From IMG/VR virus record IMGVR_UViG_3300044617_001032, positions 1-38,711 of that record: DNA of 38,711 bases; one strand, 5' to 3'. The number at the start of each line of letters is the position of its first letter. Position 1 is the first letter of the stretch. The translations under genes were made by a program, and so were the position numbers. Below, piece after piece: positions 1 to 38,711 of this stretch. The stretch is from a virus. The notes below the pieces were generated by a model. That model saw only the letters and a program-made list of their open reading frames with translations, searched no databases and was not told the origin of the DNA.

Positions 1-1
1 A

Positions 2-127
2 CGCGGCCGCCAAGAATATTTAGCCGATATTGAAACGCTGAAAAAATGCCTTGAAACAAATAATTTTCACGGCTATACAACTGATAACAAAATACATATT
101 CTTTCATTGCCTAACTGGGTAAAATAA
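2..127 (+). CDS. C-terminal end of an unknown protein (cut by the window start)
   Basis: An open frame runs from base 2 to a TAA at 125-127 and gives 41 residues ending in LPNWVK. The start codon lies outside the window. The next gene begins 7 bases after the stop on the same strand, so it probably heads the same short operon as the T5orf172-type and Rad52-like genes. I do not recognise the fragment. It has no visible motif, and so short a piece cannot be assigned. The open frame could be chance, but the tight spacing to the next gene argues for a real gene end. Confidence 0.5.
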   Translation, partial: RGRQEYLADIETLKKCLETNNFHGYTTDNKIHILSLPNWVK

Positions 128-134
128 ATAAAGT

Positions 135-485
135 ATGGAAAAGCATTATTTATATGTTCTTGAATGTGAACAATACTATAAGATAGGAAAAAGCAATAAT
201 CCAAAAATTAGATTTACTGCAATTAGAACTGCTAATCCTTTTGAGGTTAAACCTGTTATTTGCATATTTTCTTATGATAAGAATAAAATTCATTTATTAG
301 AAAAACAACTTCATCAAAGATTTATAAGAATAAAACACCGTAATGAGTGGTTTCAAAAAATTGATACAATAAAAGAATCTGTAATTTTAAAAGTAAATGA
401 TAAAGATTTTTTTTTATTTGAAGAATTTGAAAAAATGTATTACGGTATTCATTCATCTGATTTAAAACGCGATAAAACAATTTAA
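135..485 (+). CDS. T5orf172/MUG113-type GIY-YIG-like protein
   Basis: This 116-residue protein begins with a YVLECEQYYKIGKS segment (residues 6-19) followed by an Arg-containing helix (NNPKIRFTAIRTANP). Both match the shortened GIY-YIG fold of the T5orf172/MUG113 family. A later EKQLHQRF...NEWF stretch (about residues 56-73) is also typical: in this family an LH..F helix is followed by an EWF strand. Family members are small phage and plasmid proteins assumed to be nucleases or DNA-binding domains, often with unknown targets. The gene is clearly more AT-rich in codon choice than the Rad52-like gene that starts 6 bases after its stop, which suggests separate acquisition. Whether it cuts DNA cannot be read from the sequence. 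Confidence 0.7.
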   Translation: MEKHYLYVLECEQYYKIGKSNNPKIRFTAIRTANPFEVKPVICIFSYDKNKIHLLEKQLHQRFIRIKHRNEWFQKIDTIKESVILKVNDKDFFLFEEFEKMYYGIHSSDLKRDKTI

Positions 486-491
486 CAAACC

Positions 492-1025
492 ATGACACAA
501 CTAACAAAACTTCCGACACTTCAGGACCTATTAGTAGAAAACGAAGACAGCCTAAAGCAAAACGCGCTAACTGTATTATTGAACCAAGACCCGCCCGCTA
601 AGTGGTTAGTTCAGCATCCAATGATTCGCGATTACCGATATATTCCTATTGAAAAAATAGAATACTTACTAACGCGTATTTTTGGCAATTTTAACGTAGA
701 AATACGGTCAACACAGATAGTAGCTAACTCAGTAGTAGTAACTGTAAGACTGCATGTAATAAACCCTATAAACGGACAAGCGATGTGGCAAGATGGCATA
801 GGCGCTGCACCAATTCAAACTGATAAAGGCGCAGGGGCAACCGATTGGAACGCTGTTAAAACAGATGGTGTGCAAAAAGCTGCACCCGCCGCCGAAACAT
901 ACGCCGTTAAAGATGCTGCTGAAAAGTTTGGTAAAATATTTGGCCGCGATGTTAGCCGTAAAGGTTCTATGAATTATACTGATTTGCTGAAAAAATCAGC
1001 GTTTAATGATGAATTAGAAAAATAA
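492..1025 (+). CDS. Rad52-like single-strand annealing protein
   Basis: The 177-residue product has the layout of Rad52/Sak-type annealing proteins: an N-terminal region with a YIPIEKIEYLL helix and a following beta segment (about residues 53-90), a Gly/Ala-rich turn (about 105-117) and then an ETYAVKDAAEKFGKIFGRD helix (about 136-154). The last element resembles the A..R/KDA.K..G...G segment that marks Rad52-family and related phage recombinases. Such proteins coat single strands and anneal them during recombination-dependent replication and end repair. It follows the GIY-YIG-like gene by 6 bases, and a promoter and terminator lie just after it. Assignment is by motif only; an Erf- or DdrA-like label would be an alternative within the same functional class. 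Confidence 0.6.
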   Translation: MTQLTKLPTLQDLLVENEDSLKQNALTVLLNQDPPAKWLVQHPMIRDYRYIPIEKIEYLLTRIFGNFNVEIRSTQIVANSVVVTVRLHVINPINGQAMWQDGIGAAPIQTDKGAGATDWNAVKTDGVQKAAPAAETYAVKDAAEKFGKIFGRDVSRKGSMNYTDLLKKSAFNDELEK

Positions 1026-1026
1026 A

Positions 1027-1058
1027 TTTGATTTTTCAATATTTAATACTTACTTTTG
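1027..1058 (+). promoter_or_regulatory. Bacteroidota-type promoter
   Basis: TTTG at 1027-1030 and TACTTTTG at 1051-1058 are separated by 20 bases, matching the known Bacteroidota consensus TTTG-N19-21-TAnnTTTG exactly at the conserved positions. It starts 2 bases after the stop codon of the Rad52-like gene. Transcription would start near 1063-1066, just ahead of two overlapping hairpins and an intrinsic terminator. Confidence 0.6.
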
Positions 1059-1079
1059 CCTTAACTGCGGTTTGCCGCT

Positions 1080-1111
1080 AACCGCTGTTTAACAAGTGCA
1101 GCGGTTTTTTT
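1080..1111 (+). terminator. Intrinsic terminator with a competing upstream hairpin
   Basis: AACCGCTG (1080-1087) pairs perfectly with CAGCGGTT (1099-1106) across an 11-base loop, and a T run extends to 1111. An alternative stem pairs GCGGTT (1067-1072) with AACCGC (1080-1085). It uses the same left arm, so the two structures exclude each other, as in an attenuator. The terminator could serve the upstream three-gene operon, the promoter at 1027-1058, or both. Confidence 0.7.
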
Positions 1112-1120
1112 ATTTGAAAT

Positions 1121-1400
1121 GTTAACACCATGTTACGCCAATTGTAACGCATAAAACGCTGATAATCATATCTTGTTACGCTGTTACACTTGTTACACCA
1201 CTTCAACACGTATATGCGTGTATTTTTTATGTTCATTCTCACATATATGTAGAATATAGTGTAACATACGTAACAGTGTAACATGTACTATATATCAATT
1301 ACTTATGTGTTACACTTAATGTAACAAGTGTTAACAATAATAATAAATAATAATAATAATTTAAATAATAATACTAATAATAATATAGATATAGTCTTAA
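1121..1400. repeat. TGTTACAC repeat array plus AAT-rich tract; candidate origin or control region
   Basis: The gene-free stretch 1112-1488 is not featureless. TGTTACAC occurs at 1182-1189, 1191-1198 and 1308-1315, and its reverse complement GTGTAACA at 1259-1266 and 1276-1283. Degenerate copies (TGTTACGC, TGTAACGC, CGTAACAG, TGTAACAA, GTTAAC) lie at 1131, 1174, 1143, 1269, 1320, 1121 and 1330. A short dyad ACACG/CGTGT sits at 1206-1221. The array is followed by a tract of AAT/TAA triplets from 1336 to about 1380, which should melt easily. Iterons next to an AT-rich tract are the usual look of an initiator-bound origin. A repressor-operator cluster or a terminase recognition site next to terS are alternatives. 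I see no gene in it. Confidence 0.6.
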
Positions 1401-1488
1401 AACTTATTTAAAAGCTGTTTTAAGGCATTTTTATATTAAAGCGGTGTGTAGATATAAAAAGTTATTTAAAGTTGCTTAAAACGAAAAT

Positions 1489-1914
1489 ATGAAAGATACA
1501 GGTAGACCTATGAAATTCAAATCACCTGAAGAATTACAAAAGAAAATAGAAACTTACTTTGATTGGTGCGATTCACGTACACGCGTTAAGCATCTTGTTA
1601 CTAAAGATGGTGTTCAAGAAGTAGTTGAAAGTTTTCCCCGACCTTATACGGTTGAAGGGCTTGCTGTTTACTTAGATACATGCCGCGATACTTTGATAAA
1701 TTATTCAAACAAGGAAGCCTTTTTCGACATTATTAAACGCGCAAAGCAGAAAATACTGGCTAACAAGGTTGAAGGCGGATTAGATAGAACTTATGATATG
1801 GGTGTTGCTAAGTTTATGTTGATCAATAATTACGGCTTTAAGGATAAGCACGAAACAACCGAGGACGACAAAAACATAAACATCAACATTCAATACCCAC
1901 CTGAAGCTAAGTAG
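1489..1914 (+). CDS. terS: Terminase small subunit (P22 gp3-like)
   Basis: The 141-residue protein opens with GRPMKFKSPEELQKKIETYFDWCD and continues with a PYTVEGLAVYLD...RDTLINY helix-turn-helix-like region (about residues 52-70). Near the C-terminus is the AKFMLINNYGFKDKHET ending seen in P22 gp3-type small terminases of many phages. The small subunit recognises the packaging site on the concatemer and hands it to TerL. Its stop codon shares one base with the GTG start of terL, so the two are translationally coupled. The repeat array just upstream could include its binding site, though no test is possible here. An acidic, low-complexity C-terminus is probably the TerL-contact tail. Confidence 0.75.
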   Translation: MKDTGRPMKFKSPEELQKKIETYFDWCDSRTRVKHLVTKDGVQEVVESFPRPYTVEGLAVYLDTCRDTLINYSNKEAFFDIIKRAKQKILANKVEGGLDRTYDMGVAKFMLINNYGFKDKHETTEDDKNININIQYPPEAK

Positions 1915-3365
1915 TGCCGCGCAATATTGACATACAGCTTTATAAGCCACATACCGGGCAAAAACGAATATTAGATAATAAGCGCAGGTTTAACTGTATT
2001 GTTTGCGCGCGTAGGTTCGGCAAAACTGAGTTAATAACATCGGTTGCATTGCCGCTTATAAGCCCAGCTGTATTTGAAGGTAAGTTTGTAGGTATCTTTG
2101 TGGACGATTTTAAAGATTTTGCACAAAGCTGGAATAAGATAGTAGATACTTACAAAACTATTTCAGAAGGCGGAATCATAAAGCACAAAGATGAAACTTC
2201 TAAAATAATGCAATTCCTAAACGGCGGCGTTTTAGAAGTCTGGTCCATTGGCGATGAAGGGCGAAAGGATAAAGGGCGCGGGCGTAAGTATCACCGCGTT
2301 ATCTATGAAGAAACACAAAAGATACCGAGCCACATATTAGAATATCACTGGAAAACAGTTGCACGCCCTACCTTAACTGACTACAAAGGTGAGGCGTTTT
2401 TTATTGGTACAGCAGCGGGCAAAGATAACTACTGGTACGAACTATGCCGCAACGGTGCTAAGGCTGGCAATGTCGAAAAGAATTGTTATAATGATATAGA
2501 TTTGCCACAAAGCGAAAACGGCAGCGACAGCTGGATAACGTTTCGCATGGAAACAACAGATAACCCGGCGATTGATCCCGATGAAGTTGCCGATGCCAGC
2601 CGCGATTTGGACCGCCTAACGTTTGAACAGGAATACAAATCTGTATTTGTTGATTATAGTGGTGAGGCATGGGTTTACGTGCTAAAGGACAAAAGCATTC
2701 AACAAAAAGTATTTCAGCCTTCAAAAAAAATAAACTGGGAAACGGAACAGATTTACGTTTCGTTTGACTTTAACAAAATACCTATGACGGCCGCAGTAAT
2801 GAAACAAACTGTATTGCCAGCTAACATATCCGCTAAATCACGTTATAAGTACGGCGTTCACATTATCAAAGAATTTAAGATAGGTTCAGAGGAACGCGGT
2901 GAAGCTTCGATTTATGATACATGTCAAGCATTTCGCGAATGGATATTTGCAGAAACAAATAAGAAAATAGGGCGTTGGTCCGATACTGCTATTTATCCCT
3001 GTACTATACCGCTACTGATTACAGGTGATGCATCAGGTGATCGTTCCGATGGTAGACAGCGCGTATCTAAAACCTACTACGAAATTATACAGGAAGAACT
3101 GCAATTACCAGCGCGGTTCTTTGTAGTGCCTAAAGCTAACCCGCTGCATGCTGAAAGTTACGTTCAAACAAACACTATTATTAGCATGTGCCCAGACTTT
3201 CAGATTTATGAAGATAAATGCCCGGGTTTACGTATGGATTGTTTGCGCATCAAATCAGATAACAGTCGCCGAATCATTAAAGGCAAAGGTGAAGAAAGGC
3301 AGGCCGACTTACTTGATAATCTTAGATACTTACTTAACACGTTTTGTCAAGATATAAAACTATAA
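1914..3365 (+). CDS. terL: Terminase large subunit
   Basis: This 483-residue protein is the packaging motor and nuclease. Its ATPase half has a Walker A motif ARRFGKT at residues 32-38 and a Walker B-type VIYEE at 129-133, with a Tyr-Glu-Glu in place of the more usual Asp-Glu. The C-terminal RNase H-like nuclease half shows VSFDFN (Asp285), a GDASGD segment at 371-376 and a late acidic residue in DLLDNLRY near 465-472. The chosen start is a GTG that overlaps the last base of the terS stop codon; no better ATG lies nearby. TerL pumps DNA into the prohead through the portal and cuts it when the head is full or at a site. Length is normal for the family. Confidence 0.9.
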   Translation: MPRNIDIQLYKPHTGQKRILDNKRRFNCIVCARRFGKTELITSVALPLISPAVFEGKFVGIFVDDFKDFAQSWNKIVDTYKTISEGGIIKHKDETSKIMQFLNGGVLEVWSIGDEGRKDKGRGRKYHRVIYEETQKIPSHILEYHWKTVARPTLTDYKGEAFFIGTAAGKDNYWYELCRNGAKAGNVEKNCYNDIDLPQSENGSDSWITFRMETTDNPAIDPDEVADASRDLDRLTFEQEYKSVFVDYSGEAWVYVLKDKSIQQKVFQPSKKINWETEQIYVSFDFNKIPMTAAVMKQTVLPANISAKSRYKYGVHIIKEFKIGSEERGEASIYDTCQAFREWIFAETNKKIGRWSDTAIYPCTIPLLITGDASGDRSDGRQRVSKTYYEIIQEELQLPARFFVVPKANPLHAESYVQTNTIISMCPDFQIYEDKCPGLRMDCLRIKSDNSRRIIKGKGEERQADLLDNLRYLLNTFCQDIKL

Positions 3366-3369
3366 TCCT

Positions 3370-4206
3370 ATGATTTACCGCCCCAAAATTAAAGTACATT
3401 CTAATGAAGAAGTAGAATATTGGAAAAACATAATAAATGAAAAGCGCCGACAAAACAAAAGCCTTCAGCGCTGGTTAGTTGTTTCAGATGTACACAGGCC
3501 GTTTCATAATCAGATACTTTGGCAAAAGCTATTAAGGCTTATATCTGAACTCGGCACTAATTTACACGGCATTGTTTTAGCGGGTGATTATTTAGATCTT
3601 TATACACTTGGCAGCTATAATGCCGAATCATTATCTAACTTATCGGGCCTAACATTGCAGGATGAATATATAGACGGATTGCAAGGCATTGACGATATTA
3701 ACAGCGCGTTTAAAGGTGCTAAGAAATATTTTTTATTTGGCAACCATGAAGACCGATACTTCAGGCACATCAAAGAAAAGGATAACGCAAAATATGGCGG
3801 TGCGTTAATAAATCCTACTGATGCCTTATACCTGTACGAACGTGGATGGGAAGTTAAAACAGATTGGCAGTCTGACTATTTCACGCTTGGCAAACACTTA
3901 GATATAGTTCACGGCGTTTACACATCTATTCACGCGGCAAAAGCGCACTTAGACAAAACGCAGCACTCAGTTATGTTTGGCCATACGCACCGGGTTCAAT
4001 GCTATCACTCAGGTAATAGGGCCGCGTTTAATATTGGCGGGCTATATGATATCAAATCAAAAGGTTTTAGCTATATGCCGAGATTTCAACGTCAATTGTG
4101 GGCTAATGGTTTCGCCATCGTCAATATAAATGACAATGGCGATTTTTACGTAGAACAGGTTAACGTTTGGGCAGATAAGTTTTTAGCTAACGGTAAGATG
4201 TACTAA
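3370..4206 (+). CDS. Calcineurin-like metallophosphoesterase
   Basis: All signature blocks of the calcineurin-like phosphoesterase fold are present in order across 278 residues: SDVHRP (D-x-H) near residue 39, GDYLDL (G-D-x-x-D) near 74, GNHED near 125, a VHG near 180 and GHTHR near 204. These bind two metal ions and the catalytic His. The enzyme hydrolyses a phosphoester, but the substrate is not visible; phage relatives are sometimes DNA-processing or cyclic-nucleotide enzymes. It starts 4 bases after terL and ends the + strand packaging operon, facing a - strand operon across a hairpin. A similar phosphoesterase next to terminase genes is seen in other phages, so a role near packaging or DNA ends is possible but inferred. 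Confidence 0.85.
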   Translation: MIYRPKIKVHSNEEVEYWKNIINEKRRQNKSLQRWLVVSDVHRPFHNQILWQKLLRLISELGTNLHGIVLAGDYLDLYTLGSYNAESLSNLSGLTLQDEYIDGLQGIDDINSAFKGAKKYFLFGNHEDRYFRHIKEKDNAKYGGALINPTDALYLYERGWEVKTDWQSDYFTLGKHLDIVHGVYTSIHAAKAHLDKTQHSVMFGHTHRVQCYHSGNRAAFNIGGLYDIKSKGFSYMPRFQRQLWANGFAIVNINDNGDFYVEQVNVWADKFLANGKMY

Positions 4207-4233
4207 CCACATCGTTGAAGCCAACGAGGTGGT
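4206..4233. terminator. Hairpin between convergent genes
   Basis: ACCAC.TCGTTG (4206-4217) pairs with CAACGA.GTGGT (4222-4233) around an AAGC loop, with a single A-G mismatch. It lies between the + strand phosphoesterase stop and the end of the - strand gene at 4245. There is no T run on either side, so it may be a weak two-way terminator or an end-stabilising hairpin. Confidence 0.45.
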
Positions 4234-4244
4234 CTAACTTGAAA

Positions 4245-4643
4245 TCACAAATTGTGACTTCGTATAAACATAGTAGTATAAGGATGGCCGCCGCCTGTAA
4301 ACATTATACCTTTATAAGGCCAATTGAAATGATTAGTAATATGCAGCTGCCAATGCTCCCAAGGCGTTTTGTACTTAGGTTCTTTAAAGTCTAACCAAAA
4401 GTATGCCCTGTGCGTTTTTAGTTCGTTATTTAATAATGAAACCCACGAATAATAACGCGATTCTGATTCTAAAACTGAATAATGCCGCGATGGCTGCCAG
4501 AATTTAAAGCGCTTATGTTTTCTGTAAAACTTACGGGTTAACGGAAAACATTTAAACGAATCATTAAGGATTAAACCAAGTTCAATATTATCACTATGAC
4601 CGCTTAAAATTAGTTCGCGTATCGATTTAGATTCCGTTTGCAT
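4245..4643 (-). CDS. Unknown protein, last gene of the sigma factor operon
   Basis: This 132-residue protein is not recognised. It begins with a short helical segment (SIRELILSGHSDNIELGLIL) of a type common at the start of uncharacterised Bacteroidota proteins. The rest is unusually rich in aromatic and basic residues (many Trp, Tyr, Phe, His, Lys), suggesting a compact nucleic-acid- or protein-binding fold. There is no signal peptide or membrane segment. Its start overlaps the end of the sigma factor gene by 17 bases, so it is translated with it, which makes a role as a sigma partner or early regulator conceivable. That is inference from position only. Confidence 0.6.
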   Translation of the reverse strand: MQTESKSIRELILSGHSDNIELGLILNDSFKCFPLTRKFYRKHKRFKFWQPSRHYSVLESESRYYSWVSLLNNELKTHRAYFWLDFKEPKYKTPWEHWQLHITNHFNWPYKGIMFTGGGHPYTTMFIRSHNL

Positions 4644-5394
4644 ACTTATTTCTTATTTTTTTATACGCTTGTTTTTCTATTTGCCTGACACGTTCACGGC
4701 AAACTTTTAGTTTTTCCGCTACTTGGCTTAAATCTTGCGGAAAGGTATCAAAGTATCTATACCTTAAAACTTCTAATTCACGGCCTGTTAAACATTCGGT
4801 AACTTCGTAGTAAAGTTCTTTAAGTTCTAACTGTAAAACGTGTTTATCTGTTTGGTCATCAGATGCGACTTGATAAATAATATCGCCATCAAAATTAGTA
4901 TCGTCTAAGCTAACGAAGCCTGTAATACTTTGAGCTGATTTAATAATATTTTCAGGTATGTTTAGTTTTTCCGATAACAGGTAACTATCTGTTTCTTCAT
5001 ACTTACCTATTTGGTATCGAACTTGAGATATTCGATGCGGCAGCCTTACGCAGTTTTTCTTAGTATCAATAAAGTCTTTAATGTAGCGCTGAATCTGAAA
5101 TAATGCGTAACTTATAAACTTGTTATCATATGCCGGGTTAAATGTATCGGCCGCTTTGATTAGGCCAAACATAGCTTCACTAATTAAATCCATTATATCA
5201 ACATTTGCAGTATCGTAACGGAACGCAACTGATGCGGCAAATAACATATTGTGATTGATTAGTTGTTCGCGTGTTGCGGTCCGTTCCTGTTCGAATGTTA
5301 GCGGCTTATACTTTTGTGCTTCGGTTAAGAACTGCTGTAGAATACCTTTTTTGTTTCGGTGGTTATTGCCTTTAATATCTATATGCTTAATCAT
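4627..5394 (-). CDS. Phage-encoded sigma-70 family RNA polymerase sigma factor
   Basis: The 255-residue protein has a full region 2 (about residues 45-115: LINHNMLFAASVAFRYD...DLISEAMFGLIKAADTF...FISYALFQIQRYIKDFI), which binds the polymerase clamp and the -10 element. A region 3 segment (about 118-160) and a region 4 helix-turn-helix near the C-terminus (LTGRELEVLRYRYF...RERVRQIEKQAYKKIR) follow. It lacks region 1.1, as alternative sigmas do, but resembles primary-type sigmas more than ECF factors because region 3 is present. It should redirect host RNA polymerase to phage promoters. It lies in a four-gene - strand unit driven by a host-like promoter at 6080-6110, divergent from the + strand tail operon. 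That is the layout expected for an early-made activator of late genes. Confidence 0.88.
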   Translation of the reverse strand: MIKHIDIKGNNHRNKKGILQQFLTEAQKYKPLTFEQERTATREQLINHNMLFAASVAFRYDTANVDIMDLISEAMFGLIKAADTFNPAYDNKFISYALFQIQRYIKDFIDTKKNCVRLPHRISQVRYQIGKYEETDSYLLSEKLNIPENIIKSAQSITGFVSLDDTNFDGDIIYQVASDDQTDKHVLQLELKELYYEVTECLTGRELEVLRYRYFDTFPQDLSQVAEKLKVCRERVRQIEKQAYKKIRNKYANGI

Positions 5395-5698
5395 AAGTGT
5401 AAAATTGATAAAAGTTTAAAACTTGTTGTGATGTACGGCGGCAAATAAACGCATCTTTATGCGCCCGTTTCCACGTGGTTAGCATTATTTCTGCTTCTTC
5501 AAGTGTGTTGTAAACAAACATAATCCGGTATAGGCTATCAATTTGTTCTACTTGCGCCTGTTCTATTGTACACATCGCTAAATGTTCAGCGCGTATAAAT
5601 TCAGGGTGTCGCGTGCTAAGTATCTGAATGCAGTACATAGTGTCCGTTTGCGCGTATGCTGCCGCGCTAAATAGTAAAATAAAAAGTAATGTTTTCAT
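5387..5698 (-). CDS. Small secreted or periplasmic protein of unknown function
   Basis: I start this gene at the ATG ending at 5698 (103 residues) rather than 29 codons earlier. This start gives a clean signal peptide (MKTLLFILLFSAAAYAQ, with cleavage expected after AYA) and is preceded by the AAAACTTCACA leader motif seen before other - strand genes. The mature part has CIQILSTRHPEFIRAEHL and a later EEAEIMLTTWKRAHKDAF stretch. This resembles a SPOR-like pattern (sensing of peptidoglycan denuded of side chains): a QI-type first strand followed by an EEAE..L..W helix. That similarity is weak. The stop overlaps the sigma gene start by 8 bases. Export of a small protein from an early operon could mean host envelope modification. 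Confidence 0.6.
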   Translation of the reverse strand: MKTLLFILLFSAAAYAQTDTMYCIQILSTRHPEFIRAEHLAMCTIEQAQVEQIDSLYRIMFVYNTLEEAEIMLTTWKRAHKDAFICRRTSQQVLNFYQFYTYD

Positions 5699-5762
5699 GT
5701 TGTGAAGTTTTAAAGTGTTAAAAAATTCGGTTTTGTAGGTTAACCGAAAACCTTTGATGAGG

Positions 5763-6026
5763 TTAATCAGTAATATCTTTTGCACTTATTGAAGGTGCCA
5801 TAGAATAAGAACCCAAAGAAATATATTCAACGCCATTATATGACTGGATCATGCGCGTAATTTTTTCAGAATTAGGCTGCTGAAACTTTTGAAAAGTTAC
5901 AGTTTTTGCAGTTCTTTTCAGACAAATAAATTTTGTCTTTGATTGGCTGTCAACAATAGAAGACTTTGCATAAACTGAATGCACTTCGAATGCTTTGTTT
6001 GCTGGTTGTTTTGTTTCGTATGTCAT
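5763..6026 (-). CDS. Unknown protein, first gene of the sigma factor operon
   Basis: The 87-residue product is not recognised. Its sequence alternates short beta-like segments (VHSVYAKSSIV, KFICLKRTAKTVTF, EYISLGSYSMAP) and has a basic centre, which fits a small beta-barrel or nucleic-acid-binding fold. It has no membrane segment. The ATG ending at 6026 is preceded by AAAAACTTCACATC, the same leader found before the secreted-protein gene downstream, and the promoter at 6080-6110 gives a leader of about 50 bases. A 64-base gap containing a second copy of the leader separates it from the next gene. Confidence 0.55.
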   Translation of the reverse strand: MTYETKQPANKAFEVHSVYAKSSIVDSQSKTKFICLKRTAKTVTFQKFQQPNSEKITRMIQSYNGVEYISLGSYSMAPSISAKDITD

Positions 6027-6079
6027 GATGTGAAGTTTTTAAAAGTGTTTAAATAATTCCGTTCCCTTATTTGTCAATA

Positions 6080-6110
6080 CAAAATTACACCTAATTTTCA
6101 GAACTGCAAA
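6080..6110 (-). promoter_or_regulatory. Bacteroidota-type promoter for the sigma factor operon
   Basis: On the - strand, TTTG (6107-6110) is followed after 19 bases by TAATTTTG (6080-6087), a full match to TTTG-N19-21-TAnnTTTG. It points at the gene ending at 6026 and the sigma factor gene behind it. This fits early reading by the unmodified host polymerase. Confidence 0.7.
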
Positions 6111-6112
6111 TA

Positions 6113-6162
6113 ATTTTATAAAAATTTTATAAAATATTTTATCTTTTTTTGCCCTAACTTTA
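6113..6162 (+). promoter_or_regulatory. AT tandem repeat and weak promoter before the tail operon
   Basis: ATTTTATAAAA occurs twice back to back (6113-6123 and 6124-6134), followed by TATTTTATC. Two degenerate -7-like boxes follow, TATCTTTT at 6140-6147 and TAACTTTA at 6155-6162, with no TTTG at the -33 distance. This is where a promoter for the + strand tail operon would be expected. The missing -33 box would fit dependence on the phage sigma factor. Confidence 0.35.
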
Positions 6163-6180
6163 CAACCAAATTAAATACAC

Positions 6181-6741
6181 ATGATTTTTAGAAAACGAAA
6201 CAGGGCTGAACAAAACGAAAGTAATTACCAGAAGTGGCTTAAAACCTACATTCCCGAAACTACAAAGCAGCGCATAGAATTGACAAGAGTATTTACTGAC
6301 CGCGCTGGTAATAACTTTTACATTTTAAAAAATCCTGCAAACCTAACGCGTGAACGTGCGCAAAGGATTGAAGAAGCAATGACCGCTATTGATTTTGGTA
6401 TTCACAAAACAGAAGTAGTTGAAAAGCTAAACGGCATTTTAGAAACGGTTGAAGAAATGCCATGGCAAAACATGACACGCGATAAGCTAAAAGAATTTCA
6501 TACTAAGTCTAAGGACCAATTGAACGACATTCTTTACAGGCTTAAAAGCGTTAAGTTAGATGATCTATTATTAGAAGCTGGTTTGTATTTCTTTTATATT
6601 GATGGTGAAAACCCCTATATTATAAATTCAGAAACACAGCAGCGCAAAATGGATGCAATCAAAAAAGATGACGAACTGCGCGCTTTTTTTTTGAACAGTA
6701 TAGAACAAATATTGAAAGGTTCGAGCGCTTTAAAAGATTAA
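6181..6741 (+). CDS. Tail assembly chaperone, short form (lambda gpG-like)
   Basis: The 186-residue protein stands directly before the tape measure gene, the fixed place of tail assembly chaperones in long-tailed phages. It is mainly helical and charged, with no signal or membrane segment. Near its C-terminus the frame runs through a T9 stretch (6684-6692), and a -1 shift there opens a second frame up to the tape measure start, as in lambda G/GT. The chaperone coats the tape measure protein before tube assembly and is not part of the virion. The family diverges too fast for direct recognition, so the call rests on position, frameshift and length. Confidence 0.7.
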   Translation: MIFRKRNRAEQNESNYQKWLKTYIPETTKQRIELTRVFTDRAGNNFYILKNPANLTRERAQRIEEAMTAIDFGIHKTEVVEKLNGILETVEEMPWQNMTRDKLKEFHTKSKDQLNDILYRLKSVKLDDLLLEAGLYFFYIDGENPYIINSETQQRKMDAIKKDDELRAFFLNSIEQILKGSSALKD

Positions 6742-6989
6742 ACTTTCCAAGGCTAAACAAAATTGAACCGAACGCAAAACCAAAAAAGAAACCTGCAACA
6801 TATCAACACGCACTACAAAAACTGAAAGAACAAAACCGAGAAAACGATTATATTATAACGAAGGGTGACCCGGTACAAATGGCAAATGTTAGGTTTTGGG
6901 TTATACGTGATTATTACGCGGCATTAGAACAGATATTAAAAGACAATGATAGGGCCGAGCAGGCTAATAAAAAAATAAATAAAAAGTAA
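6181..6989 (+). CDS. Tail assembly chaperone, frameshifted long form (gpGT-like)
   Basis: If ribosomes slip back one base on the T7 heptamer at 6684-6690, translation leaves the short frame and continues to a TAA at 6987-6989, giving about 269 residues. The extension (starting with EQYRTNIERFERFKRLNFPR) is basic, rich in Lys, Arg and Gln, and has a KGDPVQMANVRFWVIRDYYAAL segment near the end. It has no usable start codon of its own in its first half, and its stop shares one base with the tape measure ATG. In lambda and relatives the T extension recruits tail tube subunits while the G part holds the tape measure protein. Without the shift, 247 bases would lie empty in an otherwise gap-free operon. 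Confidence 0.75.
6684..6692 (+). promoter_or_regulatory. -1 ribosomal frameshift site in the tail chaperone gene
   Basis: The zero frame reads GCT TTT TTT TTG over a run of nine T (6684-6692). T TTT TTT fits the X XXY YYZ slippery heptamer rule. Slipping -1 gives TTT TTT TTT GAA and enters the open extension frame. Confidence 0.75.
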
Positions 6990-9571
6990 TGGCAGAAATT
7001 AAAGACGTTTATAGTTTAGAATTTAACGGTTCGCAGTTCCAGACTGAAATAAATTCAGCTATTGAAAGTATTGACCAACTAAATAACGCAATGGCCGAAG
7101 GCGTTGATGTTGCAGATGAATTAGAATCTGCGCAGGCTAATTTAGTTGGCGTGTTAAATACTGAGGCCAAAGGCGTTGAACAGCTAAATCAGAAACGCGA
7201 TACTTTAGTTAAAACACAAAAGCAAGTTAATGCTGAATCTAAAGCTGGTGTAGCTGTTGGCAAACAATTAGATGCAACAAATAAACAGATAGCAGTTAGC
7301 ACAGGGCATGCGGCAACACAGCAAAAAAGTTTTGCAGGTTCGTTACTTCAAGGTGCGCGTAATATAAATGGTTTGCGTCGCGCTGGTATGATGTTGGGTA
7401 ATGTATTTAGAATGTTAGGCGGTTTAAATCCGTTTGGTTTATTGCTTACTGTATTGCCTACTGTAATAGATTATATTTTTGGTGCAACAAAAGCACAAAC
7501 TGCATTTAACGAAGCATCTAAATCAGCTGTTGAGTCTTATGCTAAAGAAAAAGTAGCATTAGATGATTTATTTACATCACTAAATGATGCTAATGTTAAA
7601 GGTAGTGAACGTAGCGCAATTATTAATCAAATAAATGAGCAATACGGCGATTATTTACCTAACTTATTAACTGAAGCATCAACAGCTGAAGAAATTGCAG
7701 CGGCATATGATTTAGTTAATAACGCATTGATAAGAAAAGCTGTAACCCAAGCTAAAACGAATGCATTAGAAGCGGCTACAGGTAAATTATTACAAGATAG
7801 AATTGCAGCTTTAGCAAGACAAAAAAAGGCACAAGAAGATTTAGATGCTTCAGGAGTTGGTATACTTAGTAGAGATAAAGATGGTGAATTAGTATTTTCA
7901 ACACCAACTTCAGATGACCAAGTACGCGCAATAAATAATTTTAAAGCAGCAAAAAAGAATTTACAAAATATAGATAAAGAATTTAAAGAAGAAGTTAAAA
8001 AAATAAATGAATCGGCAAAAGACCTTGAAATATCATTAGGTTTAACTGAAGTAACGCCAAGACCACCAAGACCACCAAGACCGCAAAAACCATTAACAGA
8101 AATTAACGCTAAAACTAAAAAAGAACTTGAGGATTTAAATAAAAGGTTTTTAAGAGAAGAACTTGAACAAAAAGAAGAGCAAAGGCAACAATATTTAATT
8201 GAAGAAAAAGTATTTTTAGATGACCTAAATAAAGAATACGAAGCATTTTTAGAAGAAAAAAGATTAGCTGATGAAAAAGCATTAGAAGAACGTAGGGCAG
8301 CCGAAGAAAAATATTTAAATGAAATTAGCTTAGAACGTTTTCAAAAAGAAATTGAAGATCTTGAAACAAATTTACAAGCTGGTTTAAAATATAGGGAAGA
8401 TAATAGAAATACACAATTAGCGCAAGATTTGTTATTTTTAGAAAAACAGCGTAATCAAGAATTAGCAGCTGCAACAGGTAACGCTGAACTGCAAGCTAAA
8501 ATAGATGAAAGCTATAATAAGAAAAGAAAAGATATTGAAAGCAAAGCTAATATTGATATTCTAAATTTGCGTATTGAATTTTTAGAAAAGATAAAAGAAG
8601 CATCTAAAGATTTTATTGACCCGGGTACACTCGCATCTATAAATAAACAAATAGCTGATTTAAAATTACAATTAGAAGAAGCTGGTAAAAGCATTGGCGA
8701 AGGCCTTGAACCGCCTGACCCTAAAAAACTTATTGAACAAATAGGTCAAGTAATTACAGGTGTTTCCGATTCTGTTTTTTCAGTTCTTAATGCTCAGGTT
8801 CAAGCCTACATTTCTGGACTTGACAAAGCAATAGATAAAAGCAAATCAGCATTAGATGAAATACGTTCTAATAGTGAAGATTTTAACGCAAGGCAATTAG
8901 AAATTGAAAAGGAACGTTTAGAAAAGTTGGAAGCTGAAAGGGCACGAGCTGTTGAACGTGAAAAGAATTTAGCATCTGTACAGTTAGCAATTAACGCGGC
9001 AATAGCTATATCAAAGGCGGCAGCTGAAGGTGGCGCGGCTGCACCTGTTACAATTGCACTTACACTTGCGTCACTTATTGCAGGTTTAGCACAAGCGCGT
9101 GTAGCAGCTGGTAACGCGTTTTATAAGGGTGTTGAATACTTAGAACGCGGCAACAATAAAGCAGGCCGCGATACAATACCAGCAATGCTAAACGAAGGTG
9201 AACGCGTAATTACAACCGATACAAATAATAAATATTGGGATGTGCTTAGCGCCGTACACAATAACAAAATACCAGCGGATGTGTTAAATACATTTTCTAA
9301 AGCATATCAGCAAGGCGGCATTAAAAACGCGCTTGGAGCATTTGGCGATAACGTTAGTCTTAGTTCTGAATTAGGGCAAAAATCTATATTTGTCAACGTG
9401 GCCCAGACTTACGGCGGCTTAGAAAACAGATTGGAACGTATTGAAAATGTTTTAACCGAATTGCCAAAGTACATGCCGCGTACAACAGTTAGCGCGAATG
9501 CTAATGGTATATTTAAAATTGTTGAACAAAGACAGGCGCGTAAAAACTTCTCGCGTAATTGGTCAAAATAA
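6989..9571 (+). CDS. Tail tape measure protein
   Basis: At 860 residues this is the largest tail protein and sits right after the chaperone pair. It has long helical, coiled-coil stretches rich in Ala, Glu, Lys and Gln (about 15-130 and 370-560). A hydrophobic block (about 130-165, LNPFGLLLTVLPTVIDYIFG) and a second small-residue hydrophobic region (about 665-700, AAIAISKAAAEGG...ASLIAGLAQA) follow the usual tape-measure pattern. A proline-rich PRPPRPPRP hinge lies near residue 357. The protein sets tail length, and by the usual 0.15 nm per residue the tail would be about 130 nm. Hydrophobic parts are thought to help cross the inner membrane during DNA injection. The C-terminal region (AGRDTIPAMLNEGERVIT) is typical of Bacteroidota phage tape measures. 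Confidence 0.9.
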   Translation: MAEIKDVYSLEFNGSQFQTEINSAIESIDQLNNAMAEGVDVADELESAQANLVGVLNTEAKGVEQLNQKRDTLVKTQKQVNAESKAGVAVGKQLDATNKQIAVSTGHAATQQKSFAGSLLQGARNINGLRRAGMMLGNVFRMLGGLNPFGLLLTVLPTVIDYIFGATKAQTAFNEASKSAVESYAKEKVALDDLFTSLNDANVKGSERSAIINQINEQYGDYLPNLLTEASTAEEIAAAYDLVNNALIRKAVTQAKTNALEAATGKLLQDRIAALARQKKAQEDLDASGVGILSRDKDGELVFSTPTSDDQVRAINNFKAAKKNLQNIDKEFKEEVKKINESAKDLEISLGLTEVTPRPPRPPRPQKPLTEINAKTKKELEDLNKRFLREELEQKEEQRQQYLIEEKVFLDDLNKEYEAFLEEKRLADEKALEERRAAEEKYLNEISLERFQKEIEDLETNLQAGLKYREDNRNTQLAQDLLFLEKQRNQELAAATGNAELQAKIDESYNKKRKDIESKANIDILNLRIEFLEKIKEASKDFIDPGTLASINKQIADLKLQLEEAGKSIGEGLEPPDPKKLIEQIGQVITGVSDSVFSVLNAQVQAYISGLDKAIDKSKSALDEIRSNSEDFNARQLEIEKERLEKLEAERARAVEREKNLASVQLAINAAIAISKAAAEGGAAAPVTIALTLASLIAGLAQARVAAGNAFYKGVEYLERGNNKAGRDTIPAMLNEGERVITTDTNNKYWDVLSAVHNNKIPADVLNTFSKAYQQGGIKNALGAFGDNVSLSSELGQKSIFVNVAQTYGGLENRLERIENVLTELPKYMPRTTVSANANGIFKIVEQRQARKNFSRNWSK

Positions 9572-9607
9572 CATAATTTTGTATAAACATTTAAACATTA
9601 TAATGCT

Positions 9608-9733
9608 ATGCCACTAATTAAATGCTTACCCAGTGATAACAAATGTATTTCAAAAAACATTAGAACTTTGATAGCTGAAGGCAAACCGCAAGAACAAGCG
9701 GTTGCAATTGCTTTAAATTTAGTAAAGAAATGA
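9608..9733 (+). CDS. Small conserved phage protein (41 residues)
   Basis: The ATG at 9608 opens a 41-residue frame whose stop overlaps the next start in an ATGA. The sequence (CISKNIRTLIAEGKPQEQAVAIAL) matches a pattern I know from many phages: a short protein with S.NI..L..EG.P..QA.AIAL, often encoded near structural genes. Its function is not known. The two Cys residues (6 and 13) are not part of the general pattern. A TAATTTTG -7-like box lies at 9574-9581 but has no matching -33 box. Confidence 0.7.
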   Translation: MPLIKCLPSDNKCISKNIRTLIAEGKPQEQAVAIALNLVKK

Positions 9734-10059
9734 AATATTTAATTATAACTGTTATTGTTTTAGTTTCTGTTTTGCTTTATGTTACAATTGACAATAGCAA
9801 CAAGCTACAGAAACAGATACAGAAAAACGAACAGCGAACCCGTGACAGTTTGTCACAAATATATGCTAAATTTGTGACAAAATCAGATAGCTTACAAGCG
9901 CATATAGATACGATGCAGACTACATTAGACAAACAAATAAAACAGTTTAGATATGACCTATCCAGAATTAAGATTATTAAAGTACCGATTGTTAATTACG
10001 ATAATGCTTCTGACACTTTGCTCATTAGCCGCCTCATGTCAGATTACAAAGGTCGATAA
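9730..10059 (+). CDS. Membrane-anchored coiled-coil protein, inner-membrane spanin candidate
   Basis: The 109-residue protein starts with one N-terminal membrane helix (about residues 3-20, YLIITVIVLVSVLLYVTI). A long charged coiled coil follows (about 22-85, NKLQKQIQKNEQRTRDSL and onward), then a short tail. One N-terminal anchor plus a periplasmic coiled coil is the layout of an i-spanin (Rz). The next gene starts inside it in another frame and encodes a lipoprotein-like protein, like Rz1 inside Rz. Spanins fuse the inner and outer membranes in the last step of lysis of Gram-negative hosts. The odd point is the location after the tape measure gene, far from holin and endolysin. A tail-associated membrane protein would be an alternative. 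Confidence 0.5.
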   Translation: MKYLIITVIVLVSVLLYVTIDNSNKLQKQIQKNEQRTRDSLSQIYAKFVTKSDSLQAHIDTMQTTLDKQIKQFRYDLSRIKIIKVPIVNYDNASDTLLISRLMSDYKGR

Positions 10060-10411
10060 CGGTTTTTTAATTAGCCGCGACTATGCTGAATATATAGCCG
10101 CGCGTTTTGATAGTTTGGATGCTTATAAAATTGCATACGGCGAATGCGTTAATAGGGCCGTTGATTGTGATAGTATATTATATAGTGCTGAATCTGTTAT
10201 TAAGGCAATGAAAGTACAGCATCAAACACAAAGCGACATGCTATTATTAAAAGATGCTGTGATCAAAAGCTATGAACGTGACGCAATTATCTGCAATGAT
10301 TACACAAAACAATTGAAGAAACAAACACGTCTTAAAAAAGTGTGGAAAATAACAACTTACGCGTTAATATCTGTATCTTTGGGCGCGTTAACATATTCAA
10401 TACTTAAATGA
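9953..10411 (+). CDS. Lipoprotein-like protein with C-terminal membrane helix, u-spanin or o-spanin candidate
   Basis: This 152-residue protein begins with a basic start and hydrophobic stretch (about residues 9-27) ending in LAASC, so Cys29 could be a lipidated cysteine; the lipobox is imperfect, with Ala at -3. The middle is charged and helical (about 35-128) and the C-terminus has a hydrophobic helix (about 133-151, ITTYALISVSLGALTYSIL). Outer-membrane lipid anchor plus C-terminal membrane helix is the layout of a unimolecular spanin such as T1 gp11. The start at 9953 lies 107 bases inside the previous gene in a different frame; an internal ATG at 10004 would still keep the lipobox. It ends 4 bases inside the next gene. 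Confidence 0.5.
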   Translation: MTYPELRLLKYRLLITIMLLTLCSLAASCQITKVDNGFLISRDYAEYIAARFDSLDAYKIAYGECVNRAVDCDSILYSAESVIKAMKVQHQTQSDMLLLKDAVIKSYERDAIICNDYTKQLKKQTRLKKVWKITTYALISVSLGALTYSILK

Positions 10412-12066
10412 ACGGTTTACTAATTTATTTTGATGGCATACCTCAGGACCTTGACAATTTTAATGGTACTGAATCAGCAAGTTTTGTTTTTCGCCGCAAA
10501 GATGAAGCGGGAGATTCTGCGTTTTCATTTGCCCCTGAGTTAACTGTTGTAGGCGATACTTACGAATATGTCAGGCAACAAATAATAAACGCGCCTAATC
10601 CAAATATTGCAGCCATTGATGTACTGATTTATGATACATGCTGTTTAAATCCTGATGGTAGTGATAGGTTATTATTTACTGGCAAAATTGAAGGCGGTTC
10701 TGTACGTTGGTGTACATTCCCGACATGTGAAGCACAAGTAACCGTAGTTGATAATAGTCAGGATGCGTTAGCTATTAGGTGTTTGAAAAATAATTTTCCA
10801 TGGGAAACAGGTCGAAATCATAGAGGAATAGACGAATTTAGACGCGCGCCATGGATGTACTACTGCAATGACTTAAAACCAAGTGCAACACAAGAAGCAA
10901 TAATGATTGTAGGTATATTTGTTTTTGTAGTAGCAGGACCTATTTTATTATTTTTTCAATTAGGTAATATTATTGCAGGCAATGGTCAAAATATATTTGA
11001 CCAATTATCTAACTTTATTGTAGGATGTAATAAGAAACATATATCACCATATTTAGATAGTCAATTTAGAAACCTATGTAAAATTTGCGGCTTAGGCTAT
11101 CAAAGTAGTTTATTTGATGTGGGCGGTTATTATCATAATACCGTTAGAATTGATATGTCATTTAGACCATGGTCAGGTACATCTTCAAGATTTTCAGCAA
11201 TTGATGATAATTCACCAAACTTAAACGGCATACAGTTTTTAGATGCACTTAAAGAATTTAATATTGAATGGCGCGTTGTAAATGGTGTTTTACAGATTGA
11301 ACGCAAAGATTATTTTGCAGGTGTTGAATGGTTTAACACAGATAACTTACAACCTAATCAATTATTATCTATTTGCTATGAATCTTTAGGGGAACGCCCT
11401 GCTGCTTATGCTGAATATCAATACCCTAAAGATGGTGTTGATAATAGCGGTGATGAAGTTGCGCGCCGTTGGACTGACCGCGTTATAGATTGGAATCCAA
11501 CAAATAACCCACAACAAGTAGGATTATTTAGTAAAACATTTACATTTTCAGCTACACAATTTAGATTCGATGCAAATGCACCAGATACTAACCCAATTGA
11601 TAAACCTTTTTATGTAGCTTTTTATCCTTTTGTACAAGATAGCGAAAATAGATATTCAATGTTTTTAGAAAAGGGTATATCAAATTTTCCTAAACTTATA
11701 AATATTCAAAATGTAATTGATGAAGATATTTTTAATTTTAATAGAGGTTATGCAATTCCAGATTTTTTTACAGATGCTAACGGTTTGCGTGTTTATAATT
11801 ACAAATGGCATATAAAAGAAAATCCTTTAGTTGATGCTAACGGCCAATCATACGACACCGCCTACCAGCGTTTATTTTATATTGATGATCCGCGCTTAAC
11901 ATCTGTAAAAACGCGCAAAGTTACAATATCAATTACAGCTGATTGTAATTTACTTACTACTTTAGATATTGATAAATATGTTACAACTTCACAAGGGCAG
12001 GTACAAATAACTGAGATAACTTACGATACAAATAATAATTCATTAACTATACAAGGTTTAATTTAA
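10408..12066 (+). CDS. Distal tail or tail hub protein with an internal hydrophobic segment
   Basis: The 552-residue protein follows the tape measure and spanin-like genes and overlaps the next tail gene by one base (TAATG), the usual place of distal tail and hub proteins. Its start (LLIYFDGIPQDLDNFN) and its later part (EWRVVNGVLQIERKDYF, about residues 290-306) look like beta-rich baseplate domains. The same region type is found in other Bacteroidota phage tail proteins. Unusual is one strongly hydrophobic stretch at about 165-189 (AIMIVGIFVFVVAGPILLFF), long enough to cross a membrane. It could be buried in the tail tip and exposed on infection. I cannot name a specific family, and hub, Dit or Tal remain possible. 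Confidence 0.55.
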   Translation: MNGLLIYFDGIPQDLDNFNGTESASFVFRRKDEAGDSAFSFAPELTVVGDTYEYVRQQIINAPNPNIAAIDVLIYDTCCLNPDGSDRLLFTGKIEGGSVRWCTFPTCEAQVTVVDNSQDALAIRCLKNNFPWETGRNHRGIDEFRRAPWMYYCNDLKPSATQEAIMIVGIFVFVVAGPILLFFQLGNIIAGNGQNIFDQLSNFIVGCNKKHISPYLDSQFRNLCKICGLGYQSSLFDVGGYYHNTVRIDMSFRPWSGTSSRFSAIDDNSPNLNGIQFLDALKEFNIEWRVVNGVLQIERKDYFAGVEWFNTDNLQPNQLLSICYESLGERPAAYAEYQYPKDGVDNSGDEVARRWTDRVIDWNPTNNPQQVGLFSKTFTFSATQFRFDANAPDTNPIDKPFYVAFYPFVQDSENRYSMFLEKGISNFPKLINIQNVIDEDIFNFNRGYAIPDFFTDANGLRVYNYKWHIKENPLVDANGQSYDTAYQRLFYIDDPRLTSVKTRKVTISITADCNLLTTLDIDKYVTTSQGQVQITEITYDTNNNSLTIQGLI

Positions 12067-14522
12067 TGGCTTATACTTTTAATAATATTCAGATTGACCA
12101 TATAGATAGCAGCGGAACTGTAATTGATAACATTGCAACGTTTACGGCTGCAACTATACCTACGTCGCCTATTGAAGGTTTTACAATGGGTAACAAAATC
12201 AGATTAACGCTAACAATAAATAGTACAGGCGCAAATAGCTTTTTGAATAAATTTGTTAGGTTTAACCCTGCGCTATTTACAATTAACAATACTATAAGCG
12301 GCTTCAATTTTGGATATGAAACGCCTAACCCATTAACAGCAACCCCACAACAAGCGTTTTTAAACTTTGCCGCGCCATACTTAGATAACATTTATTGCGC
12401 AATGTCAATGAGTGCCGCACCGCACAATACAGCTACAATTGTATTTGAATTTTATATTACACAAGATATTTTAGATTATCTACAAAACACACTAAGCGCG
12501 CAAAACACAAAACGTTTTTTAAGTTCACGCGGGCAGGGTATTGATTTGCAAAATTTATATCAATCTGTTTATAGTACATTAACTCGGTCAATTGGTATTA
12601 TCGCTAACGTGTTTGATTATGCTGGTTTTAACCTTGCAGTATTTACGCCCGCAGCTAATAGATTTTTACGTTTGCCAATTGCCGCGCGTTGGTATAATTC
12701 AGATATTGATGGCGATACAACGGGCATGCGATATATTAAAGAACTTGAAATAACGTCAGCATCACAAGTAGCTGCGGGTTTAAATGCTTTGACCGATGTA
12801 ACAGCAACAAGTGCGCAATTAAATAGTGCTGCAATAGCTAATGGCATGTTTACGGTCAATGGTAATCAGTTAGCCATAGGTGAAGACAATTCTGTAAGAA
12901 TATTATTAAGGGGCGACGCGTTTATAGGTTCGGCCAATAACCCTGCAATAACAGATGTTAGAATATTACTTTTTAGAATTGATGCCGCAACAAATACGGC
13001 TGATTTTGTAACTGATTTAAATTTAGCTGATGCTTTAATTCCACAAGCAACACCGGGAAGCGCACAATTAAACGGCGCTATATATTCGCCATCGGATTGG
13101 TTTGAAAACGTGCCAGCTGCTGATGACATAGAAATACAATTTATCATTAACGGATCAATGCTTACGCTAAACGGCCAATATTATATAGTAGTAAACATTC
13201 ATGACAACGTTAATCCTGAATATGTAACTTCGCATTTAAGCCCATTATTAACGGCCACATATACAGCACCTGCAATACCAACTATTACAGGTTATCTTAG
13301 CACCTACAATACAGAATATAGCGGTAACGAATTAACCATTGCACCGCACCAACGAATTAAGGCGCGTTTAGCTATTGATAAAGCAAGCTATGTAACAGCT
13401 TTAAATGCTATTGGTTTAGTAGGTACTTTCGATGGTAGTGTAGCGGGCATTATTTGTAAACTTACAAACGTACCGGGCGTAGTTAATCAAGTGCAAGGAT
13501 TTATACCAGCAGCGCCGCCAATTACAACTGCTGATATGACAATAGTAACCAATGATGCAACTGATTTAGTATTAGATTGTATCTTTAGAATAGCTGAAGA
13601 ATACGCGGGTACATCAACTGAAATAACGTGGACTGTTAGTTTAAATCAGGTGACTACAATTTCAGGCATAACTCAATTAACGCAAATAGATTTTGTTCAA
13701 AAATTAGATGTTGATGTTTTCGAAAATGATGCAATTTCGCCTAACTTATTAAGCATTAAATTTTATGATTTAGCTGATTATATAGTAGGTATCAAAACTG
13801 AAATAATTGATATTTGCGATGCTGACCAAATAATAGCACAAGTAGAAAAAGACCCATCATTTTCAGGTTCTATAAATTTAATTGCTACTATTTACCCTGC
13901 AAGCGAAACAGGCGATACTAATAATAATGCTATTGAAGAAGAATCAAGCTGGGCGCCAATTGTTATACAAATGCAACAGTTAACAAGCGCTAAACTTGCT
14001 GATGTTGATGCATCATTTGCGCCATCCAATGAAGCTATTTTTAAAATAAACGTGCAGCAATTAACGCAAGGGCAGCGCTATTGGGTAACAGGTATTGCAT
14101 ATCAGCAAGTACCCGATTATTGCCCTATTGGCTTGGTTGCATTAACAAGTACATCTACTTATAGAACTGTTGGCGTTTTACCTTTGTGGACTATTACAGG
14201 TAATCCAACGGCGGTAATAGCTGAAATATTAGCACACCCCGATTATGTAGGCGGTTTAAATATTGTTCAAAATAACTTTGTAGATAATGCTAATAGCCCA
14301 GTAGGCGTTTTAAGTTACGCGGGCAATATAGTAACAGCAATAAAAATTAGCGATACAATTCCAATAGCTTATTATAGGTTTATTGTTGATGCTGACTTCG
14401 ACCCGGGCACAGGGCCACACACAATAAGACACGAAATTTTAATGTCAGTTCCAATACCTGCGCCAAGTTTAATACCTATTGTAACTTTTGACAATAACTA
14501 TAAATGTAGCGATTTAGGATAA
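12066..14522 (+). CDS. Large beta-rich tail or baseplate protein
   Basis: At 818 residues this is the second largest protein of the window. It is rich in Thr, Asn, Ile and Ala with low charge and few Lys, typical of stacked beta domains in tail-tip or fibre proteins. No motif is recognised. It contains several fibronectin-like or Ig-like sized stretches (for instance TYTAPAIPTITGYLSTYN, about residues 399-416, at a probable domain border). It overlaps the previous gene by one base and ends 40 bases before the next tail gene, where a promoter-like box lies. Its codon use matches the neighbouring tail genes. Role in the tail tip is inferred from position and composition. Confidence 0.55.
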   Translation: MAYTFNNIQIDHIDSSGTVIDNIATFTAATIPTSPIEGFTMGNKIRLTLTINSTGANSFLNKFVRFNPALFTINNTISGFNFGYETPNPLTATPQQAFLNFAAPYLDNIYCAMSMSAAPHNTATIVFEFYITQDILDYLQNTLSAQNTKRFLSSRGQGIDLQNLYQSVYSTLTRSIGIIANVFDYAGFNLAVFTPAANRFLRLPIAARWYNSDIDGDTTGMRYIKELEITSASQVAAGLNALTDVTATSAQLNSAAIANGMFTVNGNQLAIGEDNSVRILLRGDAFIGSANNPAITDVRILLFRIDAATNTADFVTDLNLADALIPQATPGSAQLNGAIYSPSDWFENVPAADDIEIQFIINGSMLTLNGQYYIVVNIHDNVNPEYVTSHLSPLLTATYTAPAIPTITGYLSTYNTEYSGNELTIAPHQRIKARLAIDKASYVTALNAIGLVGTFDGSVAGIICKLTNVPGVVNQVQGFIPAAPPITTADMTIVTNDATDLVLDCIFRIAEEYAGTSTEITWTVSLNQVTTISGITQLTQIDFVQKLDVDVFENDAISPNLLSIKFYDLADYIVGIKTEIIDICDADQIIAQVEKDPSFSGSINLIATIYPASETGDTNNNAIEEESSWAPIVIQMQQLTSAKLADVDASFAPSNEAIFKINVQQLTQGQRYWVTGIAYQQVPDYCPIGLVALTSTSTYRTVGVLPLWTITGNPTAVIAEILAHPDYVGGLNIVQNNFVDNANSPVGVLSYAGNIVTAIKISDTIPIAYYRFIVDADFDPGTGPHTIRHEILMSVPIPAPSLIPIVTFDNNYKCSDLG

Positions 14523-14547
14523 AATTTTTTAATTTAATTTTTATTTG

Positions 14548-14555
14548 TATCTTTG
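14548..14555 (+). promoter_or_regulatory. Late promoter candidate (TATCTTTG box)
   Basis: TATCTTTG matches the Bacteroidota -7 consensus TAnnTTTG and is identical to the box before the capsid gene. No TTTG lies 19-21 bases upstream, only a T-rich stretch. The box ends 7 bases before the ATG at 14563, so the message would start with almost no leader. A phage-sigma-dependent promoter is one explanation. Confidence 0.4.
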
Positions 14556-14562
14556 CGAATAT

Positions 14563-15519
14563 ATGTTAGTAAATTATCCTGTTTCATATACGCCCGAAAT
14601 TAGTAGGACATATTCTTTTAGGCAGCCTGTACCGATTCGGTATGCCTGCCCTGTTTTGCCGCCTAATTTTATGCAGAATTTTAATGATGCGTGGAACTGT
14701 AATTTATGCGGTTCTGATTTGCCGTTTTATATTCCGTATGTTGAGGGCGATATTATACCATTTCAAACACAGGTTACTGATAATTACAATCAGCCTAATA
14801 GCGTTTTAGTAGCAGGCTTTCAAACAAGTACAAGTACATCGCATTATGTAGTAGTTAGCTTATATGATTGTTGTGGTGAAAATTTAATAAGTTCATTTAT
14901 TGATGATTTTTCAGATAGTTACCACGTAGGTCAAAGCCTTGCAACAGGCAGCATTCAAACGTGGTTTGTTAATACAGGTTTGTTCCCAGCTGATTTGGAT
15001 TGCTTTAGATTGTACATTGATTATTACAAAATAAATCAGATAACTTTAGAACCTGAAATAGATAAAAGACTTTATACAGAATACTATAAAAAGGTCGAAG
15101 GCTGCGGCAACTTAAACGATACTGCACTAATTTATAGTACTTATGCAAATTATGATTGCAACGGTAATTTTTACGGAACTTTAACTAACTATTTAGGTTC
15201 TAATAATACACCCTTTTACAATTTACTTCGTATTTTTGGAACTGTTGAGTTCTTTGGAGATACTGAAGCGATAACAGAAAATGACAGAAATGTAGTTATT
15301 AGTAAAGATATAACAGAAAATTACGGCATTATTTCGGGCGCTGTGCCACCGTTTTACATTAAGTTACTACAACAAGCTGTGAGAGGCAATTACGTAACTG
15401 TTGATGGTGTGCAGTATCAAAACTTTAGATATGATTCTAAACCTGAAGATAACCGTATGTTTTTGTTAGATTTGTCATTTGACAAAAAATGTCGATTAGA
15501 TAACAAACAATGTAGATGA
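14563..15519 (+). CDS. Unknown structural protein, tail region
   Basis: I start at the ATG at 14563 (318 residues). An in-frame TTG six codons earlier would run into the promoter-like box. The protein has many Tyr, Phe and Cys, including paired cysteines (CNLCGS about residue 45, YDCCGE about 105), and beta-type composition without membrane segments. It is not recognised. It lies between the large tail protein and the tail tube gene, and a 38-base gap follows it. Likely a baseplate, tail-tip or decoration protein. Confidence 0.55.
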   Translation: MLVNYPVSYTPEISRTYSFRQPVPIRYACPVLPPNFMQNFNDAWNCNLCGSDLPFYIPYVEGDIIPFQTQVTDNYNQPNSVLVAGFQTSTSTSHYVVVSLYDCCGENLISSFIDDFSDSYHVGQSLATGSIQTWFVNTGLFPADLDCFRLYIDYYKINQITLEPEIDKRLYTEYYKKVEGCGNLNDTALIYSTYANYDCNGNFYGTLTNYLGSNNTPFYNLLRIFGTVEFFGDTEAITENDRNVVISKDITENYGIISGAVPPFYIKLLQQAVRGNYVTVDGVQYQNFRYDSKPEDNRMFLLDLSFDKKCRLDNKQCR

Positions 15520-15557
15520 GGTCGTAATTCATTTACAAATATTTAAAAACAAAAAAC

Positions 15558-16433
15558 ATGAATATTTCTTTTATAAATGGGTTTTTGGGCGCTTTTGGCG
15601 TTTGCCCGCCTTGCATAGATGAGGATAATGCCCCTAACTACCTTTGTGACCCTTGCGATTCTACTGTATACAGCGGTGGTATCGCTGGTTGGTTTGCAAA
15701 AAAATGTAACTATGAATTTGCCGATATTACAGATTCTACTGAATGGGAAACTGCAATAGCTGATAAAAACGTTTTTGGCCGCGTTAACGGTTCACGTATT
15801 AGCGGTGGTTTGCCTGCACCTGAATTTACTACTAAGAAACGCGGTAGCTGCGGACAGGAGGAGGTAGTAAAACAGTCGCGTGTTGTATCACTAACTGATG
15901 CAGAAAATGATCTTACATTTACGATTGATGCGCTTTACAATTTCTTATCTAATCCTGCTAAAGCTGCTGGTTATGAATTTGGTTTTGTAACTTGCGATGG
16001 TCGTTTCTTAGGTTGGTATTCAAACGTAACTGTTAGACCTTTTTATCAGATTGCTGAAACTGATGAAGATGATGCTTACTGGACCGTTGAATTTAGATAC
16101 AATGAACAATTAGGTACATTTAGCCAATTATCTTTGGACTTCTTGCTAACATTGCCTTATAACGTTTGTTGGGTTACTTCAATTGTTGTAACTGGCACAG
16201 GCAACGTAACAACTGTTGGCGATGGTCTTACATTGCAAATGCTTGCTGCTATTCTGCCATTAAACGCTACTGATGCTACTGTTACATGGTCGGTTGTTAA
16301 CGGTACAGGTACTGCAACTATTAGCAGTGGTGGTTTGCTTACTGCTACTGCACCGGGTTTAGTTACTGTTATCGCAACAGCTAATGATGCTTCGGGCGTA
16401 ACTGGTTCACTTGTAATTACAATTACACCATAG
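15558..16433 (+). CDS. Major tail tube protein with C-terminal BIG2 Ig-like domain
   Basis: The 291-residue protein has an N-terminal part of about 205 residues that would form the tube. A C-terminal stretch (about 212-291) reads as a bacterial Ig-like BIG2 domain: VTGTGN...LTLQMLAAILPLNATDATVTW, SVVNGTGTATIS, GLLTATAPGLVTVIATAND. BIG2-type tails on tube proteins of long-tailed phages decorate the outside of the tail. The N-terminal part has three CxxC-like pairs in its first 50 residues (CPPC, CDPC, KKC) and a KRGSCG motif at 94-99 shared with the neck protein at 25894. A strong hairpin follows the stop. Tube identity is inferred from the BIG2 domain, the length and isolated expression; a decoration protein is the alternative. 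Confidence 0.65.
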   Translation: MNISFINGFLGAFGVCPPCIDEDNAPNYLCDPCDSTVYSGGIAGWFAKKCNYEFADITDSTEWETAIADKNVFGRVNGSRISGGLPAPEFTTKKRGSCGQEEVVKQSRVVSLTDAENDLTFTIDALYNFLSNPAKAAGYEFGFVTCDGRFLGWYSNVTVRPFYQIAETDEDDAYWTVEFRYNEQLGTFSQLSLDFLLTLPYNVCWVTSIVVTGTGNVTTVGDGLTLQMLAAILPLNATDATVTWSVVNGTGTATISSGGLLTATAPGLVTVIATANDASGVTGSLVITITP

Positions 16434-16441
16434 TATTTATA

Positions 16442-16468
16442 AGGGCGGTTATATAATGTAACCGCCCT
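16442..16468 (+). terminator. Terminator-like hairpin after the tail tube gene
   Basis: AGGGCGGTTA (16442-16451) pairs perfectly with TAACCGCCCT (16459-16468) around a 7-base loop. The following ATTTAAAA is only moderately T-rich, so termination may be partial and let some transcripts reach the portal gene. Confidence 0.65.
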
Positions 16469-16485
16469 ATTTAAAATCAAATAGA

Positions 16486-18216
16486 ATGAACATAGAACAG
16501 TTTTACGAATTTTTAAATACTGTAAATGCTACAATACTAAACCCGCCTGTACACCCATTCAAAGCGGATTGGAAGCGTATTTATGAAAGCATTAAGCCTC
16601 ACTTCTACGGTGAAGTGCCGCCCGCGTTAGATAAAGCATTTCCAAATGAAGATGAACAGATATTAAACTATCGTAAAAATACATATCAGCCTAAAACAGA
16701 ATCGCCATTGGTTAAAGCTATAACCGAATTGCATAGGCTTTTAAGTTCTGCTAAGCATTCTGTTAGGTTTGAAAATATGGACATGCAGCAATTTGCCGAA
16801 AATGAAAAGTTCGGCGAAAATAATTTACAGTCTTTTGTATTTTCTGTTTTTATTCCTAATCGCGTACTTGACCCTAACGCCGTTTTACTTATCGAACCTA
16901 AAGGCGAAGGTATTGAAACCGATAACGTGCGCGTTAATGTAGATATGAAAGTAATTCAGTCTGATAGGATTGTTTTTAATGACCCTGAATACAGACTTCT
17001 AATATATAAAGGCATATCAAAAAACAAATATGCTACCTTAGGTATTGAAAACCCGCTATACTATCACATTGTAACTGATATGTTTTATGCACAGGCCCGC
17101 GCCTATGGTGATAAAACAATGTTTGAGGTTATCTATGAACACAACAGCGGTATAATGCCGTGGGTAACTTTAGGCGGTCGCGTTGTACCTAAATATGATT
17201 CTTATGGCAATACGTTTAAAATTTATAAGTCTGATTTTAGCCCTGCAATACCTTATTTAAATGATGCTGCTATTTTTGATAATCAGCACAAATCTGTTAT
17301 GCTTGCGACATGCTTCCCTATTAAATTTGTTGAAGGGGTTGATTGTAACAGTTGTAATGGTGTGGGCCGCGTACCTGATCCAAATAATTCCGATAATAGC
17401 ATAACTTGTAAAACTTGTCACGGGCACGGCAAAGTGCTAAGTATAACGCCATTGGCAGCGTATAACTTAAATCCTACTACATCTAAGTTTGGCGATAATG
17501 ATAAGCAGCAAGTTGAACCAATACGTTATTATTCGCCTGATGTTAGCACAATTCAAGAAACTAACAAAGTAGCTTCTGAAGCATTAGGCAAAGCAGAACA
17601 AGTACTAAATATCAATCGTAGTTTAAAAGCTGCACAATCGGGCGTGGCTAAAGAATTAGACCGCGAACCAGAATACATAGAAGTAGGTAAAATAAGCGAT
17701 GATGTTTATGCGCGTTATAAAGATGTTTTGCGTATTATTCAAGCCATTGTATTTATGGATACTGAAAGTGCAATTATGGTTAACGCGCCTATTAGTTTTG
17801 ACCTTAAAACAGAAACAGAACTAATGGCAGAATTTGCACTATCGCAAAAAGGTTTACCAACTGCTATACGTTATGAAAGTTATATAAGCTATGTTGATCG
17901 CCGTTACAATTCAGATGCAATAGCGCGCCAAATAGCTACCATTTGCGCTATGTATAACAGCGCTTATCTTTATACGGTAGATGAACGCGTAAATTTGTTA
18001 GCATCGGGCCAAATAACAGAAAAGGATGCAATAAGCGCGCAGTTTGTTTTTGATGCTGTTACTGAATTATATTATGATGAAGGATTTGATATTATGAACA
18101 ATGATTACACAGCTATTAAAAACGCTATTGATGCAAAGTTAGCACCGCGTTTTGATGCTGTTGCAAGTAATGTAATTCCCGAAGTTAATATGGATGAGTT
18201 TAATAATGCTGAATAA
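16486..18216 (+). CDS. Portal protein with an inserted DnaJ-like zinc motif pair
   Basis: The 576-residue product has the size and place of a portal protein: it is followed with a one-base overlap by a MuF gene and then scaffold and capsid genes. Its C-terminal half is helical (IQETNKVASEALGKAEQVLNI and on), as in portal stem and wing regions. Unusually it carries two CxxCxGxG motifs, CNSCNGVG (Cys287, Cys290) and CKTCHGHG (Cys308, Cys311), like two of the four repeats in the DnaJ zinc-finger domain. They probably bind one zinc ion and build a small knob on the portal ring. The portal forms the dodecameric gate for DNA. The portal call is by context; the zinc motif is seen directly. Confidence 0.7.
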   Translation: MNIEQFYEFLNTVNATILNPPVHPFKADWKRIYESIKPHFYGEVPPALDKAFPNEDEQILNYRKNTYQPKTESPLVKAITELHRLLSSAKHSVRFENMDMQQFAENEKFGENNLQSFVFSVFIPNRVLDPNAVLLIEPKGEGIETDNVRVNVDMKVIQSDRIVFNDPEYRLLIYKGISKNKYATLGIENPLYYHIVTDMFYAQARAYGDKTMFEVIYEHNSGIMPWVTLGGRVVPKYDSYGNTFKIYKSDFSPAIPYLNDAAIFDNQHKSVMLATCFPIKFVEGVDCNSCNGVGRVPDPNNSDNSITCKTCHGHGKVLSITPLAAYNLNPTTSKFGDNDKQQVEPIRYYSPDVSTIQETNKVASEALGKAEQVLNINRSLKAAQSGVAKELDREPEYIEVGKISDDVYARYKDVLRIIQAIVFMDTESAIMVNAPISFDLKTETELMAEFALSQKGLPTAIRYESYISYVDRRYNSDAIARQIATICAMYNSAYLYTVDERVNLLASGQITEKDAISAQFVFDAVTELYYDEGFDIMNNDYTAIKNAIDAKLAPRFDAVASNVIPEVNMDEFNNAE

Positions 18217-19808
18217 TGGACTTCAACAAACCTGAACGAATTAACGACAAAGCATTAGAAATTTTACAAAAGCGGTTTGACAAAGTAGAACCGAAATTTG
18301 TAAAACAAGTTGTTGATTGGATAAATAAGTTTAGAACAACATCAGGCAATTTAGTAAGGTCTAAAGAAAACATAGCGCGTTTAAGTTCGTTTAAAACAGC
18401 TGTTAATAGGTTTTTAGAAAAGGCTGGTTATAATGTAATGGTTTCGGGTTTTTTAGAAAACTTTGACGAAATTGGCGCAAATACACAACTTGCGCAACAA
18501 GAATTGAACGGCATTGATATAACAAAAAGTTTTTTGAATCCATTTAGAAGATATGCTGTTAATAATGTAATAGCGGCGATGCAAGGCCAAGGCTTAAATG
18601 TAAATCTAATAAACCCGCTTAAAAATGAATTACTAATTGCAGTTAACCAAGGTAGCAGTTTAACAGATGTTGTTACTTCAATAGCAGGCCAATTAACAAC
18701 TACTGAAGCGCGGCAAGGCGTTTTAAAAAGAATTAGTTTACAGGCCTCACGTGACGCGTTATTACAGTATGATGGTGTAGTAAACGAAGCGGTCCGAAAA
18801 TCTTATAAGATGGATGCTTTGCTTTACGTTGGTTCTATTGTTAAGGATAGCCGCGCACAATGTGAACGGTGGGTTAGTGAAACAAAAAACGGTAAATTAG
18901 GTTTGATATTATTTGAAGATTTGCAAAGCGAAATTGATTGGGCTGATAATAACGGTACAGGTATGATACCCGATACAACGCCTGAAAACTTTTGTCAAAA
19001 TCGCGGCGGTTATAATTGTAGGCATATCGCTTACCCGGTACGTTCGGCTAATTATATTAAAGAGGAAAAACCAAAAGAAGAAGCACCTAAAGAACCCGAA
19101 GTTAAGGAGCCTGAATTTGTTGAAGCTAAAACAATCAAAGAAGCAAAATTAAAAACAAAAGAAATTTTTGATAATGCTAATATACCAATTGATAAAATTA
19201 GTTTTTCAAATGATTTGACATTGGAAGATTTAAATGAAAGAAATAAACAATTTAATAATTTAACAACTTCTTACAAATTAGAAGGATTTGAAAAACCTGT
19301 TTTAATAGCAAATAAAAGTAATAAATCATATTATGGTGTAGTTTATACATCTTATAATAGAACAACTAAAAAAACTTATGTATCTAAAGCAAATTTTGGA
19401 GATAAAACAGACCCAACTCAAAGAATACAATCATTAGAAGAAGAAAAATTACAATATTCTAAAAATAAAAAAAGAAGTAAATCAAGAGTTGATGAAAAAA
19501 ATAATAAATTAGCGACTTTAACTCATGAATTTGCACATTTTACTGTAACAACTACAAAAGCAGGATATGGTGATAAAACCGCTAAAGATTTTTTTGAAGA
19601 ACTAAAAGATATAAGAACAGAATATAAAAAAGAAATAAATGATGTTGTTAATACTAATGATTTTTTTGATATATTTTTAGGTAAATATGCGGATACTAAT
19701 TTAGATGAATTTTTAGCAGAAGGATTTACAGAATATAAATTAAGGGCAAAACCATCAAAATATGCTTTAAAAATTGGTAAACTATTTGATAAATATTATA
19801 AAAAATAA
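18216..19808 (+). CDS. MuF-type head protein fused to a zincin-like metalloprotease domain
   Basis: The 530-residue protein has an N-terminal MuF/head morphogenesis part (about residues 1-275), with the typical end DSRAQCERWV ... NRGGYNCRHIAYPV. A Lys/Glu/Pro-rich linker (about 277-305) leads to a C-terminal domain with the zinc-protease motif HEFAH (His437, Glu438, His441). A further Glu502 (DEFLAEGFTEY) fits a third zinc ligand. MuF proteins sit at the portal inside the head and enter the host with the DNA, and known MuF families carry exchangeable C-terminal toxin or effector domains. From about 19150 on, the DNA is more AT-rich than the MuF half, which supports domain exchange. It follows the portal gene with a one-base overlap. 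Protease activity and target are inferred. Confidence 0.8.
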   Translation: MDFNKPERINDKALEILQKRFDKVEPKFVKQVVDWINKFRTTSGNLVRSKENIARLSSFKTAVNRFLEKAGYNVMVSGFLENFDEIGANTQLAQQELNGIDITKSFLNPFRRYAVNNVIAAMQGQGLNVNLINPLKNELLIAVNQGSSLTDVVTSIAGQLTTTEARQGVLKRISLQASRDALLQYDGVVNEAVRKSYKMDALLYVGSIVKDSRAQCERWVSETKNGKLGLILFEDLQSEIDWADNNGTGMIPDTTPENFCQNRGGYNCRHIAYPVRSANYIKEEKPKEEAPKEPEVKEPEFVEAKTIKEAKLKTKEIFDNANIPIDKISFSNDLTLEDLNERNKQFNNLTTSYKLEGFEKPVLIANKSNKSYYGVVYTSYNRTTKKTYVSKANFGDKTDPTQRIQSLEEEKLQYSKNKKRSKSRVDEKNNKLATLTHEFAHFTVTTTKAGYGDKTAKDFFEELKDIRTEYKKEINDVVNTNDFFDIFLGKYADTNLDEFLAEGFTEYKLRAKPSKYALKIGKLFDKYYKK

Positions 19809-19811
19809 AAC

Positions 19812-19985
19812 ATGGAAGCAATAGAATTAATTTGTTTTAGATGCAAACATTGGCGTGATATAAATGGCGGTTGTGATGCTTTTGGTGATGACATACCATT
19901 TGAAATAACATCAGGTTTAAACCAACATTCTAAACCATTATCATTTCAAGAAAACGATATAGTTTTTGAACCTATTGAAGAATAA
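19812..19985 (+). CDS. Small cysteine-containing protein next to the MuF-zincin gene
   Basis: The ATG at 19812 opens a 57-residue frame 3 bases after the MuF stop. It has CFRCKHW, then GGCDAF, then a DDIPFEITSG..QHSKPL..ENDIVFEP stretch. I know this pattern (C..C.., C.AF, IP.EI..G...H..P, FEP) from small phage proteins encoded next to MuF or similar head genes, but no function has been assigned to my knowledge. Three Cys and one His could bind a metal ion. It may be a partner of the MuF effector (inhibitor or packaging factor) or simply a small head protein. The next gene starts 3 bases later. Confidence 0.7.
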   Translation: MEAIELICFRCKHWRDINGGCDAFGDDIPFEITSGLNQHSKPLSFQENDIVFEPIEE

Positions 19986-19988
19986 CAC

Positions 19989-20615
19989 ATGAAAAACTTT
20001 CAAAAATTACTTAAAGACCGAGGTTATTATACAGGAACCATTGATGGCATAGTTGGGCCCTTAACACTTACAGGTGCAAAGCAATGGATTGATGCGGAGA
20101 TGAACATTCGCGGTTGGGTGAAGCCTGTTAATGACCTTGTGTGGGTACGAACAGACCAAACATTCGATAATAAGTTTGCAGATTATTGCATCAGGTTTAA
20201 TAACCGCGTGGCCGACATGATTTTACCATGTAGTACTACACCCGGCGATTTCATTGTATTTAATCCTTTGACGGTTGGCGGCATTACAGGTAGCGCGGTT
20301 GCATGTGAACAGCAAGTTATAGCATCGCATAAGTTTGTTACTGCACGTGATTGGAAACACCTTTGGTTAAATGCGCCGTATTTTTTTCAAGCGGGTGCAA
20401 TAGAGATTTTTCGCGATAATACACGTGACCGCAAGTTAGATAAAACAGTTAAAACTAAAGGTTGGTACGGCATCAATTTTCATCGTGGCGGCATCGGTCA
20501 TGCTGTTGATAGTTGGTCAGCTGGTTGTTTAGTTGTTCCTGATGTGAGATGGTTCGAAGCTATCAAAATATTTCAGCCTAACCAACTTATTAACTTTACA
20601 CTAATAGAATTATAG
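19989..20615 (+). CDS. Peptidoglycan-binding, YkuD-like peptidoglycan enzyme
   Basis: The N-terminus (residues 3-33, FQKLLKDRGYYTGTIDGIVG) is a peptidoglycan-binding type 1 repeat. The C-terminal half ends with NFHRGG (His165) and SAGC (Ser177-Cys180), the H...SxGC signature of the L,D-transpeptidase (YkuD) fold, whose catalytic residue is the cysteine. Housekeeping relatives cross-link peptidoglycan through a cysteine acyl-enzyme; a phage version could cut peptide stems instead. There is no signal peptide. Its place between MuF and scaffold genes suggests a virion enzyme that opens the wall at entry, not the main lysis enzyme, which is the exported GH73 protein at 32525. Whether it cuts or links is not visible. 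Confidence 0.7.
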   Translation: MKNFQKLLKDRGYYTGTIDGIVGPLTLTGAKQWIDAEMNIRGWVKPVNDLVWVRTDQTFDNKFADYCIRFNNRVADMILPCSTTPGDFIVFNPLTVGGITGSAVACEQQVIASHKFVTARDWKHLWLNAPYFFQAGAIEIFRDNTRDRKLDKTVKTKGWYGINFHRGGIGHAVDSWSAGCLVVPDVRWFEAIKIFQPNQLINFTLIEL

Positions 20616-20616
20616 C

Positions 20617-20808
20617 ATGTTAGTAATAAAAGCAAAGCATAAAACAAATGGTACTGAATACCAATTTACCCCTGCACAATGGTACACCGAACAGCAAACA
20701 GGTAATTATAACTATCTCGGTACTATTCACGTATCTGAACCAGCGCAACCAATTCAAAGAACAGTAACCCCTAAACGCGGCTGCGGCTGTGCAAATAAAC
20801 GTAGATAA
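20617..20808 (+). CDS. Small protein with basic cysteine tail
   Basis: This 63-residue protein starts 1 base after the previous stop. It has an N-terminal beta-type half (LVIKAKHKTNGTEYQFT) and ends in RGCGCANKRR. It is not recognised, but short proteins with such a CGC...KR ending are common in Bacteroidota phage head modules. No membrane segment. The tight packing makes it a real gene. Confidence 0.6.
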   Translation: MLVIKAKHKTNGTEYQFTPAQWYTEQQTGNYNYLGTIHVSEPAQPIQRTVTPKRGCGCANKRR

Positions 20809-20809
20809 T

Positions 20810-21172
20810 ATGCCAAGATTTCACAAATTTGTTATTCAGCTTGAATACAATGAAGAACCGCTAACACTTGATGAACTCCAAAAAGATTTTGATGATGCTG
20901 TTAAAATTGAAGACTACAAAGCAGCGGCAAAAATCAAAAAACAAATAGATGAACATATAAAGTCAGATAAAGAAACTGAATTTGTTCTTGAACTTGAAGA
21001 TTATTGTTATATTGATCTTGATGAAGTTGCCACGTTCTATAAATCAGAATGGGATGATGGCGAAAAATTTACTAAGGTTATTTTAAAAAGCGGTTTTGAA
21101 TTGCCGCTAAGTATATCATTCGAAGATTTTACTAAAATATTTTTTAACATAAACACACGTGAAAATGCTTGA
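20810..21172 (+). CDS. Head-region protein with a UVR-like motif
   Basis: I start at the ATG at 20810 (120 residues), one base after the previous stop, rather than at an earlier GTG that would overlap. Residues about 21-50 (LDELQKDFDDAVKIEDYKAAAKIKKQID) fit the UVR motif of UvrB, UvrC and McsA, a helical hairpin used for protein-protein contacts. The rest is acidic and beta-type. In UvrB and UvrC the motif joins the partners of excision repair. Here, in a head gene cluster, a structural or assembly contact is more likely. It overlaps the scaffold start by 8 bases. Confidence 0.6.
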   Translation: MPRFHKFVIQLEYNEEPLTLDELQKDFDDAVKIEDYKAAAKIKKQIDEHIKSDKETEFVLELEDYCYIDLDEVATFYKSEWDDGEKFTKVILKSGFELPLSISFEDFTKIFFNINTRENA

Positions 21173-21989
21173 CAAATTTGTAGAAAAACTCGGTATTGAA
21201 CCCGAACTAATTTCAAAATTAGAATCTAACGAAATTACATTAGATGAAGCCGTAACAGGTTATGTATCTAAAATTGAACGTACTGTACAGGAACGTTTAG
21301 GCAAACAGATTGAAGAAGCTAAAAGCGCTGAATTATTTGGCGCTGCATATGCAAAAACAGAAAAACAGATTGCCGATGCTTTTGCTATTGACTTAAAAAA
21401 ATATGAAGCAATAGACAAAAAAGATAGGTTTAAAACTATTGTTTCTGATTTAAAGAATAGCCAAGTCGAAATGATTGAAAAGCTAAAGCAGGAATATACA
21501 TCTGCTGATGCGCAAAAGTTGCAACAGCTAACGCAACAACTTGAATTAGCAAATGCAAAGCTAAATGAAAAAGAAATGCTAATGCAACAGGCTATTAAAG
21601 AAGAACAAGGTAAATTTCAAAGCTACATTAAGAATCAGCAAATAGATAAAGTGCGCGGTTTGCTTGTTGAATCTGTAAAAAATGCACGTTTAGCGCCTAA
21701 AGAAATGCGCGCGATTTTAGAAGCTGAAATACGTGAGCGCGGTTTCGATTTTGAAATTGATGGCGATTCTAACATATGGGTTAACAAAGATGGTAACCGC
21801 GTAAAGCATCCATCTAAGCCTACGGAAAACTTAAAGTACGAAACACTATTTGAAATTATAGCAGCTGAATACAATTTTGAAAAGCAAAGTAACGGTGGGC
21901 AAACAAAAAGTTTTGAGATTGATGAAAAAACAAAAAGCGGTATTCATCCAGCGCGATTGAAATACATGCAAGATAATGGTTTAATTTAG
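21165..21989 (+). CDS. Capsid scaffolding protein candidate
   Basis: The protein (274 residues from the ATG at 21165; a GTG two codons earlier is possible) is almost fully helical. It has a long coiled coil (about residues 95-160, rich in Glu, Gln, Lys and Leu) and lies directly before the capsid gene. That is the composition and place of scaffolding proteins in tailed phages, including those with a DUF4355-like or gp-scaffold form. The C-terminal segment (SGIHPARLKYMQDNGLI) is a likely capsid-contact tail. A strong terminator follows, so it is not transcribed with the capsid gene from the same promoter unless there is read-through. Assignment is by position and composition. Confidence 0.7.
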   Translation: MLDKFVEKLGIEPELISKLESNEITLDEAVTGYVSKIERTVQERLGKQIEEAKSAELFGAAYAKTEKQIADAFAIDLKKYEAIDKKDRFKTIVSDLKNSQVEMIEKLKQEYTSADAQKLQQLTQQLELANAKLNEKEMLMQQAIKEEQGKFQSYIKNQQIDKVRGLLVESVKNARLAPKEMRAILEAEIRERGFDFEIDGDSNIWVNKDGNRVKHPSKPTENLKYETLFEIIAAEYNFEKQSNGGQTKSFEIDEKTKSGIHPARLKYMQDNGLI

Positions 21990-22015
21990 TTTGTAAGTTT
22001 GGTTTAAAGTTTGTC

Positions 22016-22043
22016 AGGGCAGTTCGAAAGGGCTGCCTTTTTT
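22016..22043 (+). terminator. Intrinsic terminator between scaffold and capsid genes
   Basis: AGGGCAGTTC (22016-22025) and GGGCTGCCTT (22030-22039) form a stem that includes G-T pairs, closed by a GAAA tetraloop, and a T run reaches 22043. The form is that of a strong intrinsic terminator. Confidence 0.85.
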
Positions 22044-22057
22044 AGTGCAAAATATTC

Positions 22058-22103
22058 TATAAAAAATTTATAAAATTATTTATTTTAAAACATCTTATCT
22101 TTG
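22058..22103 (+). promoter_or_regulatory. Capsid gene promoter candidate
   Basis: TATCTTTG at 22096-22103 matches the Bacteroidota -7 box and is identical to the box at 14548. No TTTG lies at the -33 distance. An AT-rich stretch with TATAAAAAATTTATAAAA (22059-22076) precedes it, similar to the AT repeats at 6113 and 35285. It would drive the capsid gene after a leader of about 110 bases. Confidence 0.55.
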
Positions 22104-22217
22104 CAGTAACGACCTCTCACAAAAATAGGGTGCTGCGGCACAGAAAAAAAACAGAACGCTGGCAGCGTGGAAAATGCCAAACAAAAAACAATTTTTTATA
22201 TTATTAAATTACAATAA
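22104..22217 (+). promoter_or_regulatory. Structured leader of the capsid mRNA
   Basis: The untranslated leader has two small hairpins: GTGC/GCAC (22130-22141) and ACGCT/AGCGT (22156-22168), separated by an A-rich stretch, and then an A-rich region up to the ATG. There is no Shine-Dalgarno sequence. Such a leader may protect the message or aid ribosome loading. Function is inferred. Confidence 0.4.
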
Positions 22218-23936
22218 ATGTCAACTATAAAACTCGCTGATGCGTGGAAAATTATAGACATATCGCTGAATAACAACAGCGGCATGCGTTCTATGCCATC
22301 TCCAAACATCGGTCTTTTGCAATTGCTTGTTTCTGCTGCTAATAAGTCAGCATCTCAGGTAAAACTTGGCAACGTTCAAGCCGTTGAGCAAGGTAACGGT
22401 AAAGTGTACAAAGTTGCACGCCGTTTTTTCCCGCGTCTTTCTGAATCTAACGCTACAAGTTTAGAATATTGCCCTACTGATGGCGATGTAGTTAAGCCGC
22501 TTTATGATGAAGTAGAAATTACTAACAAAACAGTTTCACAGAAAATTAAAATTGACGATGAACTGATTCGTTGTATTAAAGAAAGCCGTGCGGATTATCA
22601 AAACAGCTACGTTAATGAAGTACTAAGAAATCACATTAACAGACTTGGTAAAGAAGTTGCTACAGTTGTAGCTAATAACGGTTTTATCGGTTCATTTGTT
22701 AAATGCGATTGTGCTGATCCTGCTGTTACTTCTAAGTCTTTGCCTTTATTCCTTTCAAGTGGTTTAGGTATCAATCCTGTTGGTGAATCTATTTTAGATA
22801 GCGATCGCAAACAAGCTGAAATTGAACAACAATTGATTTTGGTTGGTGGTACTTTGCTTGACCAATACCGCAAAGCGCGTGTTATTGCATCTGGTAATGA
22901 CAATGGTTTTGATGCTTCTTTGCTTGAAATTACACGTTCTATTTACTACGATACTAACCTACCTGCTGCATTAGGTAACACAAGCGATATTATCGCAATG
23001 GCACCGGGTGCACTTCAACTTGTAACTTACGCAAAGAACAAAGGTCAGTTTACTTATGACTTTGAAGATCAAATGCGTACTACTGTTGTTGACCCATGGT
23101 TAGGCATCGAACATGACGTTGTTATGTCATACGTTAAGTGTAATGATGAAATTGAACTTTACATTCAATTCGCTACTAACTGGGCCGTAGTTGGTATGCC
23201 TAAATGTTGGGCCGTTAATGACTGTTTATTTGATGGCGTTCTTGACGTATTTAAATATCAAGTTGTTTGTGCTGACACAGGATATTGCGATATTGAACCA
23301 GCTTGCGGTTTTGTTGCTGCACCAAATGCAACTGATGCAACATTCTGCGAATCTGCTGATGCTTGCGATGTAGCATGTAGTGCTTTGTTCTATTCAAGAG
23401 AAGTTGAAGTTGAGCAATTTGAAGGTATTGAAGTTGATGTAACTGATGCTATTGCAATTCAAATTAACGGCTTACCATTTAGTGTAGGTGGTACTTTTGA
23501 TACTGGTACTTCAGGTGGTGCTAATGGTTTTGTTGCCGCTGCACAGGCTGCCCTTGCAAGTGTTGGTTCAATTTACACAGTTGCAGGTGGTTGGGATGGA
23601 ACAGCATTAACAATCTATGTTTTAACTAATGCTACTGTAACATCGGTTGTTATTGTTTCTGCTACAACTACAGATGTTGCGCTTACAGTTTCTACTGAAA
23701 CACTTTACAATGTTTATAGTGCTTCAACGCCTTCAACAGGTGCAAGCCTTACTAACCTTGATTGGGTTTTAGATTCAAATTCATTTGATGGTGCGCCTAC
23801 TGCACAAATTTTAGGCGAAACAAATGTATTTGGAACTTATAGCAATTTCTACACTACAAGTACTAATACAGGTGCTGCACAGCTTACTATTACTGATAGC
23901 GCTGCATGCAACGATACTTTTAACGGTACAATTTAG
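22218..23936 (+). CDS. Major capsid protein
   Basis: The 572-residue protein follows scaffold and stands alone between two strong terminators, which fits the most abundant virion protein. The first 340 residues look like an HK97-fold capsid of Bacteroidota phages: N-terminal arm, a long helix with KTVSQKIKIDDELIRCI (about 95-112), and IYIQF/DPWLGIEHDVVMSYV-type segments near 295-320. The C-terminal 200 residues form a separate low-complexity beta region rich in Ala, Thr, Ser and Val (about 395-560), perhaps a surface domain. Cysteines are frequent (KCDCAD near 162, VVCADTGYCDIEPACG near 352, a cluster near 378-391). It is longer than the usual 300-400 residues because of this extension. Confidence 0.75.
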   Translation: MSTIKLADAWKIIDISLNNNSGMRSMPSPNIGLLQLLVSAANKSASQVKLGNVQAVEQGNGKVYKVARRFFPRLSESNATSLEYCPTDGDVVKPLYDEVEITNKTVSQKIKIDDELIRCIKESRADYQNSYVNEVLRNHINRLGKEVATVVANNGFIGSFVKCDCADPAVTSKSLPLFLSSGLGINPVGESILDSDRKQAEIEQQLILVGGTLLDQYRKARVIASGNDNGFDASLLEITRSIYYDTNLPAALGNTSDIIAMAPGALQLVTYAKNKGQFTYDFEDQMRTTVVDPWLGIEHDVVMSYVKCNDEIELYIQFATNWAVVGMPKCWAVNDCLFDGVLDVFKYQVVCADTGYCDIEPACGFVAAPNATDATFCESADACDVACSALFYSREVEVEQFEGIEVDVTDAIAIQINGLPFSVGGTFDTGTSGGANGFVAAAQAALASVGSIYTVAGGWDGTALTIYVLTNATVTSVVIVSATTTDVALTVSTETLYNVYSASTPSTGASLTNLDWVLDSNSFDGAPTAQILGETNVFGTYSNFYTTSTNTGAAQLTITDSAACNDTFNGTI

Positions 23937-23949
23937 TTTTAATGATTCG

Positions 23950-23972
23950 GGGGCGGGAAACCGCCCCTTTTT
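23950..23972 (+). terminator. Strong intrinsic terminator after the capsid gene
   Basis: GGGGCGG (23950-23956) pairs with CCGCCCC (23961-23967) around a GAAA tetraloop, followed by TTTTT. It is a textbook intrinsic terminator 14 bases after the capsid stop. Confidence 0.92.
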
Positions 23973-23986
23973 AAAATATAAAACAC

Positions 23987-24361
23987 ATGGTAAACTATTC
24001 AAAAAAAATAGCACAAGCACTAACAATAATTCGTAAATATTATAGCGCGGTAAATGTACAGCGTACAGATAACGAAGATGTTGTTTATTTATTCGACTAT
24101 TCAACACAAAAGAAAACAATAGGCAGCATAAAGATTAACAAGGCTGTTGAAAAGGCCGTAAAGCAAAATGATTTTCCTAAAGATATTTATTATTCAGATG
24201 GTTTATTATCTGTAATTAAAATAGAAGAAAATGTACAACAATACCAACAACCTGAAGCCATCGAAGCCGAAACCGTTGAAGCCGTTGAAGCCGAAGAAAT
24301 AACCGAAATTGAAAAGCCAAAAAAACGCGGTCGTAAAAAACAAATAGATGCTGAATCTTAA
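23987..24361 (+). CDS. Unknown head protein with Ala/Glu repeats and basic tail
   Basis: This 124-residue protein follows the capsid terminator. Its first 80 residues are a compact, mixed domain; then comes a Glu-rich stretch with repeated EAxE units (about 89-105) and an AT-hook-like basic block (EKPKKRGRKKQ, about 109-119). The basic tail suggests contact with packaged DNA. It overlaps the next gene by 14 bases. It may be a head decoration or connector-associated protein; the specific role is not known. Confidence 0.55.
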   Translation: MVNYSKKIAQALTIIRKYYSAVNVQRTDNEDVVYLFDYSTQKKTIGSIKINKAVEKAVKQNDFPKDIYYSDGLLSVIKIEENVQQYQQPEAIEAETVEAVEAEEITEIEKPKKRGRKKQIDAES

Positions 24362-25328
24362 TACACCTAATTGCTTAGATAATTATATTATATCATTAAA
24401 CGGCTGCTATCCTGAAGGTACAGTTCCGACAAGCGGTTATTATTTAGAAAATCTTGAAGGGTTAACTATAAATAATGTTGCAGCGGTTAGTAGTGAAGCA
24501 TTGGTTTCAGCTACAGAAACAGTACGCGAAAAGATGTACTTTGCAGCTGATATAGTTGAAAAGCGCTTAAAGGCCGTTTTAAATGCGCGTGGTATAAAGC
24601 TAAATAGCATTGGCAGTTTATATTCTGTTTGTCAGGTTTCAAATTCTATTGATATGCCTGTTGTTGCTAACCGCGGCATCAAAGTATCAAAAAAATGGAT
24701 TAGCAGCCCACAAAGCCGTATTTATGTAGATTCTGTACGTTTTAAAAGTACAGTTAATGCAAGTTCAACAATTTATGTAACTGATTATGCAGGCAATATA
24801 TTATTTAGTCAGGCTGTTACTGTTTTTACAGATACGGAAATGCACATATTTATTAAAAAGTATTTTAATGAAGATGTAATTTTAATTACTATTGATACTA
24901 CAAGAGTAGCGCCTTATTTATACACTTGTAATGCTGCATCTAATTGTAAGCCTTGCGGCGATATGGTGCTAAATGTTGAAGGATGGAACGGTGTTAGTGC
25001 TTCTGCATCGGGTTATTTAGGCGCGTGTGTACGTGTTGATTGTGTTGATACTGATATTATCTGTCAGTTTTTAGACCGATTAGGCATGACAATTCTGTAT
25101 CAAACAGGTGTGCAAATTCTTAAAGAATGGGTATCACCTAACAACCGTTTGAATTTAATTAAAACACACGGTAACGAATGGGCAAATGTTAAAATAGCTG
25201 AATGGGAAAATGCCAGCATTGAAGCATTAGATAATGAAATTGATAATATTATTCAGCTGTTAGAAACTGACCGCTTTTGTTATAGATGTGAACCGCGATT
25301 AAGAATGTACCCAATGTTTCCCGGCTAA
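24348..25328 (+). CDS. Head-neck protein candidate (326 residues)
   Basis: The protein is not recognised by motif. It starts within the end of the previous gene and ends one base into the next, in the place where connector or head-completion proteins follow the capsid gene. Its middle part is beta-type (SVRFKSTVNASSTIYVTDYAG) and there is a cysteine group (CNAASNCKPCGD, about 190-201, and CVRVDCVDTDIIC near 226-238). The C-terminal part is helical (about 250-310) and ends in Cys-x-x-Cys-like CYRC. Adaptor or decoration protein by context. Confidence 0.5.
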   Translation: MLNLNTPNCLDNYIISLNGCYPEGTVPTSGYYLENLEGLTINNVAAVSSEALVSATETVREKMYFAADIVEKRLKAVLNARGIKLNSIGSLYSVCQVSNSIDMPVVANRGIKVSKKWISSPQSRIYVDSVRFKSTVNASSTIYVTDYAGNILFSQAVTVFTDTEMHIFIKKYFNEDVILITIDTTRVAPYLYTCNAASNCKPCGDMVLNVEGWNGVSASASGYLGACVRVDCVDTDIICQFLDRLGMTILYQTGVQILKEWVSPNNRLNLIKTHGNEWANVKIAEWENASIEALDNEIDNIIQLLETDRFCYRCEPRLRMYPMFPG

Positions 25329-25894
25329 TGAATATATCTGAACGCTTAGAAATACTTGCACAGGTTGTAAATGATGATAATACAGCGCGTAGAATATCTC
25401 AAGCTGCCGCTATTCAAGTTATTGCAGAATACAAGCAAAGGATTTTTTTTTTAGGCTTAGATACATCAGGCGGTTCAATAGGGCAATATAGTGTTAATCC
25501 GTTTTATATAAATCCGTTAAGCCTTACAACTGTTTCAGCGGGCGGCATAAAACCACAAGGTAAAAACGGTCAAAGTGTTTTTAAAAATGGCAATCCGCAT
25601 AAAACAAAGTATTTAACACAAGGTTATAAAGAACTAAGAGATTTAACAGGTAGGCAATCAAATACAGTTGATTTAAATTTTAGCGGTTCATTATTTCAAA
25701 GCATTAAAGTAACTGAAAGCGGTAGTGTTAGCGCAATTACTTATACAAATGATGAAATGGCAAATATAATGGTTTTTAATGAAGATAGGTTTGCAAAAGA
25801 CATTTCAACGGTATCAATAGAAGAACGCGAAATGGGCGAAACCGCCGCGCGAAACGAACTATTAGCAATTTTAGAAGAAATAGATTTATTATAA
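25328..25894 (+). CDS. Neck or head-tail joining protein candidate
   Basis: The 188-residue protein reads like Mu gpG/HK97 gp10-type morphogenesis proteins: an N-terminal helix (RISQAAAIQVIAEYKQRI), a loop region with YLTQGYKELRDLTGRQSNTVDLNFSG (about 98-122), then beta segments (GSLFQSIKV, SVSAITYTN) and a final helix (ERRNELLAILEEI type). These proteins join or close the neck between portal and tail. It shares one base with the gene before and after it. The family call is weak and based mainly on the pattern and the place. Confidence 0.5.
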   Translation: MNISERLEILAQVVNDDNTARRISQAAAIQVIAEYKQRIFFLGLDTSGGSIGQYSVNPFYINPLSLTTVSAGGIKPQGKNGQSVFKNGNPHKTKYLTQGYKELRDLTGRQSNTVDLNFSGSLFQSIKVTESGSVSAITYTNDEMANIMVFNEDRFAKDISTVSIEEREMGETAARNELLAILEEIDLL

Positions 25895-26466
25895 TGTACG
25901 TAACACAAAACATAATAATCGAACTAATTAAGCAGATTGATACTGCAATGGCAGCCGTAAATGTAAACGTTAACGGTAATGGCATAGCTGTAAAAGATAC
26001 TGCTGGGCAAGTTGTTAGTTTAAATGTTACGCAAAACGGAACACGTAATTATGTTGGCATCACAGACACCTCGGGAGCGGGCTATTATATCCGTACTAAT
26101 GGTATTGTTTCGGAAACAAGAAAAGCAGCAAATACAAAGCGCGGAAGTTGTGGTATCGAATTGGATGTGCGTGTTCCATTTAAATTAGTTTTTTGGAACT
26201 TATGCGCTGATCCGCGTATGTTATTAGATTCGGTTAAGTTTGCGCTTTATGGTGCGAATTTTAAGGGCGTACAATGGCAATACGCAATAGTTAACCCGCG
26301 TTTGTTCCCGGTCAGTAATGAAATACTACCATGGACTGTTTACGCTGCTGAAACGGGCAAAGATGCAAAAACATTGCAAAGTTTAATGCAAATAGTTAGT
26401 ATAGATTTTGAATTAAGATATGATTTAGCACTAAATGAAAAGTGCAAACCATTCACGATATGTTAA
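25894..26466 (+). CDS. Tail terminator or neck protein candidate
   Basis: A protein of 190 residues with an N-terminal helix (NIIIELIKQIDTAM) and several beta segments, as tail-completion proteins have. It carries a KRGSCG motif (about residues 82-87) that is also in the tail tube protein at 15558 (94-99). The C-terminal half has a strand-turn pattern (VSIDFELRYDLAL). This is the last gene before a terminator, at the end of the head-neck module. The call is by context, not by a recognised family. Confidence 0.45.
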   Translation: MYVTQNIIIELIKQIDTAMAAVNVNVNGNGIAVKDTAGQVVSLNVTQNGTRNYVGITDTSGAGYYIRTNGIVSETRKAANTKRGSCGIELDVRVPFKLVFWNLCADPRMLLDSVKFALYGANFKGVQWQYAIVNPRLFPVSNEILPWTVYAAETGKDAKTLQSLMQIVSIDFELRYDLALNEKCKPFTIC

Positions 26467-26508
26467 GAATCACTATGCCGCCATTTTCGCTACCTTGGGG
26501 CAATTAGT

Positions 26509-26537
26509 AGGGGGTTGGGATCAATACCCCCTTTTTT
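26509..26537 (+). terminator. Intrinsic terminator before the fibre genes
   Basis: AGGGGGT (26509-26515) pairs with ACCCCCT (26526-26532) across a 10-base loop, followed by a T run to 26537. It closes the neck operon. Confidence 0.8.
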
Positions 26538-26560
26538 AGAAAATATTTAAATATATATAT

Positions 26561-26899
26561 ATGGCTTGTTGTAATTGTTGTGAAAATACGTTAATTTTGG
26601 GGTGCATTAACAGCTGTGATGCTGTATTTGATACGGGTATTGTTGCAGATGCGCTAACAGAAGGCGTTTGGGTTTTGCAGCTTAGTTTTGGTAATATTTC
26701 TATTTATTACAGCATTGATGTTTTAGATGGTGAAACAGTTATTTTTACAATGCCAAACTTAAACGAAAACTACACTTACACAGGACAAATAATTGACCCT
26801 AACGGTGAGGTAGTTAATATTGAAGTTGACGGCATCGAATATGATTGCATTGAATTTAGCACTAAAGTAGGATTATCAAATAATCAAATAAACTTATAA
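26561..26899 (+). CDS. Cysteine-rich small tail or fibre-associated protein
   Basis: The 112-residue protein begins with a dense cysteine group (CCNCCENTLILGCINSC, residues 3-19; six Cys) and then a beta-type body (LQLSFGNISIYYSIDV, NENYTYTGQI). It is preceded by an ATATATAT tract and lies 3 bases before the fibre gene. Not recognised. The cysteine cluster may bind metal or form disulfides in the mature virion. A fibre attachment or chaperone role is possible from position. Confidence 0.55.
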   Translation: MACCNCCENTLILGCINSCDAVFDTGIVADALTEGVWVLQLSFGNISIYYSIDVLDGETVIFTMPNLNENYTYTGQIIDPNGEVVNIEVDGIEYDCIEFSTKVGLSNNQINL

Positions 26900-26902
26900 A
26901 AA

Positions 26903-28114
26903 ATGATAGACATAGTAAAACTCGCAAATGGTAATGTAGCTATTTATGATTCGACATCGGGCGATTTCATTAACAGCCTTAGCCCTGACATCGTTGAAAT
27001 TGAATGTAACGTTAACGGCAGCGTTAAAGTAGTTCAAGACAACGGCAGCGTTGAATATATAGACCCGGCTACGGTTGCAAATACCGAAGTAGTACCTGCT
27101 GCACCAATTGCTTTTTCGGGTAATTGTGCAGACTTAGCCCAATTGCTAAGTACTGATTTTTTTTTTGTAGTTAGCGGTGGCGGTGGTTCACAAGATTTAG
27201 CAAGTGTTTTAGGTTTTGGTAATTCGGCAAATGCTGGAATTATTGACTTGGATTATTTGGATTTTGACACGGCTGCAGCACATTCAGTTGCAGTTGGTGA
27301 ATTGGCGTGGAATAACACAGATGGTACTTTAGATTTAGGTTTGCAGGGCGGTTTAAAAAATAAACTTGGTCAGCAATTAGTTATTAAGGCACGTAATACG
27401 AGCGGTTCTTTGATTAGTAAGGGCAGCGTTGTTCGTGTTGTTGGTGTTGCAGGCGGATTTGTTGGTATAAACTTAGCACAAGCTAATAATGTAGCAAATA
27501 GCGAAACAGCCTTTGGAATTGTTGCCGAAGATATTGCAGATAGTTCAAATGGCTTTGTGGCGATTAACGGATTAGTACACGGATTAAACACAAACGCATT
27601 TACTGAAGGTGATATTTTGTATCTAAGTACAACAAGTGCGGGTGCAATAACAAATGTTAAACCTGCATCACCTAATTATATAGTTGTAATCGGATATGTC
27701 GCTAAAAAAAGCGCAACCGATGGACATATTTTATTGCATGTACAAAATGATACAAGACAAGCTGTCGAGATACAACTCGCTGCATCCGATGAAACAACAG
27801 CACTAACTACGGGAACGGCTAAGGTAACCTTTAGAATGCCTCACGCAATGACATTGACAGCGGTTCGTGCATCGCTTACAACGGCACAAGCTTCGGGTTC
27901 TATCTTTACTGTTGACATAAACCAAAGCGGTAGTTCTGTTTTAGGTACAAAATTAACAATTGACAATACAGAAAAAACAAGCACAACGGCTGCAACAGCT
28001 GCAACGATAACAACATCTGCGCTTACAGACGATGCCGAAATTACAATAGATATTGATCAGGTCGGAAATGGAAGCGCAACTGGTCTTAAAATAACTTTAA
28101 TCGGAACAAGATGA
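26903..28114 (+). CDS. Tail fibre or receptor-contact protein
   Basis: The 403-residue protein contains the beta-type LAWNNTDGTLDLGLQGG region (about 137-153) and a KARNTSGSLISKGSVVRVVG region (about 162-185) with VASETAFGIVAEDI-like and DGHILLHVQ elements. This pattern is frequent in phage fibre and tail-spike-like proteins of many phages. The last about 95 residues (VTFRMPHAMTLTAVRASLT ... GLKITLIGTR) form a small beta domain common at fibre ends. Structural fibre role is by family pattern; the receptor is unknown. The end overlaps the next fibre gene by 4 bases. Confidence 0.75.
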   Translation: MIDIVKLANGNVAIYDSTSGDFINSLSPDIVEIECNVNGSVKVVQDNGSVEYIDPATVANTEVVPAAPIAFSGNCADLAQLLSTDFFFVVSGGGGSQDLASVLGFGNSANAGIIDLDYLDFDTAAAHSVAVGELAWNNTDGTLDLGLQGGLKNKLGQQLVIKARNTSGSLISKGSVVRVVGVAGGFVGINLAQANNVANSETAFGIVAEDIADSSNGFVAINGLVHGLNTNAFTEGDILYLSTTSAGAITNVKPASPNYIVVIGYVAKKSATDGHILLHVQNDTRQAVEIQLAASDETTALTTGTAKVTFRMPHAMTLTAVRASLTTAQASGSIFTVDINQSGSSVLGTKLTIDNTEKTSTTAATAATITTSALTDDAEITIDIDQVGNGSATGLKITLIGTR

Positions 28115-28902
28115 TAATAAATCCTTACGTTTTTGGTGCTGCTTTTGACCCCGATGCTCAGGCTTTCATTACGGCAGCAGGCTTGACAGATAACACGCAA
28201 AAAACTGCTATCAATACCTTAGTACTATCACTAAAGGCTAACAATATTTGGCAAAAATTTAAAGCGATTTATCCTTTCGTGGGAGGTACAGCTACAACGC
28301 ATAAGTTTAATTTAATAAATCCTGCTGATACAAATGCAGCGTTTAGGTTAGTGTTTAATGGAGGATGGACACATAGCAGTACAGGTGCGCTGCCTAATGG
28401 CGTTAATGCGTACGCAGATACTTTTTTAACTCCAAATACTTCATTATCTCAAAATAGTAGTCATGTTTCATATTATAGCAGAACTCAAAGCAATGGAACT
28501 GAAATTGAAATTGGAAGCGCAACAGCAAATAACTTCGGAGACCCTCGTACATTACTTGAAATAAGAACGAGCGGAATAACTTATTATGCTGTAAATTCAC
28601 AAGGTACTTATATATCTTATTCAGATGCGGATAGCAGAGCGTTTTATATTGGTAATAGAACAGCTTCAAATGTTGTAAACGGTTGGAGAAATAGCACAAA
28701 GGTAGCAACAGGAACAACAGTAAGTTTTGGATTAAGTACAAGAACTTTTTGGCTTGCAGCTTTAAATTCTGGTGCTACACCTTTATATTCTACAAAACAA
28801 TGCGCTTTTGCATCTATCGGTGACGGCTTAACAGATACAGATGCAGCAAATTTTTACACAGCCGTGCAGGCATTTAACACAACTTTAGCAAGACAAGTAT
28901 GA
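28111..28902 (+). CDS. Tail fibre tip or adhesin-like protein
   Basis: The 263-residue protein opens with a helical DPDAQAFITAAGLTDNTQKTAINTLV segment. It then shows IYPFVGGTATTHKFNLINP and a lectin-like beta region with WTHSSTGALPNG and repeated Ser/Thr/Asn-rich strands. The same pattern occurs in many Bacteroidota phage structural proteins at the fibre position, and the second half may have a concanavalin-like fold. It overlaps both neighbours by 4 bases, which means co-translation with the fibre gene. Likely host-receptor binding, hence a candidate for host-range change. Confidence 0.65.
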   Translation: MIINPYVFGAAFDPDAQAFITAAGLTDNTQKTAINTLVLSLKANNIWQKFKAIYPFVGGTATTHKFNLINPADTNAAFRLVFNGGWTHSSTGALPNGVNAYADTFLTPNTSLSQNSSHVSYYSRTQSNGTEIEIGSATANNFGDPRTLLEIRTSGITYYAVNSQGTYISYSDADSRAFYIGNRTASNVVNGWRNSTKVATGTTVSFGLSTRTFWLAALNSGATPLYSTKQCAFASIGDGLTDTDAANFYTAVQAFNTTLARQV

Positions 28903-29120
28903 CATACGTAGGACTATTAACAGAATCGCAAAAAGATAGCTTAGTTGGTCAGCTTTATGATGAAGACAGCTATTTTAACCCAATTCAGGATATTGATAAC
29001 AACTGGATAATTTCATTTGAAGAGATGGAATTTTGCGTTAATCCTGAATTTATGTGGGTAAAAACATTACCTTTGATAGAATATAAACCTAAACCATCGC
29101 CACCATTTCCACCTTTATAA
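28899..29120 (+). CDS. Small fibre-associated protein
   Basis: This 73-residue protein has QKDSLVGQLYDEDSYFNPIQDIDNNWIIS, a segment I know from small proteins after fibre genes in Bacteroidota phages, and a Pro-rich end (KPKPSPPFPPL). Function unknown, perhaps fibre assembly. It overlaps its neighbours by 4 and 1 bases. Confidence 0.6.
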   Translation: MTYVGLLTESQKDSLVGQLYDEDSYFNPIQDIDNNWIISFEEMEFCVNPEFMWVKTLPLIEYKPKPSPPFPPL

Positions 29121-29608
29121 TGCTATCACTAATAATACTATCAATATTTGCAGCCTTTGCAATTAAGTTTTTGCACTATTGCATCGGTTCGCCTGTGCAG
29201 GGCGAATTTTATACAGGGCGTATATTTTCCGCTTACGGCAAGTTTATTTCTAAATTATATTTAGACTTCGAAGCCAAAGAAAAAAACCGCGTATGGGCAA
29301 AATATAACGCGTGGAAGCAAAAACGCGATAAGGAACTAAACGAAGAACTGCAAAACAAAACAGCTAATGAAGCTGATACTATTTATAAAGAATACCTACA
29401 ACAAGTAGAATCACTTTATAATGATGTCGAAAACAATATGAAAAATAACCCGTGGTCTATGCTTGGCGCCTGCCCTATCTGTTTTGGTACATGGGTTTCA
29501 CTATTTACATTTACATTCTTTGTTATATTTGTTCCCCTGCCGTGGTGGTTTATCTTTATAGGTACGCCTACCGCTGTTATTGTTTCACGTTATATTAAAA
29601 TCTCATAA
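29120..29608 (+). CDS. Membrane protein with CPICFGTW motif
   Basis: The 162-residue protein has an N-terminal membrane helix (about residues 2-20), a charged helical centre (about 45-105) and a C-terminal hydrophobic part with two membrane helices (about 120-158). A CPICFGTW motif (about residues 117-124) with two cysteines lies just before the membrane part. Proteins with this short motif occur next to holins in Bacteroidota phages. A lysis-timing or membrane partner role is possible. It shares one base with the holin gene. Confidence 0.6.
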   Translation: MLSLIILSIFAAFAIKFLHYCIGSPVQGEFYTGRIFSAYGKFISKLYLDFEAKEKNRVWAKYNAWKQKRDKELNEELQNKTANEADTIYKEYLQQVESLYNDVENNMKNNPWSMLGACPICFGTWVSLFTFTFFVIFVPLPWWFIFIGTPTAVIVSRYIKIS

Positions 29609-30066
29609 TGGATTCCCTGACTATTACCGCCGATTCGCTTAGATTAGCATCTGATTCGCTAAACTATTTTATTAAGATTTTGCCCGAAATTAAACAGCAA
29701 CTTTTTATCTTGAAGCCGCTTATTATTTGCCTCAGTTTTTTACTATTAGTTGACTTTTTAACAGGCGTTCGTAAAGCTAAAGCATTAAAAGAAAAAATAC
29801 AATCGCGCGGTTTTAGACGTACAATTTCAAAAATGAATGATTATTGTTTAGCAATTATTTCAAGTCAGGTTTTCACTTGGATGCTTGATCTTGAAATTAC
29901 GTTATCTTATTACGTTGCTTTGTTCGTTTGTGGCATTGAACTAAAATCAATCTTTGAAAACGTTAGTCAAACAACAGGTGTAGATATAATCGGTTATTTT
30001 AAAGGCTTTATTCCGAATCCTAAAAATATATTAAAAAAGCCCGGTAAAGATACCGAGCCTAAATAA
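29608..30066 (+). CDS. Holin (phage_holin_4-like)
   Basis: The 152-residue protein has membrane helices at about 32-54 (LFILKPLIICLSFLLLVDFLTG), 85-100 and 105-122. The LLLVDFLTGVRKAKALKE.I.SRGFRRT stretch matches the D.LTG..KA......SR...R pattern of the phage_holin_4 (toxin secretion/phage lysis) family. Holins make the pores that time lysis; with an exported endolysin (32525) the holin mainly triggers membrane depolarisation. It is the last gene of the late + strand region and is followed by a terminator. A hairpin serving the opposite strand lies inside its 3' end. Confidence 0.8.
   Translation: MDSLTITADSLRLASDSLNYFIKILPEIKQQLFILKPLIICLSFLLLVDFLTGVRKAKALKEKIQSRGFRRTISKMNDYCLAIISSQVFTWMLDLEITLSYYVALFVCGIELKSIFENVSQTTGVDIIGYFKGFIPNPKNILKKPGKDTEPK
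30033..30058 (-). terminator. - strand terminator inside the holin gene end
   Basis: On the - strand, GCTCGGTA and TACCGGGC (30039-30058) form an 8-bp stem with a T-G pair and a 4-base loop, followed by six T. It stops transcripts of the - strand operon whose last gene ends at 30124. It lies within the last codons of the holin gene. Confidence 0.75.
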
Positions 30067-30095
30067 TGTTTGCTCTTTTGCTGTTTTCATGTGTG

Positions 30096-30125
30096 GCCGC
30101 TGTCTTTTTTAGGCAGCGGTTTTTC
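30096..30125 (+). terminator. + strand terminator after the holin gene
   Basis: CCGCTG (30097-30102) pairs with CAGCGG (30114-30119) over a T-rich 11-base loop and a T run follows (30120-30125). It ends the late + strand operon; its T run reaches the stop codon of the opposing gene. Confidence 0.8.
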
Positions 30126-30522
30126 ATTTCTTAGCTATCAGTATTTCATGTGTTTCAAACTTAATTAGTGCTGCTACTTGAAGTATTTTGTTACGTTGAA
30201 AATATTCATCAGCATCGTGTTCAATATCATTAACTATAACCGTATTACGGTCCCATAACGCAAATTCACAATGTAGCTTAAAACGGTCAGACATAACCGA
30301 ACTAAATAAAAATAACGGTATAAAATTTTCAGTTTTAGGTAGCTGCCTTATAATGTCAAAATTAACACATTTGTGATGGTTGCAATAAACGGCCCATACA
30401 GATAAATCCGTTGGTATCATGCGCTGGATATCACCCATACCAACGCCTAATTTACGTTCGTAAAATTCTGATAAATCCTGATGAGGAAACAATTTATTCA
30501 CCGCTTTCGCTACGCAGTTCAT
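30124..30522 (-). CDS. Unknown protein, possible cysteine-peptidase-like fold
   Basis: The 132-residue protein begins MNCVAKAVNKLF, with a cysteine at 3 at the start of a helix. Later come LHCEFALWDRN (His near residue 85) and VNDIEHDAD. Cys at the start of a helix, then His in a strand and Asp/Asn in the next, is the order seen in C39-like papain-fold peptidases, some of which are small. That is a weak resemblance. The gene is the last of the - strand early region and overlaps the gene before it by 29 bases. Confidence 0.5.
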   Translation of the reverse strand: MNCVAKAVNKLFPHQDLSEFYERKLGVGMGDIQRMIPTDLSVWAVYCNHHKCVNFDIIRQLPKTENFIPLFLFSSVMSDRFKLHCEFALWDRNTVIVNDIEHDADEYFQRNKILQVAALIKFETHEILIAKK

Positions 30523-30904
30523 TTTGTGATTTGTTGTAAGCTAAAAATAATAATTTTTTACATTCGTTTAAATACCATTCTGATTGTGATTCTGGCAATG
30601 TAGATGCCATCGCAACAACTTCGGCAATAACAGCTACATTGTCGTAAGTGCTTTCATTTAGTAGTTCGCGTTCGGTTGGTGTGGCCGCCTTTTCAAAATT
30701 ATTAACAAATAGATTTATAGATGTATGCAAATCCATAAACCGTTTTTTCATTTCGAATTTTAATTTTTTAGGTTCAAACTGCGCAATAGCATATTTTGCA
30801 GTACTTAGTGCGCCTAATAGCAGCCAAATGTTTTGAGTTAGTTCGTTTACTTTTTGCTCACCAATCTTATCAATTAGTGCCGCTTTTTTTTCGTCATTCG
30901 TCAT
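30494..30904 (-). CDS. Unknown helical protein
   Basis: The 136-residue product is mostly helical, with an N-terminal charged helix (DEKKAALIDKIGEQKV) and a longer central part (LHTSINLFVNNFEKA). Not recognised, no membrane segment or catalytic motif. It overlaps the previous small gene by 11 bases and the next by 29, so it is co-translated within the operon. Confidence 0.6.
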   Translation of the reverse strand: MTNDEKKAALIDKIGEQKVNELTQNIWLLLGALSTAKYAIAQFEPKKLKFEMKKRFMDLHTSINLFVNNFEKAATPTERELLNESTYDNVAVIAEVVAMASTLPESQSEWYLNECKKLLFLAYNKSQNELRSESGE

Positions 30905-31073
30905 GCCCTTTTAGTTTGTTTTGAAGTTCTTCAATTTTGTGTGTAAAAATGTCAATTTTTAATTCTAATTCGTCATCGTAAGGTTCTTCATTTTGAATCC
31001 ACAACAAAGCATCTAAATAGCCTTTTTTGTATTCAAGTATCTTTTTTAATCTTAGCTGTTCTGTACGTGTCAT
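30894..31073 (-). CDS. Small coiled-coil protein (59 residues)
   Basis: An ATG ending at 31073 opens a 59-residue frame with a helical, Leu- and charge-patterned sequence (LRLKKILEYKKGYLDAL, DELELKIDIFTHKIEEL) that suggests one coiled coil and a dimer. It starts 6 bases after the MazG-like gene and overlaps the next by 11. Not recognised. The compact fit in the operon supports it as a real gene. Confidence 0.65.
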   Translation of the reverse strand: MTRTEQLRLKKILEYKKGYLDALLWIQNEEPYDDELELKIDIFTHKIEELQNKLKGHDE

Positions 31074-31079
31074 AGTTTT

Positions 31080-31436
31080 TTAATATGATTTACCATGTTT
31101 GTAAGGCCTTGAAGCATTATATTGTAATTTTGCTTTGATGTGAAAATCTAAATCAATATTAAACTTATGGCTAAAATCCAATAGTCTTATTATTGCATCG
31201 GCTATTTCATCTTGTACCGTGTCTTTGATATTTTCTTTAAAACGTTCGGGCGTACTGATATTTTTGTATTGTAAAATATCTTGTTCGGTTGCCCACTTTT
31301 GAGCGCGGTCGGCTTCAATTGCTTCGGCTAATTCGCAAACAGTAAGCATTACTACTTCGGTTAATTTGCGCTCACCTTCCCAAAATCCGCGCGATGCGTT
31401 ACCTTCATGTATTTCTTTTGCTAATTCGTTAAACAT
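31080..31436 (-). CDS. MazG-like nucleotide pyrophosphohydrolase
   Basis: The 118-residue protein has the MazG-like metal-binding pattern: a helix with ExxExxE (Glu35, Glu38, Glu41 in CELAEAIEADR), then a helix with ExxD (Glu77, Asp80 in QDEIADAIIRLLD), and a final SRPYKHGKSY. Family enzymes cleave NTPs or dNTPs to the monophosphate and pyrophosphate. In phages they are thought to lower ppGpp or adjust nucleotide pools during infection. Length fits a single-domain phage MazG. It lies 1 base before the next gene's stop. Confidence 0.85.
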   Translation of the reverse strand: MFNELAKEIHEGNASRGFWEGERKLTEVVMLTVCELAEAIEADRAQKWATEQDILQYKNISTPERFKENIKDTVQDEIADAIIRLLDFSHKFNIDLDFHIKAKLQYNASRPYKHGKSY

Positions 31437-31437
31437 G

Positions 31438-31872
31438 TTATATAAATTTTACTAATTCATCAATTTTAGGAACTCTAATATATTTTTTCTTTTCAATGCT
31501 ATTCATAATTCGAACCCGCGATATGCCAAAATATAAACATGCTGCATCAACAGACATAAAGTTAATAATTGTATCATTGGATAGCACAGCTTTAACGTGA
31601 CGGTTTTGTTTTGGAATTTTACCAAGCTGTTCTTTAGCTGCATTTCGATTCTGAATGTATTTATAAACTGATTCAGCAGTTACTAAGCATTCTGTTTTTA
31701 TATTGCCTAAAGAAACAAAATCTTCAAAATGCTTTACAAATATTTCATCGGGTTTTGCTTCGGTTAAATATCCAAAATTTATTAGCTGTCTTATTCTGGT
31801 ACCAGCATAGTTAGGATTCTTAGCGCCGTTAGGTTTTATTAGCTGCATCGCTTGCTCAAACGTTAAATACAT
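31438..31872 (-). CDS. NUMOD1-like putative DNA-binding protein
   Basis: The 144-residue protein has no full recognised domain, but its C-terminal part (about 105-131, SVDAACLYFGISRVRIMNSIEKKKYI) is like the NUMOD1 helix-turn-helix used by homing endonucleases and related regulators to bind DNA. The N-terminal part (TFEQAMQLIKPNGAKNP...IRQLINFGYL) may be a second winged HTH-like unit. No nuclease motif is seen, so a regulator rather than a homing nuclease is my guess. A strong terminator sits 11 bases before its start codon, so its expression depends on read-through or an unseen promoter. Confidence 0.5.
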   Translation of the reverse strand: MYLTFEQAMQLIKPNGAKNPNYAGTRIRQLINFGYLTEAKPDEIFVKHFEDFVSLGNIKTECLVTAESVYKYIQNRNAAKEQLGKIPKQNRHVKAVLSNDTIINFMSVDAACLYFGISRVRIMNSIEKKKYIRVPKIDELVKFI

Positions 31873-31883
31873 ATCTTATTTTT

Positions 31884-31916
31884 AAAAAAAAACCGCCTGA
31901 ACTTCAAAACAGGCGG
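31884..31916 (-). terminator. - strand terminator downstream of ssb
   Basis: On the - strand, CCGCCTG and CAGGCGG (31893-31899 and 31910-31916) form a perfect 7-bp stem around a 10-base loop, followed by nine T (31884-31892). It would stop much of the transcription coming from ssb before the NUMOD1-like gene. Confidence 0.88.
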
Positions 31917-31979
31917 CCCAAACTAAAGACCAATGAGTACAACAAAGAAAAAATAAGATTTTATTTTAATATTTGCAAC

Positions 31980-32336
31980 TTAAAATGGCAAATCTGTATC
32001 AAATTCTGTTTGTGGTATAACTTCAACTTCTACTGATTGCGCTTTTTGACCTGTGTTAATTTTTCTGCAATACGAAGCGATAATATCAGTATAGTATTTG
32101 CCTTCATGTTCCCGGTATTCTATTTTGCCTTCAATGAAAAGCATATCACCCTTTTCAAGTTTAATATTATTCCAATAGCTGACATTGTGCCATTGTGTTT
32201 TTTCTTGCCATTCGCCGTTTTTATCTTTGCTACTTTCAGATGTTGCAAAGCTAAATTTGGTTAGCGTTTTTTCGCCAAATGTTTTTTGCTCAGGTTCTTT
32301 GCCAATCCTACCAATTAGCGTAACGCGGTTTACCAT
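31980..32336 (-). CDS. ssb: Single-stranded DNA-binding protein
   Basis: The 118-residue protein starts with the SSB signature MVNRVTLIGRIGKEPE, shows WHNVSYW (about 49-55), and a middle segment KGDMLFIEGKIEYREHEGKYYTDIIA (about 63-88) typical of the OB-fold. It ends in DTDLPF, the acidic tip through which SSB recruits replication and repair proteins. It is shorter than host SSBs because the linker is short. It protects single strands in phage replication and works with the Rad52-like annealing protein. The gene is followed by a strong terminator and overlaps the preceding gene by 29 bases. Confidence 0.93.
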   Translation of the reverse strand: MVNRVTLIGRIGKEPEQKTFGEKTLTKFSFATSESSKDKNGEWQEKTQWHNVSYWNNIKLEKGDMLFIEGKIEYREHEGKYYTDIIASYCRKINTGQKAQSVEVEVIPQTEFDTDLPF

Positions 32337-32550
32337 CGTATTTTTTTTTATTTGTTAAAGAATGATTATTAGCTTTTAATTTTCCCTTTGACCAGATATT
32401 AAAGTCATCGAAAAAAAATGTTTTTACATCGCCTAATTTATAATATTGATTTTCACGTGTGCAGATAGCTTTGTAATTACCCATCGGTAAATGCTGAATT
32501 ATTAGCCATTCATCGCCTTCTGTCTTATCGTGAAAAAATCGGTACATCAT
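32308..32550 (-). CDS. Unknown small protein between endolysin and ssb
   Basis: I use the ATG ending at 32550 (80 residues); longer starts (e.g. 32565 or 32622) would reach deeper into the endolysin gene. The sequence is a beta-type N-terminal part (EWLIIQHLPMGNYKAICTRENQYYKLG) and a basic C-terminal tail (KKKYDGKPRYANW), without known motif. It overlaps ssb by 29 bases, so it is translated with it. Basic tail suggests DNA binding, but that is a guess. Confidence 0.5.
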   Translation of the reverse strand: MMYRFFHDKTEGDEWLIIQHLPMGNYKAICTRENQYYKLGDVKTFFFDDFNIWSKGKLKANNHSLTNKKKYDGKPRYANW

Positions 32551-33049
32551 AAACCCAAAGGTCATATTTTTCAATGACACTAATAAGTATTTCAGCATAT
32601 TTTTTTTCGGTTGCATATCCACATTTTTTTAGACCGTGTGCCCATGCTTTATAATTTAATCTGCTTAGCTTTGTTAGGTGTCTATAATGCTTAGATGTTA
32701 GCAGCTTCGAATGATCACGATATGACCACCATGCAGATTTGTAAACTTGAAACTTATCGCGTGGTGTATCGTCTTTGTAAATCGCATATTTGCCCCTACC
32801 GCGATACTTTACACCAAAGTGATTGTTATGCTTAACCGCTAAACTTGAACGGCCTGCATTGCTTTCTATAATGCCCTGAGCTAATGTTATGCTTACAGGT
32901 ATATTATAAAGTTTTGCTTCTTGCTTTGCAGTCTTTAAAAAGCGGTTTATATAACGTTCAATGTGGTTTTGTTTTGGCTGCTTTTTTAGTGCCGGGAATG
33001 TAGCAGAAGTAAATAGCACTACTGCCAAAATTAAAATTGCTGTTTTCAT
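32525..33049 (-). CDS. Exported endolysin, GH73-type N-acetylglucosaminidase
   Basis: The 174-residue protein has an N-terminal signal peptide (MKTAILILAVVLFTSATFPA) and the FlgJ-like glucosaminidase pattern: an N-terminal helix, ITLAQGIIESNAGRSSLA (about 54-71, with the likely catalytic Glu in GIIESN), NNHFGVKYRG (about 75-84) and a late WAHGLKKCGYAT. It cuts the glycan of host peptidoglycan. The signal peptide implies Sec export, so the enzyme reaches the wall without a large holin hole. It follows a small membrane-protein gene by 6 bases, and lies in the - strand region although it is a late function; perhaps it is held inactive or translated late. Confidence 0.85.
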   Translation of the reverse strand: MKTAILILAVVLFTSATFPALKKQPKQNHIERYINRFLKTAKQEAKLYNIPVSITLAQGIIESNAGRSSLAVKHNNHFGVKYRGRGKYAIYKDDTPRDKFQVYKSAWWSYRDHSKLLTSKHYRHLTKLSRLNYKAWAHGLKKCGYATEKKYAEILISVIEKYDLWVYDVPIFSR

Positions 33050-33055
33050 GTGTGT

Positions 33056-33301
33056 TTAAGTTAAAATGTTTACTAATGCTGCGCCTGTTGCATAGCCTAC
33101 ACCATAGCATAGCGCAAGTTTTAAGCGGTCACGGTTGTTCTTTGCTTCGATTTGATAGGCAAGAAAGGGCAAGCCTAAAAACGGGCCTATAAACGCCCAC
33201 CAGACCATTGGCAAAAGCTGCCTATCTGAAACAGCACTAATATAAAATGTACTCGCTATTTCGATAATTACAGCGGCAATAAATAGGATAATGTATTTCA
33301 T
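33056..33301 (-). CDS. Small membrane protein upstream of the endolysin
   Basis: From the ATG ending at 33301 the protein has 81 residues, three membrane helices (about 2-22, 30-48, 60-79) and a short basic loop (KNNRDRLK). The start is fixed by an ATGA overlap with the preceding gene's stop. Its first part resembles a family of small membrane proteins found in phages and prophages. A second holin, an antiholin or a lysis regulator is possible next to the endolysin; nothing more is visible. Confidence 0.6.
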   Translation of the reverse strand: MKYIILFIAAVIIEIASTFYISAVSDRQLLPMVWWAFIGPFLGLPFLAYQIEAKNNRDRLKLALCYGVGYATGAALVNILT

Positions 33302-33471
33302 TTTAAAAGTTGCTCGTTTAGCTGTTTGATTACGTTTTTGAATGCAAAAGGAAAACAAGTATGTTCCCATAAATAGAAATCACATTGTTCGTCAGACCAG
33401 TCGGGTTTAAAATGTTTAACCCAATCAATGTAAGGCATTTGGTTTGCCTGTTCGACTGTTAGTTCCGTCAT
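33298..33471 (-). CDS. Small protein (57 residues) ahead of the membrane gene
   Basis: An ATG ending at 33471 opens a 57-residue frame with a helical acidic-aromatic N-terminal half (MTELTVEQANQMPYIDWVKHF) and a DEQCDFYLWEHTCFPFAFK centre. The stop overlaps the next start by ATGA. Two cysteines and many aromatic residues suggest a compact fold. Not recognised, but tight coupling on both sides supports it. Confidence 0.6.
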   Translation of the reverse strand: MTELTVEQANQMPYIDWVKHFKPDWSDEQCDFYLWEHTCFPFAFKNVIKQLNEQLLK

Positions 33472-33477
33472 GATGTG

Positions 33478-33963
33478 TTATATTTTAAATTTATCTAATT
33501 TTTTAATTTCTAAATTCCAACAATTATCTTTAAATATAAATCCGTTAACATCTTTTGTTCCTTTTTTATTATATTTTGCATATTTTAAAAATTCTTCCTT
33601 TTTTTTATAACCTAATAAAAAACATTTTTCATAATTTTCAAGAACTCTAACAAAAAAATAAAAATCACATTTTTGTTTTATATTAAAATCTGAAATACTA
33701 CATAAATAATGTTCCATAGGGATAACTTTAGTTTTTTTTGTTTTAACATCAATTTTGTAATTATCAATAATTAAATCATAATCAAAAGTGCTATTGTTAT
33801 CAATATCAAAACCTTTTAATTTATAAAAATCATAAATTATAATTTCACCTAAAGCACCATATATATTACTTTGGCCATTCATTATTGAACCATTTAAATT
33901 TACAAAAGTATATAATTCTTTTGCTCTATCTATTTGATTTTGATTTATATCAATTACAATCAT
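33478..33963 (-). CDS. PD-(D/E)XK nuclease-like protein
   Basis: The 161-residue protein shows the order of a restriction-endonuclease-like core: YGALGEIIIYDF (Glu in a helix), then TFDYDLIIDNYKIDVKTKK, in which D-x10-14-DVK fits the PD...D/E-x-K pair. A later DFYFFVRV strand would complete the core. Phages use such small nucleases for DNA processing or host genome breakdown, but I cannot name a family. Codons here are clearly more AT-rich than in flanking genes (Asn, Ile, Lys and Phe rich), like the GIY-YIG-like gene at 135, so both may be late arrivals. A short gap of non-coding DNA precedes it. Confidence 0.6.
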   Translation of the reverse strand: MIVIDINQNQIDRAKELYTFVNLNGSIMNGQSNIYGALGEIIIYDFYKLKGFDIDNNSTFDYDLIIDNYKIDVKTKKTKVIPMEHYLCSISDFNIKQKCDFYFFVRVLENYEKCFLLGYKKKEEFLKYAKYNKKGTKDVNGFIFKDNCWNLEIKKLDKFKI

Positions 33964-34013
33964 AAATAATAAAGTTAAAAAATGCTGTCTTTCCAGCTGT
34001 CAGGAGTTTTTGT

Positions 34014-34171
34014 TTAGCGGCCTGCCCTTCTGGAACTACCAAACCAAGTATTGTTAATGCGTTTTTGAATTATCCCCTGAACGCTAACAGTGCCAACATA
34101 CGATTTGGAATACTTAGTAGTATTATCTTCGGTCCATACTCAGCGCTAAGCAGAGGGCTTTTAAGTTTCAT
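34014..34171 (-). pseudogene. Small gene apparently split by a frameshift
   Basis: An ATG ending at 34171 overlaps the previous gene's stop in an ATGA, as other real starts in this operon do. The frame ends after 33 codons, but if it moved by -1 near codon 11 (after LLSAE) it would continue as a protein-like reading VWTEDNTTKYSK and on, to a stop at 34014, giving about 52 residues. The second frame has no start of its own. I see no clear slippery heptamer. A broken gene, a sequencing error or an unusual frameshift are all possible. The 50 bases between it and the next gene have no gene. Confidence 0.4.
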
Positions 34172-34323
34172 TTTTTTTTATCAATTAACAAAATTAAACC
34201 GATACCAAGACATAAGCCGCCTATAAATGCAAATACTAACATAAGATAAAGTTTTTCAAGTGTTAAGGCCATTGTTAAACCAACTAATAAGCCAGCGCAA
34301 GCGCTAATAATTATATCTTTCAT
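34168..34323 (-). CDS. Small membrane protein (51 residues)
   Basis: I use the ATG ending at 34323, giving 51 residues with two membrane helices (about 2-19 and 25-45) and a basic end (LLIDKKK). It overlaps the gene before it by 20 bases, and its stop overlaps the ATG at 34171. Unknown function; two-helix small proteins in early operons can be envelope or exclusion factors, which is only a guess. Confidence 0.55.
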   Translation of the reverse strand: MKDIIISACAGLLVGLTMALTLEKLYLMLVFAFIGGLCLGIGLILLIDKKK

Positions 34324-34636
34324 ATAGAAGATCATCAAGTTGGTTATGAATTTGGTTGTCAATATAAGCATCGTAATCTGATTCGTTTTGACTGCTTAAA
34401 CATTCTTGCAAAAGTTCTTCAACTTCGTCATAAGTCATATTGAGCATTATTGCAAGTTCATCAGTTGTGTATTCAGTATCATCTATTGTAGTGCTAAGAA
34501 TCTCAAAAAAAGCATCTTCATCGGGTTCAAGTGGTACGCCGTATTTATCGCGAGATCCGCGGCAATATTCATTGTATTCTCCTGTAATAACTAATGTTTT
34601 GTCGTTTGGCATTAAATAATCTGTTGTCGTTTTCAT
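34304..34636 (-). CDS. Acidic unknown protein
   Basis: The 110-residue product is rich in Asp, Glu and Tyr (EPDEDAFFEIL, SDYDAYIDNQI) with helices TTDELAIMLNMTYDEVEELLQ. Such acidic small phage proteins can mimic DNA and block host proteins, but this is only composition. No known motif. The start follows a TTTAAAAACTTC leader variant. Confidence 0.6.
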   Translation of the reverse strand: MKTTTDYLMPNDKTLVITGEYNEYCRGSRDKYGVPLEPDEDAFFEILSTTIDDTEYTTDELAIMLNMTYDEVEELLQECLSSQNESDYDAYIDNQIHNQLDDLLYERYNY

Positions 34637-34638
34637 TT

Positions 34639-34878
34639 TTAGAAGTTTTTAAAGTTAATAATTTCATTTAATACGTCAAAATAATACTGTACTACCTTAG
34701 TAGTTTTTTCATCTGTCAAATCGTGTACTAACAAATCTGATACAACGCAATCGCCTAATTCGTCAGCAACCATTAAACAAATGTTTATAGTGTGTAGCTT
34801 TTCAACATCGTTCATTTGTTGCCAGCGACCAAAGCTATAACGTTCTATAAGTTCGGTTGCTTTATCCTTTGGTGTCAT
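34639..34878 (-). CDS. Small conserved-looking helical protein
   Basis: The 79-residue protein begins TPKDKATELIERYSFGRW and ends in a KVVQYYFDVLNEIINFK helix. ELI.RY-type small proteins of this pattern occur in many Bacteroidota phages without a known role. It overlaps the gene ending at 35059 by 17 bases. No membrane or catalytic pattern. Confidence 0.6.
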   Translation of the reverse strand: MTPKDKATELIERYSFGRWQQMNDVEKLHTINICLMVADELGDCVVSDLLVHDLTDEKTTKVVQYYFDVLNEIINFKNF

Positions 34879-35059
34879 TTGTTAAATATCTGTCGGTTAA
34901 CCAAATGCCTATTTTATCTTCAAGTCTGTACATGTACTGATAAGAATCAGTAAACTTAATATCAATAATTTTAGATGTGTAAGGCTTTGTCATTCTGTCA
35001 TCATAGGTTACTATATCGCCTATGTTAAACTTGCTGGTAAATGTGATAATTCTTTTCAT
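34862..35059 (-). CDS. Small SH3-like protein
   Basis: I start at the ATG ending at 35059 (65 residues), since AAAAAACTTCACACA, the operon's leader motif, lies just before it. The sequence (FNIGDIVTYDDRMTKPYTSKIIDIKF, then YRLEDKIGIWLTDRYL) is a five-strand pattern like small SH3/KOW-type barrels found in phages. Possible RNA or protein binding; function not known. Confidence 0.6.
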   Translation of the reverse strand: MKRIITFTSKFNIGDIVTYDDRMTKPYTSKIIDIKFTDSYQYMYRLEDKIGIWLTDRYLTNDTKG

Positions 35060-35078
35060 TGTGTGAAGTTTTTTGTTG

Positions 35079-35213
35079 TTAAAGAATAATATTTTGTCCG
35101 TTTTCAAACTTGTAAATGTTACCTGAAATAGCAATAGGAAAAACCTGCTTACCATTAAGAAAAAACATTACTGTGTTTGTAATTCTGTTTTTAGTTACGT
35201 TTACTGTGTTCAT
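35079..35213 (-). CDS. Small unknown protein (44 residues), first gene after the promoter
   Basis: The ATG ending at 35213 opens a 44-residue frame rich in Asn and Thr (MNTVNVTKNRITNTVMFFLNGKQVF) with a beta-type pattern. It is the first gene after the - strand promoter at 35254-35283 and has a AAAAAACTTTAG variant of the leader. Unknown function. Confidence 0.55.
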   Translation of the reverse strand: MNTVNVTKNRITNTVMFFLNGKQVFPIAISGNIYKFENGQNIIL

Positions 35214-35253
35214 AATCTAAAGTTTTTTGTTGTCATTTAATCAAATCCTGACA

Positions 35254-35283
35254 CGAAGATACAACCCTTTTTTATATTTCAAA
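35254..35283 (-). promoter_or_regulatory. - strand promoter of the small-gene operon
   Basis: On the - strand, TTTG (35280-35283) is followed after 18 bases by TATCTTCG (35254-35261), one mismatch from TAnnTTTG. It faces the small genes from 35213 down. Just upstream lies an AT-rich stretch with TTTTTATAAAAATTTTTATAAA, similar to that near the other promoters. Confidence 0.55.
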
Positions 35284-35301
35284 CTATTTTTATAAAAATT
35301 T

Positions 35302-37017
35302 TTATAAATTTTTTAAATTTATTGAAACGCAACGCCCCGACATGCCAGCCGCAAAACGCGTATTACTTCGACGTGATGCGCCTTTAAGCCTTAATAAGAT
35401 AGTATTCCATGATATTTGCCAAGGTGTGCCGCTTAAAACTTTTTTTACATAAACAGATGTATTTAGTATTAGTAAGTCATCACCAATTACGCGAATACCT
35501 AAACGCATTAGTCTTTCGTTTGCTTCGGCCTGTGATGGCTTAACCGATGGCTGGTAATTAAATGCGCATTCAACTAATTCGCCTATCGTTTTATTGCCTA
35601 CATAGTTTTCAGCTTCTATTCGTATTTCCTGACTTAGTATCTGTTGCAAACATCTTTGTTCATCTGTTAGATCTTCTTTGTCTTCTTCATATTTGCGCAT
35701 TTCTAAAATCGCGTTTGCTTCTTCTAATGCTATTTCTGCCGTTACCGGGTCATCGTGCAGCGTATGCCACCAACCGCCCATAAGCGCACCAAACTGATCA
35801 CCTACTGCCCTATCTTCAGTTAATAGCGATACTGCGTTTGTAAATAGTTTTATGCTTTTTTGTATGTTATCAGCTAAGTTTAGCATTCGCGCCTGAAAAC
35901 GTGGCCCGAAATCATCAGTAATAACTTTGCTTTTTAGCTTTTCAAGTTCGTTAAATTGTTTAGGGTCGGGTAATTTCTTTAGTTCCAAAACACAAAAACG
36001 GCGCTTATCTGAATCGTTTACTAACTGCGGATTTATGCTTACAAATAAAAAACAGCTTCTAACAAAATAATCAATAGCTTTACCATCTTTGCCGCCTTTA
36101 GCAATTGCAGGTGATTTTTCACTACTTGCTGCCCTTGCTAATCCTATTATTTCCTGCATCCGTTGTGCGGCGCGTTCATCATTACCTTCGCCTTCATCTA
36201 TTGTAACAGGTAGTGCATCACTGTTTAGTTTTTGCCTTACAGCTGGTTCGGTTGCCGCTGTGCCCTGTACACTAACGGCGATATTACCGATAACTTCATT
36301 TATAATATTTTCTAAAACCCAACTTTTGCCGTTTCCCCTTGGGCCTGTTATCCAAACGTGAGGCCGCCATTTTAATATACCCGAAATCGGCGCCAATGCT
36401 AACCAACCCGATAATAGTATTGCATCGGCCTTTGTTTGCCAATTTAGTTTATTTAACATCTTAGGTATCATACCCGCCTCAGTAGGTAGCAGCGCCGCTT
36501 CAATTGGCATATCAATAGCCTTATTATAAACATAGCTGTATTTAGTATCTAAGCCGCCTAAATTGTAGCGCTTTTTATCTTGTATAAGCTGTTGCCCGGC
36601 ATGAAATACTACGCCGTTTTTTTCCTGCCATGCACCGCGACCGCGTATGTTTTCAGTATTATAAAAACCAATCGCATTGCAGAAATTTATAAGATAATCT
36701 GCCGCCGTGGTTACTTCGTAATTACTATTGTCACGATTTGGAAAACTTGTTACCCAAAATTCTAACGGCGCTATGCTCAATAAATTAGCCTTGTTTATTG
36801 TTACAGCTTTATACTTTACTATTGACATAGTTGAACGAATGTAGAAATAGTAAAGCATTTGCCCATCTTCAATGCCCCATCCTAACGGCCTAAAATAGCC
36901 ACCTATAAAACCTTTTTTATCGGTTTCAGGTGCTGATGCTGCTGGCCGTTCTGCTTTCGGTTTCTTTGTACTCTGTTTGGGTTTTTGTTCCCAGTCTATT
37001 GGTTTGTCTTGTTTCAT
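35302..37017 (-). CDS. P-loop replication ATPase, primase-helicase-like (DUF927-type)
   Basis: The 571-residue protein has an ATPase core with Walker A GPRGNGKS (225-232) and Walker B VTIDEGE (271-277), then a SCFLFVSINPQ segment (about 310-322) fitting a sensor or arginine-finger zone. The order resembles DUF927- or VirE-type phage helicase/primase C-terminal domains. The N-terminal 200 residues (APLEFWVT, TAADYLINFCNAIGF) have no clear primase motif. It probably works at the fork with the neighbouring DnaB N-terminal-domain gene, whose stop overlaps its start by 4 bases. Whether it is the true helicase is inferred. The Pro/Lys/Ala-rich N-terminal 35 residues are probably disordered. Confidence 0.7.
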   Translation of the reverse strand: MKQDKPIDWEQKPKQSTKKPKAERPAASAPETDKKGFIGGYFRPLGWGIEDGQMLYYFYIRSTMSIVKYKAVTINKANLLSIAPLEFWVTSFPNRDNSNYEVTTAADYLINFCNAIGFYNTENIRGRGAWQEKNGVVFHAGQQLIQDKKRYNLGGLDTKYSYVYNKAIDMPIEAALLPTEAGMIPKMLNKLNWQTKADAILLSGWLALAPISGILKWRPHVWITGPRGNGKSWVLENIINEVIGNIAVSVQGTAATEPAVRQKLNSDALPVTIDEGEGNDERAAQRMQEIIGLARAASSEKSPAIAKGGKDGKAIDYFVRSCFLFVSINPQLVNDSDKRRFCVLELKKLPDPKQFNELEKLKSKVITDDFGPRFQARMLNLADNIQKSIKLFTNAVSLLTEDRAVGDQFGALMGGWWHTLHDDPVTAEIALEEANAILEMRKYEEDKEDLTDEQRCLQQILSQEIRIEAENYVGNKTIGELVECAFNYQPSVKPSQAEANERLMRLGIRVIGDDLLILNTSVYVKKVLSGTPWQISWNTILLRLKGASRRSNTRFAAGMSGRCVSINLKNL

Positions 37018-37625
37018 TGTCTTACTATTTGTTTACCAACGTTAAACTTTTTTATGTTTTGCATTAGATCACGTACGGTATCAAAAACATCGTCAGTATC
37101 AGCGATAATTGAATTTATCATATTTATTCCTACTTTTATCAATTCGCGCTGTACATGCTTTTGAATTAGTATTCGTGCATGGTATTCTAAATTTGCAGAA
37201 CTTGCTACCCGGTTTGTTAATTCAGCTAAATAAGCAGGGCCACCGCAACGGTATTTTAATTTTTCAGCTACGGTAATAATATCTACTACTTCAACTGATT
37301 GGCAAAGTTCAAAAATAAGTTTGTGATTATCAAAATAAAAGTGTTCAGGGCTTAAAAAATTAACTTTGTCGCGGGCGTTATTATCTACTAATATAGCACC
37401 TAAAATAACTTGTTCTAAATCTTTTGAATGTGGGAAGGTAATTTGTTTTTCAAAAAAACTTTGCTCTTTTTCTTCAAGTGCAATAATGATATTTTGCAAC
37501 GTTAAAAGTTGCCGTTCTTTAAGTTGCCTGTAATTTTGGCGCTTAGTATCGTCTTTAATATAAGCATCCATCTTTAATGCTTCATCTTTAAGTTCAGATA
37601 GTAGGTTTTCAGCTTCGTTGGTCAT
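37014..37625 (-). CDS. Stand-alone DnaB N-terminal-domain protein
   Basis: Residues about 62-165 match the DnaB helicase N-terminal domain: FPHSKDLEQVILGAILVDN, FLSPEHFYFDNHKLIFELC, VDIITVAEKL, GGPAYLAELTNRV, and AILIQKHVQRELIKVG at its end. A RecA-like motor domain should follow in a normal DnaB (about 450 residues), but this protein stops at 203 without any P-loop. It also has a charged helical extension of about 60 residues in front. It may dimerise or bind primase and lend the hexamer collar to the ATPase encoded next (35302), to which it is coupled by an ATGA overlap. A decoy for the host helicase is another option. Confidence 0.75.
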   Translation of the reverse strand: MTNEAENLLSELKDEALKMDAYIKDDTKRQNYRQLKERQLLTLQNIIIALEEKEQSFFEKQITFPHSKDLEQVILGAILVDNNARDKVNFLSPEHFYFDNHKLIFELCQSVEVVDIITVAEKLKYRCGGPAYLAELTNRVASSANLEYHARILIQKHVQRELIKVGINMINSIIADTDDVFDTVRDLMQNIKKFNVGKQIVRQ

Positions 37626-38581
37626 ATGTTTAAGTTTTTTAATATTTTATAAAGTACGTTAACTACAATTGAGTTCCCTGCTTGTTTGTAGGCTTGACTA
37701 TCTGAGCAAACCCACGTAAATGAATCGGGAAAATCCATAAGGCGGAAACATTCGCGAGGGGTTAGGCGGCGGATTAATTTAGTATCCCATAAATGAGTAC
37801 AAGAACTTGCATTTACCCTTGTGCTTATACAAATACAATCCTCGTGAATGCTTTTATTATAACTATCTATTATTGTAATATTATTTGGTAATTCGTATTT
37901 TTCTAATGTCTCAGATAATCTTCTAATATTATATACATTTTCAATATTATACTTTTCATCCACCTCGCTTTCAAGTACATCTTTTAACCGATTTGTCAAA
38001 TGTTCCTCAGCGGGAAAACTAAAATTATTATCTTTGTCATCACGAATGCCAATTAAAAAAACACGTTCCCGATTTTGTGGTACTCCGTGGTGCTTTGCGT
38101 TTAATACTTTCCAATATAAGTGATAAGGAACTGAATCGGCATAAGGAAATAAAACAGGCGCACCATTAACAGATTTGCCGCCTAAAAAATTAACCCATTC
38201 CGAAAATGTTCTACCGCCATCATCTGATAATAAACCTTTGACATTTTCAAAGATAAAAAAACGTGGTTTATTTTTTTCTATAAATTCTAAACTATTAAAA
38301 AATAAAATACCTCTTTTGTCATTTTTCCCTAATCGCTTCCCAGCTAAACTAAACGCTTGACAAGGCGGTGATGTCATATAAATGTCTAATGATTCTGTTG
38401 GTATTTCACGTTCGTAAACATTGGTCGGGTAATATTTAGGTTCGCCATAGTTGTGAATAAAAGTTTGCCGGGCGTATTTATCCATATCGCAGGCAAATAT
38501 TTCATCATATTCTATACCTAATCTTTTTAAGGCTTGGTTAAATGCACCAACACCGCTAAAATCTGAGCCTACTGTTTTCAT
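37622..38581 (-). CDS. DNA cytosine-5 methyltransferase
   Basis: The 319-residue enzyme has all major C5-methyltransferase motifs in order: I DFSGVGAF (residues 7-14), IV SPPCQAFS with catalytic Cys74, VI ENVKG (Glu112), VIII QNRERVFLIG (169-178), IX RRLTPRECFRLMDFP (about 270-284) and X QAGNSIVVNV near the end. It transfers methyl from SAM to cytosine, probably to hide phage DNA from host restriction or for regulation. The target site cannot be read from the sequence. No restriction partner is seen inside the window, though a VRR-NUC-like gene starts upstream and overlaps by ATGA. The target recognition region (about 200-265) is AT-rich in codons, as if exchanged. Confidence 0.9.
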   Translation of the reverse strand: MKTVGSDFSGVGAFNQALKRLGIEYDEIFACDMDKYARQTFIHNYGEPKYYPTNVYEREIPTESLDIYMTSPPCQAFSLAGKRLGKNDKRGILFFNSLEFIEKNKPRFFIFENVKGLLSDDGGRTFSEWVNFLGGKSVNGAPVLFPYADSVPYHLYWKVLNAKHHGVPQNRERVFLIGIRDDKDNNFSFPAEEHLTNRLKDVLESEVDEKYNIENVYNIRRLSETLEKYELPNNITIIDSYNKSIHEDCICISTRVNASSCTHLWDTKLIRRLTPRECFRLMDFPDSFTWVCSDSQAYKQAGNSIVVNVLYKILKNLNI

Positions 38582-38711
38582 ATCTCATCTGCTTTAAAGT
38601 CTTCATCTACCCAGCGCAAAATATCACCAATGCCGCCCGATTTTCTGACTTGTTTAATAAAATTGATTTGTTCTTTTGTAGCTTTACCGCTAAGGTTTTT
38701 CACTTCGAGGG
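38578..38711 (-). CDS. C-terminal end of a VRR-NUC-like nuclease (cut by the window end)
   Basis: The last 43 residues of a - strand gene remain, from the window end to the TGA that overlaps the methyltransferase start (ATGA). They read LEVKNLSGKATKEQINFIKQ, RKSGG and IGDILRWVDE. The E-V-K strand followed by a Ser/Thr..Q..(F/W)I helix and a GG turn is the C-terminal pattern of VRR-NUC (PD-(D/E)XK) nucleases, where E-x-K holds catalytic residues. These are used for junction or flap processing in phage replication. The N-terminal part with the remaining catalytic Asp is outside the window. Confidence 0.55.
   Translation of the reverse strand, partial: LEVKNLSGKATKEQINFIKQVRKSGGIGDILRWVDEDFKADEI

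Follow-up and report, generated by a model that had tools for sequence, protein, structure and literature searches.

The TGTTAC repeat array that lies just before terS in this phage DNA is probably an iteron-type replication origin of the P4-alpha/PICI-Rep kind, with the D5/Cch-type helicase encoded on the same DNA as its likely initiator. We refer to the whole stretch analysed, IMG/VR virus record IMGVR_UViG_3300044617_001032, positions 1-38,711, as the window. The reading comes from sequence comparison; the observations behind it are the repeats, their layout, their conservation, and the link between that layout and genes for D5-like helicases, some of them homologous to the window helicase. 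An initial annotation had proposed, as its first reading, an origin with initiator sites, and the comparative evidence favours that proposal. Origins of this kind are already known; how widely the TGTTAC layout extends among prokaryotic viruses is undescribed as far as our literature searches show, since those for TGTTAC or GTAACA with iteron, phage or origin found no description and those for TGTTACAC with phage gave unrelated matches only.

The 8-mer TGTTACAC, on which the initial annotation was built, occurred in five exact copies on both strands, all at positions 1182-1315, and the rest of the 38.7-kb window contained none; 100 shuffles of the window had a mean of 1.45 copies, and only one of them reached five or more anywhere in 38.7 kb. 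The degenerate copies described alongside it fared less well: 10 of the 46 one-mismatch 8-mers did fall within 1087-1326, but window-wide there was no enrichment (46 versus 40.1 expected). The 6-mer TGTTAC was the better unit, with nine cores within 1131-1326 (196 bp; Table 1) and 28 in the other 38.5 kb, where the densest 260 bp held two; the Poisson chance of nine cores clustered in this way was 4.7e-14. Inside the tight groups the cores were spaced by 8 and 9 bp. Clustered short iterons of about 6-9 bp are a trait of P4-alpha/PICI-Rep type origins, and the window array has them. It also has two iteron sets around an AT-rich region, although the AT content of that region is modest (70% in 1197-1260 versus 65% for the window) and the strongest AT tract, at 92%, lies outside both sets. 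This AAT-rich tract beside the array is real, as originally described; so is the dyad ACACGTATATGCGTGT at 1206-1221, but the array is poorly conserved where the dyad lies. The GC skew of the window tracked gene direction and marked no start.

Table 1. Positions of the array, its neighbours and the proposed initiator gene in the window
Feature	Position	Strand	Remarks
Rad52/ERF-like annealing protein gene	492..1025	+	PF04098, 4e-05; upstream of array
Intrinsic-terminator-like hairpin and T-run	1080..1112	+	z -3.5; after the ERF/Rad52-like gene, directly before the array; absent from the consensus scan list
Left iteron set	1131..1196	+	Cores at 1131, 1174, 1182 and 1191, the last three 8-9 bp apart; kept in relatives
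Degenerate GTAAC in left iteron set	1144-1148
Centre between convergent sets	1197..1260	.	64 bp, 70% AT; dyad inside; candidate melting region
Right iteron set	1261..1326	-	GTAACA at 1261, 1270 and 1278 (-); TGTTAC at 1308 (+); GTAACA at 1321 (-)
AAT-rich tract	1334..1398 (about)	.	92% AT; second candidate melting region
terS, terminase small subunit	1489..1914	+	163 bp downstream of array
D5/Cch-type AAA+ helicase, 571 aa	35302..37017	-	Proposed initiator
Helicase C-terminal domain, residues 440-571	35302..35700	-	Proposed iteron-binding domain, predicted to be winged-helix-like

Cultured phages gave no close DNA match to the array region. Conservation was followed in the best 80 of 127 viral-contig relatives as judged by the window TerL, in which a terS match was present in 78 rows (77 loci plus the window). 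Among these 78 rows, at least six TGTTAC sites were found near terS in 59, five in 5, and none to three in 14. Twelve rows had no site at all, and these start inside terS or no more than 140 bases before it; L033 and L076, with two and three sites, are cut close to the array, and the five-site rows include three that are cut (L018, L061, L081) and two that are uncut (L036, L075). The arrays from these best 80 of 127 relatives comprised 49 distinct sequences, and when 42 distinct array rows were aligned, the 9 iteron-core columns proved 94% conserved versus 77% for the other columns (P = 8e-11). The AAT tract adjoined the array in all 59 of the loci with at least six sites, its best 50 bases averaging 97% AT. 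The initial annotation had named two checks on its reading, the frequency of the 8-mer elsewhere and conservation in related phages; the 8-mer is confined to the array within the window, and conservation extends to the array and the AT tract together. Adjoining the ERF-like gene on its other side, a small GIY-YIG-like (T5orf172/MUG113) ORF is present at 135-485 of the window, and few of the relatives' loci have one.

In one relative (L029) a 373-codon ParB-like gene lies between the array plus tract and terS, and L031 and L032 share this spacing; in L057 and L078 a small gene lies between array and terS, and the spacing in L058 equals that in L057. Because array and tract stay together despite an intervening gene, we regard them as a single unit for which contact with terS is not needed. 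A ParB-like gene adjoining the array in some relatives (L029), like the clustering of short repeats itself, would suit a partition-like (centromere) array; we find this hardly credible, as the window array region is without a ParB-like gene, and the convergent two-set layout and the helicase association described below suit an origin better. The array of L079 (1848-2059) is a hybrid, its left half of the window type and its right half L080-like, which suggests recombination within the putative origin. The terS genes themselves (1489-1914 in the window) ranged from about 46 to 99% identity among phages with TerL 93-99% identical (L002-L081), so that terS appears to be exchanged freely within the family.

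The initial annotation had also allowed for a terminase site or an operator field; the array does adjoin terS, but both alternatives proved weaker than an origin, given the decoupling from TerS and the intervening genes. If the array were a packaging site (pac or cos) read by TerS, its position beside terS, seen in the window family as well as in several phages unrelated to it, would be explained, and array types A and B, as defined with type C by a pattern rule of our own, were partly linked to the TerS allele (16/13 versus 2/13; Fisher P 0.01). However, when arrays and TerS were compared pair by pair (58 loci with full array and upstream flank, 51 with full TerS), the site did not change together with TerS: arrays were at least 95% identical in 74 of 153 pairs with TerS less than 60% identical (down to about 50%), less than 75% identical in 179 of 336 pairs with TerS at least 90% identical, and the Spearman coefficient was 0.12. 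With so many discordant pairs, we read the linkage of array type to TerS allele as shared ancestry; the ParB-like gene that parts array and AT tract from terS in L029 likewise argues against a packaging site, which we consider very unlikely. An operator or enhancer field for the late (terS) transcript seems to us highly improbable as well. The array does lie upstream of a long late operon and behind a terminator-like hairpin, and the phage has a sigma-factor-like gene of its own (4627-5394, minus strand, within the late gene region); yet a promoter scan, which covered sigma-70-like matches only, found 4 against 5.3 expected from shuffles, some family members have an extra gene between array and terS, and unrelated loci usually have the array at the 3' end of a helicase gene and not before a late operon.

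Where the initial annotation had stated that no initiator gene was known nearby, the contig does carry a candidate, a 571-aa protein that matched the PHROG family 'DNA primase' (7.6e-97) and, weakly, DUF5906; domain searches detected no AEP primase domain in it. An AlphaFold (AF2) model of this protein (pLDDT 83.7) was placed by Foldseek closest to the D5, NrS-1 and SaPI5 helicases, with the NrS-1 C-terminal region on top, and by VIA-align closest to SCCmec Cch (5dgk; Z 15.3, 424 residues aligned, rmsd 7.7, model residues 29-570), with SaPI5 (7om0) at Z 13.4. The protein is thus a D5/SF3-like helicase with a predicted C-terminal DNA-binding domain, although the fold match of that domain was weak. 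Modelled in isolation (pLDDT 90.5) and compared by VIA-align with 610 chains, it was closest to SaPIbov1 Rep residues 452-552, at a weak Z of 5.2 (85 aligned, rmsd 3.3), and Cch ranked fifth of the 610, also weakly (Z 3.6); Foldseek with the domain alone found no significant match, the best being a different protein at E 0.28. A profile search with the helicase alignment, which took in 52 of the 59 non-redundant near-array members described below, found nothing among the sequences of solved structures, so that the link to Cch and SaPI Rep is one of fold comparison only. One 46-kb contig (IMGVR_UViG_3300044675_004667; L095 and L113) carries the helicase twice, near its two ends, with 93% and 86% identity to that of the window, and is possibly an overlapping or mixed assembly.

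In the window family the helicase gene and the array are 6.7-9.0 kb apart (9 contigs, one measured across contig ends), so that the origin does not lie directly 3' of the proposed initiator gene, as it does in unrelated loci with homologous helicases. BLAST homologues of the window helicase were found 0-82 bp from arrays in five unrelated loci (L374, L402, L395, L363 and L313), the homologue in L374 being 34% identical to it over 539 aa, and in L299 and L332 the array lay 0.8 and 2.2 kb from the homologue gene. We do not take a 3'-adjacent origin to be required, because P4 has an ori away from the gene plus crr beside it. Cultured phages with a helicase homologue, chosen regardless of motif, amounted to 23 records, of which 19 were inspected, the others being duplicates or near-duplicates. 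TGTTAC pairs were present in 3 of these 19: those of Serratia MQ-4 lie 1.7 kb past the helicase gene, those of Acinetobacter Acjo_20 about 330 bp before it, and in Bdellovibrio phage phi1422 the array starts 10 bp past it. Some of the other carriers have different short repeats, which in S-H1 and MinM1 are at the gene's end; in Synechococcus phage MinM1 (L424, 4529 onward) CTCACA is repeated twelve times where its homologue gene has its 3' end. No repeat array was found in the cultured homologue carriers of roughly 90 kb. As these carriers have different repeats or none found, the helicase family does not always go with TGTTAC, and the iteron varies.

The convergent layout, defined as two TGTTAC, 60-90 bases, and two GTAACA, was found in viral contigs (at least 119 stretches) and in prokaryote contigs with one genome per species (64 stretches); among the latter are contigs with the labels Halorubrum, Methanoregula, Nitrosopumilus, Thermococcus, a Crenarchaeota archaeon and a methanogenic archaeon. 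When viral contigs were scanned for three successive TGTTAC, dense arrays were seen in most of 80 loci among the matches listed. With the same layout in viral contigs, the control motif TGATTC gave 0 stretches and CATTGT gave 5, from one phage family; the P4-like core TGTTCA gave 25. A D5-like ORF was present in 16 of the 25 TGTTCA-array loci, within 300 bp of the array in 4 of them, and HMMs found it in 0 of the 5 CATTGT-array loci. In that CATTGT family (L441-L445), CATTGTCACC repeats converge on an AT-rich centre, which looks like an origin with another iteron. From 178 TGTTAC arrays we removed 14 window-family loci, leaving 164 loci that were selected by motif and are not all independent, with 152 distinct arrays. 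In the latter, the commonest gap between neighbouring sites on the same strand was three bases (389 of 734); the convergent centre had 68% AT, where whole loci had 54%, and was rich in TATATA and alternating CGCGCACA. Part of the 152 have a AACCCTTG...CAAGGGTT-like element in divergent spacers; none was seen in the window.

The genes that go with these arrays were sought without reference to annotation, by clustering the ORFs of the 164 loci outside the window family by BLAST. One helicase cluster was represented at 93 loci, and 82 of its 110 ORFs lay within 300 bp of an array; the corresponding counts for the next clusters were 8 of 43, 0 of 25 (TerL), 2 of 26, 1 of 20 and 7 of 16 (TerS), TerL and TerS being named by sequence. 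That the array outside the family is near the helicase far more than near TerS is a further argument against a packaging site. By HMMs, a D5-like initiator helicase was present in 95 of the 164 loci and within 300 bp of the array in 80 (genome loci, 36 of 64, 30 near the array; viral loci, 59 of 100, 50 near the array), and in 72 of the 80 near loci the array was at or over the 3' end of the helicase gene. Pfam families in 52 of the 59 non-redundant near-array helicases were DUF5906 (36), VapE-like (18), D5_N (15), Pox_D5 (8), Prim-Pol (5) and NrS-1 HBD (4).

In the remaining 69 of the 164 array loci the HMMs found no D5-like ORF. In some of these the array-side gene encodes a DUF927 (two with a Cch helix-turn-helix domain), DUF3987 or DUF3631 helicase. 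TGTTAC arrays also lie close to terS in marine-type phages (L130, L156, L173, L192, L310, L311, L326, L372 and others), several of which have an AEP-TOTE primase (8 of 20 records). Three long contigs of such AEP-TOTE phages yielded no D5-like helicase, and a DUF5906 match was lacking in 27 of 28 such terS-side-array records, by a model that misses a clear D5-like gene in another genome (G005) and barely matches the window protein. Two Pelagibacter phages related by TerS had no TGTTAC pairs. In Pelagibacter phage HTVC023P (L439, about 3250-3480) the same place upstream of terS has another kind of short-repeat array, made up of CTAGGAAA units. The arrays beside non-D5 helicases and in AEP-TOTE phages, together with the 6.7-9.0 kb that separate array and helicase gene in the window family, could mean that a different phage or host protein reads TGTTAC and that the D5-like helicase is merely loaded there. 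We consider this unlikely, given the reported binding of the repeats by the P4, SaPI and Cch2 helicases themselves, and given that homologues of the window helicase lie directly at arrays in five unrelated loci. We also entertain, tentatively and with more doubt than confidence, a wider reading in which TGTTAC/GTAACA with about 9-bp phasing would be an origin code found almost universally in prokaryotic viruses and mobile elements, the 6-bp iteron and its convergent layout being shared by several initiator helicases (D5/VapE, DUF927, DUF3987, DUF3631) across Bacteria and Archaea and by AEP-TOTE primase phages next to terS, through either one ancient DNA-binding domain passed among helicases or strong convergence.

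For the window we propose an origin of the short-iteron kind that serves self-loading D5/SF3-type helicases (P4 alpha, PICI/SaPI Rep, SCCmec Cch). The predicted winged-helix-like C-terminal domain of the encoded helicase would bind the TGTTAC repeats of both sets, and helicase rings may then assemble face to face over these convergent sets, melting AT-rich DNA in the 64-bp centre, the adjoining AAT tract or both. Forks would exit both ways, joined by the phage DnaB-N-like protein, SSB and the host replisome. On this reading a large family of uncultured phages gains a likely origin together with its likely initiator, and origins in viral contigs can be located by a simple sequence rule. A 2018 study held the origin layout to be common to no bacterial replicon except PICI satellites (PMC6092414); the layout is now seen in phage contigs with structural genes, in many bacterial groups and in some archaea. 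With so broad a reach, ideas on how D5-type helicases evolved their iteron specificity become directly testable by pairing helicase C-termini with repeats.

The window system resembles four known systems to different degrees. With the NrS-1 and pRN1-type AEP-SF3 proteins it shares a related helicase core, the NrS-1 C-terminal region being the top Foldseek match, but the window protein is unlike them in that no AEP primase domain was detected in it; for pRN1 and one phage a 100-nt stem-loop, and not iterons, is described as the proposed origin (PMC4234260). The model aligns with SCCmec Cch over almost its entire length (Z 15.3), and the C-terminal domain of Cch2 is reported to bind short AAGTG direct repeats downstream of its own gene, at a putative origin (PMC7581432); there, however, the repeat is AAGTG, in three copies, and the element is a mobile DNA island, not a phage. 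PICI/SaPI Rep proteins have the same helicase fold (SaPI5 7om0, Z 13.4; the C-terminal domain of SaPIbov1 Rep is the top match to that of the window protein, though a weak one), and PICI/SaPI origins are reported to lie at the 3' end of the helicase gene, the same place as the array in the 72 of 80 near loci; the window differs in being a phage with its own structural genes and an array at a distance from the helicase gene. The type 1 repeats annotated in P4 are 8-mers like TGTTCACC; those of crr, which lies immediately 3' of the alpha gene, run ++ then --+, and ori has another cluster. The alpha initiator is reported to bind the repeats via a winged helix domain (PMC4234260). Like the window array, ori and crr have 8-bp repeats that start with TGTT, in both orientations and in convergent sets, the tight ones 9-11 bp apart. 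Unlike it, P4 has TGTTCACC as the iteron where the window has TGTTAC(A/G)C, and ori plus crr where the window has one array; the window in turn is a full-size tailed phage, with its array away from the helicase gene and an extra AAT tract. The window array has the same anatomy as the P4 repeats, with TGTTAC as the repeat and with its strongest AT tract outside both sets.

Follow-up and report, generated by a model that had tools for sequence, protein, structure and literature searches.

We found a sigma factor gene that is fixed in its phage clade and kept under purifying selection, yet occurs as deeply divergent alleles between conserved neighbours. Its product, encoded in the genome of a lake virus (a stretch of 38,711 nucleotides, hereafter the window), is a sigma-70 factor related to the SigA of Bacteroidota. 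This pattern is what we report as new, and a sigma that is fixed but hypervariable is the most interesting part of the analysis. An early-to-late role for it is plausible. As the best reading of that role, held with somewhat less than even confidence, we propose a phage sigma that is made early and favours those promoters of the phage that have a −7 box only.

The sigma gene sits in a leftward operon (6026 to 4245), divergent from a rightward gene at 6181. The genes concerned are as follows.

4245–4643, minus strand: open reading frame 3′ of the sigma gene, 132 amino acids, overlapping it by 17 nt; present in 20 of 20 genomes
4627–5394, minus strand: phage sigma-70 family factor, 255 amino acids, with a degenerate region 1.2 and regions 2, 3, 3.2 and 4
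5387–5785, minus strand: second open reading frame of the sigma operon, variable, with a signal-peptide-like stretch at its start, counted from an internal ATG
5763–6026, minus strand: first open reading frame of the sigma operon, 87 amino acids, without a homologue in the 16 related genomes compared
6181–6741, plus strand: conserved 186-amino-acid gene heading the rightward structural cluster

Early genes run leftward and the structural cluster runs rightward, an opposite-strand layout that is common in phages with their own sigma factor or RNA polymerase (PMC4331800). The product of 4245–4643 was considered as a partner of the sigma and rejected because its divergence does not track the sigma alleles.

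Relatives of the sigma occur at 69 loci in IMG/VR. Within the clade, terminase identity is 94–99%, compared with 43 to 98% for the sigma. The gene is present in all 20 genomes compared; among 80 TerL loci it was found in 62, and the other 18 end before its position, so that it is present in 62 of 62 informative loci. Of the 41 genes shared by the 20 genomes, only one is more divergent than the sigma gene, whose median identity is 47%, whereas its neighbours 3370–4206 and 6181–6741 are 93.5% identical; in some genome pairs the nucleotide identity is 58% in the sigma gene and 87–90% in the flanks. The dN/dS ratio is about 0.08–0.18 against nearer alleles, and the gene is therefore maintained by purifying selection. 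The pattern points to an exchange of alleles at the sigma locus, or else to very uneven evolution there.

One interpretation, which we consider unlikely, is that the sigma is a swappable specificity cassette, in which near-relatives that share packaging and structural genes exchange deep alleles under selection while the late promoters remain unchanged. If so, promoter recognition and sigma sequence would evolve separately, and the selection would be for escaping inhibitors of the host or for shutting out competing phages. Allelic diversity as strong as this also resembles that of host-facing genes, and the sigma may instead mainly reprogramme or block host transcription, by competing for core polymerase or acting on chosen host genes, with phage promoters not its main target. 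Sporulation-like phage sigmas that have such a role and are dispensable in lytic growth are known (PMC9429907), and the early operon around the gene is variable and includes small uncharacterized open reading frames. However, a core function would better suit a gene that is universally present and sits where early and late genes meet, and we regard a role aimed mainly at the host as quite improbable.

Other genes of the window are also variable. The small terminase gene (1489–1914) is about as variable as the sigma, being 46–54% identical or unrelated in many relatives (large subunit, 94–99%), and its alleles do not track those of the sigma. The most divergent shared gene is 34304–34636, in the early leftward block (median identity, 44%).

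The preliminary description of the protein as a full sigma-70 factor with regions 2, 3 and 4 was upheld by profile and structure comparisons. Reading frame 4627–5394 matches the Pfam profiles Sigma70_r2 (E = 7e-11, 42 bits; curated cut-off, 24) and Sigma70_r4 (E = 2e-11, 44 bits; curated cut-off, 24.1), and the nearest solved structures in a PDB search are RpoD proteins. Its best PHROG match is PHROG 351, sigma factors (E = 9e-37), but this is a broad family. In the AlphaFold2 model (pLDDT 75, pTM 0.54) the sigma domains are helical throughout, and the top Foldseek match is sigmaS (3e-9), with TM-scores that are low because the domain arrangement is uncertain. The statement that phage sigma factors of this type are not common outside T4- and SPO1-like phages was too strong: sigma-70 relatives were found by tblastn in 87 phage-collection records, and the cases of phiEco32 and 7-11 are published (PMC4331800). 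The nearest of the collection records are only about 30% identical to the window sigma, and Bacteroidota phage sigma factors hardly appear in the literature searched. Four distant phages (L099, L100, L101 and L102), with no match to the window terminase, have sigmas that are 34–36% identical to it, an endolysin-like gene (a relative of 32525–33049) directly upstream of the sigma gene, and host-type promoters of the form TTTG-N18/19-TAnnTTTGT.

Candidate promoters in the window fall into two architectures, with and without TTTG at −33.

6107–6110, minus strand: TTTG, the host-type −33 element in the promoter of the sigma operon
6080–6087, minus strand: −7 box TAATTTTG in the same promoter, at a spacing of N19 from TTTG, with the AT-rich upstream element TTATAAAATTTTTATAAAA
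35254–35283, minus strand: second host-type promoter, TTTG-N18-TATCTTCG, heading a leftward block of small genes (35155 to 30124)
6155–6162, plus strand: −7 box TAACTTTA followed by CA, without TTTG at −33; divergent promoter for the gene at 6181
14548–14555, plus strand: −7 box TATCTTTG followed by C, without TTTG at −33; serves the gene at 14563
22096–22103, plus strand: −7 box TATCTTTG followed by CA, without TTTG at −33; the gene at 22218 follows after a 114-nt leader

As was claimed, the sigma operon has a promoter of the host type known from Bacteroidota, TTTG-N19-TAATTTTG, which is conserved and lies between divergent operons. Within this promoter (6080–6110 on the minus strand), the −7 box is kept in all of the approximately 50 aligned relatives, in which the spacer sequence varies; most of them have TTTG as the −33 element and a few have a degraded form. 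Matches to the two-box pattern within the window do not exceed chance by themselves (2 found versus 3.3 expected); over 17 related genomes the spacing of the pattern peaks at 18–19 in noncoding DNA (22 of 29), whereas coding DNA shows no such peak (26 of 96).

The boxes before 14563 and 22218 are identical and lack TTTG at −33, as first described, and aligned upstream regions of relatives keep both. This octamer is over-represented in the window (9 copies versus 2.5 expected), and 14548 and 22096 are its only intergenic copies. The box at 6155, which the preliminary description did not list, is conserved as well, with the consensus TAnCTTT[AG]CA in all of the approximately 50 relatives. A search among the late promoters for a common −33 motif at fixed spacing found only AT-rich DNA at varying distances, with TAAAAT about 25 or 28 nt from the box. 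The gene at 14563 is near-leaderless (7 nt lie between the −7 box and the ATG, for an expected leader of about 3 nt), a layout that is conserved in relatives and similar in the sister phage G042. A further candidate, TACTTTTGCC upstream of terS, was set aside as an extra late promoter; a 430-nt leader with a terminator-like hairpin follows it, and some matches to its pattern are probably coding.

Across the sigma-bearing clade, the base after the box is C in all four orthologous groups without the −33 element (6155, 14548, 22096 and the replication operon), compared with T or A in 38 of 38 distinct early-type promoters. The single C row in the early-type table, outside the 38, is the 14563-type promoter of one relative (G023) with a chance TTTG. 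Because this type of box with its C also stands before a replication operon in relatives (an XRE-like open reading frame, then a helicase), the class is not strictly late, and we rejected the strict rule that C after the box marks late promoters. The C may be preferred by the phage sigma, inherited from a common ancestor or due to chance, the promoter groups being few and not independent.

Regions 2.3–2.4 and 4.2 of sigma factors read DNA, and regions 1.2–2.2 bind core polymerase. Between the deepest alleles, the core-binding regions 1.2–2.2 are 67–72% identical, compared with 36–38% for 2.3–2.4 and 42% for 4.2; region 2.1–2.2 (DIMDLISEAMFGLIKAAD) aligns with host SigA and is 67% identical between these alleles. 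For the host side we took 23 Bacteroidota sigma sequences out of genomes, some of them from overlapping loci, with a SigA query; only the genome sequences that it fetched serve as evidence. The phage sigma resembles Bacteroidota SigA (sigma-ABfr type) in the KFISYA core of region 2.3, in the RERVRQI of the window allele and in −7 boxes of the TAnnTTTG type, but is only 28–34% identical to it overall, is shorter and has a degenerate region 1.2. No cellular relatives of the phage sigma turned up in a scan of genomes, and an unrooted tree places the phage rows together, separate from those of the hosts, on long branches whose joins may be false.

The −33-reading helix of region 4.2, RERVRQI, is identical in the window sigma and in every host row of the alignment, and the SigA contact residues of this region are kept. 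In region 2.3–2.4, by contrast, the nearly invariant host sequence AVWWIRQSILQ is replaced by ALFQIQRYIKD in the window allele, in which the tryptophan pair and RQ of primary sigmas (SigA, group 1) become FQ and QR. The C alleles have YR or YQ there, and their region 4.2 helix is altered relative to the host, with its first arginine changed to G in most rows. The sigma has therefore changed most in the part that faces the −7 region and the promoters differ at −33, the reverse of what was predicted at first, namely that the phage sigma has a different −33 preference. Such a new specificity defining the late promoters would fit the late boxes without TTTG at −33, the AT-rich DNA found there and the changed arginine of the C alleles. 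It was not borne out, and we now find it hardly credible: the window allele keeps the helix of all host sigma sequences sampled, the late promoters have no common motif at fixed −33 spacing, and −7-only promoters also occur in ordinary Bacteroidota and in sister phages without a detectable sigma.

At sites unlinked to the sigma gene, the late boxes do not follow its alleles. Alleles that are 43–49% identical, with differing contact residues, go with nearly identical late boxes, and alleles as distant as A and C share the same boxes at 14548 and 22096. Covariation of box with allele was absent at unlinked promoters and was rejected overall, being seen only at the linked 6155 promoter, where L083 and G004 break it.

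Relatives of the 6181 gene at 55–73% identity belong to sister phages (TerL identity, 71–78%). We searched nine sister records (12 to 47 kb) for a sigma with the family profile and Pfam Sigma70_r2 and found none; the Pfam search did give matches in control genomes. Some of these records may be partial, and a sigma that has diverged far enough could have escaped. In the sister phage G041 the orthologues of the phosphoesterase and 6181 genes are 27 nt apart, which suggests that the sigma operon, which the 6155 divergent promoter accompanies, was inserted between these genes in the other clade. The sister phages have both promoter architectures. Their two-box promoters have TTTG or TTG at N18/19 and C after the box in 0 of 6 cases, and −7-only boxes precede the orthologues of 22218 (next base T, T, C and A), of 14563 (C, C, C and T; two of these boxes are imperfect) and, in one pair, of 6181. 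On these records, the missing −33 box therefore does not depend on the phage sigma.

Promoters with a −7 box only are normal in Bacteroidota: a −33 element could not be identified in Flavobacterium johnsoniae promoters (PMC7366714), and the sigmaA motifs of F. psychrophilum are variations on TAnnTTTG at −12 to −5 (PMC9723704). We sampled 0.8 Mb of sequence from five genomes of Bacteroidota. Ahead of tandem genes, boxes were 2.8 times as frequent in sense as in antisense orientation, TTTG at −33 was rare and C followed the box in 14 of 47 cases; these statistics are a weak guide to the phage's own host and come from a simple gene caller. These observations, the same architecture at the same genes in the sister phages and the lack of allele tracking at unlinked sites all favour a close rival to our proposal. 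In it the −7-only promoters are ordinary host SigA promoters, timing comes from a repressor, from how strong each promoter is or from how many templates replication has made, and the sigma acts elsewhere or only as a booster. We take this to be a serious possibility, with perhaps one chance in three or a little better. It does not account for the fixation of the sigma (62 of 62 loci), for its purifying selection or for the C that uniformly follows the −7-only boxes of the clade that has the sigma, and the sister records on which it leans may be partial or contain a sigma too divergent to be detected.

In our preferred reading, the sigma would be made early from a host-type promoter (TTTG-N18/19-TAnnTTTG), bind host core RNA polymerase through its conserved regions 2.1–2.2 and compete with host SigA. 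It would then raise initiation at the second class of promoters, which have the −7 box TAnCTTTrC and AT-rich DNA without TTTG at −33, and which precede the structural-cluster genes 6181, 14563 and 22218 and, in relatives, the replication operon; their use and timing are predicted. No new −33 preference is included. We favour this reading because of the sigma fold and domains, the fixation and purifying selection, the greater conservation of core-binding than of DNA-reading regions, the conserved host-type promoter, the leftward-early and rightward-structural layout, a C after the box that is uniform in the no-33 groups of the clade and mixed in the sigma-less sisters, and a 6155 promoter that accompanies the operon where one sister phage has a 27-nt gap. 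Against it, the −7-only promoters at the same genes in sister phages look like ordinary host promoters, divergent alleles go with nearly identical late boxes, region 4.2 of the window allele is host-like, and the box followed by C is neither strictly late nor uncommon in host promoters.

Known phage systems offer partial parallels. Late promoters of T4, read by gp55, have a −10-type element but lack a −35; gp55 itself has no region 4 and depends on gp33 and gp45. The absence of an upstream element is shared with the late promoters described here, but the window sigma has region 4. SPO1 promoters clearly differ from host promoters, whereas the candidate promoters here share the host −7 box and a single sigma was found. 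In SPO1, the phage sigmas gp28 and gp34 direct later gene classes (PMC9429907). There is also a likeness in strategy to phiEco32 and 7-11, in which host promoters provide the first phage sigma, the structural genes lie on the strand opposite to the functional ones and phage-type promoters are of low copy (PMC4331800). The sigma gene here likewise lies under a host-type promoter. However, the sigmas of those phages are distant from SigA and act with an anti-sigma factor, none of which was recognized here, and both promoter types of the window have the same core −7 box. On a promoter class confined to sigma-bearing phages the observations point both ways: −7-only promoters also occur in phages without a detectable sigma, and a uniform C after the box is seen in the clade with the sigma alone, in few groups. 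With sister phages that have and lack the sigma, orthologous structural genes and alleles that differ at more than half of their positions, the clade is a natural experiment in how phages come by a sigma, what such a factor contributes at host-readable promoters and why its sequence diverges so far while the promoters stay.

Several further elements were observed. The 114-nt leader of 22218 (22104–22217) contains a conserved RNA element, CCTCTCAC, with two hairpins and GCAGCGTGGAAAATGCC; one pair is changed on both sides (G-C to A-U), the element is recognizable in some sister phages without sigma, and a comparison with Rfam gave no match. Upstream of the small terminase gene, TGTTACA occurs six times, both strands counted, within 145 nt of AT-rich DNA (1182–1326), possibly a packaging or origin site. 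A strongly conserved hairpin resembling an intrinsic terminator, CCGCCTG-TTTTGAAGTT-CAGGCGG followed by T8, lies before the gene at 31872 (31873–31979, minus strand). The open reading frame at 18216–19808 encodes 530 amino acids here and about 284 (the first 53%) in relatives, consistent with a C-terminal extension or fusion in the window phage.
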